Part shown: one piece after another, positions 1 to 64,000 of the stretch | Position numbering within the stretch: the stretch's first letter is position 1 | Layout of the letters: every line of letters begins with the position of its first letter | Assembly (NCBI RefSeq): GCF_011297335.1 | Contig: NZ_JAAOTJ010000024.1 | Coordinates: 1-64,000, forward strand | Length of the DNA: 64,000 nt | Source: Catellatospora methionotrophica | GTDB lineage: Bacteria; Actinomycetota; Actinomycetes; Mycobacteriales; Micromonosporaceae | Reading direction: 5' to 3' | Notes under the pieces: generated by a model | Database searches by the model: none | Seen by the model: only the letters and a program-made list of their open reading frames with translations | Told to the model about the DNA's origin: nothing | Program-made: the position numbers and the translations under genes

Positions 1-13
1 CCCGCCCCACCCG

Positions 14-81
14 CGCCGCAACTCTTAAAGAGTTGCGGCGTCAGGAGGGTCCGGAGGCCGCGACTCTTTAAGAGTTGCGGC
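14..81. repeat. Composite palindrome-pair element, copy 1
   Basis: A perfect 27-nt palindrome (14-40, core AACTCTTAAAGAGTT, centre at 27) is followed after a 17-nt spacer by a second 25-nt copy (57-81) whose only irregularity is a G-T wobble. The same arrangement, with the same spacer length and similar spacer sequence, recurs at 47161-47227. This copy lies just 3' of livM. Seen directly. A role as terminator, REP-like repeat or protein-binding site is inference. Confidence 0.85.
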
Positions 82-105
82 AGGGGGAGGTCAGGGGCCG
101 GGGGG

Positions 106-1230
106 TCAGGGGCGGGGTGGTGGGGTCACGGCTCGGCGGAGGGCGGTTAGGCGGGTGCCGAGGCTGGCGAGGCCGCCGGGGAAGAAGTAGACGGCCAGGA
201 TGAAGATGGTGCCCAGGACGAACAGGGGCTGGGACAGGGGGCCTGCGAGCACGCCGGGTAGGGAGTCGACGGCGTCGGAGCCGCCGAAGTCGGTCAGGCG
301 GTGGTCCAGGTAGGTGAACAGGACGCCGCCGATTACGGGGCCGAACCGGGTGCCCGGTCCACCGAGCACGACCATGACCAGCAGGGTCAGGGTCAGGTCC
401 GACGACGCGACGTGCGGGGAGGCACCGGCCGCGAGCAGCAGGTACACCACGCCGCCGAGGGCGGCCAGCGCGCTGGACAGGGTGAAGGACACCAGCTTGA
501 AGCGGTACGGGTCCAGCCCCAGCACGCCGATGCGCCGCTCGTCGTCGCGCAGCCCGGCGAAGACCCGCCCGGTCGGCGACTGCGCGACCCGGTGCAGCAC
601 CACCACGACCAGCGTGAGGTACGCCAGCGCGATCCAGTACAGGTTGACCGTGTTGACGACGCCGACCAGCGCGTCGGGCAGCCCGGACGAGGCCAGCGCC
701 AGGCCCTCCTCGCCGCCGGTCAGGCCGCCCGGGTCGCGGGCCACCAGGATCGCGCCGACCTGCCCGAACGCCAGGGTGACCATGGAGAACGCGATGCCGT
801 GCACCCGCAGCGCGACCGCGCCCAGCGCCGTGGCGACGGTCGTCGCGAACAGCACCGCCAGCAGCGCGGCCAGCGGCAGCGGGTAGCCGTACTTGGTGAT
901 CAGGATGTCGGTGCCGTAGACGCCGAGCGCGAAGTAGAGCGCGTGCCCGAACGACAGCAGCCCGGTGCGCCCGAACAGCAGGTCGTATCCGGCCGCGAGC
1001 CCGCCGAAGACCAGGCACAGCGCCAGCACCTGTAGCGCCCCGGGCGAGTTGATCGGCCCGTCGAACAGCCCGGGAATCGTGATCCCGCTGTACGGCAGCA
1101 CCGCCAGCAGCGCGAACGCCGCCACCGGCCAGAACCGCTTCACCAGCGCCGACGTCGCCGGACGGGCGGGCGCGGTGGGCACGCCCGGCCGGTCCGGGGT
1201 CTGCGCCACGGGAGTCTGCGTCGCCGTCAT
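106..1230 (-). CDS. livM: Branched-chain amino-acid ABC transporter permease (LivM type)
   Basis: Second membrane permease of a LivKHMGF-type importer, 374 aa. About ten hydrophobic segments follow a roughly 35-residue Pro/Ala/Thr-rich N-terminus. The conserved GYDLLFGRTGLLSFGHA block (after about residue 80) and the GGPGTRFGPVIGG loop typical of LivM are present. The ATG at 1230 overlaps the livH stop by 4 nt (ATGA), so a longer reading frame extending upstream through livH is not the gene. It is last in a five-gene minus-strand operon and is followed by the palindrome pair at 14-81. Substrate specificity (Leu/Ile/Val, amides or other) cannot be read from the sequence. Confidence 0.93.
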   Translation of the reverse strand: MTATQTPVAQTPDRPGVPTAPARPATSALVKRFWPVAAFALLAVLPYSGITIPGLFDGPINSPGALQVLALCLVFGGLAAGYDLLFGRTGLLSFGHALYFALGVYGTDILITKYGYPLPLAALLAVLFATTVATALGAVALRVHGIAFSMVTLAFGQVGAILVARDPGGLTGGEEGLALASSGLPDALVGVVNTVNLYWIALAYLTLVVVVLHRVAQSPTGRVFAGLRDDERRIGVLGLDPYRFKLVSFTLSSALAALGGVVYLLLAAGASPHVASSDLTLTLLVMVVLGGPGTRFGPVIGGVLFTYLDHRLTDFGGSDAVDSLPGVLAGPLSQPLFVLGTIFILAVYFFPGGLASLGTRLTALRRAVTPPPRP

Positions 1231-2117
1231 GCTGTCGCCGCCTTTCCGGCCAGGCCCGCGGGACGCCACAGCAGCACGACGGCCAGCAGTGCGACCACGC
1301 AGATGTCTCCGGCGCCCGAGGTGCCGTAGTAGTTGACGAACTGCTGGAGCAGGCCCACCGCGACCGCGGCGATCGCCGAGCCCGACACCGAGCCCATGCC
1401 GCCGATCACGACCACGATGAAGGCGAAGATCAGCAGCGAGGCTCCGCTGGTCGGCGAGACGCTGCCGAAGTACACCCCGGACAGCGCGCCCGCGAGGGCT
1501 GCGGCGGCCCCGCCGATGGCGAAGACCAGGGTGAACGCCTTGCGCACGTCGATGCCGAGCGCGGTGACCATCTCCCGGTTCTCCACCCCCGCCCGGATGA
1601 TCAGGCCGTACCGGGTCCAGCGCAGGAAGGCCAGCAGCAGGCCGAGCACCACCAGGGCGGCGACGATCAGCAGCAGCCGGTCCAGCGGCACCCGGGCTTC
1701 GGCGATGGTGACGACCTGCTGGGTCCACGACGGGCGCGGGAACGGGCGCGGGTCCGCGCCGAACCCGGCCTGCAGTGCGGCCACCCCGGCCAGCGACAGG
1801 CCGACGGTGACCAGCACCTGTTCGATGGTGCGCGAGTAGAGCGGCCGGATCATGACCAGCTCGACCAGCGCGGCGACCACGGTCCCGGCCAGCACGCCGA
1901 ACGCGACGGCGAGCACGAAGCCCCATCCGTCCGATCCCGCGCCGGGCAGGTTGCCCGCGGCCCACCAGGTGGCGTACGCGCCGACGGACAGGAACAGCCC
2001 GTGCGCGAAGTTGAGCACGTCGGCGAGCCCGAACACGAGCGACAGCCCCGACGCGACGAGGAAGTACAGCGCCGCCAGGCCGAGCCCGGTGACGGTCATC
2101 AGGACGATCGTCGACAT
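1227..2117 (-). CDS. livH: Branched-chain amino-acid ABC transporter permease (LivH type)
   Basis: First permease of the importer, 296 aa, with about eight membrane segments. The N-terminal GLSLVFGLADVLNFAHG motif and the later VVIGGMGSVSGS loop are family hallmarks. The ATG at 2117 shares one base with the livF stop (TGATG). Its own stop overlaps livM by 4 nt, so livF, livH and livM should be translationally coupled. It is expected to pair with LivM in the membrane and be driven by LivG and LivF. Confidence 0.93.
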   Translation of the reverse strand: MSTIVLMTVTGLGLAALYFLVASGLSLVFGLADVLNFAHGLFLSVGAYATWWAAGNLPGAGSDGWGFVLAVAFGVLAGTVVAALVELVMIRPLYSRTIEQVLVTVGLSLAGVAALQAGFGADPRPFPRPSWTQQVVTIAEARVPLDRLLLIVAALVVLGLLLAFLRWTRYGLIIRAGVENREMVTALGIDVRKAFTLVFAIGGAAAALAGALSGVYFGSVSPTSGASLLIFAFIVVVIGGMGSVSGSAIAAVAVGLLQQFVNYYGTSGAGDICVVALLAVVLLWRPAGLAGKAATA

Positions 2118-2977
2118 CAGTGCCCCCCGGCAGCGTTGACGGCCAGCAGAGACTTGGTGAGCGCCGGGTCGGCCAGCAACTGCTCGCCCGGTCCGGTCCA
2201 GGCGACCTGGCCCGCGGCGATGACGACGGCGTCGCCGGCGAGCCTGCGTACGACGGCGAGGTTCTGCTCGACGAGCAGGACGGGCACCGCCTGCGCGGCC
2301 CGTTCCAGAGCCTCGGCCACCTCGGTGACCACCTTGGGCGCGAGACCCTTGGTCGGCTCGTCGATGAGTAGCAGCCGGTTGCTGTTGAGCAGCACCCGGC
2401 CCAGCGACAGCATCTGCTGCTGCCCGCCGGACAGCGAGCCCGCCCGCTGCTTGGCCCGCTTCGACAGCTCGGGGAACAGGCTGAAGACCAGGTCGTAGTC
2501 GGGGGCGTCGGTGCGCTCGGCCAGCCGCAGGTTCTCCGCGACGGTCAGCCCGGCGAACACGCACCGGTCCTCCGGCACGAAGCCCAGCCCCGCCTTGACC
2601 AGCGCGTGCGTGGGCCTGCCGAGGATCTCCTCGCCGCCGAGCCGGACCGAGCCGGTCGCGGTGCCGTTGCGCGGGGTCAGCCCCAGGATCGCGCGCAGCG
2701 TGGTCGACTTGCCCACCCCGTTGCGCCCCAGCAGCACGGTCACCCCCGACGAGGCGACGTCGAAGGAGACGCCCTGCAGGATGTGCAGCCCCGCGATACG
2801 CACCGACAGGTCGGCCACCTGGAGCAGGCTCGCCGATGCGGCGTCGGCCGGCGGCCCGGCGGTCCGCTCGGCCGCCGCCGGCGCGCCGCCCGGGTTCGCC
2901 GTGCCGGTTCCGACGGCCCGCTCCTCGGCCGTCACCGTGCCGTCGGGGCCCGGCGCCCCAGCTCGCTCGGCCGTCAC
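2117..2977 (-). CDS. livF: Branched-chain amino-acid ABC transporter ATP-binding protein (LivF type)
   Basis: One of two ATPases of the importer. Translation probably starts at the GTG at 2977, which overlaps the livG stop (GTGA), giving 286 aa. It has an unusually long Ala/Pro/Gly-rich N-terminal extension of about 50 residues before the ATPase core. Walker A is GRNGVGKST, the signature is LSGGQQQ, Walker B is LLLIDEPTKGL, and a VEQN switch region follows, all typical of LivF. The longer in-frame reading upstream runs through livG and is not the gene. Confidence 0.92.
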   Translation of the reverse strand: MTAERAGAPGPDGTVTAEERAVGTGTANPGGAPAAAERTAGPPADAASASLLQVADLSVRIAGLHILQGVSFDVASSGVTVLLGRNGVGKSTTLRAILGLTPRNGTATGSVRLGGEEILGRPTHALVKAGLGFVPEDRCVFAGLTVAENLRLAERTDAPDYDLVFSLFPELSKRAKQRAGSLSGGQQQMLSLGRVLLNSNRLLLIDEPTKGLAPKVVTEVAEALERAAQAVPVLLVEQNLAVVRRLAGDAVVIAAGQVAWTGPGEQLLADPALTKSLLAVNAAGGH

Positions 2978-3810
2978 AAGCCCTCCCCCAGGTATGCCTC
3001 CTGCACGGTGGCGTTGGCCATCACCGCGTCGGGGGTGTCGCAGGCCAGCAGCGCGCCGTGGTGCATGACGGCGATGCGGTCGGCCAGGTCCAGGATCACG
3101 TCCATGTGGTGCTCCACCATGAGCACGCTGCGACCGCTGTGGGCGGTCAGCTCCCGGATGACCTCGACCAGCTCGGGCACGTCCTCGGCGGACACCCCGG
3201 CCATCGGCTCGTCCAGCAGCAGCACCGACGGCTCGCCCGCCAGCAGCAGCGCGATCTCCAGCTTGCGCTTCTCGCCGTGGGCCAGCGTGCCCGCGAGCGC
3301 GTCGCCGCGCGCGCCGAGCCCGACCGTGGCCAGGCACTCGTCGGCGCGCTCGGCGACCTCGCGGTAGGCCGCCGCCCGCCGCCACAGGGCCAGCGAGCCG
3401 CCGCGGTGCGCCTGAACGGCGAGGCGTACGTTCTCGCGGACCGACAGGCTGCCGAACACCGACGAGGACTGGAAGGTGCGGCCCAGGCCGCGCTGCGCCC
3501 GGCGGTGCGGGGCCAGTGTGGTGATGTCCGCGCCGTGCAGCAGGACCCGTCCGGCGGTGACCGCGCGCAGGCCCGAGATGAGGTTGAACAGCGAGGTCTT
3601 GCCGGCCCCGTTCGGGCCGATCACGCCGAGGAACTCACCGGGGTGCAGCTGCAGGGACACGCCGTCGACGATGGCGACCTCACCGATACGCCAGGTCAGC
3701 GCATCGGTGGCGAGCACCGCGGCGGAGGCTTCTGGGGAGCCGAGGCCCCGTCCGGGCCGCTGCTGCGGCGCGGGCGGGGCCTCGGTCGTACCCGTGGTGG
3801 GGTGGTCCAC
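2974..3810 (-). CDS. livG: Branched-chain amino-acid ABC transporter ATP-binding protein (LivG type)
   Basis: 278 aa. An N-terminal extension of about 30 residues precedes an ABC ATPase with Walker A GPNGAGKTS, the LivG-type RTFQ motif (LGRTFQSSSVFG), Walker B VLLLDEPMAGV and the VEHHMDV switch. The signature is degenerate (LAHGEKRKLE), which is normal for LivG. It starts 3 nt downstream of the livK-like gene stop and overlaps livF by 4 nt. It couples ATP hydrolysis to uptake through the LivHM channel. Confidence 0.93.
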   Translation of the reverse strand: MDHPTTGTTEAPPAPQQRPGRGLGSPEASAAVLATDALTWRIGEVAIVDGVSLQLHPGEFLGVIGPNGAGKTSLFNLISGLRAVTAGRVLLHGADITTLAPHRRAQRGLGRTFQSSSVFGSLSVRENVRLAVQAHRGGSLALWRRAAAYREVAERADECLATVGLGARGDALAGTLAHGEKRKLEIALLLAGEPSVLLLDEPMAGVSAEDVPELVEVIRELTAHSGRSVLMVEHHMDVILDLADRIAVMHHGALLACDTPDAVMANATVQEAYLGEGL

Positions 3811-3813
3811 AGG

Positions 3814-5046
3814 TCAGGACTTCATCGCTACGGCGGGCGGGGTGACGTCTTCCGGCGCCAGCTCCTTGACCAGCTGCGGCTTGGCAGCCGGGCCGACACC
3901 CACGAGCTTGACCTGGAACATCGGCTGGATCATGGCGTGGTCCTCCTTGCGGATGGTCATCTTGCCCTTGACCCCGTCGAAGCTCCAGCCCTCCAGCGCG
4001 GTGACCATCTTCTCGACGTCGTCGCCGCCCTCGCTGACCGCCCGGACCACCATCTGCGCGGCGTTGAAGCCGTCGGGGCTGAACAGGTCCAGCCCACCGG
4101 TGATCTTCGCGCCGGCCGCCTTGGCGGCCTCGTTGCTGGTCGCGCCGTCGAAGTAGTGCGACAGGAAGGAGATCTTCTCGCCGGCCGCGCCGAACACCGG
4201 GTAGGACGCCTTCTGGTCCAGGCCGGTGACGACGGTGGTGCTGCCGAGCACGCCCTGCTGGTCCAGCGCGCCCCACATGGCGGTGGCGGTGGTGCCCGCC
4301 CAGGCCACGAACAGCAGGTCCGGCTTGGCCGCGTTGACCTGGCTGGCGAACGGGGTGAAGTCGGTCGCGCTGGCCGGGACCAGGATCGCCGACACCTTCG
4401 CGCCCGCGCCGCCGATGACCGCGGTCACCGCCGCCTCGTTGGCCTTGCCGAACGCGCTGTCCTGCGCGAAGACGACGACCTTCTTGTCCTTGGCGTCGCC
4501 GATGAACGACTTGGCGGCGAGCACGTCCTGGTACGACTGGCGGCCCGAGCGGAACGTGTAGCGGTTCACGCCGGTGATGCCGTCGGTGGCGGCCGGGCCG
4601 GAGATGAACAGCGTCTTGTCCTGCGCGGCGACCGGCGCGACCTGCAGGGCCACCCCGGAGGACGCCGACCCGGCGAGGATCTTGACACCCTTGCCGATCA
4701 GGTCCTTCGCCGCGGACACGGCCTTGGCCGGGTCACCGGCGTCGTCGGCCTCCAGCAGCTCGATCGCCCGGCCGTTGACCTTGTTGGTGCCGTTGGTGGC
4801 CTGGGCCAGCCCGGCCTTGAAGCCGTCGATGTACTGCTTGCCGTAGCTGGCCAGCGCGCCGGACTGGGAGTAGACCAGACCGACCTTGACCGGGGCCCCG
4901 TCCCCGCCCGTGCCCTGCGCGGCCTCCTGCGGGCTGCTGCAACCGGCCGCGGCCAGCAGGGCCGCGGCGACCGTCGAGGCAACGAACACCCGCCGGGACA
5001 ACCCGGCATTATCTGCAAAAACGTGCAGTCTGCTGCGCTCGCTCAC
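3814..5046 (-). CDS. livK: Branched-chain amino-acid ABC transporter substrate-binding lipoprotein
   Basis: 410 aa periplasmic-binding-protein fold (type I, Peripla_BP_6 like). The N-terminus has twin arginines (residues 18-19) before a hydrophobic stretch ending in AAAGC, with Cys36 the lipidation site. That suggests a Tat- or Sec-exported lipoprotein anchored outside the membrane. Blocks such as KVGLVYSQSGALASYGK and ITGVNRYTFR are typical of LivK-like receptors. It is the first gene of the operon, so its promoter should lie in 5047-5210. The ligand is unknown, and urea or amide receptors of the same family cannot be excluded. Confidence 0.9.
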   Translation of the reverse strand: MSERSRLHVFADNAGLSRRVFVASTVAAALLAAAGCSSPQEAAQGTGGDGAPVKVGLVYSQSGALASYGKQYIDGFKAGLAQATNGTNKVNGRAIELLEADDAGDPAKAVSAAKDLIGKGVKILAGSASSGVALQVAPVAAQDKTLFISGPAATDGITGVNRYTFRSGRQSYQDVLAAKSFIGDAKDKKVVVFAQDSAFGKANEAAVTAVIGGAGAKVSAILVPASATDFTPFASQVNAAKPDLLFVAWAGTTATAMWGALDQQGVLGSTTVVTGLDQKASYPVFGAAGEKISFLSHYFDGATSNEAAKAAGAKITGGLDLFSPDGFNAAQMVVRAVSEGGDDVEKMVTALEGWSFDGVKGKMTIRKEDHAMIQPMFQVKLVGVGPAAKPQLVKELAPEDVTPPAVAMKS

Positions 5047-5210
5047 TGCATCTCCTCATTGAGTGGTCTGTCGATGCCGCGAGGTCGCTCTGTTAATGCG
5101 GTGTTGCCGGAGCGAGTCACCTCGGGGTCGCGGACCACGCTAGAGAGACACCTCACAGGCGGCCATGTGGGCGCAACCCACAACGACCGCCCATGCGGTG
5201 TAGCGCACAG

Positions 5211-6251
5211 CTAGAGCACGGACAGATGAACGTGGTTGGTGTGGTCGCCGGCCGGGTCGTCGCCACAGTTGCCGCCCGCCGAGCGGTACGTCTTCCAGCC
5301 CGATCCGGCCAGCCAGATCTTGCAGTACCAGATCACGTACATGACGCCGAGCCTGCTGGCGTTCTTCACGAAGAACGAGGCCAGCTTGTCGCCGTAGAGC
5401 TTGTTCGCGCCCTTGGACGAGAAGTTCTTGAACCCGTCCGGCTCCGAGGAGAAGTCGCAGGCCCGGCCCTTGGGATGCTCGTACATGTCGCCGGAGCGGT
5501 AGCAGGAGACGTAGTGGTGGAACCAGCGTTGGGCCTGCTGCAGGGCGAACAGGGTGCGCGGCGTGACGCAGCCGTTGGCCGGGGTCGGGTCGTCCACGGT
5601 GCAGCCCTGCGACGGCCAGCTGCCGTCGGAGTTGCGCTTGGCCGAGGCGGAGGTCGGCGCGTACGGGTCGACCCAGCCGTTGGTCGCGTAGCCGCCGACC
5701 GCCGACAGCGCCCGCTCGGTCGCCGCGCGCAGCTTGGTCATCTCGGAAACCTGCTTGGCCTGCTCCTTGACCCGGGCGTCGATCTCGGCCTTGGTCGTGT
5801 CGATCTCCTTGCGGGCCTCGACCAGTTCGCTGATGCGGGCCTCGTCGCGGGCCGTCATCTTCTCGAACGCCGCGGAGCGGGCCAGGAAGGCGTCCGGCGA
5901 GTTGGCGTTGAGCATGACGCCGATGACACCGAGCCGCCCGGCCTTGTAGGCCTCGGCCGCGTACTTCTGCACGCCGGTCTTGGCGCGCAGGTAGCGGTTC
6001 TCCGCCAGCACCAGCGTCTTGTTGAGCGCGGTCTGCTCCGTCTTGGCCTTGGCGAGCAGGCCCTCGGCCTCCAGGTACTGACCGGCGGCGCTCTCCAGGG
6101 TCTGGCGCAGCTGCGCGATCTTCGTCGAGGAGATCTCGTTGGGCTCGGCCAGCGCGGCGGAGGGGAACGTGGTCACCAGGAACGCTGCCGCCACGGCGAC
6201 GGCGATGGCCGACACGAAACGACGCCGGGGACGGCGCACCGTCAGGGTCAC
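5211..6251 (-). CDS. Secreted coiled-coil protein with C-terminal M15-like peptidase fold
   Basis: 346 aa from the GTG at 6251, which has an AAGGA ribosome site about 9 nt upstream; the longer reading frame to 6440 lacks such a site. A basic N-terminus and hydrophobic segment ending in SAALAEP form a signal peptide. Residues of about 45-190 are a long charged coiled coil, as in NlpC/P60-associated cell-wall proteins. The C-terminal 130 residues contain HPKGRACDFS and DHTNHVHLS, spaced like the zinc ligands (H, D, H) of peptidoglycan carboxypeptidases of the ARB_07466/M15-like type. Four cysteines in this domain may form disulfides. Probable peptidoglycan hydrolase; activity is inferred. Confidence 0.75.
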   Translation of the reverse strand: MTLTVRRPRRRFVSAIAVAVAAAFLVTTFPSAALAEPNEISSTKIAQLRQTLESAAGQYLEAEGLLAKAKTEQTALNKTLVLAENRYLRAKTGVQKYAAEAYKAGRLGVIGVMLNANSPDAFLARSAAFEKMTARDEARISELVEARKEIDTTKAEIDARVKEQAKQVSEMTKLRAATERALSAVGGYATNGWVDPYAPTSASAKRNSDGSWPSQGCTVDDPTPANGCVTPRTLFALQQAQRWFHHYVSCYRSGDMYEHPKGRACDFSSEPDGFKNFSSKGANKLYGDKLASFFVKNASRLGVMYVIWYCKIWLAGSGWKTYRSAGGNCGDDPAGDHTNHVHLSVL

Positions 6252-6393
6252 GGACGTGGATCCTTCCGTCTCACGCCGCGAAGGGAAGGAACTGGGGGTG
6301 CGCGCGGCGGCGGCCGCCACGGGAGTCGGGGGCACCCGCAGACGTGCGGCCGCGAGGCAGGTTACCGCAGCGCCGCGCCGGCAGGAAAGTTGT

Positions 6394-7188
6394 TCATGCG
6401 AGCAACACGCTGCGTACCAGCCCAAACACCGCATCGTCACGGCACACGACGAGACCGTTGCGCGGGTGCACCGGGTCGTAGTCGGCGCCGTCGAACTGCT
6501 TGACCACGCCGCCGGCCTCGCGCATCAGCAGCGCACCCGGCGCGTGGTCCCACGGCTTGGCCCGCCAGAACAGCGCGAAGTGCCGGGTCTGCTGCAGCAG
6601 TTCCGGGTACTCCCGCGCGGCGCAGCGCATCCCGGGGATCGCCTCGGAGAGGTTCGGCAGCCGGGACTCCAGCTGGTCGCGCAGGTCCGGCGGCAGGAAC
6701 CTGGTCATCACGACGCCACGCAGCTCTTCCGGAGCGACCGGGGTGTGGTCCAGCACCACCCGCACGCCGTCGACATAGGAACCGGCTCCGGCCTCGGCCG
6801 CGGCGACGGTTCCGGGGACCGGTTCGTAGATCACCGCGAGCACCGGCACGCCGCCCCGCATCAGGGCGACCATCATGCCGAACGGCTCCTGCCCGGCGGC
6901 GAAGTTGCCGGTGCCGTCGATCGGGTCGATCAGCCATACCGCGCCGTCGTCGTCGAGGCGGGTGAGCACGTCCGGGTCGGCCGCGACGGCCTCCTCGCCG
7001 ACCACCAGCGAGCCGGGCAGCAGCGCCGCGAGCCGTGCGGTCAGCATGACCTCGGCCTCACGGTCGGCGACCGTCACGAGGTCACCGGGGCTCTTCTCGA
7101 CGATCTCCCCGTCGGCCAGGTTGCGGAACCTCGGCAGAACCACCGTCTCCGCGGTCTCCCGCAGAATCTCCACGATCCGGTCAATCAT
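6394..7188 (-). CDS. Inositol monophosphatase family protein
   Basis: 264 aa, normal length for the family. Metal-binding motifs are intact: GEE at 64-66, DPIDGTGNF at 88-96 and WDHAPGA at 213-219. Members dephosphorylate inositol phosphates, histidinol phosphate, PAP or fructose-1,6-bisphosphate, and the sequence alone does not separate these. Actinobacterial HisN-type histidinol phosphatases look similar, but no his gene is nearby. It is divergent from the small lipoprotein gene at 7226, with only 37 nt between them. Confidence 0.85.
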   Translation of the reverse strand: MIDRIVEILRETAETVVLPRFRNLADGEIVEKSPGDLVTVADREAEVMLTARLAALLPGSLVVGEEAVAADPDVLTRLDDDGAVWLIDPIDGTGNFAAGQEPFGMMVALMRGGVPVLAVIYEPVPGTVAAAEAGAGSYVDGVRVVLDHTPVAPEELRGVVMTRFLPPDLRDQLESRLPNLSEAIPGMRCAAREYPELLQQTRHFALFWRAKPWDHAPGALLMREAGGVVKQFDGADYDPVHPRNGLVVCRDDAVFGLVRSVLLA

Positions 7189-7225
7189 CGCCGTGCCCCG
7201 ATCCTGGTGGGTTTATGATCGTCCA

Positions 7226-7570
7226 ATGTTCGCACGGAGGACGAAGCGTCTCATCGCCACCGCAGCGCTGGTGGCCGCGCTCACCGGTGGGGCCCTGGCC
7301 GGTTGCAGCGGCGAAGGTGCGACCAGCACCTGCAGCACGACCGGCTGCACGATCACCTTCGAGCGCAGCGTCACCAACGCCAAGATCTCCATCCTGGGCG
7401 TCGAAGTGCAGCTCGTGAGCGCGAACCAGGATTCGGCGACGCTGAAGGTCGCCGGGCAGGAGGTCACCGTGCAGCGCGGCAACGGCGTCAGCGTCGGCGA
7501 CTTCACGGTCAAGATCACCGAGATCACGGACAGCCAGGTCGTGGTGCAGGTCGACCGCGGCGGAAACTGA
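7226..7570 (+). CDS. Small secreted lipoprotein, unknown function
   Basis: 114 aa. A short basic N-terminus and hydrophobic stretch end in a clear lipobox (LAGC, Cys about 27). The mature part is short and beta-rich (alternating V/T/I), with one CSTTGC cysteine pair near its start. I do not recognise a named family. It is divergent from the phosphatase gene, and the intervening 37 nt must carry both promoters or a leaderless start. Confidence 0.75.
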   Translation: MFARRTKRLIATAALVAALTGGALAGCSGEGATSTCSTTGCTITFERSVTNAKISILGVEVQLVSANQDSATLKVAGQEVTVQRGNGVSVGDFTVKITEITDSQVVVQVDRGGN

Positions 7571-7690
7571 CCCGGTCAGCTGCGCCGACCCCCGCCCACG
7601 ACGCGGTCGCCACGGGTTAATCTCGTACGCGACCGGCTGCGCCAGCAGCCCAAACCTGGCGCGGAGCGCCCCGGAACACGGTGGTCGACA

Positions 7691-8227
7691 ATGACTGGCA
7701 ACCCCTCCACTCCCCCCGTCTTCGTGCACCCGAGCGCCGATGTCGAGGAAGGCGCGCAGGTCGGCGCCGGGACCAAGATCTGGCACCTGGCGCACGTGCG
7801 CAACAGCGCGACGATCGGCGCGGGCTGCGTGATCGGCCGCAACGTGTACGTCGACGCCGAGGTCGTGATCGGCGACCTCGTGAAGATCCAGAACAACGTG
7901 TCGGTGTACCACGGCGTCACCATCGAGGACGAGGTCTTCGTCGGCCCGTGCGTGGTCTTCACCAACGACCTGCGGCCGCGCGCGCAGAACCCGGACTGGC
8001 AGATCACCCCGACGCTGATCAAGCGGGGCGCGTCGCTGGGCGCGAACGCCACCATCGTCTGCGGCACGGTCATCGGCGAGCACGCGATGGTCGCCGCCGG
8101 TTCCGTGGTCACCAAGAGCGTCGCGCCGAACCAGCTCGTGGCCGGCAACCCTGCCCGGCACCTGGGCTGGGTCGACGAGAAGGGCCAGATCGTGTCCCGC
8201 GACGCGGAGCGGCCCACCGGCCTGTGA
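7691..8227 (+). CDS. Left-handed beta-helix acyltransferase, WbpD/QdtC-like
   Basis: 178 aa of hexapeptide repeats ([I/V]GxGxxI pattern) from about residue 15 to 150. The blocks TKIWHLAHVRNSATIGAG and KIQNNVSVYHGVTIEDEVFVGP are characteristic of N-acetyltransferases acting on 3-amino UDP-sugars, such as WbpD. Known WbpD acetylates the 3-amino group of UDP-2-acetamido-3-amino-glucuronate. In this locus a DegT aminotransferase and an oxidoreductase that would supply such a substrate follow at 10795 and 11898. The exact acceptor is inferred from that context. Confidence 0.83.
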   Translation: MTGNPSTPPVFVHPSADVEEGAQVGAGTKIWHLAHVRNSATIGAGCVIGRNVYVDAEVVIGDLVKIQNNVSVYHGVTIEDEVFVGPCVVFTNDLRPRAQNPDWQITPTLIKRGASLGANATIVCGTVIGEHAMVAAGSVVTKSVAPNQLVAGNPARHLGWVDEKGQIVSRDAERPTGL

Positions 8228-8251
8228 CGAAGGCCGGAGCATGACGACCAG

Positions 8252-8295
8252 CACCGTGCGCGGCCGGCCACCCGGGTGCCCGGCCGCGCACGGTG
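8252..8295. terminator. Bidirectional hairpin terminator
   Basis: A perfect 16-bp stem (8252-8267 with 8280-8295) encloses a 12-nt loop that itself contains a CACCCGGGTG palindrome. It sits between the convergent acetyltransferase and TetR genes, so it can end both transcripts. No T-run, which is common in actinobacteria. Confidence 0.7.
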
Positions 8296-8303
8296 TGCTC
8301 GGA

Positions 8304-8906
8304 TCAGCCCGACAGGCCCGCGATGATCGCCGACACCAGGCGCGGCACGTAGTCGGCCGGCACCGGGTTGCGGGTGACCGCGAGGTGCCAGTACACGGGG
8401 CCGACGATCAGGTCCACCGCGACGTCGGGATCGGTGTCGGCGGGCAGCTCGCCGCGCTCGACGGCACGGCCGATCAGCAGCGCGCCGACCTCGTGCTGGT
8501 TCGCGCGCAGCGCGTGCTGCAGTTTCTCGCCGATCTGCGGGTTGCGGGCAGCCTCGGCCAGCAGGTCTGGAATGACCTGCGAGGCCAGCGGATGCCGCAG
8601 CGCCCGGGTGAGGATCTGCAGGAAGATCATCAGGTCGCCCTGCAGCGTCCCGGTATCGGGCAGCGGCAGTTTCTGGCCCGCCAGGCCGGACACGATCTCC
8701 AGCACCATTTCGAGCTTGGAACCCCACCGCCGGTAGACGGCGGTCTTCGCCACACCGGCGCGCCGGGCCACCGCCTCGATCGACAGCCGGCCGTAGCCGA
8801 CCAGGGCAAGCTCCTCCACCACCGCGGCCTGGATCGCCTCGGTGATATCCCCCCTCAACACGGCCGCCCCCGCGGGGACGCGCCTACTCTCAGCCAGCAC
8901 GTGCAT
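8304..8906 (-). CDS. TetR-family transcriptional regulator
   Basis: 200 aa. An N-terminal helix-turn-helix (about residues 20-65) has the typical sequence IEAVARRAGVAKTAVYRRWG. The C-terminal ligand-binding domain resembles the TetR_C group often found in small regulators of transport genes. It is divergent from the polysaccharide exporter permease at 9053, and a 21-bp palindrome at 8918-8938 lies in the shared upstream region, so autoregulation plus control of the exporter is a reasonable inference. The start may instead be the GTG at 8900, six bases further in. Confidence 0.88.
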   Translation of the reverse strand: MHVLAESRRVPAGAAVLRGDITEAIQAAVVEELALVGYGRLSIEAVARRAGVAKTAVYRRWGSKLEMVLEIVSGLAGQKLPLPDTGTLQGDLMIFLQILTRALRHPLASQVIPDLLAEAARNPQIGEKLQHALRANQHEVGALLIGRAVERGELPADTDPDVAVDLIVGPVYWHLAVTRNPVPADYVPRLVSAIIAGLSG

Positions 8907-8917
8907 ACGATAGCGCA

Positions 8918-8938
8918 GCGACGCAACGGTTGCGTCGC
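8918..8938. promoter_or_regulatory. Candidate TetR operator
   Basis: A perfect 21-nt dyad, GCGACGCAAC-G-GTTGCGTCGC, is centred at 8928, 12 nt upstream of the TetR start and about 115 nt upstream of the divergent permease gene. Position, size and symmetry fit a TetR dimer site. Binding is inferred. Confidence 0.65.
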
Positions 8939-9052
8939 GACGCGCGGCCGACTAGCATCACTTTTACGTCGATACGGTGGCGTCTCTTCCTTGACGTCGG
9001 CTACCGTGTGTGACCGCCACTCATCCCCAGTCTGGAGATCGGAGCCCTTACC

Positions 9053-9952
9053 ATGGCAGAAGCTGTGGTGACAGAGCCTTATCCCGCCCTCGCACCGGCC
9101 CAGCTCGCGGCGATGCACGGCCTGCGGGCCGCGGGTGACCGGCCTGGACTGCGCGAGTACGTACGCTCGCTGTGGGCCTACCGGCACTTCATCATCGCGT
9201 TCGCGAACGCACGCAACGTCGCGACGCTGACCACCGCACGGCTCGGACAGCTCTGGCACGTACTGACCCCGCTCACCAACGCCGCGGTCTACTACCTGAT
9301 CTTCGGTGTGATCCTGGGCACCAGTAGCCGGATCGAGAACTTCGTCGCCTACCTGTGCTGCGGCATCTTCATCTTCGGCTACACGTCGGCGGTGGCCTCG
9401 GCGGGCACGGTGGCCATCACCAGCAACCTGAACATGATCCGGGCGCTGCAGTTCCCCCGGGCCAGCCTGCCGCTGTCGGTCACCATCACCCAGTTCCAGC
9501 AGTTGCTCGCCTCGATGGCGGTGCTGATCGCGATCGTGCTGGTAACCGGCGAGCCGCCGCGGCTGGCCTGGCTGACCCTCATCCCGCTGCTGTTCCTGCA
9601 GACCGTCTTCAGTGGCGGCCTGGCGCTGCTGCTGGCCCGCCTGGGCTCGAAGATCGTCGACCTGAAGCAGATCATGCCGTTCGTCCTGCGCACCTGGCTC
9701 TACGGATCGGGCGTGTTCTACAGCCTGACCACCGCGACCGACAGCATGCCGACCTGGGCCTCGACGCTGCTGCACCTCAACCCGATGCTGGTCTTCATCG
9801 AGCTGGCCCGCGAGGCGCTGATCACGACCACCCCGGCGTCCCACTTCTCGGTGTCCTCGATGTGGGCGGTCGCCGCCGGCTGGGCGCTCGTCATGGGCGC
9901 GGCCGGCTTCCTCTACTTCTGGCGTGGCGAGAAGGAGTACGGCCGTGGCTGA
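9053..9952 (+). CDS. ABC-2 type polysaccharide export permease (TagG/Wzm-like)
   Basis: 299 aa. A cytoplasmic N-terminus of about 75 residues is followed by six hydrophobic segments, the ABC2_membrane layout. The segment LGQLWHVLTPLTNAAVYYL is the usual Wzm/TagG/RfbA entry motif. It is followed by its ATPase with a short overlap, giving an exporter that moves an undecaprenyl-linked glycan or teichoic acid-like polymer out of the cell. It opens a cluster of glycan genes. Confidence 0.88.
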   Translation: MAEAVVTEPYPALAPAQLAAMHGLRAAGDRPGLREYVRSLWAYRHFIIAFANARNVATLTTARLGQLWHVLTPLTNAAVYYLIFGVILGTSSRIENFVAYLCCGIFIFGYTSAVASAGTVAITSNLNMIRALQFPRASLPLSVTITQFQQLLASMAVLIAIVLVTGEPPRLAWLTLIPLLFLQTVFSGGLALLLARLGSKIVDLKQIMPFVLRTWLYGSGVFYSLTTATDSMPTWASTLLHLNPMLVFIELAREALITTTPASHFSVSSMWAVAAGWALVMGAAGFLYFWRGEKEYGRG

Positions 9953-10712
9953 GACCAGGATCCCCACCGTCGTCGTGGACGACGTGCACATCGTCTACCG
10001 GGTGCACGGCGCGGCCAAGGACTCCTCGCCGCTGGGCGCGCTACGCCGGATCGCCTCGCGCGGGCCGTCGGCGACCGTGCGCGAGGTGCACGCGGTCAAG
10101 GGCGTCAGCTTCACCGCCCACGAGGGCGAGGCCGTCGGCCTGATCGGCACCAACGGCTCGGGCAAGTCCACCCTGCTGCGGGCCATCGCCGGGCTGCTGC
10201 CCGCCACCAAGGGCGCCGTCTACACCAAGGGCCAGCCCTCGCTGCTCGGCGTGAACGCGGCCATGATGGCCGACCTGTCCGGCGAGCGCAACGTGGTGCT
10301 CGGCTGCCTGGCGATGGGCATGCCCAAGGGTGAGGTGCGCGCCAAGACCCAGGAGATCATCGACTTCTCCGGGATCAACGAGCGCGGCGACTTCAGCTCG
10401 CTGCCGATGCGTACGTACTCCTCGGGCATGGGTGCCCGCCTGCGGTTCTCGATCGCGGCGGCCAAGAAGCACGAGGTGCTGCTCATCGACGAGGCGCTGG
10501 CCACCGGTGACGCCAAGTTCCGCAAGCGCAGCGAGGACCGTGTCCGCGAACTGCGGGCCGGCGCGGGTACGGTTTTCCTGGTCAGCCACTCCCTGAGCTC
10601 GGTTCGCGACACCTGCGACCGGACGATCTGGCTGGAGTCGGGCGTGATCCGGATGGACGGCCCGACCGACGAGGTGCTGGCGGCGTATGAGGAATTCAGC
10701 ACCGCCAAGTGA
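9945..10712 (+). CDS. Polysaccharide/teichoic acid export ATPase (TagH/Wzt-like)
   Basis: 255 aa from the GTG at 9945, chosen because AAGGAG lies 7 nt upstream; it overlaps the permease by 8 nt. Walker A GTNGSGKST is at 68-76, the signature YSSGM at 158-162 and Walker B VLLIDE at 178-183. The YSSGM signature is that of polysaccharide exporters. There is no extra C-terminal carbohydrate-binding domain as in some Wzt proteins, so the exporter probably does not read a chain-terminal cap. It pairs with the permease at 9053. Confidence 0.9.
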   Translation: MAETRIPTVVVDDVHIVYRVHGAAKDSSPLGALRRIASRGPSATVREVHAVKGVSFTAHEGEAVGLIGTNGSGKSTLLRAIAGLLPATKGAVYTKGQPSLLGVNAAMMADLSGERNVVLGCLAMGMPKGEVRAKTQEIIDFSGINERGDFSSLPMRTYSSGMGARLRFSIAAAKKHEVLLIDEALATGDAKFRKRSEDRVRELRAGAGTVFLVSHSLSSVRDTCDRTIWLESGVIRMDGPTDEVLAAYEEFSTAK

Positions 10713-10794
10713 GTCTCACCAGCGAATATAGAATCGGACTCACCATCGGTACGGGTCCGTTGAACAGCACGGAAAAGGAAACGAGGAGGACCCC

Positions 10795-11901
10795 TTGAAC
10801 GGAAAGCCCATCCCCCCGGCACGACCGGTGATCGGTGAGGCCGAGATCGAAGCCGCCGTGCGCGTCCTGCGCAGCGGCATGGTCGTGCAGGGCCCCGAGG
10901 TCAAGGCGTTCGAGGACGAGTTCTCGACCCTGGTGGACGGCCGTCACAGCGTCGCGGTGAACTCGGGCACGTCCGCCCTGCACCTGGCGCTGATCGCGAT
11001 GGGCGTCGGCCCCGGCGACGAGGTCATCGTGCCGTCGTTCTCCTTCGCCGCCTCCGCCAACGCGGTACGCCTGGTCGGCGCCGAGCCGGTCTTCGCCGAC
11101 ATCGAGGCGGGCAGCTTCTGCCTCGACCCCGACGCCGCCGCGGCCGCGATCACCCCGCGCACCGTCGCGATCATGCCGGTCCACCTGTACGGCCACCCCG
11201 CCGCGATGGACCGGATCATGGCGCTGGCCGAGCGGCACGGCCTGGCCGTCCTGGAGGACGCCTGCCAGGCGCACGGCGCCGCGCTCAACGGCACCCCCGT
11301 CGGCGCGTTCGGCATCGCCGGCACGTTCAGCTTCTACCCCACCAAGAACATGCACTCGCTCGAAGGCGGCATGATCACCACCGCCGACGCCGAGTTCGCC
11401 CGCACCCTGCGCCTGCTGCGCAACCAGGGCATGGAGCAGCGGTACGCCAACGAGATCGTCGGCGCGAACATGCGGCTCACCGACGTCGCCGCGGCGGTCG
11501 GCCGGGAGCAGTTCAAGCAGCTCCCGCAGTGGACCGAGCAGCGCCAGTCCAACGCCAAGTTCCTCGACTCGCGGATAACCACCGTGGTGACCCCGCCGGT
11601 CGCGGACAACGCCAAGCACGTGTACCACCAGTACACGGTGCGGGTCGAGGGCGGGCACCGGGACGCGCTGCAGGCGGGCCTGACCGAGAAGGGCATCGGC
11701 AGCGCGGTGTACTACCCGACGCCGATCCACCGCCTCAAGCCGTACCTGACGGCCGAGGGCAAGGTCAACACGGCGTGGGACCTGCCGGAGACCGAGAAGG
11801 CGGCCGCCGAGGTGCTGTCGCTGCCGGTCTTCCCGTCGCTGACGGCGGAGGAGCTGGAGTACATCGCCGACGGCGTGAACACCGTGGCAGGTCGGCTGTG
11901 A
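10795..11901 (+). CDS. DegT/DnrJ/EryC1 sugar aminotransferase (WbpE-like)
   Basis: 368 aa from a TTG start preceded by a strong GAGGAGG site. PLP-dependent fold type I: NSGTSALHLAL binds phosphate, EDACQAHG follows, and the Schiff-base lysine is K184 in SFYPTKN. Such enzymes aminate keto-sugar nucleotides. With the downstream oxidoreductase (11898, overlapping by 4 nt) it matches the WbpB/WbpE pair that converts UDP-GlcNAc uronate to the 3-amino form. Other 3- or 4-aminotransferases of this family are possible. Confidence 0.88.
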   Translation: MNGKPIPPARPVIGEAEIEAAVRVLRSGMVVQGPEVKAFEDEFSTLVDGRHSVAVNSGTSALHLALIAMGVGPGDEVIVPSFSFAASANAVRLVGAEPVFADIEAGSFCLDPDAAAAAITPRTVAIMPVHLYGHPAAMDRIMALAERHGLAVLEDACQAHGAALNGTPVGAFGIAGTFSFYPTKNMHSLEGGMITTADAEFARTLRLLRNQGMEQRYANEIVGANMRLTDVAAAVGREQFKQLPQWTEQRQSNAKFLDSRITTVVTPPVADNAKHVYHQYTVRVEGGHRDALQAGLTEKGIGSAVYYPTPIHRLKPYLTAEGKVNTAWDLPETEKAAAEVLSLPVFPSLTAEELEYIADGVNTVAGRL

Positions 11902-12902
11902 ACGGCGAGCGTAAGCTGCGCGCCGGTCTCATCGGCCTCGGCGCGATGGGCCGCAACCACGCCCGCGTGCTGTCCGGCCTGGCCGGGGTCGAGCTGGTCG
12001 CGGTCGTCGACCCGATGGGCGACAGCACCGGCACGCTGCGGGTGCCCGTGGTCCCCACGGTCACCGAGCTCATCGCGCTGGGCATCGACTACGCGGTGAT
12101 CGCCTGCCCTACCGCGCTGCACGAGGAGGTCGGCCTGGAGCTGGCCGCCAACGGCGTGTGCGCGCTGATCGAGAAGCCACTGGCCCCCTCGATCGAGGCC
12201 GCCCGGCGGCTGGTCGACGCCTTCGAGTCAGCCGGCCTGGTCGCCGGTGTCGGTCACATCGAGCGCTACAACCCGGCGCTGCAGAGCCTGCGCTCCCGCC
12301 TGGAGGCGGGCGAGCTGGGTGAGGTCTTCCAGGTGGTCACCCGCCGGCAGGGCCCGTTCCCGCACCGCATCGCCGACGTGGGCGTGGTCATGGACCTCGC
12401 CACCCACGACATCGACCTGACCAGCTGGGTCACCGGCCAGTCGTACGTCTCGGTGTCGGCGCACACGGTGTTCCGCAGCGGACGCCCGCACGAGGACATG
12501 GTCGCCGCGGTAGGCCAGCTCGCCGACGGTTCCATGGTCAACCACCTGGTGAACTGGCTCAGCCCGCTCAAGGAGCGCTCGACGGTGATCACCGGCGAGA
12601 AGGGCTGCTTCGTCGCGGACACGCTCACCGCCGACCTGACCTTCTACGCCAACGGTGCGATCACCACCGAGTGGGAGGCGCTGCGCTCCTTCCGCGGCGT
12701 GGCCGAGGGTGACATGATCCGGTTCGCCATCCCGAAGCGGGAGCCGCTGCTCGTCGAGCACGAGCGCTTCCGTGACGCGGTGGAGGGCAAGCCCAGCGAC
12801 ATCGTGACACTGCGACAGGGTCTGCGTACGGTCGAGGTGGCCTCGGCTGTGCTGCGTTCGGCCCGGTCCAAGTCCACGATGCAGCTGCCCGCCACGACGT
12901 AG
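11898..12902 (+). CDS. Gfo/Idh/MocA-family sugar-nucleotide oxidoreductase (WbpB-like)
   Basis: 334 aa. The N-terminal Rossmann motif is GLIGLGAMGRNHARVL, EKPLAPS marks the EKP nicotinamide-site motif, and GHIERYNPA is the conserved active-site helix. The GTG start overlaps the aminotransferase stop (GTGA), so the two are translationally coupled and probably act in sequence: oxidation of the 3-hydroxyl, then transamination. The exact substrate is inferred. Confidence 0.85.
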   Translation: MNGERKLRAGLIGLGAMGRNHARVLSGLAGVELVAVVDPMGDSTGTLRVPVVPTVTELIALGIDYAVIACPTALHEEVGLELAANGVCALIEKPLAPSIEAARRLVDAFESAGLVAGVGHIERYNPALQSLRSRLEAGELGEVFQVVTRRQGPFPHRIADVGVVMDLATHDIDLTSWVTGQSYVSVSAHTVFRSGRPHEDMVAAVGQLADGSMVNHLVNWLSPLKERSTVITGEKGCFVADTLTADLTFYANGAITTEWEALRSFRGVAEGDMIRFAIPKREPLLVEHERFRDAVEGKPSDIVTLRQGLRTVEVASAVLRSARSKSTMQLPATT

Positions 12903-13026
12903 CGGGTGCAGCCAGCCCATTGCTGGAAACGACGGTGATGCCGATGGCCCACCAGCGACCCGCCCACCAGGGCAGGGGCGTTGGCGGGCCATCGGCTTGA
13001 TGATTATCAGGCTCACGGAGGACCGC

Positions 13027-15525
13027 ATGGCATCCCATGTCCGCCAACCACGGCTGGTGGTGGTCGTCGCCAACGACATCAGAGGAGACTCCCGGGTTCA
13101 GAAGACGGCGATCGCGGCGGCACGCGACGGCTGGGACGTCACGATGGTGGGCCGCACCGACGGCACCGAGATCGAGCACACGACCATGGGTTCGCTGAAG
13201 GTCGTCCGGGTCCCCGTGGTCGCCGCCCGGCAGCAGAGCCGACTGGGGCGCACCGCCGACCGGCTCGCCAGGTCCGGCTCGGGTGCCGAGAACCGGTCCC
13301 GCGCCCGCGGCGTCGCCCGCGTCGGCGAGCTGGGCATGCACTTCGCCCGCCGGGTGGTGGGCAAGGTGCGCCACGAGGTCCGCCAGATCCGGGCAAAGCG
13401 CACCGCGCAGGCCGCGCCGACCGGCGACTGGCGGCGCGACTGGCCGATGCTGGTCCAGCTCGACCGCTCGTTCGTCCCCGTCATCGTGGACCTCGCCCCG
13501 GACGTCATCCACGCCAACGACATCGGCACGATCGTCGTCGCCGCGCACGCCGCCGACCAGCTGCGGGCCGCCGGCCACAACTGCTCCTGGCTCTACGACG
13601 CCCACGAGTACGTGCGCGGGGTCCAGTGGCCCAACCGCATGCAGGCGTCCGGGTGCATCTCCGCCGAGCGCGAGTTCATCCACCAGGCCGACGCCGTCGT
13701 CACCGTGTCGACCCAGCTGTCCGACATGCTGCGCAGCGACCACGACCTCTCGGTGGCCCCGATCGTCGTCGGCAACTCCCCGGTCCGCGAGATCATCAAG
13801 CCCACGGCCCGGCTGTCCGTACGGACGCTGTGCAACCTGTCCGAGGACACCCCGCTCATGGTGTACGCGGGGTGGATGGGCAAGGAGCGCGGCCTCGACA
13901 TCGTGATCGCGGGCATGGCCAAGCTGCCGGGATACCACCTGGCGCTGGTCGTCGGCCGGAGCAACCCGCTGCTGGCCCAGCTACTCCAGCAGGCCGAAGA
14001 GGTCGGCGTACGCGAACGCGTCCACCTGCTGCCCTACGTGCCCCAGCACGAGGTCGCCGCCTACCTCAACTCGGCCGACCTGGGCCTCATCCCGTTCCGC
14101 CGGGTGCCCAACACCGAGATCTCCCTGCCCACGAAGATCTCCGAGTACCTGCACGCCCGCCTGCCGCTGGTCACCAGCGACGTCAAGGTGGTCCGCGCGT
14201 TCGTGGAGGACAACGGGATCGGCGAGGTCTTCCCGGCCGAGGACGCCGACGCGTTCGCCGAGGCTGCGGAGAAGGCGTACGCGCAGCGCGCGGCCCTGCG
14301 GGCCAGGATCACCGAGCCGATCCTGGACGAGCTGTCCTGGGAGTACCAGAGCCGGGCCCTGCTGCGCCTGTACCGCGACCTGTCCGCGCAGTCGCCCAGC
14401 GAGACCTTCGACCTGCCCTGGGACTCCCAGGAGGAGGACGAGGAGACCCTCGCCGAGCAGTACCTGACCGGCGACTGGCGGGAGATCGGCGACACCCGGG
14501 TCCGGCTCGGGCTCGGCCCGGCCAACTACGCCGGACAGGGCGCGGCCTTCGCCAAGGCGATCTGCCGGGAGAGGCCCGACGTCTCGGCCGAGGTCGTCAT
14601 GGTCCGGCAGGCGGCGTCCTTCGGCTTCCCGGCCAACGTGTACCTGGACGTGAAGCGGCTCTCCGACTTCAACGTGCAGTCCCAGCAGATCCACCGGATC
14701 ATCGGCCGGTACACGCACGTGCTCGCCGATGCCTTCATGCCGGTCTTCGGCCACCTCAACGGCACCACCATCGAGGGCGACCTGCCCATGCTGGCCCGCG
14801 CGGGGGTGAAGGTCGCGATCCTGGCCCATGGCAGCGAGATCCGCGACCCGCGCCGGCACCTGAAGAACCACGAGTTCTCGCTGTTCCGGGACGCCCCCGA
14901 CGGCATCGCGGCAGCGCTGACCAAGAAGACCCGGCGCAACCAGAAGATCGCCGACTCGTGCGGGCTGCCGCTGTTCGTCACCACCCCCGACCTGCTCGAC
15001 GACCTGCCGACCGCCACCTGGGCGCCCCTGGTCATCGACATCGAGCTGTGGGCGAACGACCGCCCGGTGATGGAGCGCAAGCGCCCCATCGTCATGCACG
15101 CGCCCTCGCAGCGCTGGACCAAGGGCACCGACCGGATCCTCCCGGCGCTCACCAGGCTCCACAAGCAGGAGGTCATCGACCTGCGGCTGGCCGAGGGCCT
15201 CCCGTGGGCTCAGATGAAGGAACTGGTCCAGGAGTCCGACATCGTGCTCGACCAGTTCACCACCGGCGCGTACGGCACGCTCGGCTGCGAGGCCATGGCT
15301 GCGGGCAAGCCGGTCGTCGCGTACATCAGCGAGCGGGTGTCCCAGGCGGTGGGCCCGGACCTGCCCATCGTCCGGGCGACGCCGAACAACCTGGTCAGCG
15401 TCCTGGAGTCGATGCTCGGCGACCGGGCCGGCACGGCTCGGATCGGATCGGCGTCGGCCGCGTTCGCACGCGAGTTCCACGACGGCCGCCGGACCGCCGC
15501 CGCACTGGCGACGTTCCTCGGCTGA
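13027..15525 (+). CDS. Tandem (double) glycosyltransferase
   Basis: 832 aa from the ATG at 13027, with CGGAGGA 6 nt upstream. Residues 1 to about 455 are a GT4-like GT-B unit with an N-terminal LVVVVANDIRGDSRVQK motif, DVIHANDI, YDAHEY, and a donor site near NTEISLPTKISEYLHARLPL. A Glu/Asp-rich linker (about 460-480) leads to a second, more divergent GT-B half ending in FTTGAYGTLGCEAMAAGKPV. The first half is clearly paralogous to the enzyme at 18595. It probably adds two sugars to the exported polymer; sugars are unknown. Confidence 0.78.
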   Translation: MASHVRQPRLVVVVANDIRGDSRVQKTAIAAARDGWDVTMVGRTDGTEIEHTTMGSLKVVRVPVVAARQQSRLGRTADRLARSGSGAENRSRARGVARVGELGMHFARRVVGKVRHEVRQIRAKRTAQAAPTGDWRRDWPMLVQLDRSFVPVIVDLAPDVIHANDIGTIVVAAHAADQLRAAGHNCSWLYDAHEYVRGVQWPNRMQASGCISAEREFIHQADAVVTVSTQLSDMLRSDHDLSVAPIVVGNSPVREIIKPTARLSVRTLCNLSEDTPLMVYAGWMGKERGLDIVIAGMAKLPGYHLALVVGRSNPLLAQLLQQAEEVGVRERVHLLPYVPQHEVAAYLNSADLGLIPFRRVPNTEISLPTKISEYLHARLPLVTSDVKVVRAFVEDNGIGEVFPAEDADAFAEAAEKAYAQRAALRARITEPILDELSWEYQSRALLRLYRDLSAQSPSETFDLPWDSQEEDEETLAEQYLTGDWREIGDTRVRLGLGPANYAGQGAAFAKAICRERPDVSAEVVMVRQAASFGFPANVYLDVKRLSDFNVQSQQIHRIIGRYTHVLADAFMPVFGHLNGTTIEGDLPMLARAGVKVAILAHGSEIRDPRRHLKNHEFSLFRDAPDGIAAALTKKTRRNQKIADSCGLPLFVTTPDLLDDLPTATWAPLVIDIELWANDRPVMERKRPIVMHAPSQRWTKGTDRILPALTRLHKQEVIDLRLAEGLPWAQMKELVQESDIVLDQFTTGAYGTLGCEAMAAGKPVVAYISERVSQAVGPDLPIVRATPNNLVSVLESMLGDRAGTARIGSASAAFAREFHDGRRTAAALATFLG

Positions 15526-15715
15526 CCTGCGCCGCGGCCCGGTGGCGCAACGCGACATCGGGCCGCGGCACTGGACCAGGGGCCGAGCCCCTGGTCACCG
15601 CATATTGCCGATGGGTAACAGATCCCGGCCGCCGCCCCCCGCGCAGGGCCCTGCCCCGGCTACCATCGCCCCAGCTTTCACGCGCGTCATGTCGCCCCCA
15701 CGGCAGGAGTACCCC

Positions 15716-17299
15716 ATGTCAAAGCTCCGGCGTCGCGCCGTGCTGGCGGCAATGGCCTCGGGCCTGGCCGGCGGCACCTTCCTGACGACCACCGGCAGCC
15801 CTGCCCCCCGGCCCCGCGGCGGCCGCGCCGTGCCCGGCGACGTGCCGGTGCCCGCCCCCGCCCCGGAACCCGCCCCCGCGCCCACCCCGGCCGTCACCGA
15901 GGCGAAGCGCCGGGGGTTGCCCGGCCACGGATGGAAACTGACCGACCCGGGCATCCGGGCATCGTCCGACAAGCGGCTGGACATCACCGGGTACGCGTCC
16001 TCGACCAGTGTGAACCTCGGCGAACGACTCGAATTCCACGTCTCGATGGCGGCCCGCGGCCGCTACCAGATCGACATCTTCCGGATGGGGCACTACGGCG
16101 CCGAGGAGGCCGGCTGGCTCGGCGCCAGCCCGGTGCTGGACGGCGTGCGGCAGACGGTCCCCTCGCCGCGGGCGGGCTCCGGCTCCATCACCTGCGAGTG
16201 GCCCTCGGTCTGGGCGCTGACCGTGCCCCGGGACTGGATGTCCGGCAACTACCTCGGCGTGCTGACGACGGAGGACGGCTGGCGCAGCTACGTGCCCTTC
16301 GTGGTGCGCGACGACGAGCGCCGGGCCGAGCTGTGCGTGGTGGCGCCGACCACGACCTACCAGGCGTACAACCTGTGGCCGAAGGACATGCGCAAGGGGA
16401 AGAGCCTCTACTACGGGTACGCGCTCAAGGCCACCACCGAGGGGGCGACGCCGACCAGGCAGCTCGACTACACCGTGCGCGCCGTGGAGGTCTCCTTCGA
16501 CCGGCCGTACGCCAACGCGGGCAGGCCGTCGAACATCGACCTGGACTGGACCTTCGGCGCGTGGGCGGAGGAGTCCGGCTACGACGTCGTCTACGCCACC
16601 TCGCAGGACCTGCACGAGGGCCGCATCGACCCCTCCCGGTACGCGGCACTGGTCTTCGCCGGGCACGACGAGTACTGGTCGCGTGAGATGCGCCAGCGCG
16701 CGACGGACGCCGTGGCGGCCGGAACGAGCCTGGTCTTCCTGTCGGCCAACAACGTCTACTGGCACGTGCGGCTGCCCGAGGTGGGCGACGGCCGGACCGG
16801 CCGGCTGCTGACCTGCTACAAGGGCCGGTCCGACGAGGGCGGCGAGCTCGGCGAGCGCACCGGCCTGTGGCGGTCCGCCCCCGGACCCGAGGATCCCGAG
16901 CAGCGGCTGCTGGGGGTGCAGTTCAACGGCATCCTGGCCCGCCCGGTGCCGCTCGTGGTGCAGGGCGCGGACCACTGGTTCTGGGCCGGGACCGAGGTGC
17001 AGGAGGGGGACCGGATCGAGGGCGTGGTCGGCGCGGAGGCCGACGGCGTCAGCCCCGACGTCGCCCACAGCCACGGTACGCAGACGCTGCTGGCCGCGTC
17101 GCCGTACACGACCACCAGCGGTGTCGAGCGGACCCAGCACACCAGCCTCATCGAGGCGCCCAGCGGCGCAATCATCTTTGCCGCAGGCTCCCTGATCTGG
17201 TCGCGCTTCCTGGGCGCCGAGGGCGACGACCGGATCCGCCGGGCGACGGGCAACCTGCTCGACCGCGTCCTGGCCAGGCGCCGCGCACCGCTGACCTGA
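15716..17299 (+). CDS. Exported DMFA2_C-like protein, paralogue 1
   Basis: 527 aa from the ATG at 15716 with a GGCAGGAG site. The N-terminus (RRR then hydrophobic) resembles a Tat signal, followed by a Pro/Ala/Glu linker to about residue 62. The body matches the pattern of proteins annotated as N,N-dimethylformamidase beta-subunit C-terminal-like: YQAYNLWP, VSFDRPY, VVYATSQDLHEG, FAGHDEYWS and LSANNVYWH. Real amidase activity is unproven. A paralogue of exactly the same length lies at 39457. Its location within a glycan locus suggests action on envelope carbohydrate or its amide substituents. Confidence 0.75.
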   Translation: MSKLRRRAVLAAMASGLAGGTFLTTTGSPAPRPRGGRAVPGDVPVPAPAPEPAPAPTPAVTEAKRRGLPGHGWKLTDPGIRASSDKRLDITGYASSTSVNLGERLEFHVSMAARGRYQIDIFRMGHYGAEEAGWLGASPVLDGVRQTVPSPRAGSGSITCEWPSVWALTVPRDWMSGNYLGVLTTEDGWRSYVPFVVRDDERRAELCVVAPTTTYQAYNLWPKDMRKGKSLYYGYALKATTEGATPTRQLDYTVRAVEVSFDRPYANAGRPSNIDLDWTFGAWAEESGYDVVYATSQDLHEGRIDPSRYAALVFAGHDEYWSREMRQRATDAVAAGTSLVFLSANNVYWHVRLPEVGDGRTGRLLTCYKGRSDEGGELGERTGLWRSAPGPEDPEQRLLGVQFNGILARPVPLVVQGADHWFWAGTEVQEGDRIEGVVGAEADGVSPDVAHSHGTQTLLAASPYTTTSGVERTQHTSLIEAPSGAIIFAAGSLIWSRFLGAEGDDRIRRATGNLLDRVLARRRAPLT

Positions 17300-17306
17300 T
17301 CCTCGG

Positions 17307-18416
17307 CTACACCACGGCGCGCAGGTACGGGATCTTCCCGGCGACGATCGACAGCGCGAACGCGGTCACCAGCACCACCACGTAGGCCCCGGCCGACCAG
17401 GCCAGCGACGTGCCCTGCGCGACTGCGGGGACGAACCGCATCACCACCTCGAACACCAGCATGTGGATCAGGAAGACGCCGAACGACGCGTCGGAGAGCT
17501 GCTTGAGCCTGCGCCCGCCGCGCTCCGAGACCGTCCACCGCGCGCCCAGGCCCAGGGCGACCACGAACAGGCACCCGGAACCGATCGTGGTGGCCAGCCC
17601 GCTCGCGGTCACCGGGAACACGGCCTGCAGCCACGGGTAGTCGGGGCGGACACCGTACTGCCAGACCACTTCGGCCTGCACCACGACCGCCACCAGCGCG
17701 GCCAGCGCGATGCCCCGCGGGCTGGGCACGACCTTGCGCAGTGCCCAGCCGGCCAGGAAGAAGCCGACGTAGGGGAACCAGATGTTCCAGGCGCCCAGCG
17801 TGATCGGGCGGCCTTCGCCGAGCATCGCCGCGACGCCCGGGGTCATGTACGCGCCCACGCTCCACAGCACCGCCACACCCGCGATGATCTTCGCTCGGCG
17901 CTCGCCGCCGTCCCTGAGGAACGCGGCCAGCACCGGCGCGATCAGGTAGAGACCGGCGATCAGCCAGAGGAAGTAGAGCGCGGTGTAGACCCTGGCGTCC
18001 AGGAAGTTCACCGCCAGCCGGCCCGGCCCGGGTCGCTCACCGTGCATCATCATGCGCACCAGCACCAGGTACACGACGTGCCAGAAGATCATCGCAGGCA
18101 GGATCCGGGCGAATCTCTTGCGGTAGAACTCCGCCGGACCGGCCGCGTGGGCCCTGGGCGAGAGGATCAGCGCACCGCTGATCATGATGAAGACCGGCAC
18201 GCACCAGACCACACCCAGGTCGATCGCCGTCGCGATCCACCACTGGGTGTTGCCGCGCATCTCGCGGTTCCCGACGATCTCGCCGAAGACGTGGATCGCC
18301 ACGACTCCGCAGATCGCCGCGACGCGGAGGGCGTCGAGTCCATGGTTGCGTCCAGCGGGGCGGTCCGCCGGGACCGGCGGGGTGACCGGCGCGACGTCGA
18401 CGACGGGGGTGTGCAC
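17307..18416 (-). CDS. Membrane acyltransferase, acyltransferase-3 family
   Basis: 369 aa, about ten membrane helices, with the family's N-terminal LDALRVAAICGVVAIHVFGE (conserved His in the second helix) and the PVFIMISGALIL helix. Such enzymes O-acetylate or O-acylate exported glycans. It is convergent with the DMFA2_C-like gene, with 7 nt between stops, and divergent from the glycosyltransferase at 18595. Probable modifier of the polymer made here. Confidence 0.85.
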   Translation of the reverse strand: MHTPVVDVAPVTPPVPADRPAGRNHGLDALRVAAICGVVAIHVFGEIVGNREMRGNTQWWIATAIDLGVVWCVPVFIMISGALILSPRAHAAGPAEFYRKRFARILPAMIFWHVVYLVLVRMMMHGERPGPGRLAVNFLDARVYTALYFLWLIAGLYLIAPVLAAFLRDGGERRAKIIAGVAVLWSVGAYMTPGVAAMLGEGRPITLGAWNIWFPYVGFFLAGWALRKVVPSPRGIALAALVAVVVQAEVVWQYGVRPDYPWLQAVFPVTASGLATTIGSGCLFVVALGLGARWTVSERGGRRLKQLSDASFGVFLIHMLVFEVVMRFVPAVAQGTSLAWSAGAYVVVLVTAFALSIVAGKIPYLRAVV

Positions 18417-18594
18417 CGGTGCATCCTATGGGCCAGCCCGCGGACGGCCAAGATGTTGATCATGCAAAAGTGGCCCTGTCAAGGGCATTCCGGCCGGACC
18501 GGGCCTGCCTGCTCCACTCGCACCCGCGCTGCCCGCAGGGGCGGTTACCCTACACACGTCAACGGCTTGAGCGATGCGATGTGGCGAGGCGATC

Positions 18595-20076
18595 ATGGAG
18601 CAAGGCGGCGTTGCGGGGACCGGGGCCTACCGGGGTCGCGTGGTGATGCTGGTGGACAACGGCGTCAAGGGTGACTCGCGGGTGCAGAAGCAGGCCCGCT
18701 CCGCGGCCGACGCGGGCTGGGAGGTCGTCCTGCTGGGCATGGCGCCCGGCCAGAAGGTCGTGACCTGGAAACTCGGCGAGGCCGACGTGCGGCTGGTGCC
18801 GATGCCGCGCACGTTCACCGCACGGGCCAACGGGTGGGTGCGCCGCAAGGCGTCCGGTGCCAAGCGCCGCGTCCTGGGCGCGAAGCCGCCCGCTGCCGCG
18901 CCCGCCGCGGCGCAGCCCGCCGCCGCCGCTGCCGCACCGGTCGCCGCCGCCGCGCCTCGCAAGCGGAGGCTGGACGGGATCCGCACGGCCGGGGAGAAGG
19001 TCACCCACGGCGTGCGGCGCGGCTGGGACAACACGGCCCTGGTGGTCTACAAGGGCGTGCTGGGCGACCGCGCCTGGCAGCGGCTCGACCCGCAGCTGTG
19101 GAAGTTCGAGGTCGCGTTCGGCCACGTGATCGACTCACTGAAGCCCGATCTCATCCACGCCAACGACTTCCGGATGCTGGGCGTGGGCGCGCGCGCCACC
19201 CGGCGGCTGCGCGCCGCGGGCCACCCCGTGAAGCTGGTCTGGGACGCGCACGAGTTCCTGCCCGGCCTCAACAGCTGGGTGGACAACCCGCGCTGGCTGC
19301 CCGCGCAGGTCATGCACGAGCGCTACTACGCCCGTGAGGCCGACGCGGTGGTGACCGTCTCCGAGCGCCTGGCCGAGATGCTGCAGCAGGAGCACCGGCT
19401 GCCCGCACTGCCCGCGGTGGTGCTCAACGCCCCGAACGCCGAGGTCCCCGACACCAGCGGTGAGCAGATCCCGGACCTGCGCGAGAGCTGCGGCGTCGGA
19501 CCCGACGTGCCGCTGCTGGTCTACAGCGGCGCGGCCGCCCCGCAGCGCGGCTGCGGCATCATGATCGAGGCGCTGCCGCACGTGCCGAAGGCACACGTGG
19601 TCTACGTCGTGGGACGCCCGCAGTCGGGCTACATGAAGCAGCTCATGGCCCGCGCCGAGGAACTGGGCGTCGCGGACCGGGTGCACATGGTGCCCTACGT
19701 CCAGCACTGGCAGGTGGTGCGGTTCCTGTCCGGGGCCGACGTGGGCGTGATCCCGAACCACCACTTCCCGAACAACGAGATCTCGCTCAACACCAAGTTC
19801 TTCGAGTACTCGCACGCCCGGCTGCCGCTGGTGGTCAGCGACGTGAAGATCATCGCCGACACGACCCGCTCGACGGGGCAGGGTGAGGTCTTCCGGGCGG
19901 GAGACCTCACCGACTACCTGCGTGCGCTCGACATCGTGCTGGCCGACACGCAGACCTACCGGTCCGCGTACGACAAGCCGGGTGTGCTGGAGAAGTGGAC
20001 CTGGGAGGCCCAGGCCCGCGTCCTCGACGACGTCTACGCCAGGCTGCTGCCCGGCAGCCCGCCCGCCAGGAACTGA
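18595..20076 (+). CDS. Glycosyltransferase, GT4-like
   Basis: 493 aa from the ATG at 18595 (an in-frame ATG at 18574 is also possible). The N-terminal half has GRVVMLVDNGVKGDSRVQK, an Ala/Pro-rich insertion at about 95-125 and DLIHANDF. The C-terminal half has NNEISLNTKFFEYSHARLPL near the donor site. It is paralogous to the first unit of the double enzyme at 13027. Its 3' end overlaps the convergent 2-epimerase gene by 43 nt. Confidence 0.82.
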   Translation: MEQGGVAGTGAYRGRVVMLVDNGVKGDSRVQKQARSAADAGWEVVLLGMAPGQKVVTWKLGEADVRLVPMPRTFTARANGWVRRKASGAKRRVLGAKPPAAAPAAAQPAAAAAAPVAAAAPRKRRLDGIRTAGEKVTHGVRRGWDNTALVVYKGVLGDRAWQRLDPQLWKFEVAFGHVIDSLKPDLIHANDFRMLGVGARATRRLRAAGHPVKLVWDAHEFLPGLNSWVDNPRWLPAQVMHERYYAREADAVVTVSERLAEMLQQEHRLPALPAVVLNAPNAEVPDTSGEQIPDLRESCGVGPDVPLLVYSGAAAPQRGCGIMIEALPHVPKAHVVYVVGRPQSGYMKQLMARAEELGVADRVHMVPYVQHWQVVRFLSGADVGVIPNHHFPNNEISLNTKFFEYSHARLPLVVSDVKIIADTTRSTGQGEVFRAGDLTDYLRALDIVLADTQTYRSAYDKPGVLEKWTWEAQARVLDDVYARLLPGSPPARN

Positions 20077-21137
20077 ACCACCCGCTCGGCCGCGCGGCCG
20101 TCGCCGTAGGGCAGACCGCGCGGCGCGGCCGGGGCGGGCCGGGTGGCGGTGTCGATCCACTCCTGTGCGCTCAGCGCGGACGGCCGCGCCACGAGCCGGT
20201 TCCAGTCGCCCTCCAGCGTCTCGATCCACTCCGTCTCGGTGCGCAGCGTGGTGCACGGCCGGTCGAGCAGGTAGGCCTCCTTCTGCAGGCCGCCGGAGTC
20301 GGTGACGACGCCGACCGAACCGATCACGGCCGCGACCATGGCCGCGTAACCGAGCGGACGGCCCACGTGCACGGAGCCCTGGGCGAGCTTGAGGCCCTGC
20401 TCCCCGGCCTTGGCCACCAGCCGCGGGTGGGCCAGCAGCGCCACCGGCAGGGGCAGCGCGGCCAGCGACGCGATCAGCTCGGCCAGCAGCCTGGGGTCGT
20501 CGGTGTTCTCCGCGCGGTGCAGCGTGGCCAGCAGGTACGGCTGGGTGGGGTCGATGCCCGGCGGCAACTGCGGCTGCGGGTGCTGCCCGGCCCGCACCGC
20601 GTCGCGCATACGCAGGCAGACGTCGACCATCACGTCACCGGCCAGCACGGACTTGCCCGCCAGGCCCTCGGCGGCGAGGTGGCGCATGGCTTCCTCGGTC
20701 GGGGCCAGCAGCAGGTCGGCAGCGTGGTCGGTGAGGACCCGGTTGTGCTCCTCCGGCATACGCCGGTTGAACGAGCGCAGGCCCGCCTCCAGGTGCGCCA
20801 CGGGCAGGTGCTGCTTGACCGCGCTCAGCGCCCCGGCCAGGGTCGAGTTGGTGTCGCCGTACACCAGCACCCAGTCCGGGCTCTCGGCCGCGAGCACCGG
20901 GTCCAGGGCCGCCAGGGTGTTGCCGGTCTGCACGCCGTGGCTGCCGGAGCCGATACCCAGGTGCACGTCGGGGTCGGGGATGCCCAGGCCGGAGAAGAAG
21001 ACGTCGGACAGGTTCACGTCGTAGTGCTGGCCGGTGTGCACGATCACATGCTTGTGGTCCGTCTTCGCGAAGGCAGCGGCGATCGGAGCGAGTTTGACCA
21101 GCTGAGGACGTGCCCCGACGATGCTGACAACCTTCAT
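20034..21137 (-). CDS. UDP-N-acetylglucosamine 2-epimerase, non-hydrolysing (WecB/WbpI-like)
   Basis: 367 aa from the ATG at 21137 (AGGAGA 6 nt upstream). Starts with VSIVGARPQLVKLAPI, and carries HTGQHYD, VYGDTNSTLAGAL, HLEAGLRSFNRRMPEE and TDSGGLQKEA, all hallmark sites. It inverts C2 of UDP-GlcNAc-type substrates to the manno form. WecB acts on UDP-GlcNAc, whereas WbpI acts on the diacetamido uronate; presence of the other wbp-like genes makes the second possible. It is divergent from the dehydrogenase at 21445. Confidence 0.9.
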   Translation of the reverse strand: MKVVSIVGARPQLVKLAPIAAAFAKTDHKHVIVHTGQHYDVNLSDVFFSGLGIPDPDVHLGIGSGSHGVQTGNTLAALDPVLAAESPDWVLVYGDTNSTLAGALSAVKQHLPVAHLEAGLRSFNRRMPEEHNRVLTDHAADLLLAPTEEAMRHLAAEGLAGKSVLAGDVMVDVCLRMRDAVRAGQHPQPQLPPGIDPTQPYLLATLHRAENTDDPRLLAELIASLAALPLPVALLAHPRLVAKAGEQGLKLAQGSVHVGRPLGYAAMVAAVIGSVGVVTDSGGLQKEAYLLDRPCTTLRTETEWIETLEGDWNRLVARPSALSAQEWIDTATRPAPAAPRGLPYGDGRAAERVVQFLAGGLPGSSLA

Positions 21138-21444
21138 GTCGGTCTCCTGAGTTCGAGGGTGCGCCTGGGGAGGGCGGGGTGCGATCGAGCCGACACGTAC
21201 GATACGTGGCCCGACCGGCTTCGACAAAGATCGACAACGGCAGTGCCGGGCTCCGCCCGAGGCCGGGGCTGCGGACACGCGGGCGGCCGATCGCCATACC
21301 GTAGACTCCTGCCGAATCCGAGGACGCCGCCGGGCGAGTCCGGCAGCACCCTACCGGCCGTTTGCCGCTGTGCCCGGCCCCTGTCAGGATGGACCAGCTC
21401 ATCCGCCCTTCGCGGCCGTGTTGACCTTGAGGAAGAAAGACAGC
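21138..21444. promoter_or_regulatory. Divergent intergenic region with dyad CACGTA-CGA-TACGTG
   Basis: A 307-nt region between the divergent 2-epimerase and dehydrogenase genes. A perfect 15-nt dyad (21194-21208) lies 57 nt upstream of the epimerase start and is a candidate operator. No convincing -35/-10 pair and no small ORF with a ribosome site were seen. Both genes act on related UDP-sugars, so shared control is plausible. Confidence 0.4.
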
Positions 21445-22728
21445 ATGAAGATCTGTGTGGTAGCCCTGGGAAAGATCGGCCTTCCGCTCGCGGTGCAGTT
21501 CGCCGCGAAGGGCCATGAGGTCATCGGCGCCGACGTCTCCGAGCGGGTCGTCAGCCTCGTCAACGACGGCGCGGTGCCCTTCCCCGGCGAGACCGACCTC
21601 GACGTCAAGCTCAAGGAGGCCGTGGCGGCCGGGCTGCTGTCGGCGACCACCGACACCACCGCCGCCGTGGCCCAGTCCGAGGCCGTCGTCGTGGTCGTGC
21701 CGCTGTTCGTCGACGCGGACGGCGTGCCGGACTTCGGCTGGATGGACAGCGCCACCCGGGCCATCGCCGCCGGTCTGCGCCCCGGCACCCTGGTCAGCTA
21801 CGAGACCACGCTGCCGGTCGGCACCACCCGCAGCCGCTGGGCCCCGATGCTCCAGGAGGGCTCCGGCCTGACCGCCGGGCGCGACTTCTCCCTGGTCTTC
21901 AGCCCTGAGCGGGTGCTCACCGGCCGGGTCTTCGCCGACCTGCGCCGCTACCCCAAGCTCGTCGGCGGCGTCGACGAGGCGTCGGCCGCGCACGGCGTGC
22001 GTTTCTACGAGGCCGTGCTCGACTTCGACGACCGCCCCGACCTCGACAAGCCCAACGGCGTCTGGGACCTGGGCTCCGCCGAGGCCTCCGAGCTGGCCAA
22101 GCTCGCCGAGACCACGTACCGCGACGTCAACATCGGCCTGGCGAACCAGTTCGCCCGCTTCGCCGACACCGTGGGCGTCGACGTCACGAAGGTCATCGAG
22201 GCCTGCAACACCCAGCCGTACAGCCACATCCACTCGCCCGGCATCGCCGTCGGCGGCCACTGCATCCCGATCTACCCGCGGATGTACCTGTGGAACGACC
22301 CGGCCGCGACCGTCGTGCGCGCCGCCCGCGAGGCCAACGCCGCCATGCCGGACTACGCCGTGCAGCTGCTCGCCGACGCGTACGGCGACCTGACCGGCGC
22401 GAACGTGCTCGTGCTGGGCGCGGCCTACCGTGGCGGCGTGAAGGAGACGGCCTTCTCCGGCGTCTTCCCGACCGTCGAGGCGCTGCGCGCCCGCGGCGCG
22501 AACGCGTTCGTCAGCGACCCGATGTACACCGCCGAGGAGCTGACCGCGCACGGCCTGCCGCCGCACCAGGGCGAGGACGTCAGCGCCGCGATCATCCAGG
22601 CCGACCACGCCGAGTACCGCAACCTCGGCCCGGCCGAGCTGCCCGGCGTCCGGGTGCTGGTCGACGGCCGCCGCGTCACCGACCCGGCCCGCTGGGCGGG
22701 CACCGACCGCGTGGTCATCGGCGGCTGA
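21445..22728 (+). CDS. UDP-sugar 6-dehydrogenase (UDP-GlcNAc/UDP-ManNAc type; WbpA/WecC-like)
   Basis: 427 aa. N-terminal Rossmann motif VVALGKIGLPLA; central helices with ELAKLAETTYRDVNIGLANQ; catalytic Cys273 in GGHCIPIYP; C-terminal UDP-binding domain from about 320. It oxidises C6 of a UDP-hexose(amine) to the uronate with two NAD. The GGHCIPIYP form and lack of UDP-glucose dehydrogenase hallmarks favour an N-acetylhexosamine substrate. With the epimerase this gives either UDP-ManNAcA or the first step of a diacetamido-uronate route. Confidence 0.88.
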   Translation: MKICVVALGKIGLPLAVQFAAKGHEVIGADVSERVVSLVNDGAVPFPGETDLDVKLKEAVAAGLLSATTDTTAAVAQSEAVVVVVPLFVDADGVPDFGWMDSATRAIAAGLRPGTLVSYETTLPVGTTRSRWAPMLQEGSGLTAGRDFSLVFSPERVLTGRVFADLRRYPKLVGGVDEASAAHGVRFYEAVLDFDDRPDLDKPNGVWDLGSAEASELAKLAETTYRDVNIGLANQFARFADTVGVDVTKVIEACNTQPYSHIHSPGIAVGGHCIPIYPRMYLWNDPAATVVRAAREANAAMPDYAVQLLADAYGDLTGANVLVLGAAYRGGVKETAFSGVFPTVEALRARGANAFVSDPMYTAEELTAHGLPPHQGEDVSAAIIQADHAEYRNLGPAELPGVRVLVDGRRVTDPARWAGTDRVVIGG

Positions 22729-22839
22729 CCCGCCTGCTCGAACGTCGACGGCCGCCGCGTCCTCCGGGCCCCGGCGGCCGTCGCCATTCCGCCCCCGCGC
22801 CCCACTCCCGCCCCGCCGCCCCGCCCCGCCTCGCCTCGC

Positions 22840-22904
22840 ATAGACGTTGGCCTATCTGGATGACTTCGATCACCAAATCGTCATCCAGATAGGCCAACGT
22901 CTAT
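22840..22904. terminator. Perfect 25-bp hairpin, bidirectional terminator
   Basis: Arms 22840-22864 and 22880-22904 are exact reverse complements around a 15-nt loop. It sits between the convergent dehydrogenase and GT2 genes. It is AT-richer than its surroundings and has no T-run. Its length exceeds usual terminators, so a protein-binding or mobile-repeat origin is possible. Confidence 0.75.
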
Positions 22905-22947
22905 CAGTGGGGGCGGCGTGGCGCCGCCACGCGGTCCGGTGGGTACG

Positions 22948-24087
22948 TCAGGGGGTCGGGTCGAGGACGGCGGCGTCGGTTTCGGCGCGCTGGCGCGGGA
23001 CGGCGGCGACGCCGCTCGTCGGGACCGGCAGGCGCAGCGCCGGGGCGGCCTGGCGGGAGCCGCGCAGGGCCGCGAGCCGCTGCGAGGTCAGCCGGTGCGC
23101 CACGCGCAGCAGGGTGTACGCCCCGTACGCGTTGTAGCGCACCAGCCGGTGCTTCAGCCCACCCAGTCCACCCGGGGGCAGGTAGCCACCCTCGGGTAGG
23201 CGGCGACGATAGTCCTCGGCGATCCGGCGGAAGAACGCCTTGCGCATGCTCTGCCCGAGCCGCCGGTCGTGCCCGATGATCACCAGGTAGTGATTGATCA
23301 TGAGGCGGAACAGCTCCGGCCGGAACGTCTCCAGCTTGCCGCCGGCCTTCTCCACGGCGGCGAACACCCGGTCGTACTGCTCGAAGACCTCGAAGTGGCG
23401 CGTGGACACCGACGCCGTGATCGCCCCGGGCGTCTGCTGGCGGTACTTGTAGCAGACCAGGTCCAGCACGTCGATGCTGTCGGCCGTCATGAGCAGCGGG
23501 TGGCTGTACGCCGCGTCCTCGTACCAGCCCGCGTGGAACCGCAGGTCGTTCTCCTCCAGGAAGCTCCGCCGCGCGATCTTGGTGCACGCCGACTGCGCCA
23601 GGCGCAGCAGCTCGGGCCGCCGCGACAGGTGCAGCGGGGTGGGCGCGTCGCCCAGCAGCCCGGCCGAGACCCGGGGCACCACGGACCCGTCGCCGAACAC
23701 CTCGGCGTGGTCCACGATCAGCACGTCGGGCTGGTGCAGCGCCAGCCGGTCGAGCACCGCACGCACGGCCCCGTCCGGAATCCAGTCGTCGGAGTCGATG
23801 TACCAGACATAGTCGCCCTTGGCCTGCGCCAGCCCGGCGTTGCGCGCCCCGCCCAGCCCGACGTTGACGGTCAGGTGCACCGGCCGGACGCGGGGATCGC
23901 GGGCCGCGAAGGCGTCCAGGATGGCCCCGCAGCCGTCCGGGGAGGCGTCGTCGACCGCCACGACCTCGATGTCGCCGCCGGGGTGGGCGAGCAGCGATTC
24001 GAGGCATTCCCCCAGGAAGCGCTCGACCCCGTAGACGGGGACGACGAACGAGATGCGAGGCGACGGCGAGGGGGATTCATGTCTCAC
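22948..24087 (-). CDS. Glycosyltransferase family 2
   Basis: 379 aa from the GTG at 24087; the frame stays open to a TTG at 24132, and no start has a clear ribosome site. GT-A fold: ISFVVPVYGVERFLGECLES, VDDASPDG, GGARNAGLAQAKGDYVWYIDSDDW (DSD metal site), then WYEDAAYSHPL. The N-terminal half is close to that of the fused enzyme at 35667. It adds a sugar to a lipid-linked or polymer acceptor; specificity unknown. The tail from about 340 is Arg/Ala-rich. Confidence 0.82.
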   Translation of the reverse strand: MRHESPSPSPRISFVVPVYGVERFLGECLESLLAHPGGDIEVVAVDDASPDGCGAILDAFAARDPRVRPVHLTVNVGLGGARNAGLAQAKGDYVWYIDSDDWIPDGAVRAVLDRLALHQPDVLIVDHAEVFGDGSVVPRVSAGLLGDAPTPLHLSRRPELLRLAQSACTKIARRSFLEENDLRFHAGWYEDAAYSHPLLMTADSIDVLDLVCYKYRQQTPGAITASVSTRHFEVFEQYDRVFAAVEKAGGKLETFRPELFRLMINHYLVIIGHDRRLGQSMRKAFFRRIAEDYRRRLPEGGYLPPGGLGGLKHRLVRYNAYGAYTLLRVAHRLTSQRLAALRGSRQAAPALRLPVPTSGVAAVPRQRAETDAAVLDPTP

Positions 24088-24288
24088 GTCCGCAAAGGGT
24101 GCCAGATGCGCACTACCCGCCGCCAGGCCCAAATGGTCACAAGATCCCCGCCGACGAGGCCGATCGACCGCCGCAAATGGGCCCGGCCTGCTGTTTGCCT
24201 GGTGGGTGTCGGCCCTGCTAACTTCGGCGTCTCACGGGTTTAGGCCACCGGCATGCCCTCTGCGGTAGACGACGAGCCAGGACAGACG

Positions 24289-25329
24289 ATGACGGACAGT
24301 GTGCCGGGCGCACCCACGCACCGGGCCTCGAAGGTGCTGATCACCGGCGGAGCGGGTTACATCGGCAGCACTATCGCCACCGCGTGCCTCGATGCGGGGA
24401 TCACCCCCGTGATCGTCGACAACCTGTCCACCGGCCGGCGCGAGTTCACCGCCGGGCGGGAGTTCTACGAGGGCGACATCGCCGACGGCCGGCTGCTCGA
24501 CCGGATCTTCGCCGAGCACCCCGACATCTTCGCCGTGGTCCACTGCGCGGCCCTGACCGTCGTGCCCGACTCGGTCGCCCAGCCGCTGCGCTACTACCGC
24601 GAGAACCTCGCCAAGACCGTCGACTTCGTGGACGGGCTCGTCCGCAACGGCTGCCGCCGCCTGATCTTCAGCTCGACGGCGGCGATCTACCAGCCCGGCC
24701 CCGAGTTCACCGTCGACGAGGACTCCCCGATCGGCCCCGTCAGCCCGTACGGCCGGACGAAGGCCATGGTCGAGTCCGTGCTCGCCGACGTGTGCGCCGC
24801 CGAGGACTTCGCGGTGATCTCGCTGCGCTACTTCAACCCGATCGGCGCCGACCCGCGGATGCGCACCGGCCTGCAACTGCCCCGGCCCACCCACGCGCTC
24901 GGCAAGATGATCGAAGCGGTGGAGACCGGCGAGCCGTTCCAGATCACCGGCACCGACTTCGAGACCCGCGACGGCACCGGCATCCGCGACTACATCCACG
25001 TCTGGGACCTCGCCCGCGCCCACGTCGCGGCCCTGCAGCAGTTCGACGACGTGCTGGCCGGCGAGCCGGAGCCGCACCTGGTCGTCAACATCGGCACCGG
25101 CCAGGGCACCACCGTGCGGGAGCTGGTCGACGCGCTCGACTCCGTACGCGGCGTGCCCCTGCCGACCGTCGCGGCCCCCCGCCGGGCCGGTGACGTGCTC
25201 GGCGCGTACACCCGCGTCGACCGGGCCCGCAAACTGCTCGACTTCAGCTGCGAGTACACGGTCGCCGACGGCGTGCGCCACGCCCTGGAGTGGGCCGCCG
25301 TACGCGACAGCCGGTTCGGCGACCGCTGA
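24289..25329 (+). CDS. NAD-dependent sugar-nucleotide epimerase (GalE-like)
   Basis: 346 aa from the ATG at 24289 with CAGGA upstream (a longer start at 24253 is possible). Extended SDR: ITGGAGYIGS for NAD, FSSTAAIY with catalytic Ser/Thr, SPYGRTK with the Tyr-Lys pair, LRYFNPIGADP, and GTGIRDYIHVWDLA, which is the UDP-glucose 4-epimerase pattern. It probably supplies UDP-galactose or UDP-GalNAc to the adjacent glycan pathway. Confidence 0.85.
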   Translation: MTDSVPGAPTHRASKVLITGGAGYIGSTIATACLDAGITPVIVDNLSTGRREFTAGREFYEGDIADGRLLDRIFAEHPDIFAVVHCAALTVVPDSVAQPLRYYRENLAKTVDFVDGLVRNGCRRLIFSSTAAIYQPGPEFTVDEDSPIGPVSPYGRTKAMVESVLADVCAAEDFAVISLRYFNPIGADPRMRTGLQLPRPTHALGKMIEAVETGEPFQITGTDFETRDGTGIRDYIHVWDLARAHVAALQQFDDVLAGEPEPHLVVNIGTGQGTTVRELVDALDSVRGVPLPTVAAPRRAGDVLGAYTRVDRARKLLDFSCEYTVADGVRHALEWAAVRDSRFGDR

Positions 25330-25412
25330 CCTTTCCGTCCCTCGGCCCGGCGCCCGACGCTAGGCTGATCGTCGAGGCGTGACGTCCGGCGATCAGCAGG
25401 CGAGGAGCACCC

Positions 25413-26282
25413 ATGACCGCGCAGAGCACCCTTCCCGCGGCGGCCTCGGGCCGCTACTCCATCGGCGGCGACCTGCCCGTCTACCGGCTCGGCTACGGCG
25501 CGATGCAGCTCACCGGCCCCGGCGTCTGGGGCGACCCCGCAGACCCCGACGAGGCGGTCCGGGTGCTGCGCCGCGCGGTGGAACTCGGCGTCGACTTCAT
25601 CGACACCGCCGACTCGTACGGGCCGTTCGTCAGCGAGAAGCTGATCAAGAAGGCGCTGCACCCGTACCCGGAAGGCCTGGTCATCGGAACCAAGGCCGGG
25701 CTGACCCGCGCCGGGCCCGGCGACTGGCGCCCGCTCGCCCGCCCGGAGTACCTGCGCCAGCAGTGCGAACTGAGTCTGCGCCACCTGGGCCTCGACCGCA
25801 TCGACCTCTACCAGCTGCACCGCATCGACGCGCAGGTGCCGCTGGAGGACCAGCTCGGCGAACTGGTCCTGCTCCAGCAGGAAGGCAAGATCCGCCACAT
25901 CGGGCTGTCCGAGGTGACGGTGGCGCAGATCGAGCAGTCGCGCAAGCTCGCCCCGATCGTGTCCGTGCAGAACCTCTACAACCTCGTCAACCGCAGCGCC
26001 GAGGACGTGCTCCAGCACTGCGAGCAGCAGAACCTCGCGTTCATCCCGTGGTTCCCCATCGCGACCGGTGAACTGGCCAAACCGGGCGGGCCGCTGGCCC
26101 AGGCCGCGCAGGCGCACGGGGCCAGCCCCGCCCAGCTCGCCCTGGCCTGGCTGCTGCGGCGCTCGCCGGTGATGCTGCCGATCCCGGGCACGTCCAGCGT
26201 CGGGCACGTCGAGGAGAACATCGCGGCCGCCGAGATCACCCTGACCGACGACGAGTACCGCGAACTCGAAGCAGCCGTCTGA
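25413..26282 (+). CDS. Aldo/keto reductase
   Basis: 289 aa. TIM-barrel reductase with the catalytic tetrad visible: D (FIDTADSYG), Y in the same block, K (VIGTKAGLT) and H (YQLHRID). The C-terminal NADPH site contains LPIPGTSSVGHVEEN. Substrate unknown. Not part of the glycan operon on spacing (83 nt after the epimerase). It differs in sequence from the prophage-broken reductase at 51214. Confidence 0.87.
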   Translation: MTAQSTLPAAASGRYSIGGDLPVYRLGYGAMQLTGPGVWGDPADPDEAVRVLRRAVELGVDFIDTADSYGPFVSEKLIKKALHPYPEGLVIGTKAGLTRAGPGDWRPLARPEYLRQQCELSLRHLGLDRIDLYQLHRIDAQVPLEDQLGELVLLQQEGKIRHIGLSEVTVAQIEQSRKLAPIVSVQNLYNLVNRSAEDVLQHCEQQNLAFIPWFPIATGELAKPGGPLAQAAQAHGASPAQLALAWLLRRSPVMLPIPGTSSVGHVEENIAAAEITLTDDEYRELEAAV

Positions 26283-26288
26283 ACGCCG

Positions 26289-26322
26289 GAGCCCGGCCGG
26301 TCCAGGTGGACCGGCCGGGCTC
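26289..26322. terminator. Bidirectional hairpin terminator
   Basis: 16-nt arms (26289-26304 and 26307-26322) are perfectly complementary around a 2-nt gap, so the actual loop is a little larger. Located between the convergent aldo/keto reductase and secreted repeat protein genes. Confidence 0.72.
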
Positions 26323-26342
26323 GGTGTTCACGACCCGCGTGC

Positions 26343-28901
26343 CTACGGTGTGGCCGCGTCGCGGTGGGTCAGCTGGTACGTCGCGTCGACGGCGTCGGTC
26401 TCCAGCAGCACCGTGACCGGCCCGTCGGGCAGGGTGCAGGTGACGGTGCGGTCGATCGACGGGCTGAGGCTGCCGCAGTAGCGCACCCCGGTGCCGTCGA
26501 ACACCCACAGCGTCGCGTCGCCGCTGCCCGCCGTGCGGCGGTAGGTGAAGACCTCCCGCGCCGCGTGCTCGGCGGCCGGGACCGCGAAGCAGAAGCCGAA
26601 GGCGTCCGCCGCGCTGTCCACCGACGCGCCCTCGGCCGTACGCGGCAGCACCGGGCAGGCCGGGGCCGTGTCGACTCGCGGGAAGGCCAGCGCGTACGCG
26701 CCACCGGTCTGGCCGTCGGGCATCGCGTACACGGCATAGAACGGCGCCGTGCCGGTCAGCTCGCACGACTGCTGCCGCAGCGCCCACGACGAGTCGCAGA
26801 CGTACGCGCCGGTCGCGTCGAACACCGTCACCGGTGGCCGTGCCGCGCCGGTCGCGTCACCGGGCAGCACCTCGACGATGCGCGCCCCGGCCGGGCTGGC
26901 CAGCTGCACGCAGTCGACCTGCGCGACCCCGGCGAACGCGCCCCGGTGCACGGCGAGCGGGCTCGCCGTGTCCGCCAGCTGCGGGCACCCGGCCGGCACG
27001 GCCGTCAGCAGCGAGTACGCCCACTGGTGGTCGTTGTCGACGATCTCGGTGTTGCCGTACATCCGGATGACCGCCGTGTAGCGGCCGGGGGCGGTGAAGT
27101 CACAGCCGCTCCAGGTGATGCACACCTTGAGCCCCGCCGGGTCGTACACCTGGACGTCGGACGTCCAGCCCGCCGCGTCGACGGCCTTGAGCGGGTAGCG
27201 GCCCGCCGCCGGGATGTCCAGGATCCGGCAGCGGATCCCGGCCAGCGCCGGAGCGGCGCCGTACGCGCCGGGAGCCACGACCGGGCAGCCGACCGGGTTC
27301 GACAGCCGCCGCACCTGCAGGTGGTAGGCATCCTCACCGGTCTCGGTCCACCAGTTGCCCAGGTAGGACACCGCCCGGTACGTACCGGTGGCGGGCAGTT
27401 CGCATCCGTCCTGCTCCGAGTACGCGAAGCAGACCGGGTGACCCGTGCTGTCGATCAGGAACACCATCACGTCGTTGTACGAGGTCGGGGCCGCGTAGGT
27501 CTCCACGCGATCCCCGGCCGTGCCCTTGAACGGCTGGCAGTTCACCTGCACCGACGACGTCTGGCGCACCACCAGCGTCGGGGTGTCCCAACGGGTGGCG
27601 GTCACCGGCGCGCACCCCGCGCTGCGGTACAGCGCCGTGGCAGACACCTGGTAGTCGATCGACTCGCCCCAGGGGTCGTTGGCCTCCAGCAGCACCGTGT
27701 AGTCACCGACCGTGGTCAGATCGCAGTACCGCCGCTCGGCCCAGCGCTCGCAGATCCGCTGGCCCGCGTCGTCGTAGACCGACCAGTTGATCGACTGCTC
27801 CGGGTTGAACCGCAGCGCGACCGGACCCGCCGCGGCGGCGTGCAGCCGGTGGCAGCTCGGGGCGTACGGCGGCAGCGTGCCCGAACCGGTCGCCGCACCC
27901 TGGTCACCGAACGCGCCGGGCCGCAGCACCGGGCAGCCCGCCGCGTTGCTCAGCCGCGGCATGCGCAGCGTGTACGGCGCCTCGTTGCCGTAGTACTCGT
28001 GCAGGAACAGCCGGTACGGCCCGGCCGACGTGAGCGTGCACTCCGTGGTGTACCGCACCGGGCACACCGGCTGGTACTGCGCGTCCAGGATCGCGCCCTG
28101 CACGTCGCCCGAACCCGTCGACGGCGCGAGCATCTTCAGCACTGTGCCCACCGGCTGGTTGAACCGGAAGCAGTGCGCCGCCGCCCCGAGCGCCAGCACA
28201 CCGGACTGTCCTGGCGAGGCGAAGGAGAAGAAGCTGTTCGGCAGCGCCGTGCAGGACGACGGCGTCAGCCGCGACTCCACCGCCAGGGCGTAGTCGCCGG
28301 TGCCCTGCCCCCACGGCACCTGCACCGTGATCGTGTAGGTGCCGGCCCGGCCGAGCTGGCAGGTGCCCGAGTCGGTGTACAGCGCACAGATGAGATCGCC
28401 GTTCGGGGCCGCGATCGTGCCTTCCAGCCACGTGCCCGAGCCGCGAGTACGCGTGGTGTACAGCGTGTCCGACTTCTTCGTCACGGTGACCGTGTAGACG
28501 TGCTTCTCGTCGCCGCTGATCGACGGGCAGACCACGATCTGCCCCAGCGCCAGCGGCCCGCCGCAGGTCGTGACCGGGCCGGTCGGCGAAGGGCTGGGCG
28601 TCGGCTCAGCGGTCTCGGTGACCGACGGCTCCGGGCTCGGCTCGGCGTCCGGCGTTCCCGACGGGCTCGGCTGAGGATCGCCGGTCGCGCTGACCGACGG
28701 TCCCGGCACCGGAGTCGGCGATGGTGACGGCGAGGCCGTGGGCGCGGGCGACGGGCTCGGTGACGGCGGCTGGCTCGGGTCCGCGTACGACGCGGCCGGT
28801 CCGATCAGGACCGCGCCGGCGATGGTGACGCCTGCCGCGAGAACGGCCAGTGAGCCGCGAACAAAGGGATGTCTTGGGCGTGCGGAACTGTCAACTGTCA
28901 T
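26343..28901 (-). CDS. Large secreted protein with about seven beta-sandwich (PPC-like) repeats
   Basis: 852 aa from the ATG at 28901 (GGGGAG 6 nt upstream). Signal peptide to about residue 40 ending ASYADP, then a Pro/Ser/Thr-rich wall-spanning linker to about 115. The rest is a run of roughly 100-residue units, each with a strand ending C-[DET]-[LF]-x5-Y-x-[AV] and a following G/A-C-P-V, recalling bacterial pre-peptidase (PPC) folds. Paired cysteines suggest disulfides. No catalytic domain and no sortase motif. Probably an adhesin or stalk-like cell-surface protein; function not recognised. Confidence 0.72.
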   Translation of the reverse strand: MTVDSSARPRHPFVRGSLAVLAAGVTIAGAVLIGPAASYADPSQPPSPSPSPAPTASPSPSPTPVPGPSVSATGDPQPSPSGTPDAEPSPEPSVTETAEPTPSPSPTGPVTTCGGPLALGQIVVCPSISGDEKHVYTVTVTKKSDTLYTTRTRGSGTWLEGTIAAPNGDLICALYTDSGTCQLGRAGTYTITVQVPWGQGTGDYALAVESRLTPSSCTALPNSFFSFASPGQSGVLALGAAAHCFRFNQPVGTVLKMLAPSTGSGDVQGAILDAQYQPVCPVRYTTECTLTSAGPYRLFLHEYYGNEAPYTLRMPRLSNAAGCPVLRPGAFGDQGAATGSGTLPPYAPSCHRLHAAAAGPVALRFNPEQSINWSVYDDAGQRICERWAERRYCDLTTVGDYTVLLEANDPWGESIDYQVSATALYRSAGCAPVTATRWDTPTLVVRQTSSVQVNCQPFKGTAGDRVETYAAPTSYNDVMVFLIDSTGHPVCFAYSEQDGCELPATGTYRAVSYLGNWWTETGEDAYHLQVRRLSNPVGCPVVAPGAYGAAPALAGIRCRILDIPAAGRYPLKAVDAAGWTSDVQVYDPAGLKVCITWSGCDFTAPGRYTAVIRMYGNTEIVDNDHQWAYSLLTAVPAGCPQLADTASPLAVHRGAFAGVAQVDCVQLASPAGARIVEVLPGDATGAARPPVTVFDATGAYVCDSSWALRQQSCELTGTAPFYAVYAMPDGQTGGAYALAFPRVDTAPACPVLPRTAEGASVDSAADAFGFCFAVPAAEHAAREVFTYRRTAGSGDATLWVFDGTGVRYCGSLSPSIDRTVTCTLPDGPVTVLLETDAVDATYQLTHRDAATP

Positions 28902-29042
28902 GTCAACTCCCCGTGGTGCTCCACGCGGGTGCGGGAGCGCGCTCATGGTGCCAGACCCGCCCGGCAGCCGACACCAACTTTTTGGCCGCCGATCACATCC
29001 GATAAGGATGATGTGACACCCGCGCCACCCGGCGACCCGACG

Positions 29043-29687
29043 TCACGCCGCAACGGCCCCCACCGGCGAACGCCGCGCCGCCGAGGCGAACCCGAGCCAG
29101 GTGTGCCGGTTGCCCGCCCAGCACCAGCCCACCTTCGGCGCATGCCGCCTGGCCGCGCCGTCCCGGCCGGTGCCGTTGCTGATCCACAGCGCCGGGGTCC
29201 GCGCGTCGAGGGAGCCGTTCGCCTTGCGCAGCCGCGACCCGATCGTCATGAAGCAACGGTTACGCTCCAGCGCCTCCGGCTGCTGAAGCAGCCAGAAAAG
29301 CCCCTCAGACAACAACAGTGGCGTACGCGACGCCGCCGTGATCGCCGGCAGCGCCTCGTCGGGACTCCAGTTCGCCATCGCGTCCCCGCGCTCGACACCG
29401 TGCACCAGGTACAGCGCCGACGGCGGCGGCACCGCCCCGTCGATCGGCGCGAACGCGTCGACGTCGGTCATGTCCTCGACCACGAACCCCGCCCTGCCCT
29501 CCCGGCTCAACAGCGGCGCGAGCACCGACGGCCGCACCCGGTCCCGGTGCATCACCAGCAGCGCGCCGGGTGCGCCGGTCTCGGCGGCCGCCCTCACCTG
29601 CCCTGCGGTAAGCCCCGCCACCTCGTGCAGACCCAGCGCCACCAGGCGATCGGCCTGCTCGGCCAGGACGGGCAGCGGCGCGGGCAT
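29043..29687 (-). CDS. DUF5701 family protein
   Basis: 214 aa. Family hallmarks recalled for this actinobacterial domain are present: FAPIDG near the middle, SPDEALPAITAASRTPL, then ALWISNGTG and a C-terminal VGWCWAGNRHTWLG. Function unknown. No signal peptide or membrane segment. It lies alone, between the secreted repeat protein and a small membrane protein. Confidence 0.78.
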   Translation of the reverse strand: MPAPLPVLAEQADRLVALGLHEVAGLTAGQVRAAAETGAPGALLVMHRDRVRPSVLAPLLSREGRAGFVVEDMTDVDAFAPIDGAVPPPSALYLVHGVERGDAMANWSPDEALPAITAASRTPLLLSEGLFWLLQQPEALERNRCFMTIGSRLRKANGSLDARTPALWISNGTGRDGAARRHAPKVGWCWAGNRHTWLGFASAARRSPVGAVAA

Positions 29688-29908
29688 GGCAAACCTCCGG
29701 TGACGGCATCGGCTACGAACTTATCGGTGCGAGTTCGTGGGCTGCTGTTCCGGCTGCTACCGGCGTGGACGAGATGTCGTCGGGGTGCAGTCCGATGGCG
29801 GTCAACACTCAGTGCCCGGAGGTCGCACCGGCACGGTTCGAAGCTATCGCCCACCTAGCCTCGGTGATGCGCTCCGAACCGTGCCGGAATAAAAGGCCAA
29901 ACCGCAGA

Positions 29909-30391
29909 TCAGCGGTTACGGCGACGCCCCCGGATGCCAGACCGGGACGGCTTGCGCTTGGCGCGGGGCCGCGAACTGTCGGTCGGCTGAATGGGAAGGG
30001 CGTGGTAAGTCGATTCCAGATCTTTGCCGAGGTCCACCGTGCGGCCGGCCTTCGGCGTGATCATGCCGAAGCAGATAGGCACCCCGACGATGAATACGCC
30101 GCCGCCGACCCACGCGGTCACGTTTCCGTCTGCACCGACAGCGTGGCAGAGTCCGCCCGCGACGCACACGAGAACAGCCACACCGAGACCCCGGATGACA
30201 ACGTTCCAGCTGTCCGCTGTCCGAGAACCATGGTCCCGGAAGCCGAACTTGAAACGGAGTGACCAGGGACTGCCCTTGAATTCGGCAGTGATCCCCAGGC
30301 CCTTCCCGGTTTCGCTGGGCGTGCCTTCGACCGGATGGGCGGTCAGGTCGACAACTTCGACCTGGCGCCCTGGCTGACCTTCTGTGGTCAT
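29909..30391 (-). CDS. Hypothetical membrane protein
   Basis: 160 aa from the ATG at 30391 (longer frames start at 30505). Residues of about 65-105 form two adjacent hydrophobic segments (VVIRGLGVAVLVCVAGG and WVGGGVFIVGVPICFGMI). The N-terminus is soluble and the last 25 residues are very basic (RPRAKRKPSRS...), placing both ends in the cytoplasm. No family recognised. The following region is AT-richer than the rest of the chromosome part. Confidence 0.55.
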   Translation of the reverse strand: MTTEGQPGRQVEVVDLTAHPVEGTPSETGKGLGITAEFKGSPWSLRFKFGFRDHGSRTADSWNVVIRGLGVAVLVCVAGGLCHAVGADGNVTAWVGGGVFIVGVPICFGMITPKAGRTVDLGKDLESTYHALPIQPTDSSRPRAKRKPSRSGIRGRRRNR

Positions 30392-30906
30392 GCACCGATC
30401 CGTTTCTACTCCCGGGTAATCGCGTCCTGCGCTGACCCGTGCTTCTTCGGGGGTTTGAGCTGATGCCCCGGGGGTAACCGGGCAAGTGATCAGTTCGAGT
30501 ATCAAGATACCCCAGGACGTACCACGCGGTCAGCATGCCGGTCAGCGATCGCACTGGTATCACACATCACATGCGCACACGGTCACCTATGCGACTTACG
30601 GAACGTGCGTCCCCAGTGACCCGCTGCTCGTTCTCTCCATGTCGCCCATGAGAGTGCGGCATTAGGTTTCAAATCGGACATCAGTGCGTTAAAGTGTCCG
30701 TGACAAGGTCCACAAGGGGGTCGACGTGATGAGAAAATATGCCTATCGTACCCAGAAGCGGGAGTCCGAGGCGAGCATCATGCATACGTCGCAGCGTTAA
30801 TGGCTGTACGTATGAACGATTTCGCTGCTGTTGCCGTAGATGCTAGTGGCTCGCGTCTAACGCGGGTTTCCGCTCCGCACGACCGCGATTCAGAGGGGAG
30901 CTGAAC
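30392..30906. other. 515-nt AT-richer gap
   Basis: No substantial gene. A tiny frame (30729-30800, 23 aa, ATG start, mostly charged residues) follows a CAAGGGGG stretch, but is too short to trust. Base composition is visibly lower in G+C than the flanks, in keeping with recent insertion or a regulatory region for the gene at 30907. Confidence 0.4.
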
Positions 30907-31272
30907 ATGAGACCCGGTAGCGTGCTAAGCCCCACCGGCGCAGACGAACTGACAGATGAGGCTGCACCACGCGAAGGTAAGGCCTCTCGAACCCAGCCAC
31001 CACCGTCATCCACCACCCGACGCGGCGTCGATGATGACCCGCCGTCTGGAGGCGGGGGAGGCAATCAGCTCGTCCGTGTGACGGTGAACCTGACACCGAG
31101 AGCGTATGGCGCCCTAGAACGCTCAACTGATCTAACGGGCGACAACCGAACGGACGTCATCAACCGCGCCCTCCTGGTATACGCCCTCATCAACGAGCTC
31201 GTAGAGCAGGGTGGCGGCAGCCTCACAGTCGTCAACAAAGACGGGGAGAAAGAACGGATTCACATCGTGTGA
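30907..31272 (+). CDS. Small protein with ribbon-helix-helix-like C-terminus
   Basis: 121 aa; ATG with AGGGGAG upstream. The first 50 residues are disordered (Pro/Ser/Gly). Residues of about 55-100 (LVRVTVNLTPRAYGALERST, then NRTDVINRALLVYALI) look like a MetJ/Arc ribbon-helix-helix: one strand followed by two helices. That suggests a small DNA-binding protein or an antitoxin-like regulator, but no toxin gene is adjacent. It lies in the AT-richer stretch near tRNA-Arg. Confidence 0.6.
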   Translation: MRPGSVLSPTGADELTDEAAPREGKASRTQPPPSSTTRRGVDDDPPSGGGGGNQLVRVTVNLTPRAYGALERSTDLTGDNRTDVINRALLVYALINELVEQGGGSLTVVNKDGEKERIHIV

Positions 31273-31859
31273 GTCTGGCGATACCATCCTTCGTCTTTAT
31301 CTAGACGAAGGAACCTCACAGCAACGCGCACGGCGCGATCGGCATCCAGTCTCACCCTCCGACAGCCTCACCCACGGCCCGTCGGTGAACCTAATCGACC
31401 AGTTTGCGCGGCTCGGGAACGCCAACAAACTAGACGATCCGGGTTTCATCGTCCGCCAGCCACTAGCAACAAGACGAGCATGTGGGCCGGATCGCCCAAT
31501 CCGCAGGCCCTAAGGGGTGTTCACCGTCACTGCGATGACGGTGAACACCCCTTAGCCAAAGCGCCTCGTCGTAAACCCCCGGAGCCCAAGCGGGCCTGCA
31601 CACGCGTGAGGTACGCCTGGGTCCGTGGTCAACGTCGCCTCGACTTCCCAGCACGCGGGCCGCTGAGCCTGCGGCTCGGCTGTCCGCCGCGCCCGTCGGC
31701 GGCGCCTTGAAGACGTATAGAATTTCACAACTCGATTGCGGTCCATGTACTGCCCCGCAGCTACTTAGTACCGACGCCATGGCTTTCACGGCCATCGGTC
31801 GCGCAAGAAGCACCTGCGGAAGGCGATTAGCCCGAAGATCGTTAATCAGTTGCCTGATC
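31273..31859. other. 587-nt gap between RHH-like gene and tRNA-Arg
   Basis: No supportable gene on either strand; short frames here have neither ribosome sites nor recognisable content. It contains the hairpin at 31510-31555 and lies at the 3' side of tRNA-Arg, where integrative elements commonly sit. No recombinase or copy of the tRNA 3' end was found in it. Confidence 0.4.
31510..31555. terminator. Perfect 20-bp hairpin
   Basis: Arms 31510-31529 and 31536-31555 are exact complements with a 6-nt loop (CTGCGA). It has the stability of a strong terminator but stands about 240 nt from the gene at 30907 and about 300 nt from the tRNA, with no T-run. Confidence 0.6.
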
Positions 31860-31935
<76 letters not shown>

Positions 31936-32028
31936 GCGAGTGCACAGTCTAGCGACCGGCGCGGAATCTCGCTGTACGAGGTGCCCGCGGCACCCCGCCG
32001 TGTTCCAGCCCTGCTCACCGCCCCGAAC

Positions 32029-32058
32029 TTTACAAACCGTACGTACGTATTGTTAGAT
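32029..32058 (+). promoter_or_regulatory. Promoter giving a likely leaderless MFS mRNA
   Basis: TTTACA (32029-32034) and TTAGAT (32053-32058) are separated by 18 nt. The expected start of transcription, about 7 nt later, coincides with the GTG at 32066, and there is no ribosome site. The spacer contains the self-complementary TACGTACGTA, a candidate operator. Confidence 0.55.
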
Positions 32059-32065
32059 CGAGCCC

Positions 32066-33325
32066 GTGATCAGCAAGTTCCTCCCCGCCCCCGGCACGCC
32101 ACGCGTCCTCATGTTCGCCACCCTGGTGAACACCTTCGGCAACGGTGCCTACCTGACGACCAGCGCGCTGTTTCTCACCCGCTCGGTCGGCCTGAGCCCG
32201 GCCCAGGTGGCGCTCGGCCTGAGCGCCGCCGCGCTGGCGGGAATGGTGCTGACCACCCCCATGGGCTACCTCGCCGACCGCCGGGGCCCGAAGCAGGTCC
32301 AGATCGTGGCGCTGATCGTGCTGGCGGTCTGTTTCACGGGCCTGACCCAGGTGCGCGAGCTGTGGTCGTACGTGCTGATCGCCTGTGTGATCGCGGTGGC
32401 CGACGCGACGGTGAAGGCGGCCAACGGCGCGATGATCGCCAGTGCGGTGCCGCAGGCGGAGCGGGTGCGCACCCGCGCCTTCATCCGATCCACGAACAAC
32501 GCGGGCATCGCACTGGGCACACTGGCGGGCAGCCTGCCGCTGCTGCTGGACACCCGCGCGGGTTACCTGGCGGTGCTGCTCGGCAACGCGGTGACGTTCC
32601 TGCTGGCAGCCGCCGTCGTCACCCGGGTCACGGCGGTCGCGCGCATGTCAATCCCAGCGGGCGCGCCACGGATGGTCGCCTTGCGAGACCGGCCGTTCCT
32701 GGCGTTCGCGCTGCTGGACGGGGTGGTGGCGGCGCTCTACAACGAGGTGCTGAGCCTGGCGCTGCCGCTGTGGCTGATCGCGCACACGCGGGCGCCGGTG
32801 GCGCTGGTCTCGGCGGCGTTGCTGGTCAACACGATCGGCTGCGTGACGTTGCAGGTATGGGCGTCGCGGGGTACGCACACCGCCGCCGACGCGGTCGGGG
32901 TGGCCCGGCGCGGGGCACTGGTGGTCGCCGCGTCGTGTGTCCTGTTCGGATTCTCGGCGGGGCAGCCGTCGTGGCTGGTGGCGGTGCTGGTGCTCGCGGC
33001 GTCGACGGTGCATGTGCTGGGTGAGCTGTGGTTGTCGAGCGCGACGTTCGCGGTGGTCTTCGATCTGGCCCCGGACTGGGCGCAGGGGCAGTATCAGGGC
33101 GTGCACCAGACGGGGCGGCAGATCGGCAACATGGTGGGGCCGCCGGTCATCACGGCGCTGGTCGTCGGCTGGGGCGCGCCGGGCTGGAGCGCGCTGGCCG
33201 CGATCTTCGCCGTCGCGGGGCTGACCGCGCCGCACATCATCCGCTGGGGTCTGCGCCAGGCGAGCCGCCGTTCTGCTGCGGCGACCTGCCCGGCCGCCGC
33301 CGCCCAGCCGACGGCGCTCGCCTGA
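32066..33325 (+). CDS. Major facilitator superfamily transporter
   Basis: 419 aa, about twelve membrane segments in two halves. The loop 2-3 motif GYLADRRGPKQVQ is the MFS signature A. Drug:H+ antiporter-like efflux is likely but the substrate is unknown. The start is a GTG without a ribosome site, in line with the leaderless promoter just upstream. It stands alone between tRNA-Arg and a convergent thioesterase gene. Confidence 0.85.
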   Translation: MISKFLPAPGTPRVLMFATLVNTFGNGAYLTTSALFLTRSVGLSPAQVALGLSAAALAGMVLTTPMGYLADRRGPKQVQIVALIVLAVCFTGLTQVRELWSYVLIACVIAVADATVKAANGAMIASAVPQAERVRTRAFIRSTNNAGIALGTLAGSLPLLLDTRAGYLAVLLGNAVTFLLAAAVVTRVTAVARMSIPAGAPRMVALRDRPFLAFALLDGVVAALYNEVLSLALPLWLIAHTRAPVALVSAALLVNTIGCVTLQVWASRGTHTAADAVGVARRGALVVAASCVLFGFSAGQPSWLVAVLVLAASTVHVLGELWLSSATFAVVFDLAPDWAQGQYQGVHQTGRQIGNMVGPPVITALVVGWGAPGWSALAAIFAVAGLTAPHIIRWGLRQASRRSAAATCPAAAAQPTALA

Positions 33326-33382
33326 GCCGGGTCACCGGCTCAGAGGCGCGCGAGGTGGACCGCGAGTCGCGCCGGGGGAGGA

Positions 33383-33847
33383 TCAGCGGTTCGGGCGCAG
33401 GGTCCAGGTGATGGTCATCTCGCCGGTGGTGACGCCTGCGGCGTTGGCGATGACGATGGCGACCTCGAATTCGGGGCGCTGCCCGGCGTCGAGTTCGGCC
33501 ACGATGTCGGCGGGGGGCCGGGACAGCGTGGCGGTCGCGGTGACGACGCCCATGGCCAGTTTCTGGTACGCGATGCCCGCGCGCACCGCGAGCGGCGTGG
33601 CCCGGTGCAGCTGGTCGCCGAACGCGGCGAGCACGATCGCGCCGGAGGCGGTCTCGGCGAGGGTGAACATGGCACCGGCGTGCGGGCCGCCGACGTGGTT
33701 GTGCACGGCGGGATCGTCCGGCAGGGCCGCGACGGCGCGTACGCCTTCGGCGTCAGCGGTGATCTCGGTGAACGTGATGCCGATGGTGCGCGCGAACGGC
33801 ACGGTGCGCAGCAGGCCCTCGGCGACGGCGGTGGCGTCGATCGTCAT
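33383..33847 (-). CDS. Hotdog-fold thioesterase (PaaI/DUF4442-like)
   Basis: 154 aa from the ATG at 33847; the frame upstream to 34207 is not supported. Central pattern HNHVGGPHAGAMFTLAETASG holds the conserved HxGxxF/LxE type segment of hotdog thioesterases, followed by AYQKLAMGVVTATATL. It probably hydrolyses acyl-CoA or related thioesters. Convergent with the MFS gene. Confidence 0.8.
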   Translation of the reverse strand: MTIDATAVAEGLLRTVPFARTIGITFTEITADAEGVRAVAALPDDPAVHNHVGGPHAGAMFTLAETASGAIVLAAFGDQLHRATPLAVRAGIAYQKLAMGVVTATATLSRPPADIVAELDAGQRPEFEVAIVIANAAGVTTGEMTITWTLRPNR

Positions 33848-33901
33848 CCCCAGGACGTTACCGGCCAGTAACCTTCGGCGGCAAGGGGTCGCCGTGGAAT
33901 G

Positions 33902-33968
33902 CAAGATCGCTGCCTCGGGTCGAAAGGTGAGGTGAGACCCCAGATTTCGACCCGAGACAGCGATCTTG
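33902..33968. terminator. 24-bp hairpin, member of a hairpin repeat family
   Basis: Arms 33902-33925 and 33945-33968 pair with a single C-A mismatch around a 19-nt loop. It begins 22 nt past the stop of the sugar ATPase gene (minus strand), so it should end that transcript. Its arm matches the arm at 35557 over most of 22 positions. Confidence 0.75.
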
Positions 33969-33989
33969 GCAAGAGCGCGGAGAAATCCG

Positions 33990-35300
33990 TCAGCGCCAGC
34001 CGACGTCGATCCGGTCGCCGCGCTCGTCGAAGAAGTGCAGCGCGTCCATGCGCACCGCGATGGACAGCGGGTGACCCGAGCTGATCTGCGGGTACGGAGC
34101 GAGCCGCACCGCCAGCTCGGCGGAGCGCCGGTGGTGGCGTCCGGGATCCGAGAGAACGCTCTCCCGCTCGCGCGATGCCGGCCGTTCGACCACCGACGTC
34201 GCGGCACCGGTGGAGCGGCCCTTCATCCGGTTGATGACATGGCCGAAGCGGCGCAGGCGGGAGCCGTTCTCCTCCTGCTCGGCCGCGGACCGGCCGATCT
34301 CGTCGACCACGACCGCGGTCGCGCCGATGTCCACGAACGCCAGCGACTCGTGACCGTGGTGCTCCAGGTAGCGGATGCGCCCCTGCAGCACGTCGCCCGG
34401 GGTGTCCGGGGCGACCGGCGTGAGGGCCTCGGCCCGTACGCCGATGACGATGCGCTCGCCGTGGAAGTGCGACACGGCGCGAGCGCGGATGTCGTCCCAC
34501 TTGAGGTACAGCGACTGCTCGCCCAGGTTGAGCTGGACGTAGCGGTCCAGGTGCACGTAGACCGACGCCTCCAGCAGGTTCATGCGCGGGCTGCCCAGGA
34601 AGGCGGCCACGTATAGGGTGGCCGGCTTGCCGTACACCTGCGTCGGCGTGCCCACGTCCTGCAGCACGCCCTTGCGCATGATGGCGACCCGATCGGCCAT
34701 GGTCAGCGCCTCGGCCTGGTCGTGCGTCACGTACACGGTGCTGACGCCCAGCTCACGGACCAGGCCGGAGATCTCGGCGCGCAGCTCCGCGCGCAGGCCG
34801 CTGTCGAGGTTGGACAGCGGCTCGTCCATCAGGAACAGCCCCGGACGGCGCACGATGGCGCGGCCCATGGCCACCCGCTGGCGCTGGCCGCCGGACAGCT
34901 GGCTCGGCTTGCGGCCGAGCACGTCCCCGATGCCCAGTGCGCTGGCAACGTCGGCGACCCGCTCCGCCCGCGGCTCCGGCTCGATGCCGGACAGCCGCAG
35001 CGGGAAGCCGATGTTCTCACCCACTGTCATGTGCGGATACAGCGCGAAGTCCTGGAAGACCATGGCGATGCGCCGGTCACGCGGCGGCAGCTGGTTGGCC
35101 AGCTGGCCGTCCAGCATGATGGCGCCGCTGCTGGGGTCCTCAAGTCCGGCGATCATGCGAAGCACGGTCGACTTGCCGCAGCCCGACGGACCCAGCAGCA
35201 CCATGAACTCGCCGTCGGCCACGTCCAGGCTGACGTTGTCGACCGCTACGGTCCCATCTGGAAAAACCTTGGTGACGTCTTTGAGCGCGACGGTTGTCAC
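33990..35300 (-). CDS. Sugar ABC transporter ATPase, MsmK/UgpC/MsiK type
   Basis: 436 aa from the GTG at 35300 (GGAGGAGA upstream). Walker A GPSGCGKST, Q-loop VFQDFALYPHM, signature LSGGQRQRVAMGRA and Walker B LFLMDEPLSNLD are intact, followed by a MalK-type regulatory/TOBE region. That region carries an extra segment of about 50 charged residues between FVDIG and the end, making it longer than usual (about 370). No permease or binding protein is nearby, so it may be a shared ATPase like MsiK, which serves several sugar importers. Confidence 0.87.
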   Translation of the reverse strand: MTTVALKDVTKVFPDGTVAVDNVSLDVADGEFMVLLGPSGCGKSTVLRMIAGLEDPSSGAIMLDGQLANQLPPRDRRIAMVFQDFALYPHMTVGENIGFPLRLSGIEPEPRAERVADVASALGIGDVLGRKPSQLSGGQRQRVAMGRAIVRRPGLFLMDEPLSNLDSGLRAELRAEISGLVRELGVSTVYVTHDQAEALTMADRVAIMRKGVLQDVGTPTQVYGKPATLYVAAFLGSPRMNLLEASVYVHLDRYVQLNLGEQSLYLKWDDIRARAVSHFHGERIVIGVRAEALTPVAPDTPGDVLQGRIRYLEHHGHESLAFVDIGATAVVVDEIGRSAAEQEENGSRLRRFGHVINRMKGRSTGAATSVVERPASRERESVLSDPGRHHRRSAELAVRLAPYPQISSGHPLSIAVRMDALHFFDERGDRIDVGWR

Positions 35301-35666
35301 CGTCTCCTCCCACAGCCCTCGATCCGGCCCCGAATCTGGACACACTCTCGAAAAATCCCCCAGCTTCCTATCGGGTAAACGTTCCATGTTCACGCGGTCA
35401 CGGACGTATTACCTTGCTGCCCGCGCAGTTCACGACGCTGCGGATTCGCCCACGAACACACCGTGTCTTTTTAGGAGGGCACATACCGCCAGGCCCGGCC
35501 CCGTCCCGCCGCTCAGGCCGGAAGTGGGCGGCACCGCCCCACGAAACCGGCCAGGCATGATCGCCGTTTCGGGTCGAAAACCCGGGTATCACCACACTTT
35601 TCGCCCCGAAACGGCGATCATCACGCCGGGCCGCTCGGCGGTCGGCGCCGGACCGGCCGCTCGCGG
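35301..35666. promoter_or_regulatory. Upstream region of the sugar ATPase, with LacI-like dyad and hairpin
   Basis: 366 nt without a gene. Around 35373-35388, GGGTAAACGTTCCATG on the plus strand (TGGAACGTTTACCC on the other) resembles LacI-family operators centred on AACGTT, about 75 nt before the ATPase start. The hairpin at 35557-35621 occupies the far end and serves the upstream GT2-TagF gene. Confidence 0.45.
35557..35621. terminator. 24-bp hairpin, member of a hairpin repeat family
   Basis: Arms 35557-35580 and 35598-35621 pair except for one T-C mismatch around a 17-nt loop. Located 46 nt past the stop of the minus-strand GT2-TagF gene. Same design (24 bp, one mismatch, 17-19 nt loop) and related arm sequence as 33902-33968. 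Confidence 0.75.
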
Positions 35667-37808
35667 TCAGCGCCGGACGTCGTCGCCGAGGAAGACGCGG
35701 CGTACCACGCGTTCGGCGGCGTGGCCGTCCTCCCAGGCGCAGAAGCGGTCGCGGAAGGCCGCGCGGCGCTCGCTCGACGCGTTCGCGCGGTGCTCCGCGA
35801 ACAGTGACACCAGGTCGGGGAAACTGTCGACGACCGGGCCGGGCGCGTGCGCGATCAGGTCCAGCGACGTGCCGCGCGCCGCGCGGTAGCGCGCCCAGTC
35901 CGGGGCGTAGAGCACGATCGGGCGGTCCAGCACCGCGAAGTCGAAGACGACTGACGAGTAGTCGCTGACCAGGATGTCGGCGGCCAGGTAGAGGTCCTCC
36001 ACCACCGGATACGCGGACACGTCCTGGACCTGCGGGTGGGGAGAGTCCACGCCGGGGACCAGGCGGCCGCGGACCAGCACCCGCCCGTGCGGGCCGAGCG
36101 CCGCGGCCAGGGCCGCCGGGTCGAAGGGCGGCAGGGTCAGCGGGTCCGGGCGCGAGGTCGGCATGTACAGCACGACGGTCTCGTCGCCGCCGACGCCCAG
36201 CGCCGCCCGTGCCGCCGCGGACTCGGCGGCGCCCGCGCGGGCCAGCCGGTCGTTGCGGGGCGAGCCGGTCTCCAGCGACTCGAACGCGCACGGGTAGACC
36301 CGCTCCCACGTCTCGGTGCTGTGGGCGTTGGCGCTGACGCTGAAGTCCCAGCGGTCGCTGCGGCGCAGCAGGGCGGCGAAGTTGTGCCGCTCGCCCGCCG
36401 GGAAGCGCTGCTCGTCCAGGCCCATCGCCTTGACCGGGGTGCCGTGGTGGGTCTGCAGGTGCGCCTGGCCGGGCCGCTTGCGTACGAAATCGGGGAAGTT
36501 GACGTTGTTGACCAGGTAGCTGGCCCGCGCCAGCAGCCGGTAGTAGGCGCGGGTGCCCTCGACGACGTGGGCCGTGCCGGCGGGGACCTCGCCCGAGGCG
36601 TCCCGGCCGACGATCCACACCCCGCGCACGTGCGGGGCCAGGCGGCGGGCGGCCCGCTCGACGGCGGCCGGGTTACAGGAGACCTCGCGGTACCAGTACG
36701 CGGCGTAGGCGGCCAGGTTCGGGTCCAGGGGCAGGCTGCGTTGCAGCGCGTAGTAGGCGCGGGCGAGCAGGCCCAGACCGCTCGGTCCGGAGCGCTCGCG
36801 CGTCAGCGCACTCTGCACGCCGCGCTGGGCGCGCCGCACCGCCTGCAGGGCCGTGTACGAGCGCCAGGCGCGCCGTGCGACCAGCCGGTAGCGCAGCCCG
36901 TCCGCGCCGGTGGGCGGGGCGAACCCGCCCGGGGGGCGGTAGCGGGCGAACATGTCGGCGGTGCGCAGGAACGCGTGGCGGCGCAGGTGCGGCGGCAGCC
37001 GGTCGGTGTTGCCGACGGTCTGCATCAGGTGCCAGATCATGCGCGCGAACAGCACCGGCCGCACCGGGTCGGCCCGGCCGCCCTGCAGGTCGATCAGTTC
37101 CCAGGCCCGCTCCCAGTGGGTGAAGACCTCCAGGTGGCGGGGGTTCACGGTGCGGGTGATCGCACCCTGGCGGCGCTGGCGGTAGGCATAGCAGACCTCG
37201 GGCAGCGTGACGATGCGCTCCGCGCCGACCAGCAGCGGGTACGTCCAGGAGACGTCCTCGTACCAGCCGGGGGCGAACCTCAGCTCGAGCTTGGCCAGCA
37301 GGTCCCGCTTGACGATCTTGTTCCATACCGTGTGGATGGTCTTGATCAGGTCCGGGCGGGACTGCAGGTCGGCTCCGTTGGGCCCGGCCGCCGCCGCGAA
37401 CGACCGGCGCAGCCTGCTGCGGCGCGGCCGCCCGATGGGGTACGTGCGCTCGAAGTCCACGATCAGCACGTCCGGCGACTGCTCGCGCAGCGCCCGCGCG
37501 ACCGTCTCCAGCGCGCCGGGGGTGAGCGTGTCGTCGGTGTCGACGAACCACACGTACTCGCCGCGCGCCTGGGCCAGCCCCGCGTTGCGGGCCTCCCCCA
37601 GCCCCACGTTCTGGGCCAGGTGCAGCACCTTCACCCGGGAGTCGCGGGCGGCGTACTCGTCGAAGATCTCGCCGCAGTGGTCGGGCGAGCGGTCGTCGAC
37701 CGCGATCAGCTCGACGTCGCCGAAATCCTGGTCCAGGATCGAGTCCAGGCACTCGCGCAGGTAACCCTGCACCTTGTACGCGGGTAGCACGATGCTCAGC
37801 AGTGTCAC
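35667..37808 (-). CDS. Fused GT2 glycosyltransferase and TagF-like CDP-glycerol glycerophosphotransferase
   Basis: 713 aa. Residues 1 to about 330 are a GT2 (LSIVLPAYKVQGYLRECLDS, AVDDRSPD, GLGEARNAGLAQARGEYVWF, VDTDD). Residues of about 380-700 match the Glyphos_transf/TagF family: NNVNFPDFVRKRPGQAHLQ, HGTPVKAMG, MPTSRPD and SDYSSVVFDFAVLDRPIVLY, which carry the His and Ser/Asp sites. It could both add a sugar and polymerise glycerol-phosphate-like units, giving a teichoic acid-like polymer. The exporter at 9053-10712 is the natural partner. CDP-ribitol or another CDP-alditol remains possible as substrate. Confidence 0.83.
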   Translation of the reverse strand: MTLLSIVLPAYKVQGYLRECLDSILDQDFGDVELIAVDDRSPDHCGEIFDEYAARDSRVKVLHLAQNVGLGEARNAGLAQARGEYVWFVDTDDTLTPGALETVARALREQSPDVLIVDFERTYPIGRPRRSRLRRSFAAAAGPNGADLQSRPDLIKTIHTVWNKIVKRDLLAKLELRFAPGWYEDVSWTYPLLVGAERIVTLPEVCYAYRQRRQGAITRTVNPRHLEVFTHWERAWELIDLQGGRADPVRPVLFARMIWHLMQTVGNTDRLPPHLRRHAFLRTADMFARYRPPGGFAPPTGADGLRYRLVARRAWRSYTALQAVRRAQRGVQSALTRERSGPSGLGLLARAYYALQRSLPLDPNLAAYAAYWYREVSCNPAAVERAARRLAPHVRGVWIVGRDASGEVPAGTAHVVEGTRAYYRLLARASYLVNNVNFPDFVRKRPGQAHLQTHHGTPVKAMGLDEQRFPAGERHNFAALLRRSDRWDFSVSANAHSTETWERVYPCAFESLETGSPRNDRLARAGAAESAAARAALGVGGDETVVLYMPTSRPDPLTLPPFDPAALAAALGPHGRVLVRGRLVPGVDSPHPQVQDVSAYPVVEDLYLAADILVSDYSSVVFDFAVLDRPIVLYAPDWARYRAARGTSLDLIAHAPGPVVDSFPDLVSLFAEHRANASSERRAAFRDRFCAWEDGHAAERVVRRVFLGDDVRR

Positions 37809-37890
37809 GTCGCCGTCGCCCCTCCCACGTCAGGTGTCGCGTCCCACGCTAACAACGCGAGCGGGCCTCAAACGGGTGAAACCGGGACCC

Positions 37891-39249
37891 TCAGCACTCG
37901 ATCACGTTGACGGCGAGGCCGCCCCGCGCGGTCTCCTTGTACTTGACCTTCATGTCGGCCCCGGTCTCCCGCATGGTCTTGATGACCTTGTCCAGGGAGA
38001 CGAAGTGGTTGCCGTCGCCGCGCAGCGCCAGCCGGGCCGCGGTGATCGCCTTGACGCTGGCCACCGCATTGCGCTCGATGCACGGGATCTGTACCAGGCC
38101 GCCGACCGGGTCGCAGGTGAGCCCGAGGTTGTGCTCCATGGCGATCTCGGCGGCGTTCTCCACCTGCTCGGGCGTGCCGCCCAGCACCTCGGCCAGCCCG
38201 GCCGCCGCCATCGAGCAGGCCGAGCCGACCTCGCCCTGGCAGCCGACCTCGGCACCGGAGATGGACGCGTTCTCCTTGAACAGCACCCCGATCGCGGCCG
38301 CGGTGAGCAGGAAGCGCACCACGCCGTCGGCGTCCGCGCCCGGCACGAAGCGGGCGTAGTAGTGCAGCACCGCGGGCACGATGCCCGCCGCGCCGTTGGT
38401 GGGCGCGGTGACGACCCGGCCGCCGGCGGCGTTCTCCTCGTTCACGGCGAGCGCGAACAGCGTGATCCAGTCCATGACCCGCAGCGGGTCGGTGGTGAAG
38501 TGCTCCTTGGACAGGGTGCGGTGCAGTTCCGCGGCGCGGCGGCGCACCTTCAGGCCCCCGGGCAGGGTGCCCTCGACGGTGCAGCCGGTCTCCACGCAGT
38601 CCTGCATGACCTGCCAGATGCGCAGCAGCTCGGCCCGCACGTCGGCCTCGGAGCGCCAGGACAGCTCGTTGGCCAGCACGATGTCGCTGATCCGCAGGCC
38701 GGTGTCCTTGGCCAGGGCGAGCAGCTCGTTGCCCGTCCGGTACGGGAAGCGCACGACCGTGTCGTCCGGTTTGATGCGGTCCGCCCCGGCCGCCGCCTCG
38801 TCCACGACGAAGCCGCCGCCGACCGAGTAGAAGGTGCGCTCGCGTACGCACGCCCCGGTGGCGTCGAAGGCAGCGAACGTCATGCCGTTCGGGTGGTACG
38901 GCAGCGAGCGGCGGCGGTGCAGGGTGAGTTCGAAGGTCGCGTCCTCGATGTCGAGCAGCCGGACCCGGCCCGCCGCCTTGATCTCGCGGAACCGGGCGTC
39001 GGCGGTGGCCGTGTCGACCGTCTCCGGGTCGTCCCCGGCGAGGCCCAGCAGCACCGCCTTGTCGCTGCCGTGGCCGTGGCCGGTCGCGCCCAGCGAGCCG
39101 AAGAGTTCCGCGCGCACCAGCGTGACGTCGCTGAGCAGCCCGTCCGCCTTGAGCCCGGTCGCGAACCGGTTCGCGGCGCGCATCGGCCCGACCGTGTGCG
39201 AGCTGGAGGGCCCGATCCCGATCTTGAAAAGGTCGAAGACGCTGATCAC
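37891..39249 (-). CDS. sdaA: L-serine ammonia-lyase (iron-sulfur type)
   Basis: 452 aa from the GTG at 39249 with GGAAGG 8 nt upstream; the much longer reading frame upstream is spurious. Starts [21 protein letters not shown], the defining SdaA/SdaB motif. Later [19 protein letters not shown] and [15 protein letters not shown] supply the cluster-binding cysteines. It converts serine to pyruvate and ammonia. Fused alpha and beta parts in one chain, as in E. coli. Confidence 0.92.
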
Positions 39250-39456
39250 GGGGTGTACCTTCCGACGCTGGAACGGACGCTGCAACAGTAGCTCCGCTAC
39301 CAGCGGGACCGTCAGCCGAGTACGCTTCGGCCGACTGGAACCGGTTCCGCGCCCCCGACCCCTCGCGTCCCCCCGTTCGCCGGCACACGTCCCGTGAGCG
39401 ACCCCAGTGAGCAGTTGGCATGCGGCCCCGGCTACATCACACGGGGGAGTTCTGCC

Positions 39457-41040
39457 ATGCCTTCTGTCTCGCGCCGCACCGCCGTCGGCGGCCTGGCCGC
39501 GGGTGCTGTCGGGGCCCTGGCCGCCTGTGCGCCCGCCGGGACGCCGCAGCGCGCCGAGCCCACGGTGCCGCACCAGCGCACCGGCGGCTCCACGCCTTCG
39601 CCGGCAGCCCCCTCGCCGGCAGGCCGGCCCCGTACTGCGCGTACTGCCAACCCGGTGCCCGCCGAGAACCGCCGTCCCGTCGGCAAGCGCTGGCTGCGGG
39701 CCGACCCGGCGGTGCGCGCCGCAGACGACATCGGGCAGCAGATCGCCGCGTACGCCTCGGCGACCAGTGTCGACGTCGGTGAATCGATCGACTTTCACGT
39801 GCACGTGGGCGGCGGGGAGCCGTACCGCGCCGAGGTCTTCCGGCTGGGGCACTACGGCGGGGCGGGCGCACGGCACGTGGCGAGCAGCCCGACCCTGCAC
39901 GGCAGGCCGCAGCCGAGGGCGGCCCGGACGCTGCCCACCAACCTGGTCGCCTGCCACTGGCCGGTGGCGTGGACGCTGAAGGTGCCCGCCGACTGGGTGT
40001 CCGGCGTCTACGTGGCGGCCTTCACCACCGCGTCGAACCACCGCAGCCACGCCGTGTTCGTGGTCCGCGACGACCGCCGCAGCGGCAACCTGTGCGTCGT
40101 CCTGCCGTTCTCGACGTACCAGGCGTACAACTCGTGGCCGCGCGACGGCCGCCTCGGGCGCGACCTCTACACCGGCTACCGGATCGACGGGGTGGTGAAC
40201 ACGGAGGAACGGTCCCGCAAGACCTCGTTCGACCGGCCCTACAGCGGCTCGGGCCTGCCCTACCTGTTCGACACCGACTACGACCTGGTGCAGTGGGCCG
40301 AGCGCCTCGGCTACGACGTCACCTACGCCACCAGCGTCGACCTGCACGCCGGGCGGATCGACCCGCTGCGGCACGCGGGCCTGGTGTTCCCCGGTCACGA
40401 CGAGTACTGGTCTTCGCAGATGCGCGCCGCCGCCGAGACCGCCGTGGCGGGCGGGGTGGGCCTGGCCTTCCTCGCCGCCAACAACGTCTACTGGAACATC
40501 GACTACGAGGCCGCCGGTGACCGGCCCGACCGCGTCATCTGCTGCTACAAGAGCACCGCCGAGGATCCCGGCACGCCGACCCGCCGGGCGACCACCACGT
40601 GGCGTGCGCTGGGGCCGCAGGACGCGGAGCAGCGGCTGCTCGGGGTGCAGTACAACGGCGTCGTCGCCACCGCCGCGCCGCTGATCGTCCAGCAGGCCGA
40701 CCACTGGATGTGGCAGGGCACCGGCGTACGCGACGGCACGGCGATCCGGCGGCTGGTCGACGGTGAGGCGGACGGCCGCGACCGGGGGTACCCGCTGGCC
40801 GAGGGGGTGCAGACCCTGCTGTCGGCGTCGCCGTACACGACGGTCAAGGGCAAGACCGCGGTGCAGAACACCAGTGTGTACGAGGCTCCGTCAGGTGCCG
40901 TGGTGTTCTGCGCGGGCACCTTCAACTGGCCGCTGGCGCTGAACCGGACGGGCTACCGCGACGCCCGCATCCAGCGCGCCACCGCGAACCTGATGGACCG
41001 CATGCTGGGTCCGGACGGCGCTCCCGCCGCCCGGACCTGA
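39457..41040 (+). CDS. DMFA2_C-like Tat lipoprotein, paralogue 2
   Basis: 527 aa, the same length as the paralogue at 15716. The N-terminus [20 protein letters not shown] is a Tat signal with lipobox Cys25, so this copy is membrane-anchored while the other is not. Shared blocks: [71 protein letters not shown] and SASPYTT. Chemistry unproven; the family name comes from a dimethylformamidase beta subunit. Confidence 0.77.
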
Positions 41041-41042
41041 AC

Positions 41043-41816
41043 TCACGCGCCTTCGAAGATCACGGTCACCGAGGTGTAGCCCAGCGAGCGCATCATGCTC
41101 TCCAGCGTCTTGCGGGTGTTCTCCTCGGCCCGCTGCTGCAGGGTGCTCTTCTTCGCCGCGTCGGCGAGCTGCTGCTCAGCCCGCAGCAGGGTCTCCTGCT
41201 GCCGGTTCGGGTCGCCGTCGAAGAACTCCGAGACCCGGTTGATCAGGCCGCGCTCCTCGGCGAAGACGTAGCTGCGGTCGAGGTCCAGCTTCGGCTCGGC
41301 GACCTGCGGCGGAGGCAGCGTGATGGTGACCGACTTGCGGTCCGGCGACACGACGATCTTGTCGTCGGAGAGGTTGCTGAAGTCGACGTACGCCTCGACG
41401 GTGCCCGCGGCCACGAACAGGGTGCGCTGGTTGAGCAGCCAGTCGGGGATGAACTTGCGGTCCTCCTTGAGGTCGACGATGACCTCGAAGTTGCCCTCGG
41501 CCGCGACGAACCGGCTCAAGTCCTTGATCGACAGCAGCAGCGGCGGTCCCGTGTTGTCGGTCTTCTGCTCGGCGAACGGGTTGGAGAACTTCGGGAGCAG
41601 CCCGGACGCGGTCAGCCCGAAGTAGCCACCGGCCAGCACGCCGAGCACCACCAGCAGGGCCAGCAGCGCCCGGCCCAGCCGGGACCGGCGGGGCGGCTCG
41701 ACCAGCAGGGTCTCCTCGTCGTCGTCGGGACGCTGCCGGGGCAGCGGTTCGGTCGGCCGGGACCGGCCGGGCTTGAACTCCGGCAGGTTCTGCGTCGGCT
41801 CGTCGGCGGCGCCCAT
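41043..41816 (-). CDS. DUF4230 domain membrane-anchored protein
   Basis: 257 aa from the ATG at 41816 (AGGAGACG upstream). A disordered acidic N-terminus (1-45), one membrane helix (about 50-72), then an extracytoplasmic domain with LNQRTLFVAAGTVEAYVDFS and later an Ala/Gln/Glu-rich helix, the DUF4230 pattern. Function unknown. It ends 2 nt from the convergent DMFA2_C-like gene stop. Confidence 0.75.
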   Translation of the reverse strand: MGAADEPTQNLPEFKPGRSRPTEPLPRQRPDDDEETLLVEPPRRSRLGRALLALLVVLGVLAGGYFGLTASGLLPKFSNPFAEQKTDNTGPPLLLSIKDLSRFVAAEGNFEVIVDLKEDRKFIPDWLLNQRTLFVAAGTVEAYVDFSNLSDDKIVVSPDRKSVTITLPPPQVAEPKLDLDRSYVFAEERGLINRVSEFFDGDPNRQQETLLRAEQQLADAAKKSTLQQRAEENTRKTLESMMRSLGYTSVTVIFEGA

Positions 41817-41935
41817 GTGACGTCTCCTGTCTGACCGCTGGGGGTGTACGGACACCACGGTATTACCCGACCACGACAACAAGCACCCTTCGCGGTCGGA
41901 CTGATACGCGATATCCGCGAACGGTCCGGGCGCGG

Positions 41936-43108
41936 TCAGCCGAAGGCGGCGATGCCGGTGAGGCGCTGACCCAGCACGAGCTGGTGGATCTCCGAGGTGC
42001 CCTCGTAGGTGAGCACGCTCTCCAGGTTGTTGGCGTGGCGCAGCACCGGGTACTCCCCGGAGACGCCGTTGGCGCCGAGGATGGTGCGGCACTGCCGGGC
42101 GATCGCGATCGCCTCGCGCACGTTGTTGAGTTTGCCCGCGCTGACCATCTCCGGTCGCAGCGCGCCGCGGTCGGCCGTGCGGCCCAGGTGCAGCGCCAGC
42201 AGGAAGCCCTTCTGCAGTTCGAGGGCCATGTCGGCGAGCTTGGCCTGGGTGAGCTGGAAGCCCGCGATCGGCTTGCCGAACTGGGTGCGGGTCCCGGCGT
42301 ACGCGATGGCCGTGTGCAGGCAGTCGCGGGCCGCGCCCAGCGCACCCCAGACGATGCCGTAGCGGGCCTCGGTGAGGCAGCTCAGCGGGGCTTTGAGGCC
42401 CTGCGCGCCGGGCAGGAGGGCGTCGGCGGGCAGGCGCACCTCGTCCAGCACGATCTCGCCGGTGGCGCTGGCCCGCAGCGAGAGCTTGCCGGTGATCTCC
42501 TTGGCCGTCACGCCTGCCGTGTCCATGGGCACCGCGAAGCCGCGTACGCCCTCGTCGGTGCGGGCCCAGATCACGGCGACGTCGGCCAGCGGCGCGTTGG
42601 TGATCCACATCTTGCCGCCGTGCAGTACCCAGCCGTCGCCGTCGCGGCGGGCCCGGGTCGACATGTTCGCCGGGTCCGAGCCGTGATCGGGCTCGGTCAG
42701 GCCGAAGCAGCCGATCAGCTCGCCGGAGGCCATGCCGGGCAGCCAGCGCTGCTTCTGCTCCTCGGAGCCGTACTTCCAGATCGCGAACATGGCCAGCGAA
42801 CCCTGCACGCTCACCAGCGAGCGCACGCCCGAGTCGGCCGCCTCCAGCTCCAGGCAGGCCAGCCCGTACGCCACCGCGGACGACCCGGCACAGCCGTAGC
42901 CCTCCAGGTGCATGCCTAGCAGGCCGAGCGCGCCGAAGTCACGGGCCAGCTCGCGCACCGGGGCGTGGCCGGTCTCATACCAGCCGGCCACGTACGGGCG
43001 TACCTTGTCGTCGACCAGGCGCCGGACCACGGCGCGGATCTGCAGCTCCTCGTCGGTGAGAAGCGAGTCCAGGTCGAGCAGGTCGAGGGGGAGCACCGGA
43101 GAGGTCAC
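41936..43108 (-). CDS. Acyl-CoA dehydrogenase, glutaryl-CoA dehydrogenase-like
   Basis: 390 aa, normal length. The sequence GCAGSSAVAYGLACLELEAADSG, GCFGLTEPDHGSDPANM and C-terminal LTYEGTSEIHQLVLGQ matches the GCDH branch, whose YEGT glutamate is the catalytic base. It would oxidise and decarboxylate glutaryl-CoA to crotonyl-CoA in lysine/tryptophan breakdown. No electron-transfer or lysine-degradation gene is adjacent, so another acyl-CoA substrate is possible. Confidence 0.85.
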   Translation of the reverse strand: MTSPVLPLDLLDLDSLLTDEELQIRAVVRRLVDDKVRPYVAGWYETGHAPVRELARDFGALGLLGMHLEGYGCAGSSAVAYGLACLELEAADSGVRSLVSVQGSLAMFAIWKYGSEEQKQRWLPGMASGELIGCFGLTEPDHGSDPANMSTRARRDGDGWVLHGGKMWITNAPLADVAVIWARTDEGVRGFAVPMDTAGVTAKEITGKLSLRASATGEIVLDEVRLPADALLPGAQGLKAPLSCLTEARYGIVWGALGAARDCLHTAIAYAGTRTQFGKPIAGFQLTQAKLADMALELQKGFLLALHLGRTADRGALRPEMVSAGKLNNVREAIAIARQCRTILGANGVSGEYPVLRHANNLESVLTYEGTSEIHQLVLGQRLTGIAAFG

Positions 43109-43150
43109 GAGGCCACCTTAACGGCGGCTAAGCCGCCGCAGAAGCCCGGC

Positions 43151-43444
43151 TCAGCTCAGGACCAGCACGCGGACGTGGATCTGGTGGCGCTGCTGCAGGG
43201 CCGCGCGCAGCGCCCGGTGCAGGCCGTCCTCCAGGTACAGCTCGCCCTGCCACTGCACCACGTGCGGGAAGAGGTCGCCATAGAACGTCGAGTCGTCCGC
43301 CAGCACCCGGTCCAGGGCCATCTCCAGCTTGATGGTGATCAGCTGGTTGAGTGACACCCGCTCCGGCGGGATCTCTGCCCACTGCTTGAGGGTGTACCCG
43401 TGCTCCGGGTACGGCTGCCCGTCGCGCACCGCCTTGAAGATCAC
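43151..43444 (-). CDS. Conserved small actinobacterial protein
   Basis: 97 aa. Pattern MIFKAVRDGQPYPEHGYTL, LDRVLADDSTFYGDLFPHVVQW, LYLEDGLHRALRAALQQR. The DGLHRA element recalls the substrate loop of ParB-like proteins. I recall it being labelled as a VapB-type antitoxin in some genomes, but there is no PIN-domain toxin gene here and I do not assign a function. Confidence 0.7.
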   Translation of the reverse strand: MIFKAVRDGQPYPEHGYTLKQWAEIPPERVSLNQLITIKLEMALDRVLADDSTFYGDLFPHVVQWQGELYLEDGLHRALRAALQQRHQIHVRVLVLS

Positions 43445-43479
43445 GCCTGCCCTCCCCTCCGCAACAGAGTGCGCTCAGC

Positions 43480-44139
43480 CTAACCGCCGTCGGCGACGTT
43501 ACGCGCACCCGCCGACGCCTGTGCCGCTTCCACGGTGACTCCCCAGCTCCCGCGGTGGACCACCTCGTCGAGTGACCTGCGGCCCCGGGCGAGTGACGCC
43601 GACCGGTGGTCGGCAGCCCGGTAGCCGACGGTCACCGCGCCCACCGGAGCGTAGGCCTCCGGCACGGCGAACGCCTCCCGGAATACCCCGAGCCGCTGCG
43701 CCGGGATGCCGAACAGGCACGCGCCCAGTCCTTCGTCGACCGCGGTGAGCAGCATCAGCAGCGCGGCCATGCCGGTGTCGACGTGCCAGTACGGCACCGC
43801 CCAGCGGGCCTCGTCACGATCCGTCCAGCCCTTGTCGGGTTCGGCGTACCGGTCCAGGTACGCCGACTTGTCCGACAGCGGCACGATGATCAGCGGTGCG
43901 GTGCGCATGCCGTCCAGCCAGCGTGTGCGCGTGCCCGTCCCCGGGCTCGCCGCCGTCCAGAACCGCTCCCGCTCGGCCGCCGTCTCCAGCACCAGGAACG
44001 CCCAGCCCTGCGCGAATCCCGCCGAGGGCGCCCGGGTGGCGTGGGTCAGCAGCCGCCGCACGACCTCGTCCGGCACGGGCCGGTCGGGGTCGTAGCGGCG
44101 CACCATCCGGCGTCGGCGTACGACGTCGGCGAACTCCAC
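43480..44139 (-). CDS. Nitroreductase family protein
   Basis: 219 aa from the GTG at 44139, two bases after the upstream gene stop; its ribosome site lies inside that gene. FMN-binding start VVRRRRMVRRYDPDRPVPDE, then THATRAPSAGFAQGWAFLVL and WHVDTGMAALLMLLTAVDEG. Members reduce nitro or enone groups with NAD(P)H, or act in cofactor metabolism. Substrate unknown. Confidence 0.83.
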   Translation of the reverse strand: MEFADVVRRRRMVRRYDPDRPVPDEVVRRLLTHATRAPSAGFAQGWAFLVLETAAERERFWTAASPGTGTRTRWLDGMRTAPLIIVPLSDKSAYLDRYAEPDKGWTDRDEARWAVPYWHVDTGMAALLMLLTAVDEGLGACLFGIPAQRLGVFREAFAVPEAYAPVGAVTVGYRAADHRSASLARGRRSLDEVVHRGSWGVTVEAAQASAGARNVADGG

Positions 44140-44141
44140 GC

Positions 44142-45065
44142 TCAGGCCCCGAGGTCGGCGCGGATTCCCCAGGTGCCCTGCCAGGTCTCGTCGGGGGCCA
44201 GCTCGATCAGGTCCCGGCCCGAGCGCATCGCGTCCGGCGGGCAGGTCATGGGCTCGATCGCGATCGCGCGGCGGTGCCGCTCGCCGGTCAGCGTGTGCGC
44301 GGTGAACAGCTGCCACCAGCCGAAGTTCGCGTCGGCCCAGACGTGCACCGCGCGCCCGTCGGGGGCGCTGATGCTGACCGTCGAGCCGCCGTCGCCGTCG
44401 CGCACCAGGTCGCCGAACGCCGTGTCGAGCTCCAGCGCGCCGATGCGCCGCGGCTCGGTGAAGTCGAACTCGCCCCCGGCGACCTTCGCCGCGCCGATCG
44501 GCAGCATGCGGCCGTCGACCAGCAGCCGGGTGCGCGCGGGCACCGTCAGCGTCAGGTCGTCCACAGCGTGGCCGGGGATGCGCAGGTAAGGGTGCGTGCC
44601 GACGCCGAAGGGCGCGGCGTCGGCCGAGCGGTTCGCGACGTGGTGGGTCACGGTCAGGCCGAGATCGCCCAACCGGTACTCGACGCGCAGGTCCAGCCGC
44701 CACGGGTAGCCGATCTGCGGCTCCAGCACGCACTCCAGCGCGAGCAGCCCGTCGGACTGCTCCGCCACGCGCCAGGGCAGCCAGCGCACCAGGCCGTGGA
44801 TGGCGTTGTGCAGGGACGGCTCGCTGAGCGGCAGCTGGTACGCCACACCGGCGTGGCGGTAGTGCCCGTCACGGATCCGGTTCGGCCAGGGCATCAGCAG
44901 CTGGCCGGAGCCGGCCGGGCAGAGCTCGCCCTCGGCGTACCCGTCGAGGATCTCCGTCCCGCTCACGGTGTAGCCGCGCAGACCGCCGCCGACCTCGACG
45001 ACGGTAGCGGTCTGGTCACCGTGGCTGAGCGTCCATTGGGTGCCGGACGGCCGAAAGTTGGTCAC
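44142..45065 (-). CDS. Aldose 1-epimerase family protein
   Basis: 307 aa from the GTG at 45065; the longer reading frame overlaps pdxH and is spurious. MPWPNRIRDG is the substrate-site motif, LHNAIHGLVRW holds the catalytic His, THPYLRI a second His, and IEPMTCPPDA the Glu base region. It interconverts aldose anomers. It is followed by the nitroreductase gene with 2 nt between them. Confidence 0.85.
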   Translation of the reverse strand: MTNFRPSGTQWTLSHGDQTATVVEVGGGLRGYTVSGTEILDGYAEGELCPAGSGQLLMPWPNRIRDGHYRHAGVAYQLPLSEPSLHNAIHGLVRWLPWRVAEQSDGLLALECVLEPQIGYPWRLDLRVEYRLGDLGLTVTHHVANRSADAAPFGVGTHPYLRIPGHAVDDLTLTVPARTRLLVDGRMLPIGAAKVAGGEFDFTEPRRIGALELDTAFGDLVRDGDGGSTVSISAPDGRAVHVWADANFGWWQLFTAHTLTGERHRRAIAIEPMTCPPDAMRSGRDLIELAPDETWQGTWGIRADLGA

Positions 45066-45088
45066 GAACTCGCACCCTACATTGCTTT

Positions 45089-45784
45089 CTAGGGCGCCAG
45101 GCGCTCCACGATCCACCTGTCCGCGCCGCCGTCGGGCTCCCTGCGGAAACGGAGCCGATCGTGCAGCCTGCTGCGCCTGCCCTGCCAGAACTCCACGGTC
45201 TCCGGCTCGACCAGCAGCCCGCCCCAGTGCTCGGGCAGCGGCACGTCGGCCTCGGCCGGGAACGACTGCTCGGCGGCGGCGTACGCGCCCTCCAGCGCCT
45301 GCCGGTCCGGCAGCACCGACGACTGCTCGCTGGCCCACGCGCCGAGCTGCGCCCCGCGCGGGCGCACCCGGAAGTACTCCTCGCTGACGTGCCGCTCCAC
45401 CGGGGTGATCCGGCCGCAGACCACCACCTGGCGACCCATCGCAAACCACGGGAACAGCAGGCTGGCGTACGGGTTGGCCAGCGCCTCGCGGCCCTTGCGC
45501 GAGCCGTAGTTGGTGAAGAACACGAAGCCGCGCCCGTCGTAGCCCTTGAGCAGCACGGTGCGGCTGCTCGGCCGCCCCTGCGCGTCGGCGGTGGCGACGA
45601 TCATCGCGTTCGGCTCGGGCAGCTCGGCGGCGACCGCCTCGGCGAGCCACCGCCCGAACTGGGTCGGCCAGTCCGCCGCGAGGTGCGCCTCGACGAGCGG
45701 TTCCTCGCGTACGGCCGGGCGGTGCCCGACGGCGGCCTCGTATTCACGGCGCATGCGCGCGAGGTCCTGGGGGCCGGTGGTCAA
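45089..45784 (-). CDS. pdxH: Pyridoxamine 5'-phosphate oxidase
   Basis: 231 aa from a TTG at 45784 with TTGGAG 6 nt upstream; another TTG at 45796 and an ATG at 45754 are alternatives. FMN-binding GRPSSRTVLLKGYDGRGFVFFTNY and C-terminal FWQGRRSRLHDRLRFRR with W...ERLAP are the PdxH hallmarks. It makes pyridoxal 5'-phosphate, the cofactor of SerC and the aminotransferases in this window. Confidence 0.9.
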   Translation of the reverse strand: MTTGPQDLARMRREYEAAVGHRPAVREEPLVEAHLAADWPTQFGRWLAEAVAAELPEPNAMIVATADAQGRPSSRTVLLKGYDGRGFVFFTNYGSRKGREALANPYASLLFPWFAMGRQVVVCGRITPVERHVSEEYFRVRPRGAQLGAWASEQSSVLPDRQALEGAYAAAEQSFPAEADVPLPEHWGGLLVEPETVEFWQGRRSRLHDRLRFRREPDGGADRWIVERLAP

Positions 45785-46004
45785 GATGTGCTCCAAGTCA
45801 CGTAGTCGTCCTGTCGCGCTGCGTATTGCCAGCGTAAATCGTGTCGTGCCAGGTCGCCCCCGGTGGAAATCCCGTTGACAAGGCCATCGTCGACCGAAGA
45901 TGTCGCGTCCGGCACGTGCGGGGCGGGTCGCCAAACGGTTACCCGCGGGGCAAGATGTTGCTCGAACTGAACCTAACCTCAGGTCCGAGAACCGGGAGAA
46001 CGAC

Positions 46005-47108
46005 ATGTCCGACTTCAAACCGGGCCTGGAGGGCGTGATCGCCTTCGAGACCGAGATCGCCGAGCCCGACAAGGAAGGCGGCGCGCTTCGCTACCGGGGC
46101 GTCGACATCGAGGATCTGATCGGCCAGGTCTCCTTCGGCAACGTATGGGCGCTGCTGGTGGACGGCAAGTTCGGGCCGGGCCTGCCGCCCGCCGAGCCGT
46201 TCCCGGTGCCCGTGCACTCCGGTGACATCCGCGTCGACGTGCAGTCCGCGGTCGCCATGCTCGCCCCGTACTGGGGCCTGGGCCAGCTGCTCGACATCTC
46301 CGACGAGCAGGCCCGCGAGGACCTGGCCCGGGTGTCGGTGACGGCGCTGTCGTTCGTCGCGCAGTCGGCCCGCGGCCTGGGCCTGCCCGCCGTGCCGCAG
46401 AAGGAGATCGACAAGGCGCAGACCATCGTCGAGCGCTTCATGAAGCGCTGGCGCGGCGAGCCCGACCCGCGCCACGTCAAGGCCGTCGACGCGTACTTCA
46501 TCTCGGCCGCCGAGCACGGCATGAACGCCTCCACCTTCACCACCCGCGTCGTCGCCTCGACCGGCGCCGACGCCGCGGCCTGCATCTCGTCGGGCATCGG
46601 CGCGCTGTCCGGCCCGCTGCACGGCGGCGCCCCGTCGCGGGTGCTGCACATGATCGAGGGCGTGGAGCGCTCCGGCGACGCCGAGGGCTACGTCAAGGGC
46701 GTGCTGGACCGCGGCGAGCGCCTGATGGGCTTCGGCCACCGGGTCTACCGGGCCGAGGACCCGCGTGCCCGCGTGCTGCGCCGCACCGCCAAGGAACTGG
46801 GCGCGGCCCGCTACGAGGTCGCCGAGGCGCTGGAGAAGGCCGCGCTGGCCGAGCTGCGCGCCCGCCGCCCCGACCGGGTGCTGGAGACCAACGTCGAGTT
46901 CTGGTCCGCGGTCGTGCTCGACTTCGCCGAGGTGCCCGCGCACATGTTCACCTCGATGTTCACCTGCGCCCGGGTGGCCGGCTGGTCCGCCCACATCCTG
47001 GAGCAGAAGAAGCTGAGCCGCCTGGTCCGCCCGTCGGCGACGTACGTCGGCCCCGGCACCCGCAAGGCCCAGCAGGTCGAAGGCTGGAACGCCATCAGCC
47101 ACCACTGA
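46005..47108 (+). CDS. Citrate synthase (type II, short form)
   Basis: 367 aa from the ATG at 46005 (CGGGAGA upstream). GALRYRGVDIEDL, then GALSGPLHGGAPSRVL, GFGHRVYRAEDPRA (catalytic His) and RPSATYVGPG near the C-terminus. The short length and context are those of the second actinobacterial citrate synthase often found beside serC. It condenses oxaloacetate with acetyl-CoA; a 2-methylcitrate role cannot be excluded. A strong hairpin follows. Confidence 0.92.
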   Translation: MSDFKPGLEGVIAFETEIAEPDKEGGALRYRGVDIEDLIGQVSFGNVWALLVDGKFGPGLPPAEPFPVPVHSGDIRVDVQSAVAMLAPYWGLGQLLDISDEQAREDLARVSVTALSFVAQSARGLGLPAVPQKEIDKAQTIVERFMKRWRGEPDPRHVKAVDAYFISAAEHGMNASTFTTRVVASTGADAAACISSGIGALSGPLHGGAPSRVLHMIEGVERSGDAEGYVKGVLDRGERLMGFGHRVYRAEDPRARVLRRTAKELGAARYEVAEALEKAALAELRARRPDRVLETNVEFWSAVVLDFAEVPAHMFTSMFTCARVAGWSAHILEQKKLSRLVRPSATYVGPGTRKAQQVEGWNAISHH

Positions 47109-47118
47109 CCCGAACCGA

Positions 47119-47155
47119 CGGCGAAGGGCGCCCGCTCCGCGGGCGCCCTTCGCCG
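47119..47155 (+). terminator. 16-bp hairpin after citrate synthase
   Basis: Arms 47119-47134 and 47140-47155 are perfect complements with a 5-nt loop (CTCCG), starting 11 nt past the stop. Very GC-rich stem, no T-run. Probable transcription terminator. Confidence 0.8.
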
Positions 47156-47160
47156 TCCCC

Positions 47161-47227
47161 GCCGCAACTCTTAAAGAGTCGCGGCCTCAGGGCGGCCTGG
47201 TCACCACGACTTTTTAAGAGTTGCGGC
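47161..47227. repeat. Composite palindrome-pair element, copy 2
   Basis: A 25-nt palindrome with one wobble (47161-47185, core AACTCTTAAAGAGT) is followed after exactly 17 nt by a second, more decayed copy (47203-47227, ...TTTTTAAGAGTTGCGGC). Spacers of both loci share TCAGG and GG-rich segments, and CAGGGGG follows in both. Lies between citrate synthase and serC. Confidence 0.85.
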
Positions 47228-47366
47228 AGGGGGTGGGCGTGAGGACCGTCACGGGCGAATGGGTGGGACGGGGGGTGGGGGTGCGTCGTTGAGGTGGGAG
47301 AATGCGGTGTTGGCAGCGTCGCCGATGCTTTCTCGCACGATCTGACACGCCTGAAGGACTGATGTC

Positions 47367-48491
47367 ATGGCCGAGACGCCGATCACGATCCCTGCCGAGC
47401 TCCTGCCTGTCGACGGCCGGTTCTGCTGCGGCCCGTCCAAGGTTCGGCCCCAGGCGGTGGAGGCGCTCAGCGCGGTTTCCAGTTCCTTCCTCGGCACCTC
47501 GCACCGGCAGAAGACGGTGAAGAACCAGGTCGCCCGCTTCCGGCAGGGCCTGGCCGACTTCTTCGGCCTGCCCGAGGGCTACGAGGTGATCATCGGCAAC
47601 GGTGGCACCACCGCCTTCTGGGAGGTGGCGGCGTTCTCGCTGATCAAGGACCGGGCGCAGTTCGCCACGTTCGGCGAGTTCGGCGCGAAGTTCGCCAAGG
47701 CCGTCAAGGACGCCCCGTTCCTGGGCGCGCCGACGGTGCACAAGGGCGAGCCGGGCAGTGCCGCCTTCCTGACCGCCGAGGCGGGCGTGGACGCGTACGG
47801 CATCACCCAGAACGAGACGTCGACCGGTGTCGCCGTGCCCGTGCAGCGGGTGGCGGGGGCCGACCAGGGCGCGCTGATCCTGCACGACGCGACCTCGGCC
47901 GCGGGTGGCCTGGACGTGGACCTGACGCAGAGCGACGTCTACTACTTCGCGCCGCAGAAGTGCTTCGCCTCCGACGGCGGCCTGTGGATCGCCATCCTGT
48001 CCCCGGCCGCCATCGCGCGCGCCGAGGAGATCAAGGCGGGCGGGCGGTACATCCCGGCGTTCCTGGACCTGGTCACCGCGATCGAGAACTCGCGGCTGGA
48101 GCAGACCCTGAACACCCCGGCGCTGGCCACCGTCTTCCTGGCCGCCGAGCAGACCGACTGGATGAACGCGCAGGGCGGCCTGTCCTGGGCGGCGCAGCGC
48201 ACCGCCGAGAGCGCCGAGATCCTGTACCGCTGGGCGGAGAAGTCGCCGGTCGCGACCCCGTTCGTGACCGACCCGGGGCTGCGCTCCAACGTGGTCGCCA
48301 CGATCGACTTCGCCGAGGGCGTGGACGCCGCCGCGATCGCCAAGACGCTGCGGGCCAACGGTCTGGTCGACACCGAGCCGTACCGCAAGCTGGGCCGCAA
48401 CCAGCTGCGGGTCGCGCTGTACCCGGCCATCGACCCGTCGGACGTGCAGGCGCTGACCGCCAGCATCGACTACGTGATCGAGCAGCTGTAG
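47367..48491 (+). CDS. serC: Phosphoserine aminotransferase
   Basis: 374 aa. Fold type I PLP enzyme with RFCCGPSKVRPQAVEAL at the start, LGTSHRQKTVK (phosphoserine site), NGGTTAFWE (cofactor phosphate) and Lys198 in YFAPQKCFASDGG as Schiff-base lysine. This is the actinobacterial form of SerC. It converts 3-phosphohydroxypyruvate to phosphoserine in serine synthesis; it may also serve the PLP route. A textbook terminator follows at 48509. Confidence 0.93.
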   Translation: MAETPITIPAELLPVDGRFCCGPSKVRPQAVEALSAVSSSFLGTSHRQKTVKNQVARFRQGLADFFGLPEGYEVIIGNGGTTAFWEVAAFSLIKDRAQFATFGEFGAKFAKAVKDAPFLGAPTVHKGEPGSAAFLTAEAGVDAYGITQNETSTGVAVPVQRVAGADQGALILHDATSAAGGLDVDLTQSDVYYFAPQKCFASDGGLWIAILSPAAIARAEEIKAGGRYIPAFLDLVTAIENSRLEQTLNTPALATVFLAAEQTDWMNAQGGLSWAAQRTAESAEILYRWAEKSPVATPFVTDPGLRSNVVATIDFAEGVDAAAIAKTLRANGLVDTEPYRKLGRNQLRVALYPAIDPSDVQALTASIDYVIEQL

Positions 48492-48508
48492 ACCGTTTCG
48501 CGTCACTG

Positions 48509-48543
48509 ATGCGGCGGGGCCCGACGGGCTCCGCCGCATTTTT
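48509..48543 (+). terminator. Rho-independent terminator of serC
   Basis: A 14-bp stem with one G-T wobble (48509-48522 with 48526-48539), 3-nt loop GAC, followed by TTTTT. Starts 18 nt past the serC stop. It is the only hairpin in this window with a proper T-run. Confidence 0.85.
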
Positions 48544-48689
48544 GTCCGCGTACCGGTGAATGTTTGTGGCATTTGGGGGCATTAAAGCGAGTCTTGGATA
48601 GGCTCGCCCCTTCCGCCGGGTGTAGCCAGCGGCACGGCTGGGCAACCGCCAGAGAGCGAGCACGCCGACCAGCGCAAGGGGTCCCACTG

Positions 48690-49898
48690 GTGACGACGCA
48701 GACGGAGCAGACCGCGAAGGCGACGCCGGGCGTCTCCACTCCGGCGGTAGAACCGCGTGTCCTGACGGTAAAGCGAGCCGCCCCGGTCGCGACGCCACCA
48801 GCGCACGCCCCGACGGCCGCACCGGTCGAGCCGGCTCCCGCGGCCGAGGCGCCCGCCGCCCGCCCCGCGACACCCCGGCTGCTGGTTCTGGACGGGCTGC
48901 GGCTGGCCGCGGCGCTGATGGTGGTCGCCCATCATCTGGTACGCGGACCGTGGGGCGTCGAGCCCGGCACGCTGTTCGGCCCGCTGGCCGCCGTCGCCTC
49001 CTACGGCTGGCTCGGCGTGAACCTGTTCTTTCTCATCAGCGGCTTCGTCATCTGCCTGAGCAGCTGGGGCCGCGGTCTCGGCGAGTTCACGGTGTCCCGG
49101 GTCGTCCGGCTGTTCCCGGCGTACTGGCTCGGTGTCGTGCTGACGACCGTGGTGCTGGCCGCCTGGCCACGCCTGCGCGGACCGCTGCCCGCACCCGAGT
49201 CGCTGGTCAACCTGACCATGCTGCAGAGCGGCCTGGGCGTCACCGACCAGGACTGGTCGTACTGGTCACTCGGCGCCGAACTGCGCTTCTACCTGCTGTT
49301 CGCGATCGTGGTCTGGCTCGGCGTGACCTGCCGCCGCGTCGTCTACTTCTGTGCCGTGTGGACCCTGGTCGCCGTCTTCTCCACCACCTGGGACCAGCGC
49401 TGGATCGACAACATGATCGTGCCGGAGTTCGCGCCGTACTTCGTCGCGGGCGTGGCGCTGTTCCTGGTGCACCGGTTCGGCTCGAACCTGCTGCTATGGG
49501 GGCTGGTCGGGGTCAACTGGCTGATCGCGCTGTACCGGCTGCAGGGCTACCCGGCGCTGGAGCACTTCCACCTGAGCTGGTGGAGTGTCGCAGCCGTGGT
49601 CACCGGCTGCTTCGCGCTGCTGGCGGCGATCGCGCTCGGCGCGTTCCAGGCCGTCTCCTGGCGCTGGCTGACCGTCGCGGGCGCGCTGACCTACCCGCTG
49701 TACCTGATCCACCAGGCCATCGGGCAGACGCTGATCCTGGCGCTGCGCGAGCGGGTGCCGCACTGGCTGCTGCTGGCCGGGATCGTCGCGCTGATGCTCG
49801 GCGTGTCGTGGCTGATCCACCGCTGGGTGGAGCGCCCGCTCGGGAGCCGTCTCAAGCGGAGCCTCACCACCTCCCTGGCAGCCGTACGCAGGGACTGA
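48690..49898 (+). CDS. Membrane acyltransferase, acyltransferase-3 family
   Basis: 402 aa from the GTG at 48690 (AAGGGG 8 nt upstream). A Pro/Ala/Thr-rich cytoplasmic N-terminus of about 70 residues precedes ten or so membrane helices. LLVLDGLRLAAALMVVAHHL and GVNLFFLISGFVICLSSWG are family motifs, and VSRVVRLFPAYWLGV follows. It probably O-acylates a surface glycan, lipid or secondary metabolite. Second acyltransferase-3 gene of the window after 17307. Confidence 0.83.
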   Translation: MTTQTEQTAKATPGVSTPAVEPRVLTVKRAAPVATPPAHAPTAAPVEPAPAAEAPAARPATPRLLVLDGLRLAAALMVVAHHLVRGPWGVEPGTLFGPLAAVASYGWLGVNLFFLISGFVICLSSWGRGLGEFTVSRVVRLFPAYWLGVVLTTVVLAAWPRLRGPLPAPESLVNLTMLQSGLGVTDQDWSYWSLGAELRFYLLFAIVVWLGVTCRRVVYFCAVWTLVAVFSTTWDQRWIDNMIVPEFAPYFVAGVALFLVHRFGSNLLLWGLVGVNWLIALYRLQGYPALEHFHLSWWSVAAVVTGCFALLAAIALGAFQAVSWRWLTVAGALTYPLYLIHQAIGQTLILALRERVPHWLLLAGIVALMLGVSWLIHRWVERPLGSRLKRSLTTSLAAVRRD

Positions 49899-50091
49899 AC
49901 CGCCCTGACCGGCCACCGTGGACACGCCGGATATGTCCGCACGCGAATGTGAGCGTGTCGTCAGACTCGGCGTGGCGGGTGCGCGGGTGTGCCCTCACCG
50001 CGTACGGTGTTCTCTTGGGAACGTCATACCGTGGCCGGGAACTCCCCCCGGCAGCCACGGCATGGACCGGCACAGGGGACGGAGGCAGACG

Positions 50092-51105
50092 ATGCGACCC
50101 GTACGGTTCGTCGCCCTCTCCGAAGACGGCCAGGCGCTCGTCCTCGCGGACGAGGTCGGCCGTCTACTGGCGCTGCCCATCGACGATCGGGTCGCCACCG
50201 CGACGCATCCCGACCGGGGCTCCAACGGGCACACGATGACCATCACCGCGTCGCCCTTCGACGCGGCCACGGTGCTGTCCCCACGGGACATCCAGTCGCG
50301 CATCCGCTCCGGCGAGAGCGCCGAGGACGTGGCCCGCATCGCGGGCGTCCCGGTGGACCGCGTGCTGCGCTACGCCGGTCCGGTGCTGCAGGAGCGGGCC
50401 ATGCTGGCCCAGCACGCGCGCCGCACCCGGCTCAAGAGCTCCGACAAGGGCGCGACCCTCGCCGACGTCGTCGACGGCCGGCTGGCCCAGCACGGCATCG
50501 ACACCGAGAAGATCTCCTGGGATGCGTACCGGCGCGACGACGGCACCTGGCGCATCGTGGCCACCTGGCCGTCGGGCAAGGCGACCGCGCAGGCGATCTG
50601 GGAGCTCGACCGCAACCGCCAGTCGGTGTCCCCGCACGACGACATGGCCCAGTACCTGTGCGCCGAGCGCCCGACCCAGATCCTGGGCCAGGACCCGACC
50701 GCGGGCCAGACCGCCGCGCCCAGCCGCAGCGGCCACGGGCTGCCCACGCCCACCGACACCACGCGCCGCCCCGGCCGCGACCCGATCCGGGCCGGTCGTG
50801 ACGCGCTGGTCGCCGCGATGGACCGGCCGCTGGGCAGCGGCCCCGGCCGTGGCCTCGACGTGCCCTCGGACGCGCCGCGCCAGCGTCCGGCCAGCGCCGT
50901 GCTGGCCGGTGGCCGCGACAGCAGCGCCTTCGACGAGGACGCCGACGCGCCCAAGGAGGTGCCGGCCGTGCCGTCGCTGGCCGTCCTGCGCCCGCGCCGG
51001 CAGCCCGTCGACAACACCAACACCACCGGCGACAAGCCGCGCAAGCGACTGCCGAGCTGGGACGACGTGCTGTTCGGCGGCGCACCGGCGGCTCGGGAGA
51101 ACTGA
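50092..51105 (+). CDS. sepH: Septation protein SepH
   Basis: 337 aa; ATG with GGAGG upstream. The N-terminal DUF3071 domain carries PVRFVALSEDGQALVLAD, LSPRDIQSRIRSGESAEDVARIAG (helix-turn-helix-like) and IVATWPSGKATAQAIWELDR. The disordered, Pro/Arg-rich C-terminus ends in LPSWDDVLFG, a conserved actinobacterial SepH tail. SepH stimulates FtsZ assembly in Streptomyces and mycobacteria. A hairpin at 51114 closes the transcript. Confidence 0.92.
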   Translation: MRPVRFVALSEDGQALVLADEVGRLLALPIDDRVATATHPDRGSNGHTMTITASPFDAATVLSPRDIQSRIRSGESAEDVARIAGVPVDRVLRYAGPVLQERAMLAQHARRTRLKSSDKGATLADVVDGRLAQHGIDTEKISWDAYRRDDGTWRIVATWPSGKATAQAIWELDRNRQSVSPHDDMAQYLCAERPTQILGQDPTAGQTAAPSRSGHGLPTPTDTTRRPGRDPIRAGRDALVAAMDRPLGSGPGRGLDVPSDAPRQRPASAVLAGGRDSSAFDEDADAPKEVPAVPSLAVLRPRRQPVDNTNTTGDKPRKRLPSWDDVLFGGAPAAREN

Positions 51106-51113
51106 GTTCGTTC

Positions 51114-51161
51114 CAGCGTGCTCGTTTCGGGACCCTAACGTCTCCCGAAACGAGCACGCTG
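51114..51161 (+). terminator. 19-bp hairpin after sepH
   Basis: Arms 51114-51132 and 51143-51161 are exact complements around a 10-nt loop, 8 nt past the sepH stop and followed by TTTCACTTT. The arm contains CGTTTCGGG, also found in the hairpin at 35557. Confidence 0.8.
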
Positions 51162-51213
51162 TTTCACTTTCACCCCGCCCTGACACCGTTCCAGCGGGGA
51201 TAGGGTGAAAATC

Positions 51214-51789
51214 ATGGAATTCACCAATGTCGGCCGCACCGGCCTGACCGTCAGCAGGTTCTGCCTCGGGACCATGAACTTCGGGCCGAAGACGTCCGAA
51301 CCCGACAGCCACGCCATCATGGACCGCGCCCTCGACCACGGCATCAACTTCTTCGACACCGCCGACGTGTACGGCTGGCAGCTCGGCGAGGGCGTCACCG
51401 AGCAGATCATCGGGCGGTGGTTCGCCCAGGGCGGCGGCCGCCGCGACAAGGTCGTGCTGGCCACGAAGGTGTACGGCAAGATGGGCGAGTGGCCCAACGA
51501 GCAGGGCCTGTCCGCCCGGCACATCGTCAAGGCCGCCGACGCGTCGCTGCGCCGCCTGCAGACCGACCACATCGACCTGTACCAGATGCACCACGTGGAC
51601 CGGAAGACGCCGTGGGACGAGATCTGGCAGGCGATGGAGACCCTGGTCGCCGCGGGCAAGGTGCTCTACGTCGGCTCGTCCAACTTCGCCGGCTGGCACA
51701 TCGCCGCCGCCCAGGAGGCCGCCCGCAGCCGCCACTTCCTCGGCCTGGTCGCCGAGCAGTGCATCTACAACCTCTTACGAGGTACCTAG
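51214..51789 (+). pseudogene. Aldo/keto reductase, truncated by prophage insertion
   Basis: Start ATG 51214 (in-frame GTG at 51205 also possible). The remaining 191 aa match the N-terminal part of a roughly 330-aa reductase: TGLTVSRFCLGTMNFG, FFDTADVYG (D, Y), LATKVYG (K) and YQMHHVD (H). After SNFAGWHIAAA and the conserved EQCIYNLL the frame runs into three foreign codons and a stop. The missing C-terminal NADPH-binding part should lie beyond the right end of the prophage. Likely inactive while the prophage is present. Confidence 0.85.
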
Positions 51790-51795
51790 GTTGTA
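51766..51795. other. Candidate prophage attachment site (attL)
   Basis: Where the reductase homology stops, TACAACCT (51766-51773) and AGGTTGTA (51788-51795) form an 8-bp dyad with 14 nt between, containing AGGTACCT. Partial dyads around a crossover dinucleotide are typical of large serine integrase sites. The integrase gene starts 11 nt later. The exact core cannot be set without attR. Confidence 0.65.
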
Positions 51796-51806
51796 AGCTA
51801 CGCCGC

Positions 51807-53252
51807 ATGACGGAGATCGCGCAACTACTCGCTGGCGTCTACGGGCGACAGAGCAGGAACAAAGCAAAGTCGATCGATGAACAGCTCGATGCCGGACAGG
51901 CCGTAGCCAGCGAAAATGGCTGGAAGGTCAGCGGCACCTACCAGGACGGTTCTTCCGCAAGTCGATACGCCCGCAAGGGCCGCGACGACTGGGAACGCGT
52001 CCTCGCCGACATCGCCTCCGGCGCGCTGACCGTGCTGATCCTGTGGGAGGCCAGCCGCGGAGACCGTACCCTCACCACCTGGTCGCAGCTGCTCGACCTC
52101 TGCCGCGACAAGGGCGTTAGCATCTACGTCGTCTCCGACGAGCGGCTGTACGACCCCCGCAAGCACAAGGACTGGAAGTCCCTCGCGCAGTCCGGCGTCG
52201 ACTCCGCCGGCGAGTCCGACCTCATCTCGGTGCGGGTACGCCGTGGCCACGCCGGGGCCGCAGCGGCAGGCCGTCCCTCGCACGGCCGCACGCCGTTCGG
52301 GTACGTCCGGCGATACGACCCCGGCACCGGCCAGCTCGCCGGGCAGGAGATCGACCCCGACACCGCGCCGATCGTGCGCGAGATCTTCGCCCGGATCAAG
52401 AAGGGCGAGGCCGTGTCCACCATCGTCGACGACTTCAACGAGCGCGGCGTGAAGACCTCCGGCGCGGTCAAGTGGTACCGGGTGCGCGTCCGCGACATCG
52501 CCATGAACCGCGCCTACCTGGGCCAGCGCGTCTACAACGGCAGCATCTCCGAGGGCATCTGGCCGGGGATCGTCGACGCCGAGACGTTCTACGCCGTCCA
52601 GCGCGTGCTCACCGACCCGAAGCGCGTCACGACCAGGCCCGGCCGGGCCGTGCACCTGCTGTCCTACCTGGGCACCTGCTCGCCATGCGGGGCATCGCTG
52701 ACCGCCGTCCGCGGCCGGTACCGGTGCCTGGACAACGGGTGCGTGACCATCGTCCAGCGCGATACGGACGCGTTCGTCGAAAACATGGTCCTGGAGAAGC
52801 TGAGCCGACCTGACGTGTACGAGCAGCTGCGCCAGCACGGCGTCGAGGACGACGAGGAGGTGGTGAAGGCCCGCGAGGAGATCGCACGGCTGGACGACAT
52901 CCTCGCCGGGTGGCGGCTGTCCGCGGCCCGGCACGAGACCACCCCGGCATCGCTGGCCGTCATCGAGGCCGACATCGCCGGGCAGATCCGCTCTGCCCAG
53001 CGCCGCGCCGACGCGGCTGGGGTGCCGCCGGCGCTGCGGGCGATCCTCGAACCGGGCGCGGACGTTCGTGTCCGCTGGGAGGATGCCCCGATGGCCGCGC
53101 GGCGACGCGTCGTCTTGTTCATGGCAACCATCGTCGTGGACCAGGCCGCCGCGCCGGGCGGGCGCCTATTCGACTTCCACAGGCTGGGGAAATCGCGGTG
53201 GACAGGCGACCCGCAATCGTGGGGAGAAAGGTGGGCCGGGGCTGGAGCATGA
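51807..53252 (+). CDS. Large serine recombinase (phage integrase)
   Basis: 481 aa. Catalytic domain 1 to about 150 with nucleophile Ser16 in GVYGRQSRNKAKSIDEQ and arginines in SRGDRT. Recombinase domain from about 155 (GRPSHGRTPFGYVRR). Zinc ribbon with Cys291, 294, 307 and 312. A coiled-coil-like insert (about 330-400) is followed by the C-terminal tail. It should catalyse attP x attB strand exchange without other factors. The gene abuts the left attachment site, as usual. Confidence 0.93.
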   Translation: MTEIAQLLAGVYGRQSRNKAKSIDEQLDAGQAVASENGWKVSGTYQDGSSASRYARKGRDDWERVLADIASGALTVLILWEASRGDRTLTTWSQLLDLCRDKGVSIYVVSDERLYDPRKHKDWKSLAQSGVDSAGESDLISVRVRRGHAGAAAAGRPSHGRTPFGYVRRYDPGTGQLAGQEIDPDTAPIVREIFARIKKGEAVSTIVDDFNERGVKTSGAVKWYRVRVRDIAMNRAYLGQRVYNGSISEGIWPGIVDAETFYAVQRVLTDPKRVTTRPGRAVHLLSYLGTCSPCGASLTAVRGRYRCLDNGCVTIVQRDTDAFVENMVLEKLSRPDVYEQLRQHGVEDDEEVVKAREEIARLDDILAGWRLSAARHETTPASLAVIEADIAGQIRSAQRRADAAGVPPALRAILEPGADVRVRWEDAPMAARRRVVLFMATIVVDQAAAPGGRLFDFHRLGKSRWTGDPQSWGERWAGAGA

Positions 53253-53329
53253 CTGATGATCTTGTGCAACTTTGGACCTCGATGTACGTCCCGGAACGTG
53301 GATGGACGTCGCGGGACGAACTCAGATGA
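53249..53329 (+). CDS. Tiny hypothetical protein coupled to integrase
   Basis: 26 aa, ATG overlapping the integrase stop (ATGA) with GGAG in the integrase tail as ribosome site. Acidic and aromatic (W, Y). No homologue recognised. The coupling suggests translation. A role in recombination direction is only a guess, and 26 aa is short for such a factor. Confidence 0.35.
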   Translation: MTDDLVQLWTSMYVPERGWTSRDELR

Positions 53330-53354
53330 ACTCGTATGGCGTTTACTGAACTAC

Positions 53355-53384
53355 GTTGCATTGCATTGAATTGCATTGCAATGC
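53355..53384. repeat. TTGCA pentamer repeat ending in a 12-bp palindrome
   Basis: Five consecutive units TTGCA, TTGCA, TTGAA, TTGCA, TTGCA run from 53356 to 53380, and the end of the tract forms the palindrome GCATTGCAATGC (53373-53384). Function unknown; possibly a protein-binding site or a slippage-prone tract. Confidence 0.6.
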
Positions 53385-53579
53385 GTCCCCGAATAGGCCA
53401 TCCGCTCTTTCTTTCGTTCGTGAAAGAGATAGCCGCTAGTCGATACACGCACACATCGCACTGTTTAAACGGCTTGCGATCGGTGTGCTAGCGCCGCGAG
53501 CCCGCTGAACAGCAAGAACCTTGCGGAACTGCAAGGAAAGACCTTAGTACGACCGGTGTGCTAAGCGGCTTACGATGCT

Positions 53580-53610
53580 CAACGTTGCCCAACGTTGCAC
53601 ATGTGCAACG
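53580..53610. promoter_or_regulatory. Operator-like cluster
   Basis: CAACGTTG occurs at 53580-53587 and 53590-53597, the second running into the perfect 18-bp palindrome CGTTGCACATGTGCAACG (53593-53610). It is about 30 nt upstream of the promoter at 53637. Typical of phage repressor sites; the binding protein is not in this window. Confidence 0.5.
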
Positions 53611-53636
53611 CAGCCAAGAAAAGGGCGCTCGGCGAC

Positions 53637-53666
53637 TTGGCACTAACGTACGAAGTGGTTTAGTCT
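53637..53666 (+). promoter_or_regulatory. Candidate early phage promoter
   Basis: TTGGCA (53637-53642) and TAGTCT (53661-53666) with an 18-nt spacer. Directed toward the small frame at 53694 and the replication genes. Confidence 0.4.
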
Positions 53667-53693
53667 GACGACGCACATGGAGAGGGGCCCAGC

Positions 53694-53792
53694 GTGAGCC
53701 GGGCCCCTGAGGCAAGACACCGACCGTGGTCGGAGCTCGGACGACATGCCGTTGGCGCGGCCTCTGCCGTCAGCAGGACAGTACCCGCTTAA
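53694..53792 (+). CDS. Small hypothetical protein
   Basis: 32 aa, GTG start with GGAGAGGGG 5 nt upstream and a promoter-like sequence about 30 nt before that. Basic, Arg/His/Ala-rich. No family recognised. Could be a leader peptide for the genes that follow. Confidence 0.3.
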   Translation: MSRAPEARHRPWSELGRHAVGAASAVSRTVPA

Positions 53793-53870
53793 CGCGTTAG
53801 TAGGCAACTGACGCTCGGTGACGCAAGTACGTCACGCTGCGGGTTTACGCTGGCGAGCCCCGATCTCGGT

Positions 53871-54104
53871 GTGTCCATCCCGAGAGAGGGCCGATTCGTC
53901 GTGCTCCTGGAGTCCCCACGGCACCACCGGGCGCGGAAGGCGATCGCCGTACGCAACGGCGACCACGACACCGCCGCCCAGGCCGACCTAGCACTGAGAG
54001 CCCACCGCATCGCCAAGGCCATCAAGGCCGGCTGCGACGGCCCCCCGCTTCCGCCAGCTGTCATCGAGCAGCTGCGCAACCTCCTGCCGCCGGTCCGGCG
54101 GTAG
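53871..54104 (+). CDS. Small phage protein, unknown function
   Basis: 77 aa from a GTG without a good ribosome site (GTG at 53899 is an alternative). Mostly helical, Arg/Ala-rich (RKAIAVRNGDHDTAAQADLA and LALRAHRIAKAIKAG). No recognised family. First of a tight run of early genes (2-nt gap to the next). Confidence 0.5.
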   Translation: MSIPREGRFVVLLESPRHHRARKAIAVRNGDHDTAAQADLALRAHRIAKAIKAGCDGPPLPPAVIEQLRNLLPPVRR

Positions 54105-54106
54105 CC

Positions 54107-54352
54107 ATGCTGACCTACGACAAGGGCGTCCACACCGTGGACGCCCCAGCAGCCGACCCCTCGCAAGAGTCTGCGCCGAAGGTAGCAGCCGTCCCCGACC
54201 GTTGGCGGCGACCGAACCCCGTCGCGTCCAAGGCGACGCACCTGCCCTGCAACCGCTGCCACGTCCGGATGCGGCCCGTCGTCCGGCCAGGCAGCTCCCC
54301 CCGCTGGGACTGGTGCTACGAGTGCGTCCGGCGCGCGGTGACCCGTGGCTGA
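54107..54352 (+). CDS. Small zinc-ribbon-like phage protein
   Basis: 81 aa. The C-terminal half contains CNRCH and CYEC, spaced about 20 residues apart, which could bind one zinc. The N-terminal half is disordered. Overlaps the ATPase gene by 8 nt. Function unknown; possibly a nucleic-acid-binding accessory of the replication ATPase. Confidence 0.55.
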   Translation: MLTYDKGVHTVDAPAADPSQESAPKVAAVPDRWRRPNPVASKATHLPCNRCHVRMRPVVRPGSSPRWDWCYECVRRAVTRG

Positions 54353-55742
54353 CCCCGACTTCTGCACACCGCACGCCAACCTGCGCGAGATGTGCGGGTG
54401 TGGGCCCGCCGTCGACCTGGGCGCGGCGACCCCGCCAGCGCCACCCGGGCGCAGAGTGGTCCTCACCCGAGCGTCCGCGATCAAGCCCAAGCGGGTGAAG
54501 TGGCTGTGGGACGGCCGCGTTCCCACCGGCGAGATCACGCTCGTGGCCGGGCGCGAAGGGTCCGGCAAGTCGACCTTCCTCGCGTGGATGGTGCGTGCCA
54601 TCACCCGCGGGGAGCTGCCCGGCGAGTTCGAGGGCACCCCGCGCGCCGTGCTGTACGCCGCCGCCGAGGACTCCTGGGAGCACACCATCGTGCCCCGCCT
54701 CATCGCCGCACGGGCCAACCTGGACCTGGTCTACCGCGTGGACGTCGTCGACATCGAGACCGGCAAGGCCAAGATGACGCTGCCCAAGGACAACTCGGAG
54801 GTCATGGCCGCTGGCCTCGACGTCGGCGCGTCCGTGCTCATGCTCGACCCCGGCCTGTCGTTCCTGGACGACCGGATCGACACCTTCAAGACGCCCGAGG
54901 TGCGCCCCGCGCTGGAAGGCCTCCGCCGCGCTGCCGAGCGCTACGGCATGGCCGTGGTGATGCTGTGCCACTTCAACAAGAGCACCGGCACCGACGTCCT
55001 GACGAAGATCGCAGGCTCCCGGGCGTTCGCGGAGGTCGCCCGCGCCGCCCTGGCCGTAGCGGTCGACGACCGGGACGAGGAGGACGAGGACGACACCCCC
55101 AGGGAGCCCAAGGAGCGCGTCGTCATCCTCAGCCAGGCCAAGAACAACCTGGGACGCTCCGACCACCCGAACATGACGTACACCATCCGGAACCACATCG
55201 TGGAGACCGACGAAGGCCCAGCGAACGTAGGGCGGCTCTACTGGCTCGGCGAGACCGACCGCAGCGCAGAGCAGGCCCTGAACGGGCTCGGCGCGGGCAA
55301 GCGCAAGAAGCCCCGCGGGGACACCGCCCAGCAGATCCTCCAGTACGTCCGCTCCGTCTTCCGGCCCGTCTCAGCGGGCGACGTCGAGAAGGCGTTGCCA
55401 CATCTGAACTCCGGGACGCTCCGCAAGGAGCTACGCCGCCTCCTGGACGCCGGAGAGCTGGCCCAGCCCGGACGTGGCACCTACTCCACACCTACTCCCA
55501 TGGGGCCTGCCACAACTGCCACATCTGCCACACACACAGCTCACACACCCAGTAGTAGTAGTGATGATGATGAGGGGACTGCCACAAGTGCCACATGCGA
55601 TGTGGCGGATGTGGCAGAAGTGGCACGTGGCAAGGGTGCCCAGGACGCCACAGAGCACTTCACAGAGGAGCTGTGGCCTGAGGGCTGGGCTGATGGCGTA
55701 GACGACGTCGCGCAGCAGTGGGCCCGCGATGACCTCCCCTGA
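54345..55742 (+). CDS. RepA-like AAA ATPase (phage replication helicase type)
   Basis: 465 aa from a GTG. N-terminal CTPHANLREMCGCG may bind metal. The RecA-like AAA_25 core (about 60-260) has Walker A VAGREGSGKST at 67-77 and Walker B-type VLMLDPG. A winged-helix-like part lies at about 325-380 (QQILQYVRSVFRPVSAGDVEKAL). The C-terminus is a Thr/Ala/Ser and Asp/Glu-rich linker whose DNA carries the iteron-like array. Probable replicative helicase, or its loader, for prophage replication. Confidence 0.72.
   Translation: MADPDFCTPHANLREMCGCGPAVDLGAATPPAPPGRRVVLTRASAIKPKRVKWLWDGRVPTGEITLVAGREGSGKSTFLAWMVRAITRGELPGEFEGTPRAVLYAAAEDSWEHTIVPRLIAARANLDLVYRVDVVDIETGKAKMTLPKDNSEVMAAGLDVGASVLMLDPGLSFLDDRIDTFKTPEVRPALEGLRRAAERYGMAVVMLCHFNKSTGTDVLTKIAGSRAFAEVARAALAVAVDDRDEEDEDDTPREPKERVVILSQAKNNLGRSDHPNMTYTIRNHIVETDEGPANVGRLYWLGETDRSAEQALNGLGAGKRKKPRGDTAQQILQYVRSVFRPVSAGDVEKALPHLNSGTLRKELRRLLDAGELAQPGRGTYSTPTPMGPATTATSATHTAHTPSSSSDDDEGTATSATCDVADVAEVARGKGAQDATEHFTEELWPEGWADGVDDVAQQWARDDLP
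55508..55632. other. Iteron-like array, candidate phage replication origin
   Basis: TGCCACA is repeated at 55508, 55517, 55526, 55580 and 55589 with 9-nt periods. Inverted forms TGTGGC[A/G] occur at 55601 and 55610, and GTGGCA at 55620 and 55627. An AT-richer CACACACA and TAGTAGTAGTGATGATGATG stretch separates the two halves. Repeats inside a replication gene, next to a melting-prone stretch, resemble origins such as that in lambda O. Activity is inferred. Confidence 0.5.
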
Positions 55743-55902
55743 CCCCGGCCTGGAGGACGTGATCGCAGACAAGGCCAGGGAGCGCGCTGAGGCGTACGCC
55801 GCACGCAAGGCCACCAGCGCAGCCGTACGCAAGCAGCTGCACGAGGCACGACAGCACGGACTGAGGGCAAGGCACGCAGCCAAGCTGAGGGGCGCACAGT
55901 GA
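55729..55902 (+). CDS. Small helical phage protein
   Basis: 57 aa, starting inside the end of the ATPase gene (14-nt overlap) and overlapping the HNH gene by 4 nt (GTGA), so it is embedded in the operon. Highly charged, Ala/Arg/Glu/Lys-rich and almost entirely helical (KARERAEAYAARKATSAA). No recognised family; possibly a DNA-binding or coiled-coil accessory. Confidence 0.6.
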   Translation: MTSPDPGLEDVIADKARERAEAYAARKATSAAVRKQLHEARQHGLRARHAAKLRGAQ

Positions 55903-56177
55903 GCAAGGAATGGCGGGGAGGATCGGACACGCGATGGCGTGCGTTCCGAGCCGCCATCCTCGCCCGCGACCGCTACACCTGCCAGATCCAGGGCAAGGGC
56001 TGCACCAAGACAGCACCCCTCGACGGTGGGCACGTGGACCACATCGTGCTGCTCAGCATGGGCGGGCAGAAGTACGACCCAGCGAACTGCCGCGCTGCGT
56101 GCCAGGCCTGCAACCTCGCACGCAAGAAGGCACAGCCCCAGCACGAGCCACCACCGAAGCGGGTGTCCAGCTGGTGA
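55899..56177 (+). CDS. HNH endonuclease
   Basis: 92 aa, GTG start. RAAILARDRYTCQIQG, then DGGHVDHIVLLSMGGQ and DPANCRAACQACNLARK give the beta-beta-alpha metal fold with four cysteines around a zinc. Small phage HNH proteins beside terminase assist DNA packaging in HK97-type phages, and this one is next to the terminase genes, though convergent with them. Confidence 0.87.
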   Translation: MSKEWRGGSDTRWRAFRAAILARDRYTCQIQGKGCTKTAPLDGGHVDHIVLLSMGGQKYDPANCRAACQACNLARKKAQPQHEPPPKRVSSW

Positions 56178-56256
56178 GCTGCAACTTTGCGAACGCCCCA
56201 AAAGTTCAGCGACCCCCAGCCACGGAACACCCGCCGCCCGGTTTTTGTGTGTGCGA

Positions 56257-57777
56257 TCAGGCCACGGCCAGGGGCGGCGGCGGAGGGGGTAGCGTGCGGG
56301 CCGCGTGGACCGCACCGGCCAGCGCGTATGTGCCGTCGATGGGCGTGCTGCCCCGGCGCGTGAACACCCACCGGTCGCCCTGCATCAGCTTCTGGGTGGC
56401 CTTCACGTGACCGGTGAGCACGTCGTCCTTCGGGTGCTGGACCTCACCGGCGAGCACCACCTCGGCCAGGCCCATGCACACCGCGGGCGTCTCAGCCTTC
56501 AGCTCCTCGACGACGACCCGGCGCGGTGGCCACGCCCGACGACCGGGCCGCTTGGCGAGGTCCGCCGCCACCGACGCGCTCGGCCCACCGGGGAACCACG
56601 CCAGGGTGCGGGGCTTGATCTGCTCGACCAGACCGGGCAGGTCGGCGCGCATCTGCTTGGTGCAGCCGTACCCGTTCCACGTCTGGACGACCTCGACGTG
56701 CGTGGTGCCGTCGATCGTGGCTGCGGCGACCAGGGTTGCGTGCGTCATGTCCAGCGCCACGTCGAAGCACAGCGCGACCTGCTTGCGGTGGTCGGCGAGG
56801 TCGATCGGGGTGTCGGTGCCCGCAGCTGTCCACGCGTCCTCGTCGATCGCCGCGTCGAGCATCGTGACCCGCTGGCACAGCGTCTCGGTGCGGAACCCGG
56901 CCAGCTCGATGCCACCAGCCCGCTTGGCGCGCATGGCGTCGCCGATGATGGAGTCCAGCTCGATGCGCCGCCCGAGGTTCGGATTGGCCATGGCGATGGC
57001 GTCGGGATCGGTCGGGTCGCAGCCGTTCGGCGCGGACCACTCGGCCAGCCCGAGACGCGGGTCGCCGACGCCGGTCTCGATGTACTCGATGGCCATGTCG
57101 CGCAGCGAGTCCAGCACGACGGCGTTCATGTCGCCCTGGTTCGTGACGCAGATGGCCTGCGCGTCGGGCACCGCGGTCATCGCCTTCACGAGCGCGTTCC
57201 ACACGTCCCACGTCGAGTGCTCGCGCAGCTCGTCGAGCAGGGCCCGGTGCACGGTGAGGGATCGGCCGGCGCGGCGGTTCGGGGCGGCGAACCGGTAGCG
57301 GCTCCCGGCCAGGTTGAAGAACGCCTCTTCGCCGATCGTCTCGCGGGTGTGCAGCGGGGCCATCTCGGCACGGAGCAGGTCGATGCCCTCGGCCATCTCG
57401 ATGGTCTCGCGCCAGGACACCTTCGCCATGTCGCGGCTGGTCGACGTGCCGACGATCAGTGGCACCTGGTCGACGAACATCCAGTAGAGGATGAGCAGCT
57501 TGCAGAACAGGGACTTGCCGTTCTGCCGGGCGATGAGCGCGAGGTACGTGCGGAACCGTGGGCGCCCATCGGGCAGCAGCTCGCCCATGTGAATGGCCAG
57601 CCACTCCTGGTACGGGTCGAGGGGCCAGTCGATGGACCGCGCGAAGTCGATCAGCTCGAACCCGTAGGAGGTGTCCGGGGTCAGCTCACGAAGCGGTGGC
57701 GTCCACAGCCGCGGCACGGTGTGCCCGAGTACGGCGGCGGGCGCGGAGCTCGTCGAGAGGGCTGGGCTGATCGTCAT
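56257..57777 (-). CDS. Phage terminase large subunit
   Basis: 506 aa from the ATG at 57777 (GGGAGG about 8 nt upstream; a GTG at 57717 is possible). Packaging ATPase: IARQNGKS (about 82-89) is the adenine/Walker A-type motif, followed by GTSTSRDMAK and LLDELREH (Walker B). The nuclease domain begins near LCFDVALDMTHATLV with the acidic ligands. A Pro-rich tail follows. Minus strand, opposite to the rest of the morphogenesis genes. Confidence 0.85.
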   Translation of the reverse strand: MTISPALSTSSAPAAVLGHTVPRLWTPPLRELTPDTSYGFELIDFARSIDWPLDPYQEWLAIHMGELLPDGRPRFRTYLALIARQNGKSLFCKLLILYWMFVDQVPLIVGTSTSRDMAKVSWRETIEMAEGIDLLRAEMAPLHTRETIGEEAFFNLAGSRYRFAAPNRRAGRSLTVHRALLDELREHSTWDVWNALVKAMTAVPDAQAICVTNQGDMNAVVLDSLRDMAIEYIETGVGDPRLGLAEWSAPNGCDPTDPDAIAMANPNLGRRIELDSIIGDAMRAKRAGGIELAGFRTETLCQRVTMLDAAIDEDAWTAAGTDTPIDLADHRKQVALCFDVALDMTHATLVAAATIDGTTHVEVVQTWNGYGCTKQMRADLPGLVEQIKPRTLAWFPGGPSASVAADLAKRPGRRAWPPRRVVVEELKAETPAVCMGLAEVVLAGEVQHPKDDVLTGHVKATQKLMQGDRWVFTRRGSTPIDGTYALAGAVHAARTLPPPPPPLAVA

Positions 57778-57991
57778 TGGTCGCACCTCCCTTGTCCGTC
57801 GTGAGGCGGGAGCGCGGCGTCATGGCCAGCGCCTCAAGGGCCTTGAGCAGCAGCGGGCCGAACTTGTCGAGCGGTGCCTCAGCGTCGATCGCCAGGCAGT
57901 AGGAGCGGGCCAGCTCGACCGTCGCGCGGTCGCGGTCCTCCACCGTCGTGGCCGCCAACGCCACCTCGAACCACTCCGACAAGGACTGCAT
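57686..57991 (-). CDS. Phage terminase small subunit-like protein
   Basis: 101 aa from the ATG at 57991. Helical pattern DRDRATVELARSYCLAID and LDKFGPLLLKALEALAMTPRSR is that of actinophage small terminases. It overlaps the large-subunit gene by 92 nt, an unusually long overlap. The protein would recognise packaging sites on phage DNA. Its start is 28 nt from the divergent portal gene. Confidence 0.7.
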   Translation of the reverse strand: MQSLSEWFEVALAATTVEDRDRATVELARSYCLAIDAEAPLDKFGPLLLKALEALAMTPRSRLTTDKGGATNDDQPSPLDELRARRRTRAHRAAAVDATAS

Positions 57992-58019
57992 ATCTATACG
58001 GTACAGCGCATAGTATGCT

Positions 58020-59273
58020 ATGGGCATGAGGTGGCCGAGGATTCGCAGGTGGGTGCGGAACGCGCTGTCCATCTCCGACCCCGCGCTGGCGAAGTGGTTC
58101 AGCACCGGTGCCGAGAACTACTCCGGCGTCGACATCAGCGAGTCGTCCGTGCTCGCCCTGTCCGCCGTCTGGCGCTCCGTCGCGGTCATCGCGGGCACGC
58201 TCGCGTCGCTGCCCCTGCGCTCGCTGCGCACCACCGCGGACGGCGAGACCGAGCCTGTCGGGTCGATCTTCGACAACCCCGGCGGGCAGTACGGGCCCAC
58301 GCCGTACGAGTGGAAAGAGACCGCGTTCGCGCACCTGCTGCTGCACGGCAACTGCTTCGAGTTCCACGTCCGCAACGACGCCGGTGGCCTGGTCTCCCTG
58401 GAGCTGCTGCACCCGTTGGGCGTGAACATCGTCGAGCCGACCATGGACGAGTACCGGTCGGGCAAGCTGCCGCTCGGTGGCAAGTGGTTCGACGTCACCC
58501 TCAAGGACGGCAAGGCGGCCCGGTTCGACGCCGAGCACATCACCCACATCCCGGCGCTGTCGATGGACGGTCTCCGCGGCCTGTCGCCCCTGCAGGTGGC
58601 CCGCAACTCGCTGGGCACCGCCGCGGCCGGCGACCGGGCCGCGGCCAAGATGTTCTCGTCCGGCGCGCTCGTTTCCGGCCTGGTCTCCCCCGAAGAGGAC
58701 ATGGAGCCCGAAGAGGTCGGCGAGATCAAGCGGCAGCTGAACCAGAACGTGTCCGGCTGGGACAACGCCGGAGCCATCGCCGTGGTCAACCGGCGGCTGA
58801 CGTTCACGCCCTGGACGCTGTCCGCGGTCGACGCGCAGTTCCTCCAGTCGCGGCAGTTCTCGATCGAGGAGATCGCCCGCTGGTGGGGTGTGCACCCGAC
58901 GCTGCTCATGCAGACCGACAAGCAGACCAGCTGGGGCACCGGCATCGAGGAGCAGAACCGCGGGCTCGGCCGGACCGTGCTGTCGCCGTGGGCGCAGCGG
59001 TTCGAGCAGCGCAACTCCCGGCTGCTGGCTCAGCCGCGGTTCGTGGCGTTCGACTTCGCCGGGCTGGAGCGCCCGTCGCCCAAGGACGAGGTCGAGCTGC
59101 TGATGAAGCAAACCGGCGGCAAGCCGATCCTCTCGGTGAACGAGGCGCGCAAGCGGCTCAACCTGCCGCCCGTCGAGGGTGGGGACGAGCTGATCCCGCC
59201 GCCACCTCCGCCGCTCCCGGCGCCCACCGAGGACGAAGAGGAGGAGACGGATGGACCTCCGGCAGCTGAGTGA
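58020..59273 (+). CDS. Phage portal protein (HK97 family)
   Basis: 417 aa from the ATG at 58020 (ATG at 58026 also possible; neither has a ribosome site). WRSVAVIAGTLASLPL, LHGNCFEFHVRND, ITHIPALSMDGLRGLSPLQVA and RQFSIEEIARWWGVHPTLL are portal motifs. The ring at the unique capsid vertex through which DNA is packaged. The acidic/proline C-terminus overlaps the protease start by 23 nt. Confidence 0.92.
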   Translation: MGMRWPRIRRWVRNALSISDPALAKWFSTGAENYSGVDISESSVLALSAVWRSVAVIAGTLASLPLRSLRTTADGETEPVGSIFDNPGGQYGPTPYEWKETAFAHLLLHGNCFEFHVRNDAGGLVSLELLHPLGVNIVEPTMDEYRSGKLPLGGKWFDVTLKDGKAARFDAEHITHIPALSMDGLRGLSPLQVARNSLGTAAAGDRAAAKMFSSGALVSGLVSPEEDMEPEEVGEIKRQLNQNVSGWDNAGAIAVVNRRLTFTPWTLSAVDAQFLQSRQFSIEEIARWWGVHPTLLMQTDKQTSWGTGIEEQNRGLGRTVLSPWAQRFEQRNSRLLAQPRFVAFDFAGLERPSPKDEVELLMKQTGGKPILSVNEARKRLNLPPVEGGDELIPPPPPPLPAPTEDEEEETDGPPAAE

Positions 59274-59916
59274 CCGCGCCGCCCGGTTCCGGCCGATCAA
59301 CGGTGCGCCGAGCTGGTCGCTGCGGATCGTCAACGCCACGAAGGGCACGCGGGCCAAGGTCTACGTCTACGACGTCGTCGGCGGCTGGGACCTGACTGCG
59401 GACGACTTCGTCCAGCAGATGCACGCCCTGGACGTGGACGACATCGACCTGCACATCAACAGCCCCGGCGGCTACGTCTTCGACGGCATCGCGATCTACT
59501 CGGCGCTCAAGAACCACCGGGCCAAGGTGACAACCCACGTTGACGGCCTGGCGGCCTCCGCCGCGTCGTTCATCGCCATGGCCGGTGACGAGATCGTCAT
59601 CGAGAAGCCCGCCCGAATGATGATCCACGACGCGATGGGCGTAGCGCTCGGCAACGCCGGAGACCTCCGCGAGTACGCCGACCTGCTCGACGAGACGTCC
59701 GACACGATCGCGGCTGTCTACGCCGATCGTGCCGGTGGCAAGCCCTCCGACTGGCGGGCCGCGATGCTCGCCAACAACCGGTCGGGCACCTGGTACACCG
59801 CCCACGCGGCGGTAGACGCGGGTCTCGCTGACCGCGTCGGCAACGACACACCGACGCCGGAAGACCGGACGTCGCAGCTGATCCGGGCTCGCGCCCGCGT
59901 ACTGCAGAAGGGGTGA
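59251..59916 (+). CDS. ClpP-like prohead protease
   Basis: 221 aa, ATG with GGAGGAGA upstream. INSPGGYVFDGIAIY, then Ser103 in DGLAASAASFIAMAG and His126 in MMIHDAMG complete the ClpP-type triad with a downstream Asp. It is expected to cleave the scaffold (delta) part of the capsid protein. HK97-like phages use either this or a U35 protease. Confidence 0.9.
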   Translation: MDLRQLSDRAARFRPINGAPSWSLRIVNATKGTRAKVYVYDVVGGWDLTADDFVQQMHALDVDDIDLHINSPGGYVFDGIAIYSALKNHRAKVTTHVDGLAASAASFIAMAGDEIVIEKPARMMIHDAMGVALGNAGDLREYADLLDETSDTIAAVYADRAGGKPSDWRAAMLANNRSGTWYTAHAAVDAGLADRVGNDTPTPEDRTSQLIRARARVLQKG

Positions 59917-59920
59917 CACC

Positions 59921-61099
59921 GTGCGGACGATCGAAGAGATCACCACCGCGATGACGGCGCTCATCGACGGCGCGGCCGGGCGCAGCCTGTCCGCCGAAGA
60001 GGTCGCCAACTACGAGGGCATGGAGGCCGAGCTCACTTCGGTCCGCCAGTCCGACGAGATCCGCAAGCGCAACGCCGCGTACAACACCGTGACCATCCCC
60101 GCTGGTCTGCCCCGTACGGGCACCCGCGTGGAGGACACCTACGACGCCGCGTTCAACAACTACCTCCGGACCGGCAAGCCGAACGCTGACCTGATCAGCA
60201 ACGCGCAGTCGGAGGGCGTCCCGTCCGAGGGTGGCTTCCTCGTGCCGCAGGGCTTCCGCACGAAGCTCGTCGAGAAGATGAAGGCGTTCGGTGGCATCGG
60301 CGGTATCGCCGAGCGCTACTCGACCGGCAACGGCAACCCGGTGGAGTGGCCGACCCTGGACGACACCGCCAACGTCGGCGAGATCGTCGAGGAGGGCGGC
60401 ACGTTCAGCGCGGGCGCGGACGTCGTGTTCGGCTCGAACGCGCTCAGCTCGTACAGCTACGCGGCCGGCGGCGGCTCCAGCACTCCGCTGCGGGTCTCGC
60501 TCGAGCTGCTCCAGGACTCGGCGTTCGACGTCGAGAGCCTGCTCGCCCGGCTGCTCGGCACCCGCATCGCCCGCATCCAGGCGACCCACCTGGCGACCGG
60601 CACCGGCGTCAAGCAGCCGCTCGGCCTGATCACCGGACGCACCCCGGTCCAGACCGCGGCGAACACCGGCATCACCTACGACGACCTCGTGAACTGGATC
60701 CACAGCGTGGACCCGGCCTACCGCGGCTCGGCGCGCTGGGTGTGGAACGACGCCACCATGGCCGTGATCCAGAAGCTCAAGGACAGCCACGGCGACCCGA
60801 TCGCTATCTCGAACGCGGGCAACATCCAGACCGCGCTGAACGAGACCACGGTGCTGGGCTACCCGGTAACCATCGACCAGGCCATGCCCGACCTGGACGT
60901 CGACGACAGCACCGACCTGTTCGGCGCGTTCGGCGACATCCGCCAGGGCTACGTCATCCGCGACGTCAAGAGCGTGCAGCTGCTCGTCAACCCGTACAGC
61001 CGCATGGCCAACCGGCAGGTCGAGTTCACGGCCTGGGCCCGGATGGACGCCACCCAGCAGGACACCAACGCGTACATCGCGCTGAGCGGAAAGAGCTGA
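59921..61099 (+). CDS. Major capsid protein (HK97 fold)
   Basis: 392 aa from the GTG at 59921. The N-terminal helical delta segment (1 to about 85) precedes the mature domain, which starts around SNAQSEGVPSEGGFLVPQGF and includes SLELLQDSAFDVESLL, VWNDATMAVIQKLKDS and YPVTIDQAMPDL. A capsid-maturation cleavage near residue 80-90 is likely. Self-assembles into the icosahedral head. Confidence 0.92.
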   Translation: MRTIEEITTAMTALIDGAAGRSLSAEEVANYEGMEAELTSVRQSDEIRKRNAAYNTVTIPAGLPRTGTRVEDTYDAAFNNYLRTGKPNADLISNAQSEGVPSEGGFLVPQGFRTKLVEKMKAFGGIGGIAERYSTGNGNPVEWPTLDDTANVGEIVEEGGTFSAGADVVFGSNALSSYSYAAGGGSSTPLRVSLELLQDSAFDVESLLARLLGTRIARIQATHLATGTGVKQPLGLITGRTPVQTAANTGITYDDLVNWIHSVDPAYRGSARWVWNDATMAVIQKLKDSHGDPIAISNAGNIQTALNETTVLGYPVTIDQAMPDLDVDDSTDLFGAFGDIRQGYVIRDVKSVQLLVNPYSRMANRQVEFTAWARMDATQQDTNAYIALSGKS

Positions 61100-61102
61100 G
61101 CC

Positions 61103-61522
61103 ATGACCTCTCGTGAACTCGTCCGGCCGCGCGTGCTCGCCACGGGCACCGCGTCCATCGCCACGGTCACCACGACCAACGTCGACTTCGGCACCCCCGA
61201 CGACGTCAAGGTCGCGGTCGGCGCGAACTTCCAGCCGGGCGACCGACTCGTCGCGGTCATCACCGCGAGCACGTCGGGCACCACGGACACGACCACGTTC
61301 TCGGTGCAGGACGCCCCGGACAACGCGGGCTCGATCGGCACCCCGGCCACGGCGGTCACGACCGGCGCGCTGACCGGCGGCACCGGCAACCAGTACGCGG
61401 TCGTCGGCATCCAGCTCCAGGCTGGGCGCCCATGGATCCGCGTGCGGGCTACCCGCGCGTCGGGCACCACCGACACCCACGTGATCCGCGTGGTCCTGCT
61501 CGCCATCCCGCACGGGTTCTGA
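61103..61522 (+). CDS. Small structural (head-associated) protein
   Basis: 139 aa, immediately after the capsid gene. Thr/Val/Gly-rich, beta-sheet-like (ATGTASIATVTTTNVDFG) with no cysteine. Position and composition suggest a head decoration protein; homology not recognised. Confidence 0.65.
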   Translation: MTSRELVRPRVLATGTASIATVTTTNVDFGTPDDVKVAVGANFQPGDRLVAVITASTSGTTDTTTFSVQDAPDNAGSIGTPATAVTTGALTGGTGNQYAVVGIQLQAGRPWIRVRATRASGTTDTHVIRVVLLAIPHGF

Positions 61523-61535
61523 CGGGAGCGCGGTC

Positions 61536-62108
61536 GTGGCCTGGGAACCGGACTATGTGACGTTGTCGGAGTTGAAGTCGTATCTGCGGATCGACGACAA
61601 CCTCGACGACACGCTGCTCGCTGTCTGGGCCACGACCGCATCCCGTGCCGTCGACGGGTTCTGCCACCGGCAGTTCGGCAGCGTCACCGCCGAGGAGCGC
61701 GAGTACACCACCCAGTACGACCGACACCTCGGCTGCTACATCGGGTTCATCGACGACGTGATGGACGTCGACGACCTGGTCGTGCTCGACGCCGACGCGA
61801 ACGAGGTCACCGACTACTCACTGCTGCCCGTGAACGCGCTCAAGAAGGGCAAGCCGTACGAGCGCATCGCGGTCAACGTGTCCGGCCCGCTGCTCATCAC
61901 CGCGCCGTGGGGCTGGACGTCGGTGCCCGTGCCGGTGAAGAACGCCGCGCTGCTCCAGGGCGCGCGGCTGTCGGCCCGGCGCGACAGCCCGTTCGGTGTC
62001 GCTGGCTCGCCCACCGAGGGCAGCGAACTCCGGCTCCTGGCCACCCTCGACCCCGACCTCAAGACGTCGCTCGGGTCGAAGTACCGGCGCGAGAGGTGGG
62101 CTGCCTGA
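61536..62108 (+). CDS. Head-tail connector protein (gp6-like)
   Basis: 190 aa from the GTG at 61536 (GGGAG upstream). Starts YVTLSELKSYLRIDDNLDD, the typical start of DNA-packaging/connector proteins, and has DDVMDVDDLVV and RDSPFG later. Forms the ring between portal and tail. Its stop overlaps the next start by one base (TGATG). Confidence 0.82.
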   Translation: MAWEPDYVTLSELKSYLRIDDNLDDTLLAVWATTASRAVDGFCHRQFGSVTAEEREYTTQYDRHLGCYIGFIDDVMDVDDLVVLDADANEVTDYSLLPVNALKKGKPYERIAVNVSGPLLITAPWGWTSVPVPVKNAALLQGARLSARRDSPFGVAGSPTEGSELRLLATLDPDLKTSLGSKYRRERWAA

Positions 62109-62518
62109 TGGACCTGAACGCCGTCATGGACGAGCTGGGCGCCCGGCTGAACACCATCTCCGGACTCCGGGTGTCCGACTTCCCCCCGCCGACCGTCACC
62201 CCGCCCGCGGGCATCGTGTCGTACCCGGACCGCGTCGAGTTCGACGCCACCTACGGGCGCGGCGTGGACGTGATCCTCGACCTGCCCATCGTGATCGTCG
62301 AGGGCAAGGCTACCGACCGCGGGGCACGCGACCGCATCTCCGCCTACGCGGCCGGCTCGGGCACGCGCTCGGTCAAGCAGGTCATCGAGTCCGGGACCTA
62401 CACCTCGTTCGACGAGGTCCGCGTGAAGTCCGCCGAGTTCGACGTGATCACCATCGCGGGCATCGACTACATCTCCGTTCTGTTCCGGCTCGACATCGGC
62501 GGGCCGGGAAGCGCTTAG
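62108..62518 (+). CDS. Phage head-tail joining or tail completion protein
   Basis: 136 aa. Starts MDLNAVMDELGARLNTISGL, with VVDVILDLPIVIV-like strands (VDVILDLPIVIVEGK) in the middle. This position, after the connector and before the tail tube, is held by head closure or tail terminator proteins in siphoviruses. Assignment by order plus fold impression only. Confidence 0.65.
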   Translation: MDLNAVMDELGARLNTISGLRVSDFPPPTVTPPAGIVSYPDRVEFDATYGRGVDVILDLPIVIVEGKATDRGARDRISAYAAGSGTRSVKQVIESGTYTSFDEVRVKSAEFDVITIAGIDYISVLFRLDIGGPGSA

Positions 62519-62530
62519 GAAGGACAGGCC

Positions 62531-62935
62531 ATGGCACTCGCGCACAGCAAGCGCACGGTCGTGAAGCTGGACGGGGACGACCTGTCCGCCTTCACGAACA
62601 CGAGCAACTTCGAGAAGAACGGCGACGAGCACGACGTCACCACGTACGGCAAGGACGCTCACGTCGTCGCCGGTGGCCTGCTCGGCGGCTCCGCCACCAT
62701 GGGCGGGTTCTACGACACCGCGGTGGGTGGCCCGCGCGCCATCATCGAGCCGCTGGTCGGCACCGTCGTGGAGTTCATCCGCCAGCCGGAGGGCACCGGC
62801 TCCACCAAGCCGCAGGACAAGGTCGACGTCCTGGTCAAGAAGTACACCGAGAGCAACCCGGTCGCGGACTACGTGACCTGGTCGTGCGACATGACGTTCT
62901 CGGACACCATCGACTCCACCGCACAGTCAGCCTGA
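62531..62935 (+). CDS. Major tail (tube) protein
   Basis: 134 aa with AGGAAGGA ahead of the start. SKRTVVKLDGDDLSAFTNTS, DVTTYGKDAHV, LLGGSATMGGFYD and VADYVTWSCDMTFSD give the beta-sandwich pattern of siphovirus tube proteins. It polymerises around the tape measure. Confidence 0.8.
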   Translation: MALAHSKRTVVKLDGDDLSAFTNTSNFEKNGDEHDVTTYGKDAHVVAGGLLGGSATMGGFYDTAVGGPRAIIEPLVGTVVEFIRQPEGTGSTKPQDKVDVLVKKYTESNPVADYVTWSCDMTFSDTIDSTAQSA

Positions 62936-62945
62936 GGGGCCACCC

Positions 62946-63275
62946 ATGGACAAGAGCAAGCTGCTCGCCAACCGCGTCGAGGTCGCCACGGAGGACGTCG
63001 AGATCCCCGGCGTCGGCACGGTCCACGTCCGCGCCCTGTCGCGGTTCGAAGTGCTGCTGTCCCAGAAGAAGTACCCCGACGACGCGATGGCCCAGGAGCG
63101 GTTCAGCCTGTCGACCGCGCTGCTCGACCCGAAGCTCACCGAGGATGAGGTCGGCGTGTGGCAGCGGTCGTCGCTGCCCAACGAGATCAACGCCGTGTCG
63201 TCGGTGGTGAACCGGCTGTCCGGCATCGGGAAGGACGCCGCCAAAAGCGACGTACCTGGAGATGGAAACGACTGA
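62946..63275 (+). CDS. Tail assembly chaperone, short form (gpG-like)
   Basis: 109 aa. Starts MDKSKLLANRVEVATEDVEI, with VHVRALSRFEVLLSQK and a terminal Asp/Gly-rich tail. Lies between the tail tube and the tape measure, the invariant position of gpG/gpGT. A frameshift near its end (63240-63249) would join it to the frame at 63262-63423. Confidence 0.78.
   Translation: MDKSKLLANRVEVATEDVEIPGVGTVHVRALSRFEVLLSQKKYPDDAMAQERFSLSTALLDPKLTEDEVGVWQRSSLPNEINAVSSVVNRLSGIGKDAAKSDVPGDGND
63240..63249 (+). other. Probable +1 frameshift site in tail chaperone
   Basis: In-frame codons GCC AAA AGC: the P-site AAA can move one base forward onto AAA again, then reads GCG ACG TAC CTG GAG ATG. The fused product continues in the frame of 63262-63423. 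The second frame has no properly spaced ribosome site of its own (GGAG touches the ATG), which supports shifting over independent initiation. Confidence 0.6.
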
Positions 63276-63423
63276 CCTGGAGTTCGAGTACTACCTCGCG
63301 GAACGGCTCAGCCGGACCGTCGCCGAGATGCGGCAGATGAGCGGCGGGGAGTACACGGGCTGGGTCGTCTACTACGGCCGCAAGGCACAACGTGAGCAGC
63401 TGGCGAGAGGGGGCGGGGGATGA
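63262..63423 (+). CDS. Tail assembly chaperone extension (gpT-like part)
   Basis: 53 aa if read from the ATG at 63262; more likely the C-terminal part of a frameshifted gpGT. Sequence LEFEYYLAERLSRTVAEM, then SGGEYTGWVVYYGRKAQREQ, with aromatic and Arg/Gln residues, is the usual T-part pattern. Overlaps the gp10-like gene by 4 nt (ATGA). Confidence 0.7.
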   Translation: METTDLEFEYYLAERLSRTVAEMRQMSGGEYTGWVVYYGRKAQREQLARGGGG

Positions 63424-63830
63424 TCGAGCGGGTCGGCGTTGAGGGCCTGTCGCGGCTCTCGCGCTCCCTCAAGCAGGTCAGCTCCGACGCGCCCAAGGCG
63501 CTGCGGATCGCGCTCAACGGGGCGTCGGACTACCTCATCACCGAGGCCCGGCCGCTGATCCCGTCGCGTACGGGCGCGGCCAGGGCGTCGCTCAAGGCCG
63601 CGTCCACCCGCACCGCGGTCCGCGTGAGCGAGGGCGGCCCGAAGGCCCCGTACATGCCGTGGCTCGACTACGGCGGCAAGACCGGCCCGAACCGGTCGGT
63701 GGAGCGCCCGTTCCGCAAGGAGGGCCGCTACCTGTACCCGACGCTGCGCAAGGGCAACGCCGAGTTCACCAACATCTTGCAGGGCGCGCTCGTGCGCGTC
63801 GCTGAAGGCGCAGGGCTGGAGGTCAGCTGA
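63420..63830 (+). CDS. HK97 gp10-like tail-joining protein
   Basis: 136 aa. Starts MIERVGVEGLSRLSRSLKQV and has the PSRTGAARASLKAAS segment typical of HK97 gp10/neck-related proteins, then YMPWLDYGGK. Usually such genes lie before the tail tube; here it follows the chaperone. Overlaps the tape measure start by 1 nt. Confidence 0.75.
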   Translation: MIERVGVEGLSRLSRSLKQVSSDAPKALRIALNGASDYLITEARPLIPSRTGAARASLKAASTRTAVRVSEGGPKAPYMPWLDYGGKTGPNRSVERPFRKEGRYLYPTLRKGNAEFTNILQGALVRVAEGAGLEVS

Positions 63831-64000
63831 TGGCGAACAAAGTCACGCTCACGTTCGCGGGCGACGCCGACTCCCTCGCCAAGGAGGCCAAGCGGGGGGA
63901 GCAGTCGCTGGCCGGCGTCGGCACCTCCGCGACGTCCGCCTCGGCCGACTTCGCCAAGGCCGCCGCCGAGTCCACCGACCTGGCCACCCGCATGGGCAGG
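63830..64000 (+). CDS. Tail tape measure protein (5' part only)
   Basis: ATG at 63830 sharing one base with the previous stop; the frame is open for all 57 codons to the window edge. Ala/Ser/Thr-rich helical start (ANKVTLTFAGDADSLAKEAK) fits a tape measure N-terminus. Position after the chaperone supports the call. The C-terminal part, which sets tail length, is not in this window. Confidence 0.75.
   Translation, partial: MANKVTLTFAGDADSLAKEAKRGEQSLAGVGTSATSASADFAKAAAESTDLATRMGR

Follow-up and report, generated by a model that had tools for sequence, protein, structure and literature searches.

Gyrase, among others, binds the BIMEs of Escherichia coli. A REPIN is described as a pair of REPs in inverted orientation around a diverse spacer, and a RAYT as the enzyme that copies it (PMC8049555); for REPINs characteristic distances, e.g. 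71 bp, compensatory changes and excision events have been reported (PMC3116915). Among tagged REPs one family is described as sitting inside small GC-rich palindromes (PMC3733652), and the main text of that paper makes no mention of actinobacter-, Micromonospora or Streptomyces. Mapping of 3' ends in Streptomyces clavuligerus is reported to have yielded 182 structured ends that carry a U-rich tract and 353 that lack one, with an enrichment of C and G around the terminators (PMC8269248). Among the open-licence papers listed, none had a title that dealt with repeats of this kind in Catellatospora or Micromonosporaceae.

The window, a stretch of 64,000 nucleotides of Catellatospora methionotrophica, carries two copies of a repeat that we call family 1. 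This is a multi-copy, lineage-limited repeat whose length hardly varies in Catellatospora. We interpret it, with a probability of roughly 55%, as a REPIN-like hairpin element whose mobiliser, in the genomes tested, is something other than a RAYT or has since been lost, and which has been kept at transcript ends.

Family 1 in the window and in its genome

An earlier note on this DNA had described two similar elements at 14-81 and 47161-47227. Both were confirmed, with full extents of 14-82 and 47160-47228, and the 17-nt gap between the palindromes and the CAGGGGG 3' of the element were borne out in each. In a search of the window, the core ACTCTTWAAGAGT (up to two mismatches) occurred four times, always inside the two copies; shuffled windows held a mean of 0.08 and a maximum of 2, and four occurrences were reached in 0 of 100 shuffles. 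The Rfam search of the window returned only a tRNA above the curated score and no match on either element.

Copy 1 (14..82, covariance-model match of 82.8 bits) begins 13 nt from the contig end. It consists of a left near-palindrome, CGCCGCAACTCTT-A-AAGAGTTGCGGCG (14..40), which is an inverted repeat with 13-nt arms that are 100% complementary, a variable middle (41..57) of nearly fixed length whose sequence differs among copies, and a right near-palindrome, CCGCGACTCTT-T-AAGAGTTGCGGCA (58..82). A G-rich tract follows on the plus strand (83..118), and an ORF on the minus strand with a branched-chain amino acid transport permease domain (106..1965; PF02653, 3.7e-30; true start uncertain) has its 3' end toward the copy. 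Copy 2 (47160..47228), with ACTTTTTAAGAGT in its right palindrome, lies 3' of the stop codon of the citrate synthase gene (45900..47108, plus strand; PF00285, 2.1e-92). Downstream of it is a class-V aminotransferase gene (47367..48491, plus strand; PF00266, 1e-16) which we take, by resemblance, to be SerC-like. The earlier note was also right that copy 2 is preceded by a hairpin of its own: this is a separate, perfect 19-bp GC-rich hairpin on the plus strand (47117..47157), terminator-like and without a T-run, and a similar one stands at the same place in the relatives G002, G003, G005, G006 and G010. Neither of the two elements, nor any of their palindromes and middles, is assigned a strand, because each near-palindrome repeats the other in inverted orientation, which makes the family-1 element twofold symmetric.

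The source genome (G000, 8.39 Mb in 56 contigs) holds at least 93 family-1 copies, which disposes of the concern that the two in the window might be the only ones. This number is made up of 79 paired copies, from the window and 76 other stretches, and at least 14 places beyond these stretches. The 76 stretches were taken around pattern matches, 49 of them from a half-site list that ignores spacing and 27 from a pattern allowing spacings of 37-47 (our own count). Two contained no pair: L052 holds a decayed copy and L065 a copy cut by the contig start. A reversed control pattern gave 0 or 1 matches.

The element is about 69 bases long and is formed by two GCAACTCTTNAAGAGT-type near-palindromes, 42 or 41 bp apart and in mirror orientation, around the variable middle. 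The consensus of 78 copies, the remaining one of the 79 being omitted as it is cut by a contig end, is TGCCGCAACTCTTAAAGAGTCGCGGCnTCnGGGnnnnCCnGAGGCCGCGACTCTTTAAGAGTTGCGGCA. All 73 G000 pairs (up to three mismatches in all, spacings of 18 to 120 allowed) are spaced 41 or 42, and with the same range allowed so are 57 of the 58 pairs in named Catellatospora loci, where very different spacings are undersampled since the pattern that yielded these loci required a gap of 24-40 nt. The arm centres are complementary (A/T) in 65/73 G000 pairs. Beyond the 69 nt it is chiefly a composition that persists, C-rich on the left and G-rich on the right. The first 10 flanking positions of 77 copies summed to the same pairing as shuffled flanks (5.21 vs 5.21), and a stem extending past the 69 nt was consequently rejected; the longest single runs, 10 and 9 vs shuffled means of 7.5 and 5.8, are somewhat higher.

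Nearly all cores in the fetched G000 stretches are paired: against 79 pairs, the 13-nt core stood unpaired in two places, one of these at a contig start. This figure counts against an uptake signal of the kind that Neisseria and Pasteurellaceae use in their terminators, for which inverted pairs of a short conserved sequence at gene ends are described (PMC1852404) and would speak in its favour here. Moreover the genome matches the half-site pattern 219 times, whereas uptake signals are said to number 1,000 or more, and the core occurs in just 8 of 354 genomes of the family (six genus members, G019 of another genus, and G026 with one match), being missing from the other 346. We disfavour this explanation and regard it as extremely improbable.

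In a hand-made list, 16 of 112 G000 contig ends have a family-1 copy, whole or cut, no more than 340 nt away, compared with 0.8 expected. The assembly thus tends to break at family-1 hairpins, and the start of the window is one such break.

Folding and placement behind genes

At minimum energy, the RNA of either window copy folds into a single long hairpin rather than two (8-90 around copy 1, -63.9 kcal/mol, z -10.7; 47154-47236 around copy 2, -56.7 kcal/mol, z -9.6). Across the copies, 85.2% of the pair cells of this 32-pair hairpin hold standard pairs and 14.8% are unpaired, so that many copies are imperfect. Changes on both sides are found in 18 of the 32 pairs, a number reached in 0 of 500 shuffles and also higher than in slid versions of the structure. 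The compensatory changes for which the earlier note had proposed to look are in this sense present, while the pair types are no more numerous than expected by chance (98/500 shuffles). The structure of two small hairpins has 87.1% of its cells paired and shows both-side changes in 4/24 pairs, which 176 of 500 shuffles equal; its count of cells with both-side changes was reached by 7/500 shuffles and its covariation score by 5/500. The long hairpin has the better support, the two small hairpins being weaker in the number of pairs with both-side changes.

The palindromic arms are the reason, together with the nearly fixed spacing, for keeping a reading in which the element is a site in duplex DNA. 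Two protein dimers would sit on one face of the helix with about four turns between them, in a nucleoid, insulator or roadblock role, and the potential to form a hairpin would be incidental to the mirror arrangement. Each arm is near-palindromic, which a long hairpin does not need, and the high pairing of the two-palindrome structure just given fits such a site. Against it, some copies keep the long pairing at the expense of the arm palindrome: at columns 19 and 51 G-C is changed to C-G in 11/78 copies (the columns are unpaired in 15/78), with the long pairing kept and the arm palindrome broken. With the further points on spacing given below, we hold the duplex site to be unlikely while still a serious candidate.

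Gene neighbours were assigned with our own codon-based gene caller. Of the 79 G000 copies, 33 lie between convergent and 29 between tandem genes and 3 between divergent ones, 12 have no neighbour at a contig end and 2 are inside a called gene. With the remaining gaps of these loci (60 nt or longer) as reference, the 65 intergenic copies with two called neighbours are enriched in convergent gaps (p = 1e-11) and depleted in divergent ones (p = 1e-6). In G019, 28 of the 34 family-1 clusters could be used, six being too close to a stretch end; 15 are convergent, 5 tandem, 2 divergent and 6 inside called genes. In two loci of this genome, L199 and L200, several family-1 palindromes lie within very long called genes and could be in-frame insertions. 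One G019 copy (L045:1490-1572) is followed by CCCCCTTTTTTT, so that this copy looks like an ordinary T-tailed terminator.

This placement might be explained primarily by function, the element being a bidirectional transcript-end hairpin, i.e. an I-shaped or Rho-assisted terminator and exonuclease stop, whose repeat nature would be incidental. From either side C-rich RNA would precede the hairpin, and the AT-rich arms would supply A- and U-tracts. The location behind stop codons and the strong folds agree with this, as do the mapped ends of S. clavuligerus (PMC8269248), and convergent gaps that hold no copy lack the C-rich left and G-rich right flanks (C averages 0.64 on the left and G 0.67 on the right of 25 convergent copies, against 0.36 and 0.36 in 28 gaps without one). 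In addition, in several of the decayed copies of G001 and G007, which have 18 and 22 covariance-model matches, the inner hairpin is still perfect and the outer parts have decayed. However, neither a conserved 13-nt core nor a fixed length is required by a terminator. Copy 2, like the family-2 copies of G002 and G003 described below, already has its own hairpin in front of it; the terminator scan found no T-tailed intrinsic terminator (GC hairpin then T-run) in the region of copy 2; and 3/65 copies lie between divergent genes. That transcript ending is the primary explanation seems to us improbable. Position, folding and the actinobacterial 3'-end data (PMC8269248) together make a transcript-end function of the family-1 hairpin plausible in itself.

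Distribution, turnover and two further families

Covariance-model matches to family 1 were obtained in 8 of the 11 genus genomes, with at least 150 each (both strands counted) in G000, G002 and G006 and none in G004, G008 and G009. None of the other carriers was among the 396 genomes of a phylum sample, in which the own genome alone matched, and viral contigs gave 0 matches. A scan of named genomes gave at least 60 matches, and all among those listed are Catellatospora; some of the elements in named Catellatospora loci are identical to those in relatives, e.g. L123 and G010:C12:26116.

G019, with 584 forward and 583 reverse core matches, is organised differently. Its family-1 spacing is not fixed, ranging from 37 to 47 with one of 59 (17 pairs), the core occurs both singly and paired, and outer and inner half types are mixed. 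The centres are complementary in 12/20 pairs and non-complementary in 8/20. One 76-nt hairpin is common to two loci except for two centre bases. Spacings such as 37 and 44 are out of phase on the helix and speak against the two-dimer site introduced above.

At the site behind citrate synthase the presence of family 1 differs between species. Copy 2 is missing at the same place in 7/7 readable relatives (the region was not recovered for G001, G004 and G007), and G000 alone has the element. In G003, G005 and G006 the hairpin runs almost directly into the next conserved stretch, in G002 and G010 a short C-rich/G-rich stretch, which may be a target or an excision scar, stands there, and the element is likewise missing in G008 and G009. 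Read by eye, the stretch missing from G006 is 82 nt long and includes copy 2 (47156..47237, no strand); its junction holds only an ambiguous CG, and no target-site duplication, such as would be expected of a MITE, could be defined. At a second locus family 1 is present in G000, G005 and G006 and decayed in G001 and G007, the unrelated family 2 occupies G002 and G003, and G008 has neither (G004, G009 and G010 were not recovered). Families 1 and 2 thus replace one another between species at this locus. The reading of mobility rests on these two loci, one of presence/absence and one of replacement.

Orthologous copies were compared in 19 pairs from 15 loci, partly non-independent, that were left after 8 of 27 locus pairs had been dropped (two of G000 with itself, three with decayed G001/G007 copies and three repeats). 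In the core 13/456 positions differ, a figure that is biased low and nearly circular as the loci were found via exact core patterns. In the middle 17 nt, 132/272 positions differ (16 equal-length pairs), the spacing is nevertheless unchanged in 16/19 pairs and off by 1 in the other 3, and 24/38 flanks of 60 nt contain a gap. A spacing that survives such a change of the middle would also be expected of the duplex site. Separately found intact copies share sites despite strongly changed middles, which the choice of loci does not explain. This needs either selection on the core or copy-by-copy replacement at the same site; the second locus shows that replacement happens.

When the fetched loci (about 1.9 Mb, overlaps included) were scanned for pairs of like palindromes, GCAGTTTCNNNGAAACTGC pairs and one CGCTTTGCTGCAAAGCG pair came up besides family 1. 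Of the 10 hits outside family 1, eight fall into family 2, family 3 or a variant of family 1 in L143; the other two, in L070 and L140, are GC-rich pairs. Family 2, TTTCSGGGAAACTGC-N22-GCAGTTTCCCSGAAA in mirror orientation (L306-L325, L266, L267, L129 and L179), was found in 11 of 101 genomes searched, which are 11/11 genus members, with 1 to 27 copies per genus genome by a strict pattern. Its spacing is 41 in 39/42, counted over fetched loci with some places entering twice through overlaps, and its GGG/CCC centres are complementary in 21/25. Twenty copies were placed: 8 convergent, 11 tandem, 0 divergent and 1 inside a called gene. Family 3 consists of CGCTTTGCWGCAAAGCG pairs and occurs in G019 alone of 14 genomes searched (L189:3817 and L326-L333), its 19 matches corresponding by our count to 16 distinct places of 55 nt each (the pattern allowed spacings of 34-42). 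Here the spacing is 41 in 15/16, with the same double counting over overlapping loci, and the A/T centres are complementary in 11/15. Copy numbers of families 1 and 2 across the 11 genomes gave rho -0.54 (p 0.08), with counts that are unequal and in part lower bounds, and we base no claim of a relation on it.

The three families are unrelated in sequence and share one build. That spacings of 41/42 are mostly kept in all of them despite a variable middle is again what two dimers on duplex DNA would predict; a geometry so nearly the same in three unrelated families points to a recogniser or mechanism that they share. The proposal of the earlier note that a conserved pair of dyads is a unit, with protein binding, an RNA cruciform or a non-autonomous mobile repeat as candidate functions, and not two chance terminators, gains support from the copy number, the 41/42 spacing, the presence/absence at citrate synthase and the two further families. 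It is a tentative step further, which we consider a little short of even odds, that there is a geometry-defined class of REPIN-like elements in Actinomycetota, with at least three unrelated families 41-42 bp apart that a non-RAYT recogniser spreads and keeps and that replace one another at gene-end sites across species.

The mobiliser and the comparison with known systems

A RAYT was considered as the mobiliser and rejected, since the copy-rich genomes G006 and G019 have no match to PF01797 (Y1 transposase). Among the 28 genomes searched for this domain, 6/11 genus members and 3/17 others have matches. For about 4-5 kb around the Y1 genes of G000 (3/3), G003 and G007, none of the three cores occurs, those of G002, G005 and G010 being less examined. 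The three Y1 genes of G000 and that of G007 are adjoined by an IS605 OrfB gene. They appear as IS605-type elements, three in G000 (L334, L335 and L336) and one in G007 (L338), in which a 150-aa Y1 transposase is found beside OrfB (TnpB).

For the REPIN-like hairpin element that we favour, the following course of events can be suggested. Family 1 would be a short non-autonomous repeat which as single-stranded DNA or RNA may fold into a hairpin of up to 32 pairs. An enzyme recognising the hairpin or its two ends would have copied and moved it, and the geometry of this enzyme would have set the length of the element. Insertions would have persisted mainly behind stop codons. Retention may have come from a benefit to the cell, with the hairpin, transcribed from either side, ending or capping RNA and insulating convergent genes. 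Copy-rich REPIN-like families in G006 and G019 without a Y1 match make a testable question of what copies and keeps such repeats. The 11 related genomes, with between 0 (covariance model) and more than 90 family-1 copies, form a natural series for finding the recogniser or mechanism.

Compared with known systems, family 1 resembles the BIMEs of E. coli in having regularly spaced palindromes of alternating orientation at 3' ends. With the uptake-signal pairs in terminators described in PMC1852404 it shares an inverted short conserved sequence and a hairpin behind genes; unlike these, it has far fewer copies, its presence is patchy and, in the fetched G000 stretches, its core is hardly ever unpaired. 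The GTAG- and CGTC-tagged REP dimers, as described in PMC3733652, also lie mainly between convergent or tandem genes and near stop codons, but family 1 has no GTAG or CGTC end, neither tetranucleotide being found in its consensus TGCCGCAACTC...GAGTTGCGGCA, and its spacing is almost invariant.

The differences from REPINs as they have been described are this missing end, the lack of a RAYT linked to the copies, the actinobacterial host, a distance of 41/42 bp instead of 71 or 110 bp, and ends that are each a near-perfect palindrome. Among known systems REPINs nevertheless come closest. Since the build closely matches theirs but the tag and the RAYT do not, family 1 is filed as REPIN-like and not as a REPIN. 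Like the REPINs described in PMC3116915 and PMC8049555, e.g. the GI REPINs of Pseudomonas fluorescens SBW25, it has mirror-oriented conserved ends around a variable middle and a characteristic distance, which is observed in Catellatospora whereas the distance varies in G019. It likewise forms a hairpin with compensatory changes, is extragenic, mainly at convergent or tandem 3' ends, is accompanied by other families in the same genome, and shows gain or loss of copies at a site between close relatives, at one locus and with replacement at a second.
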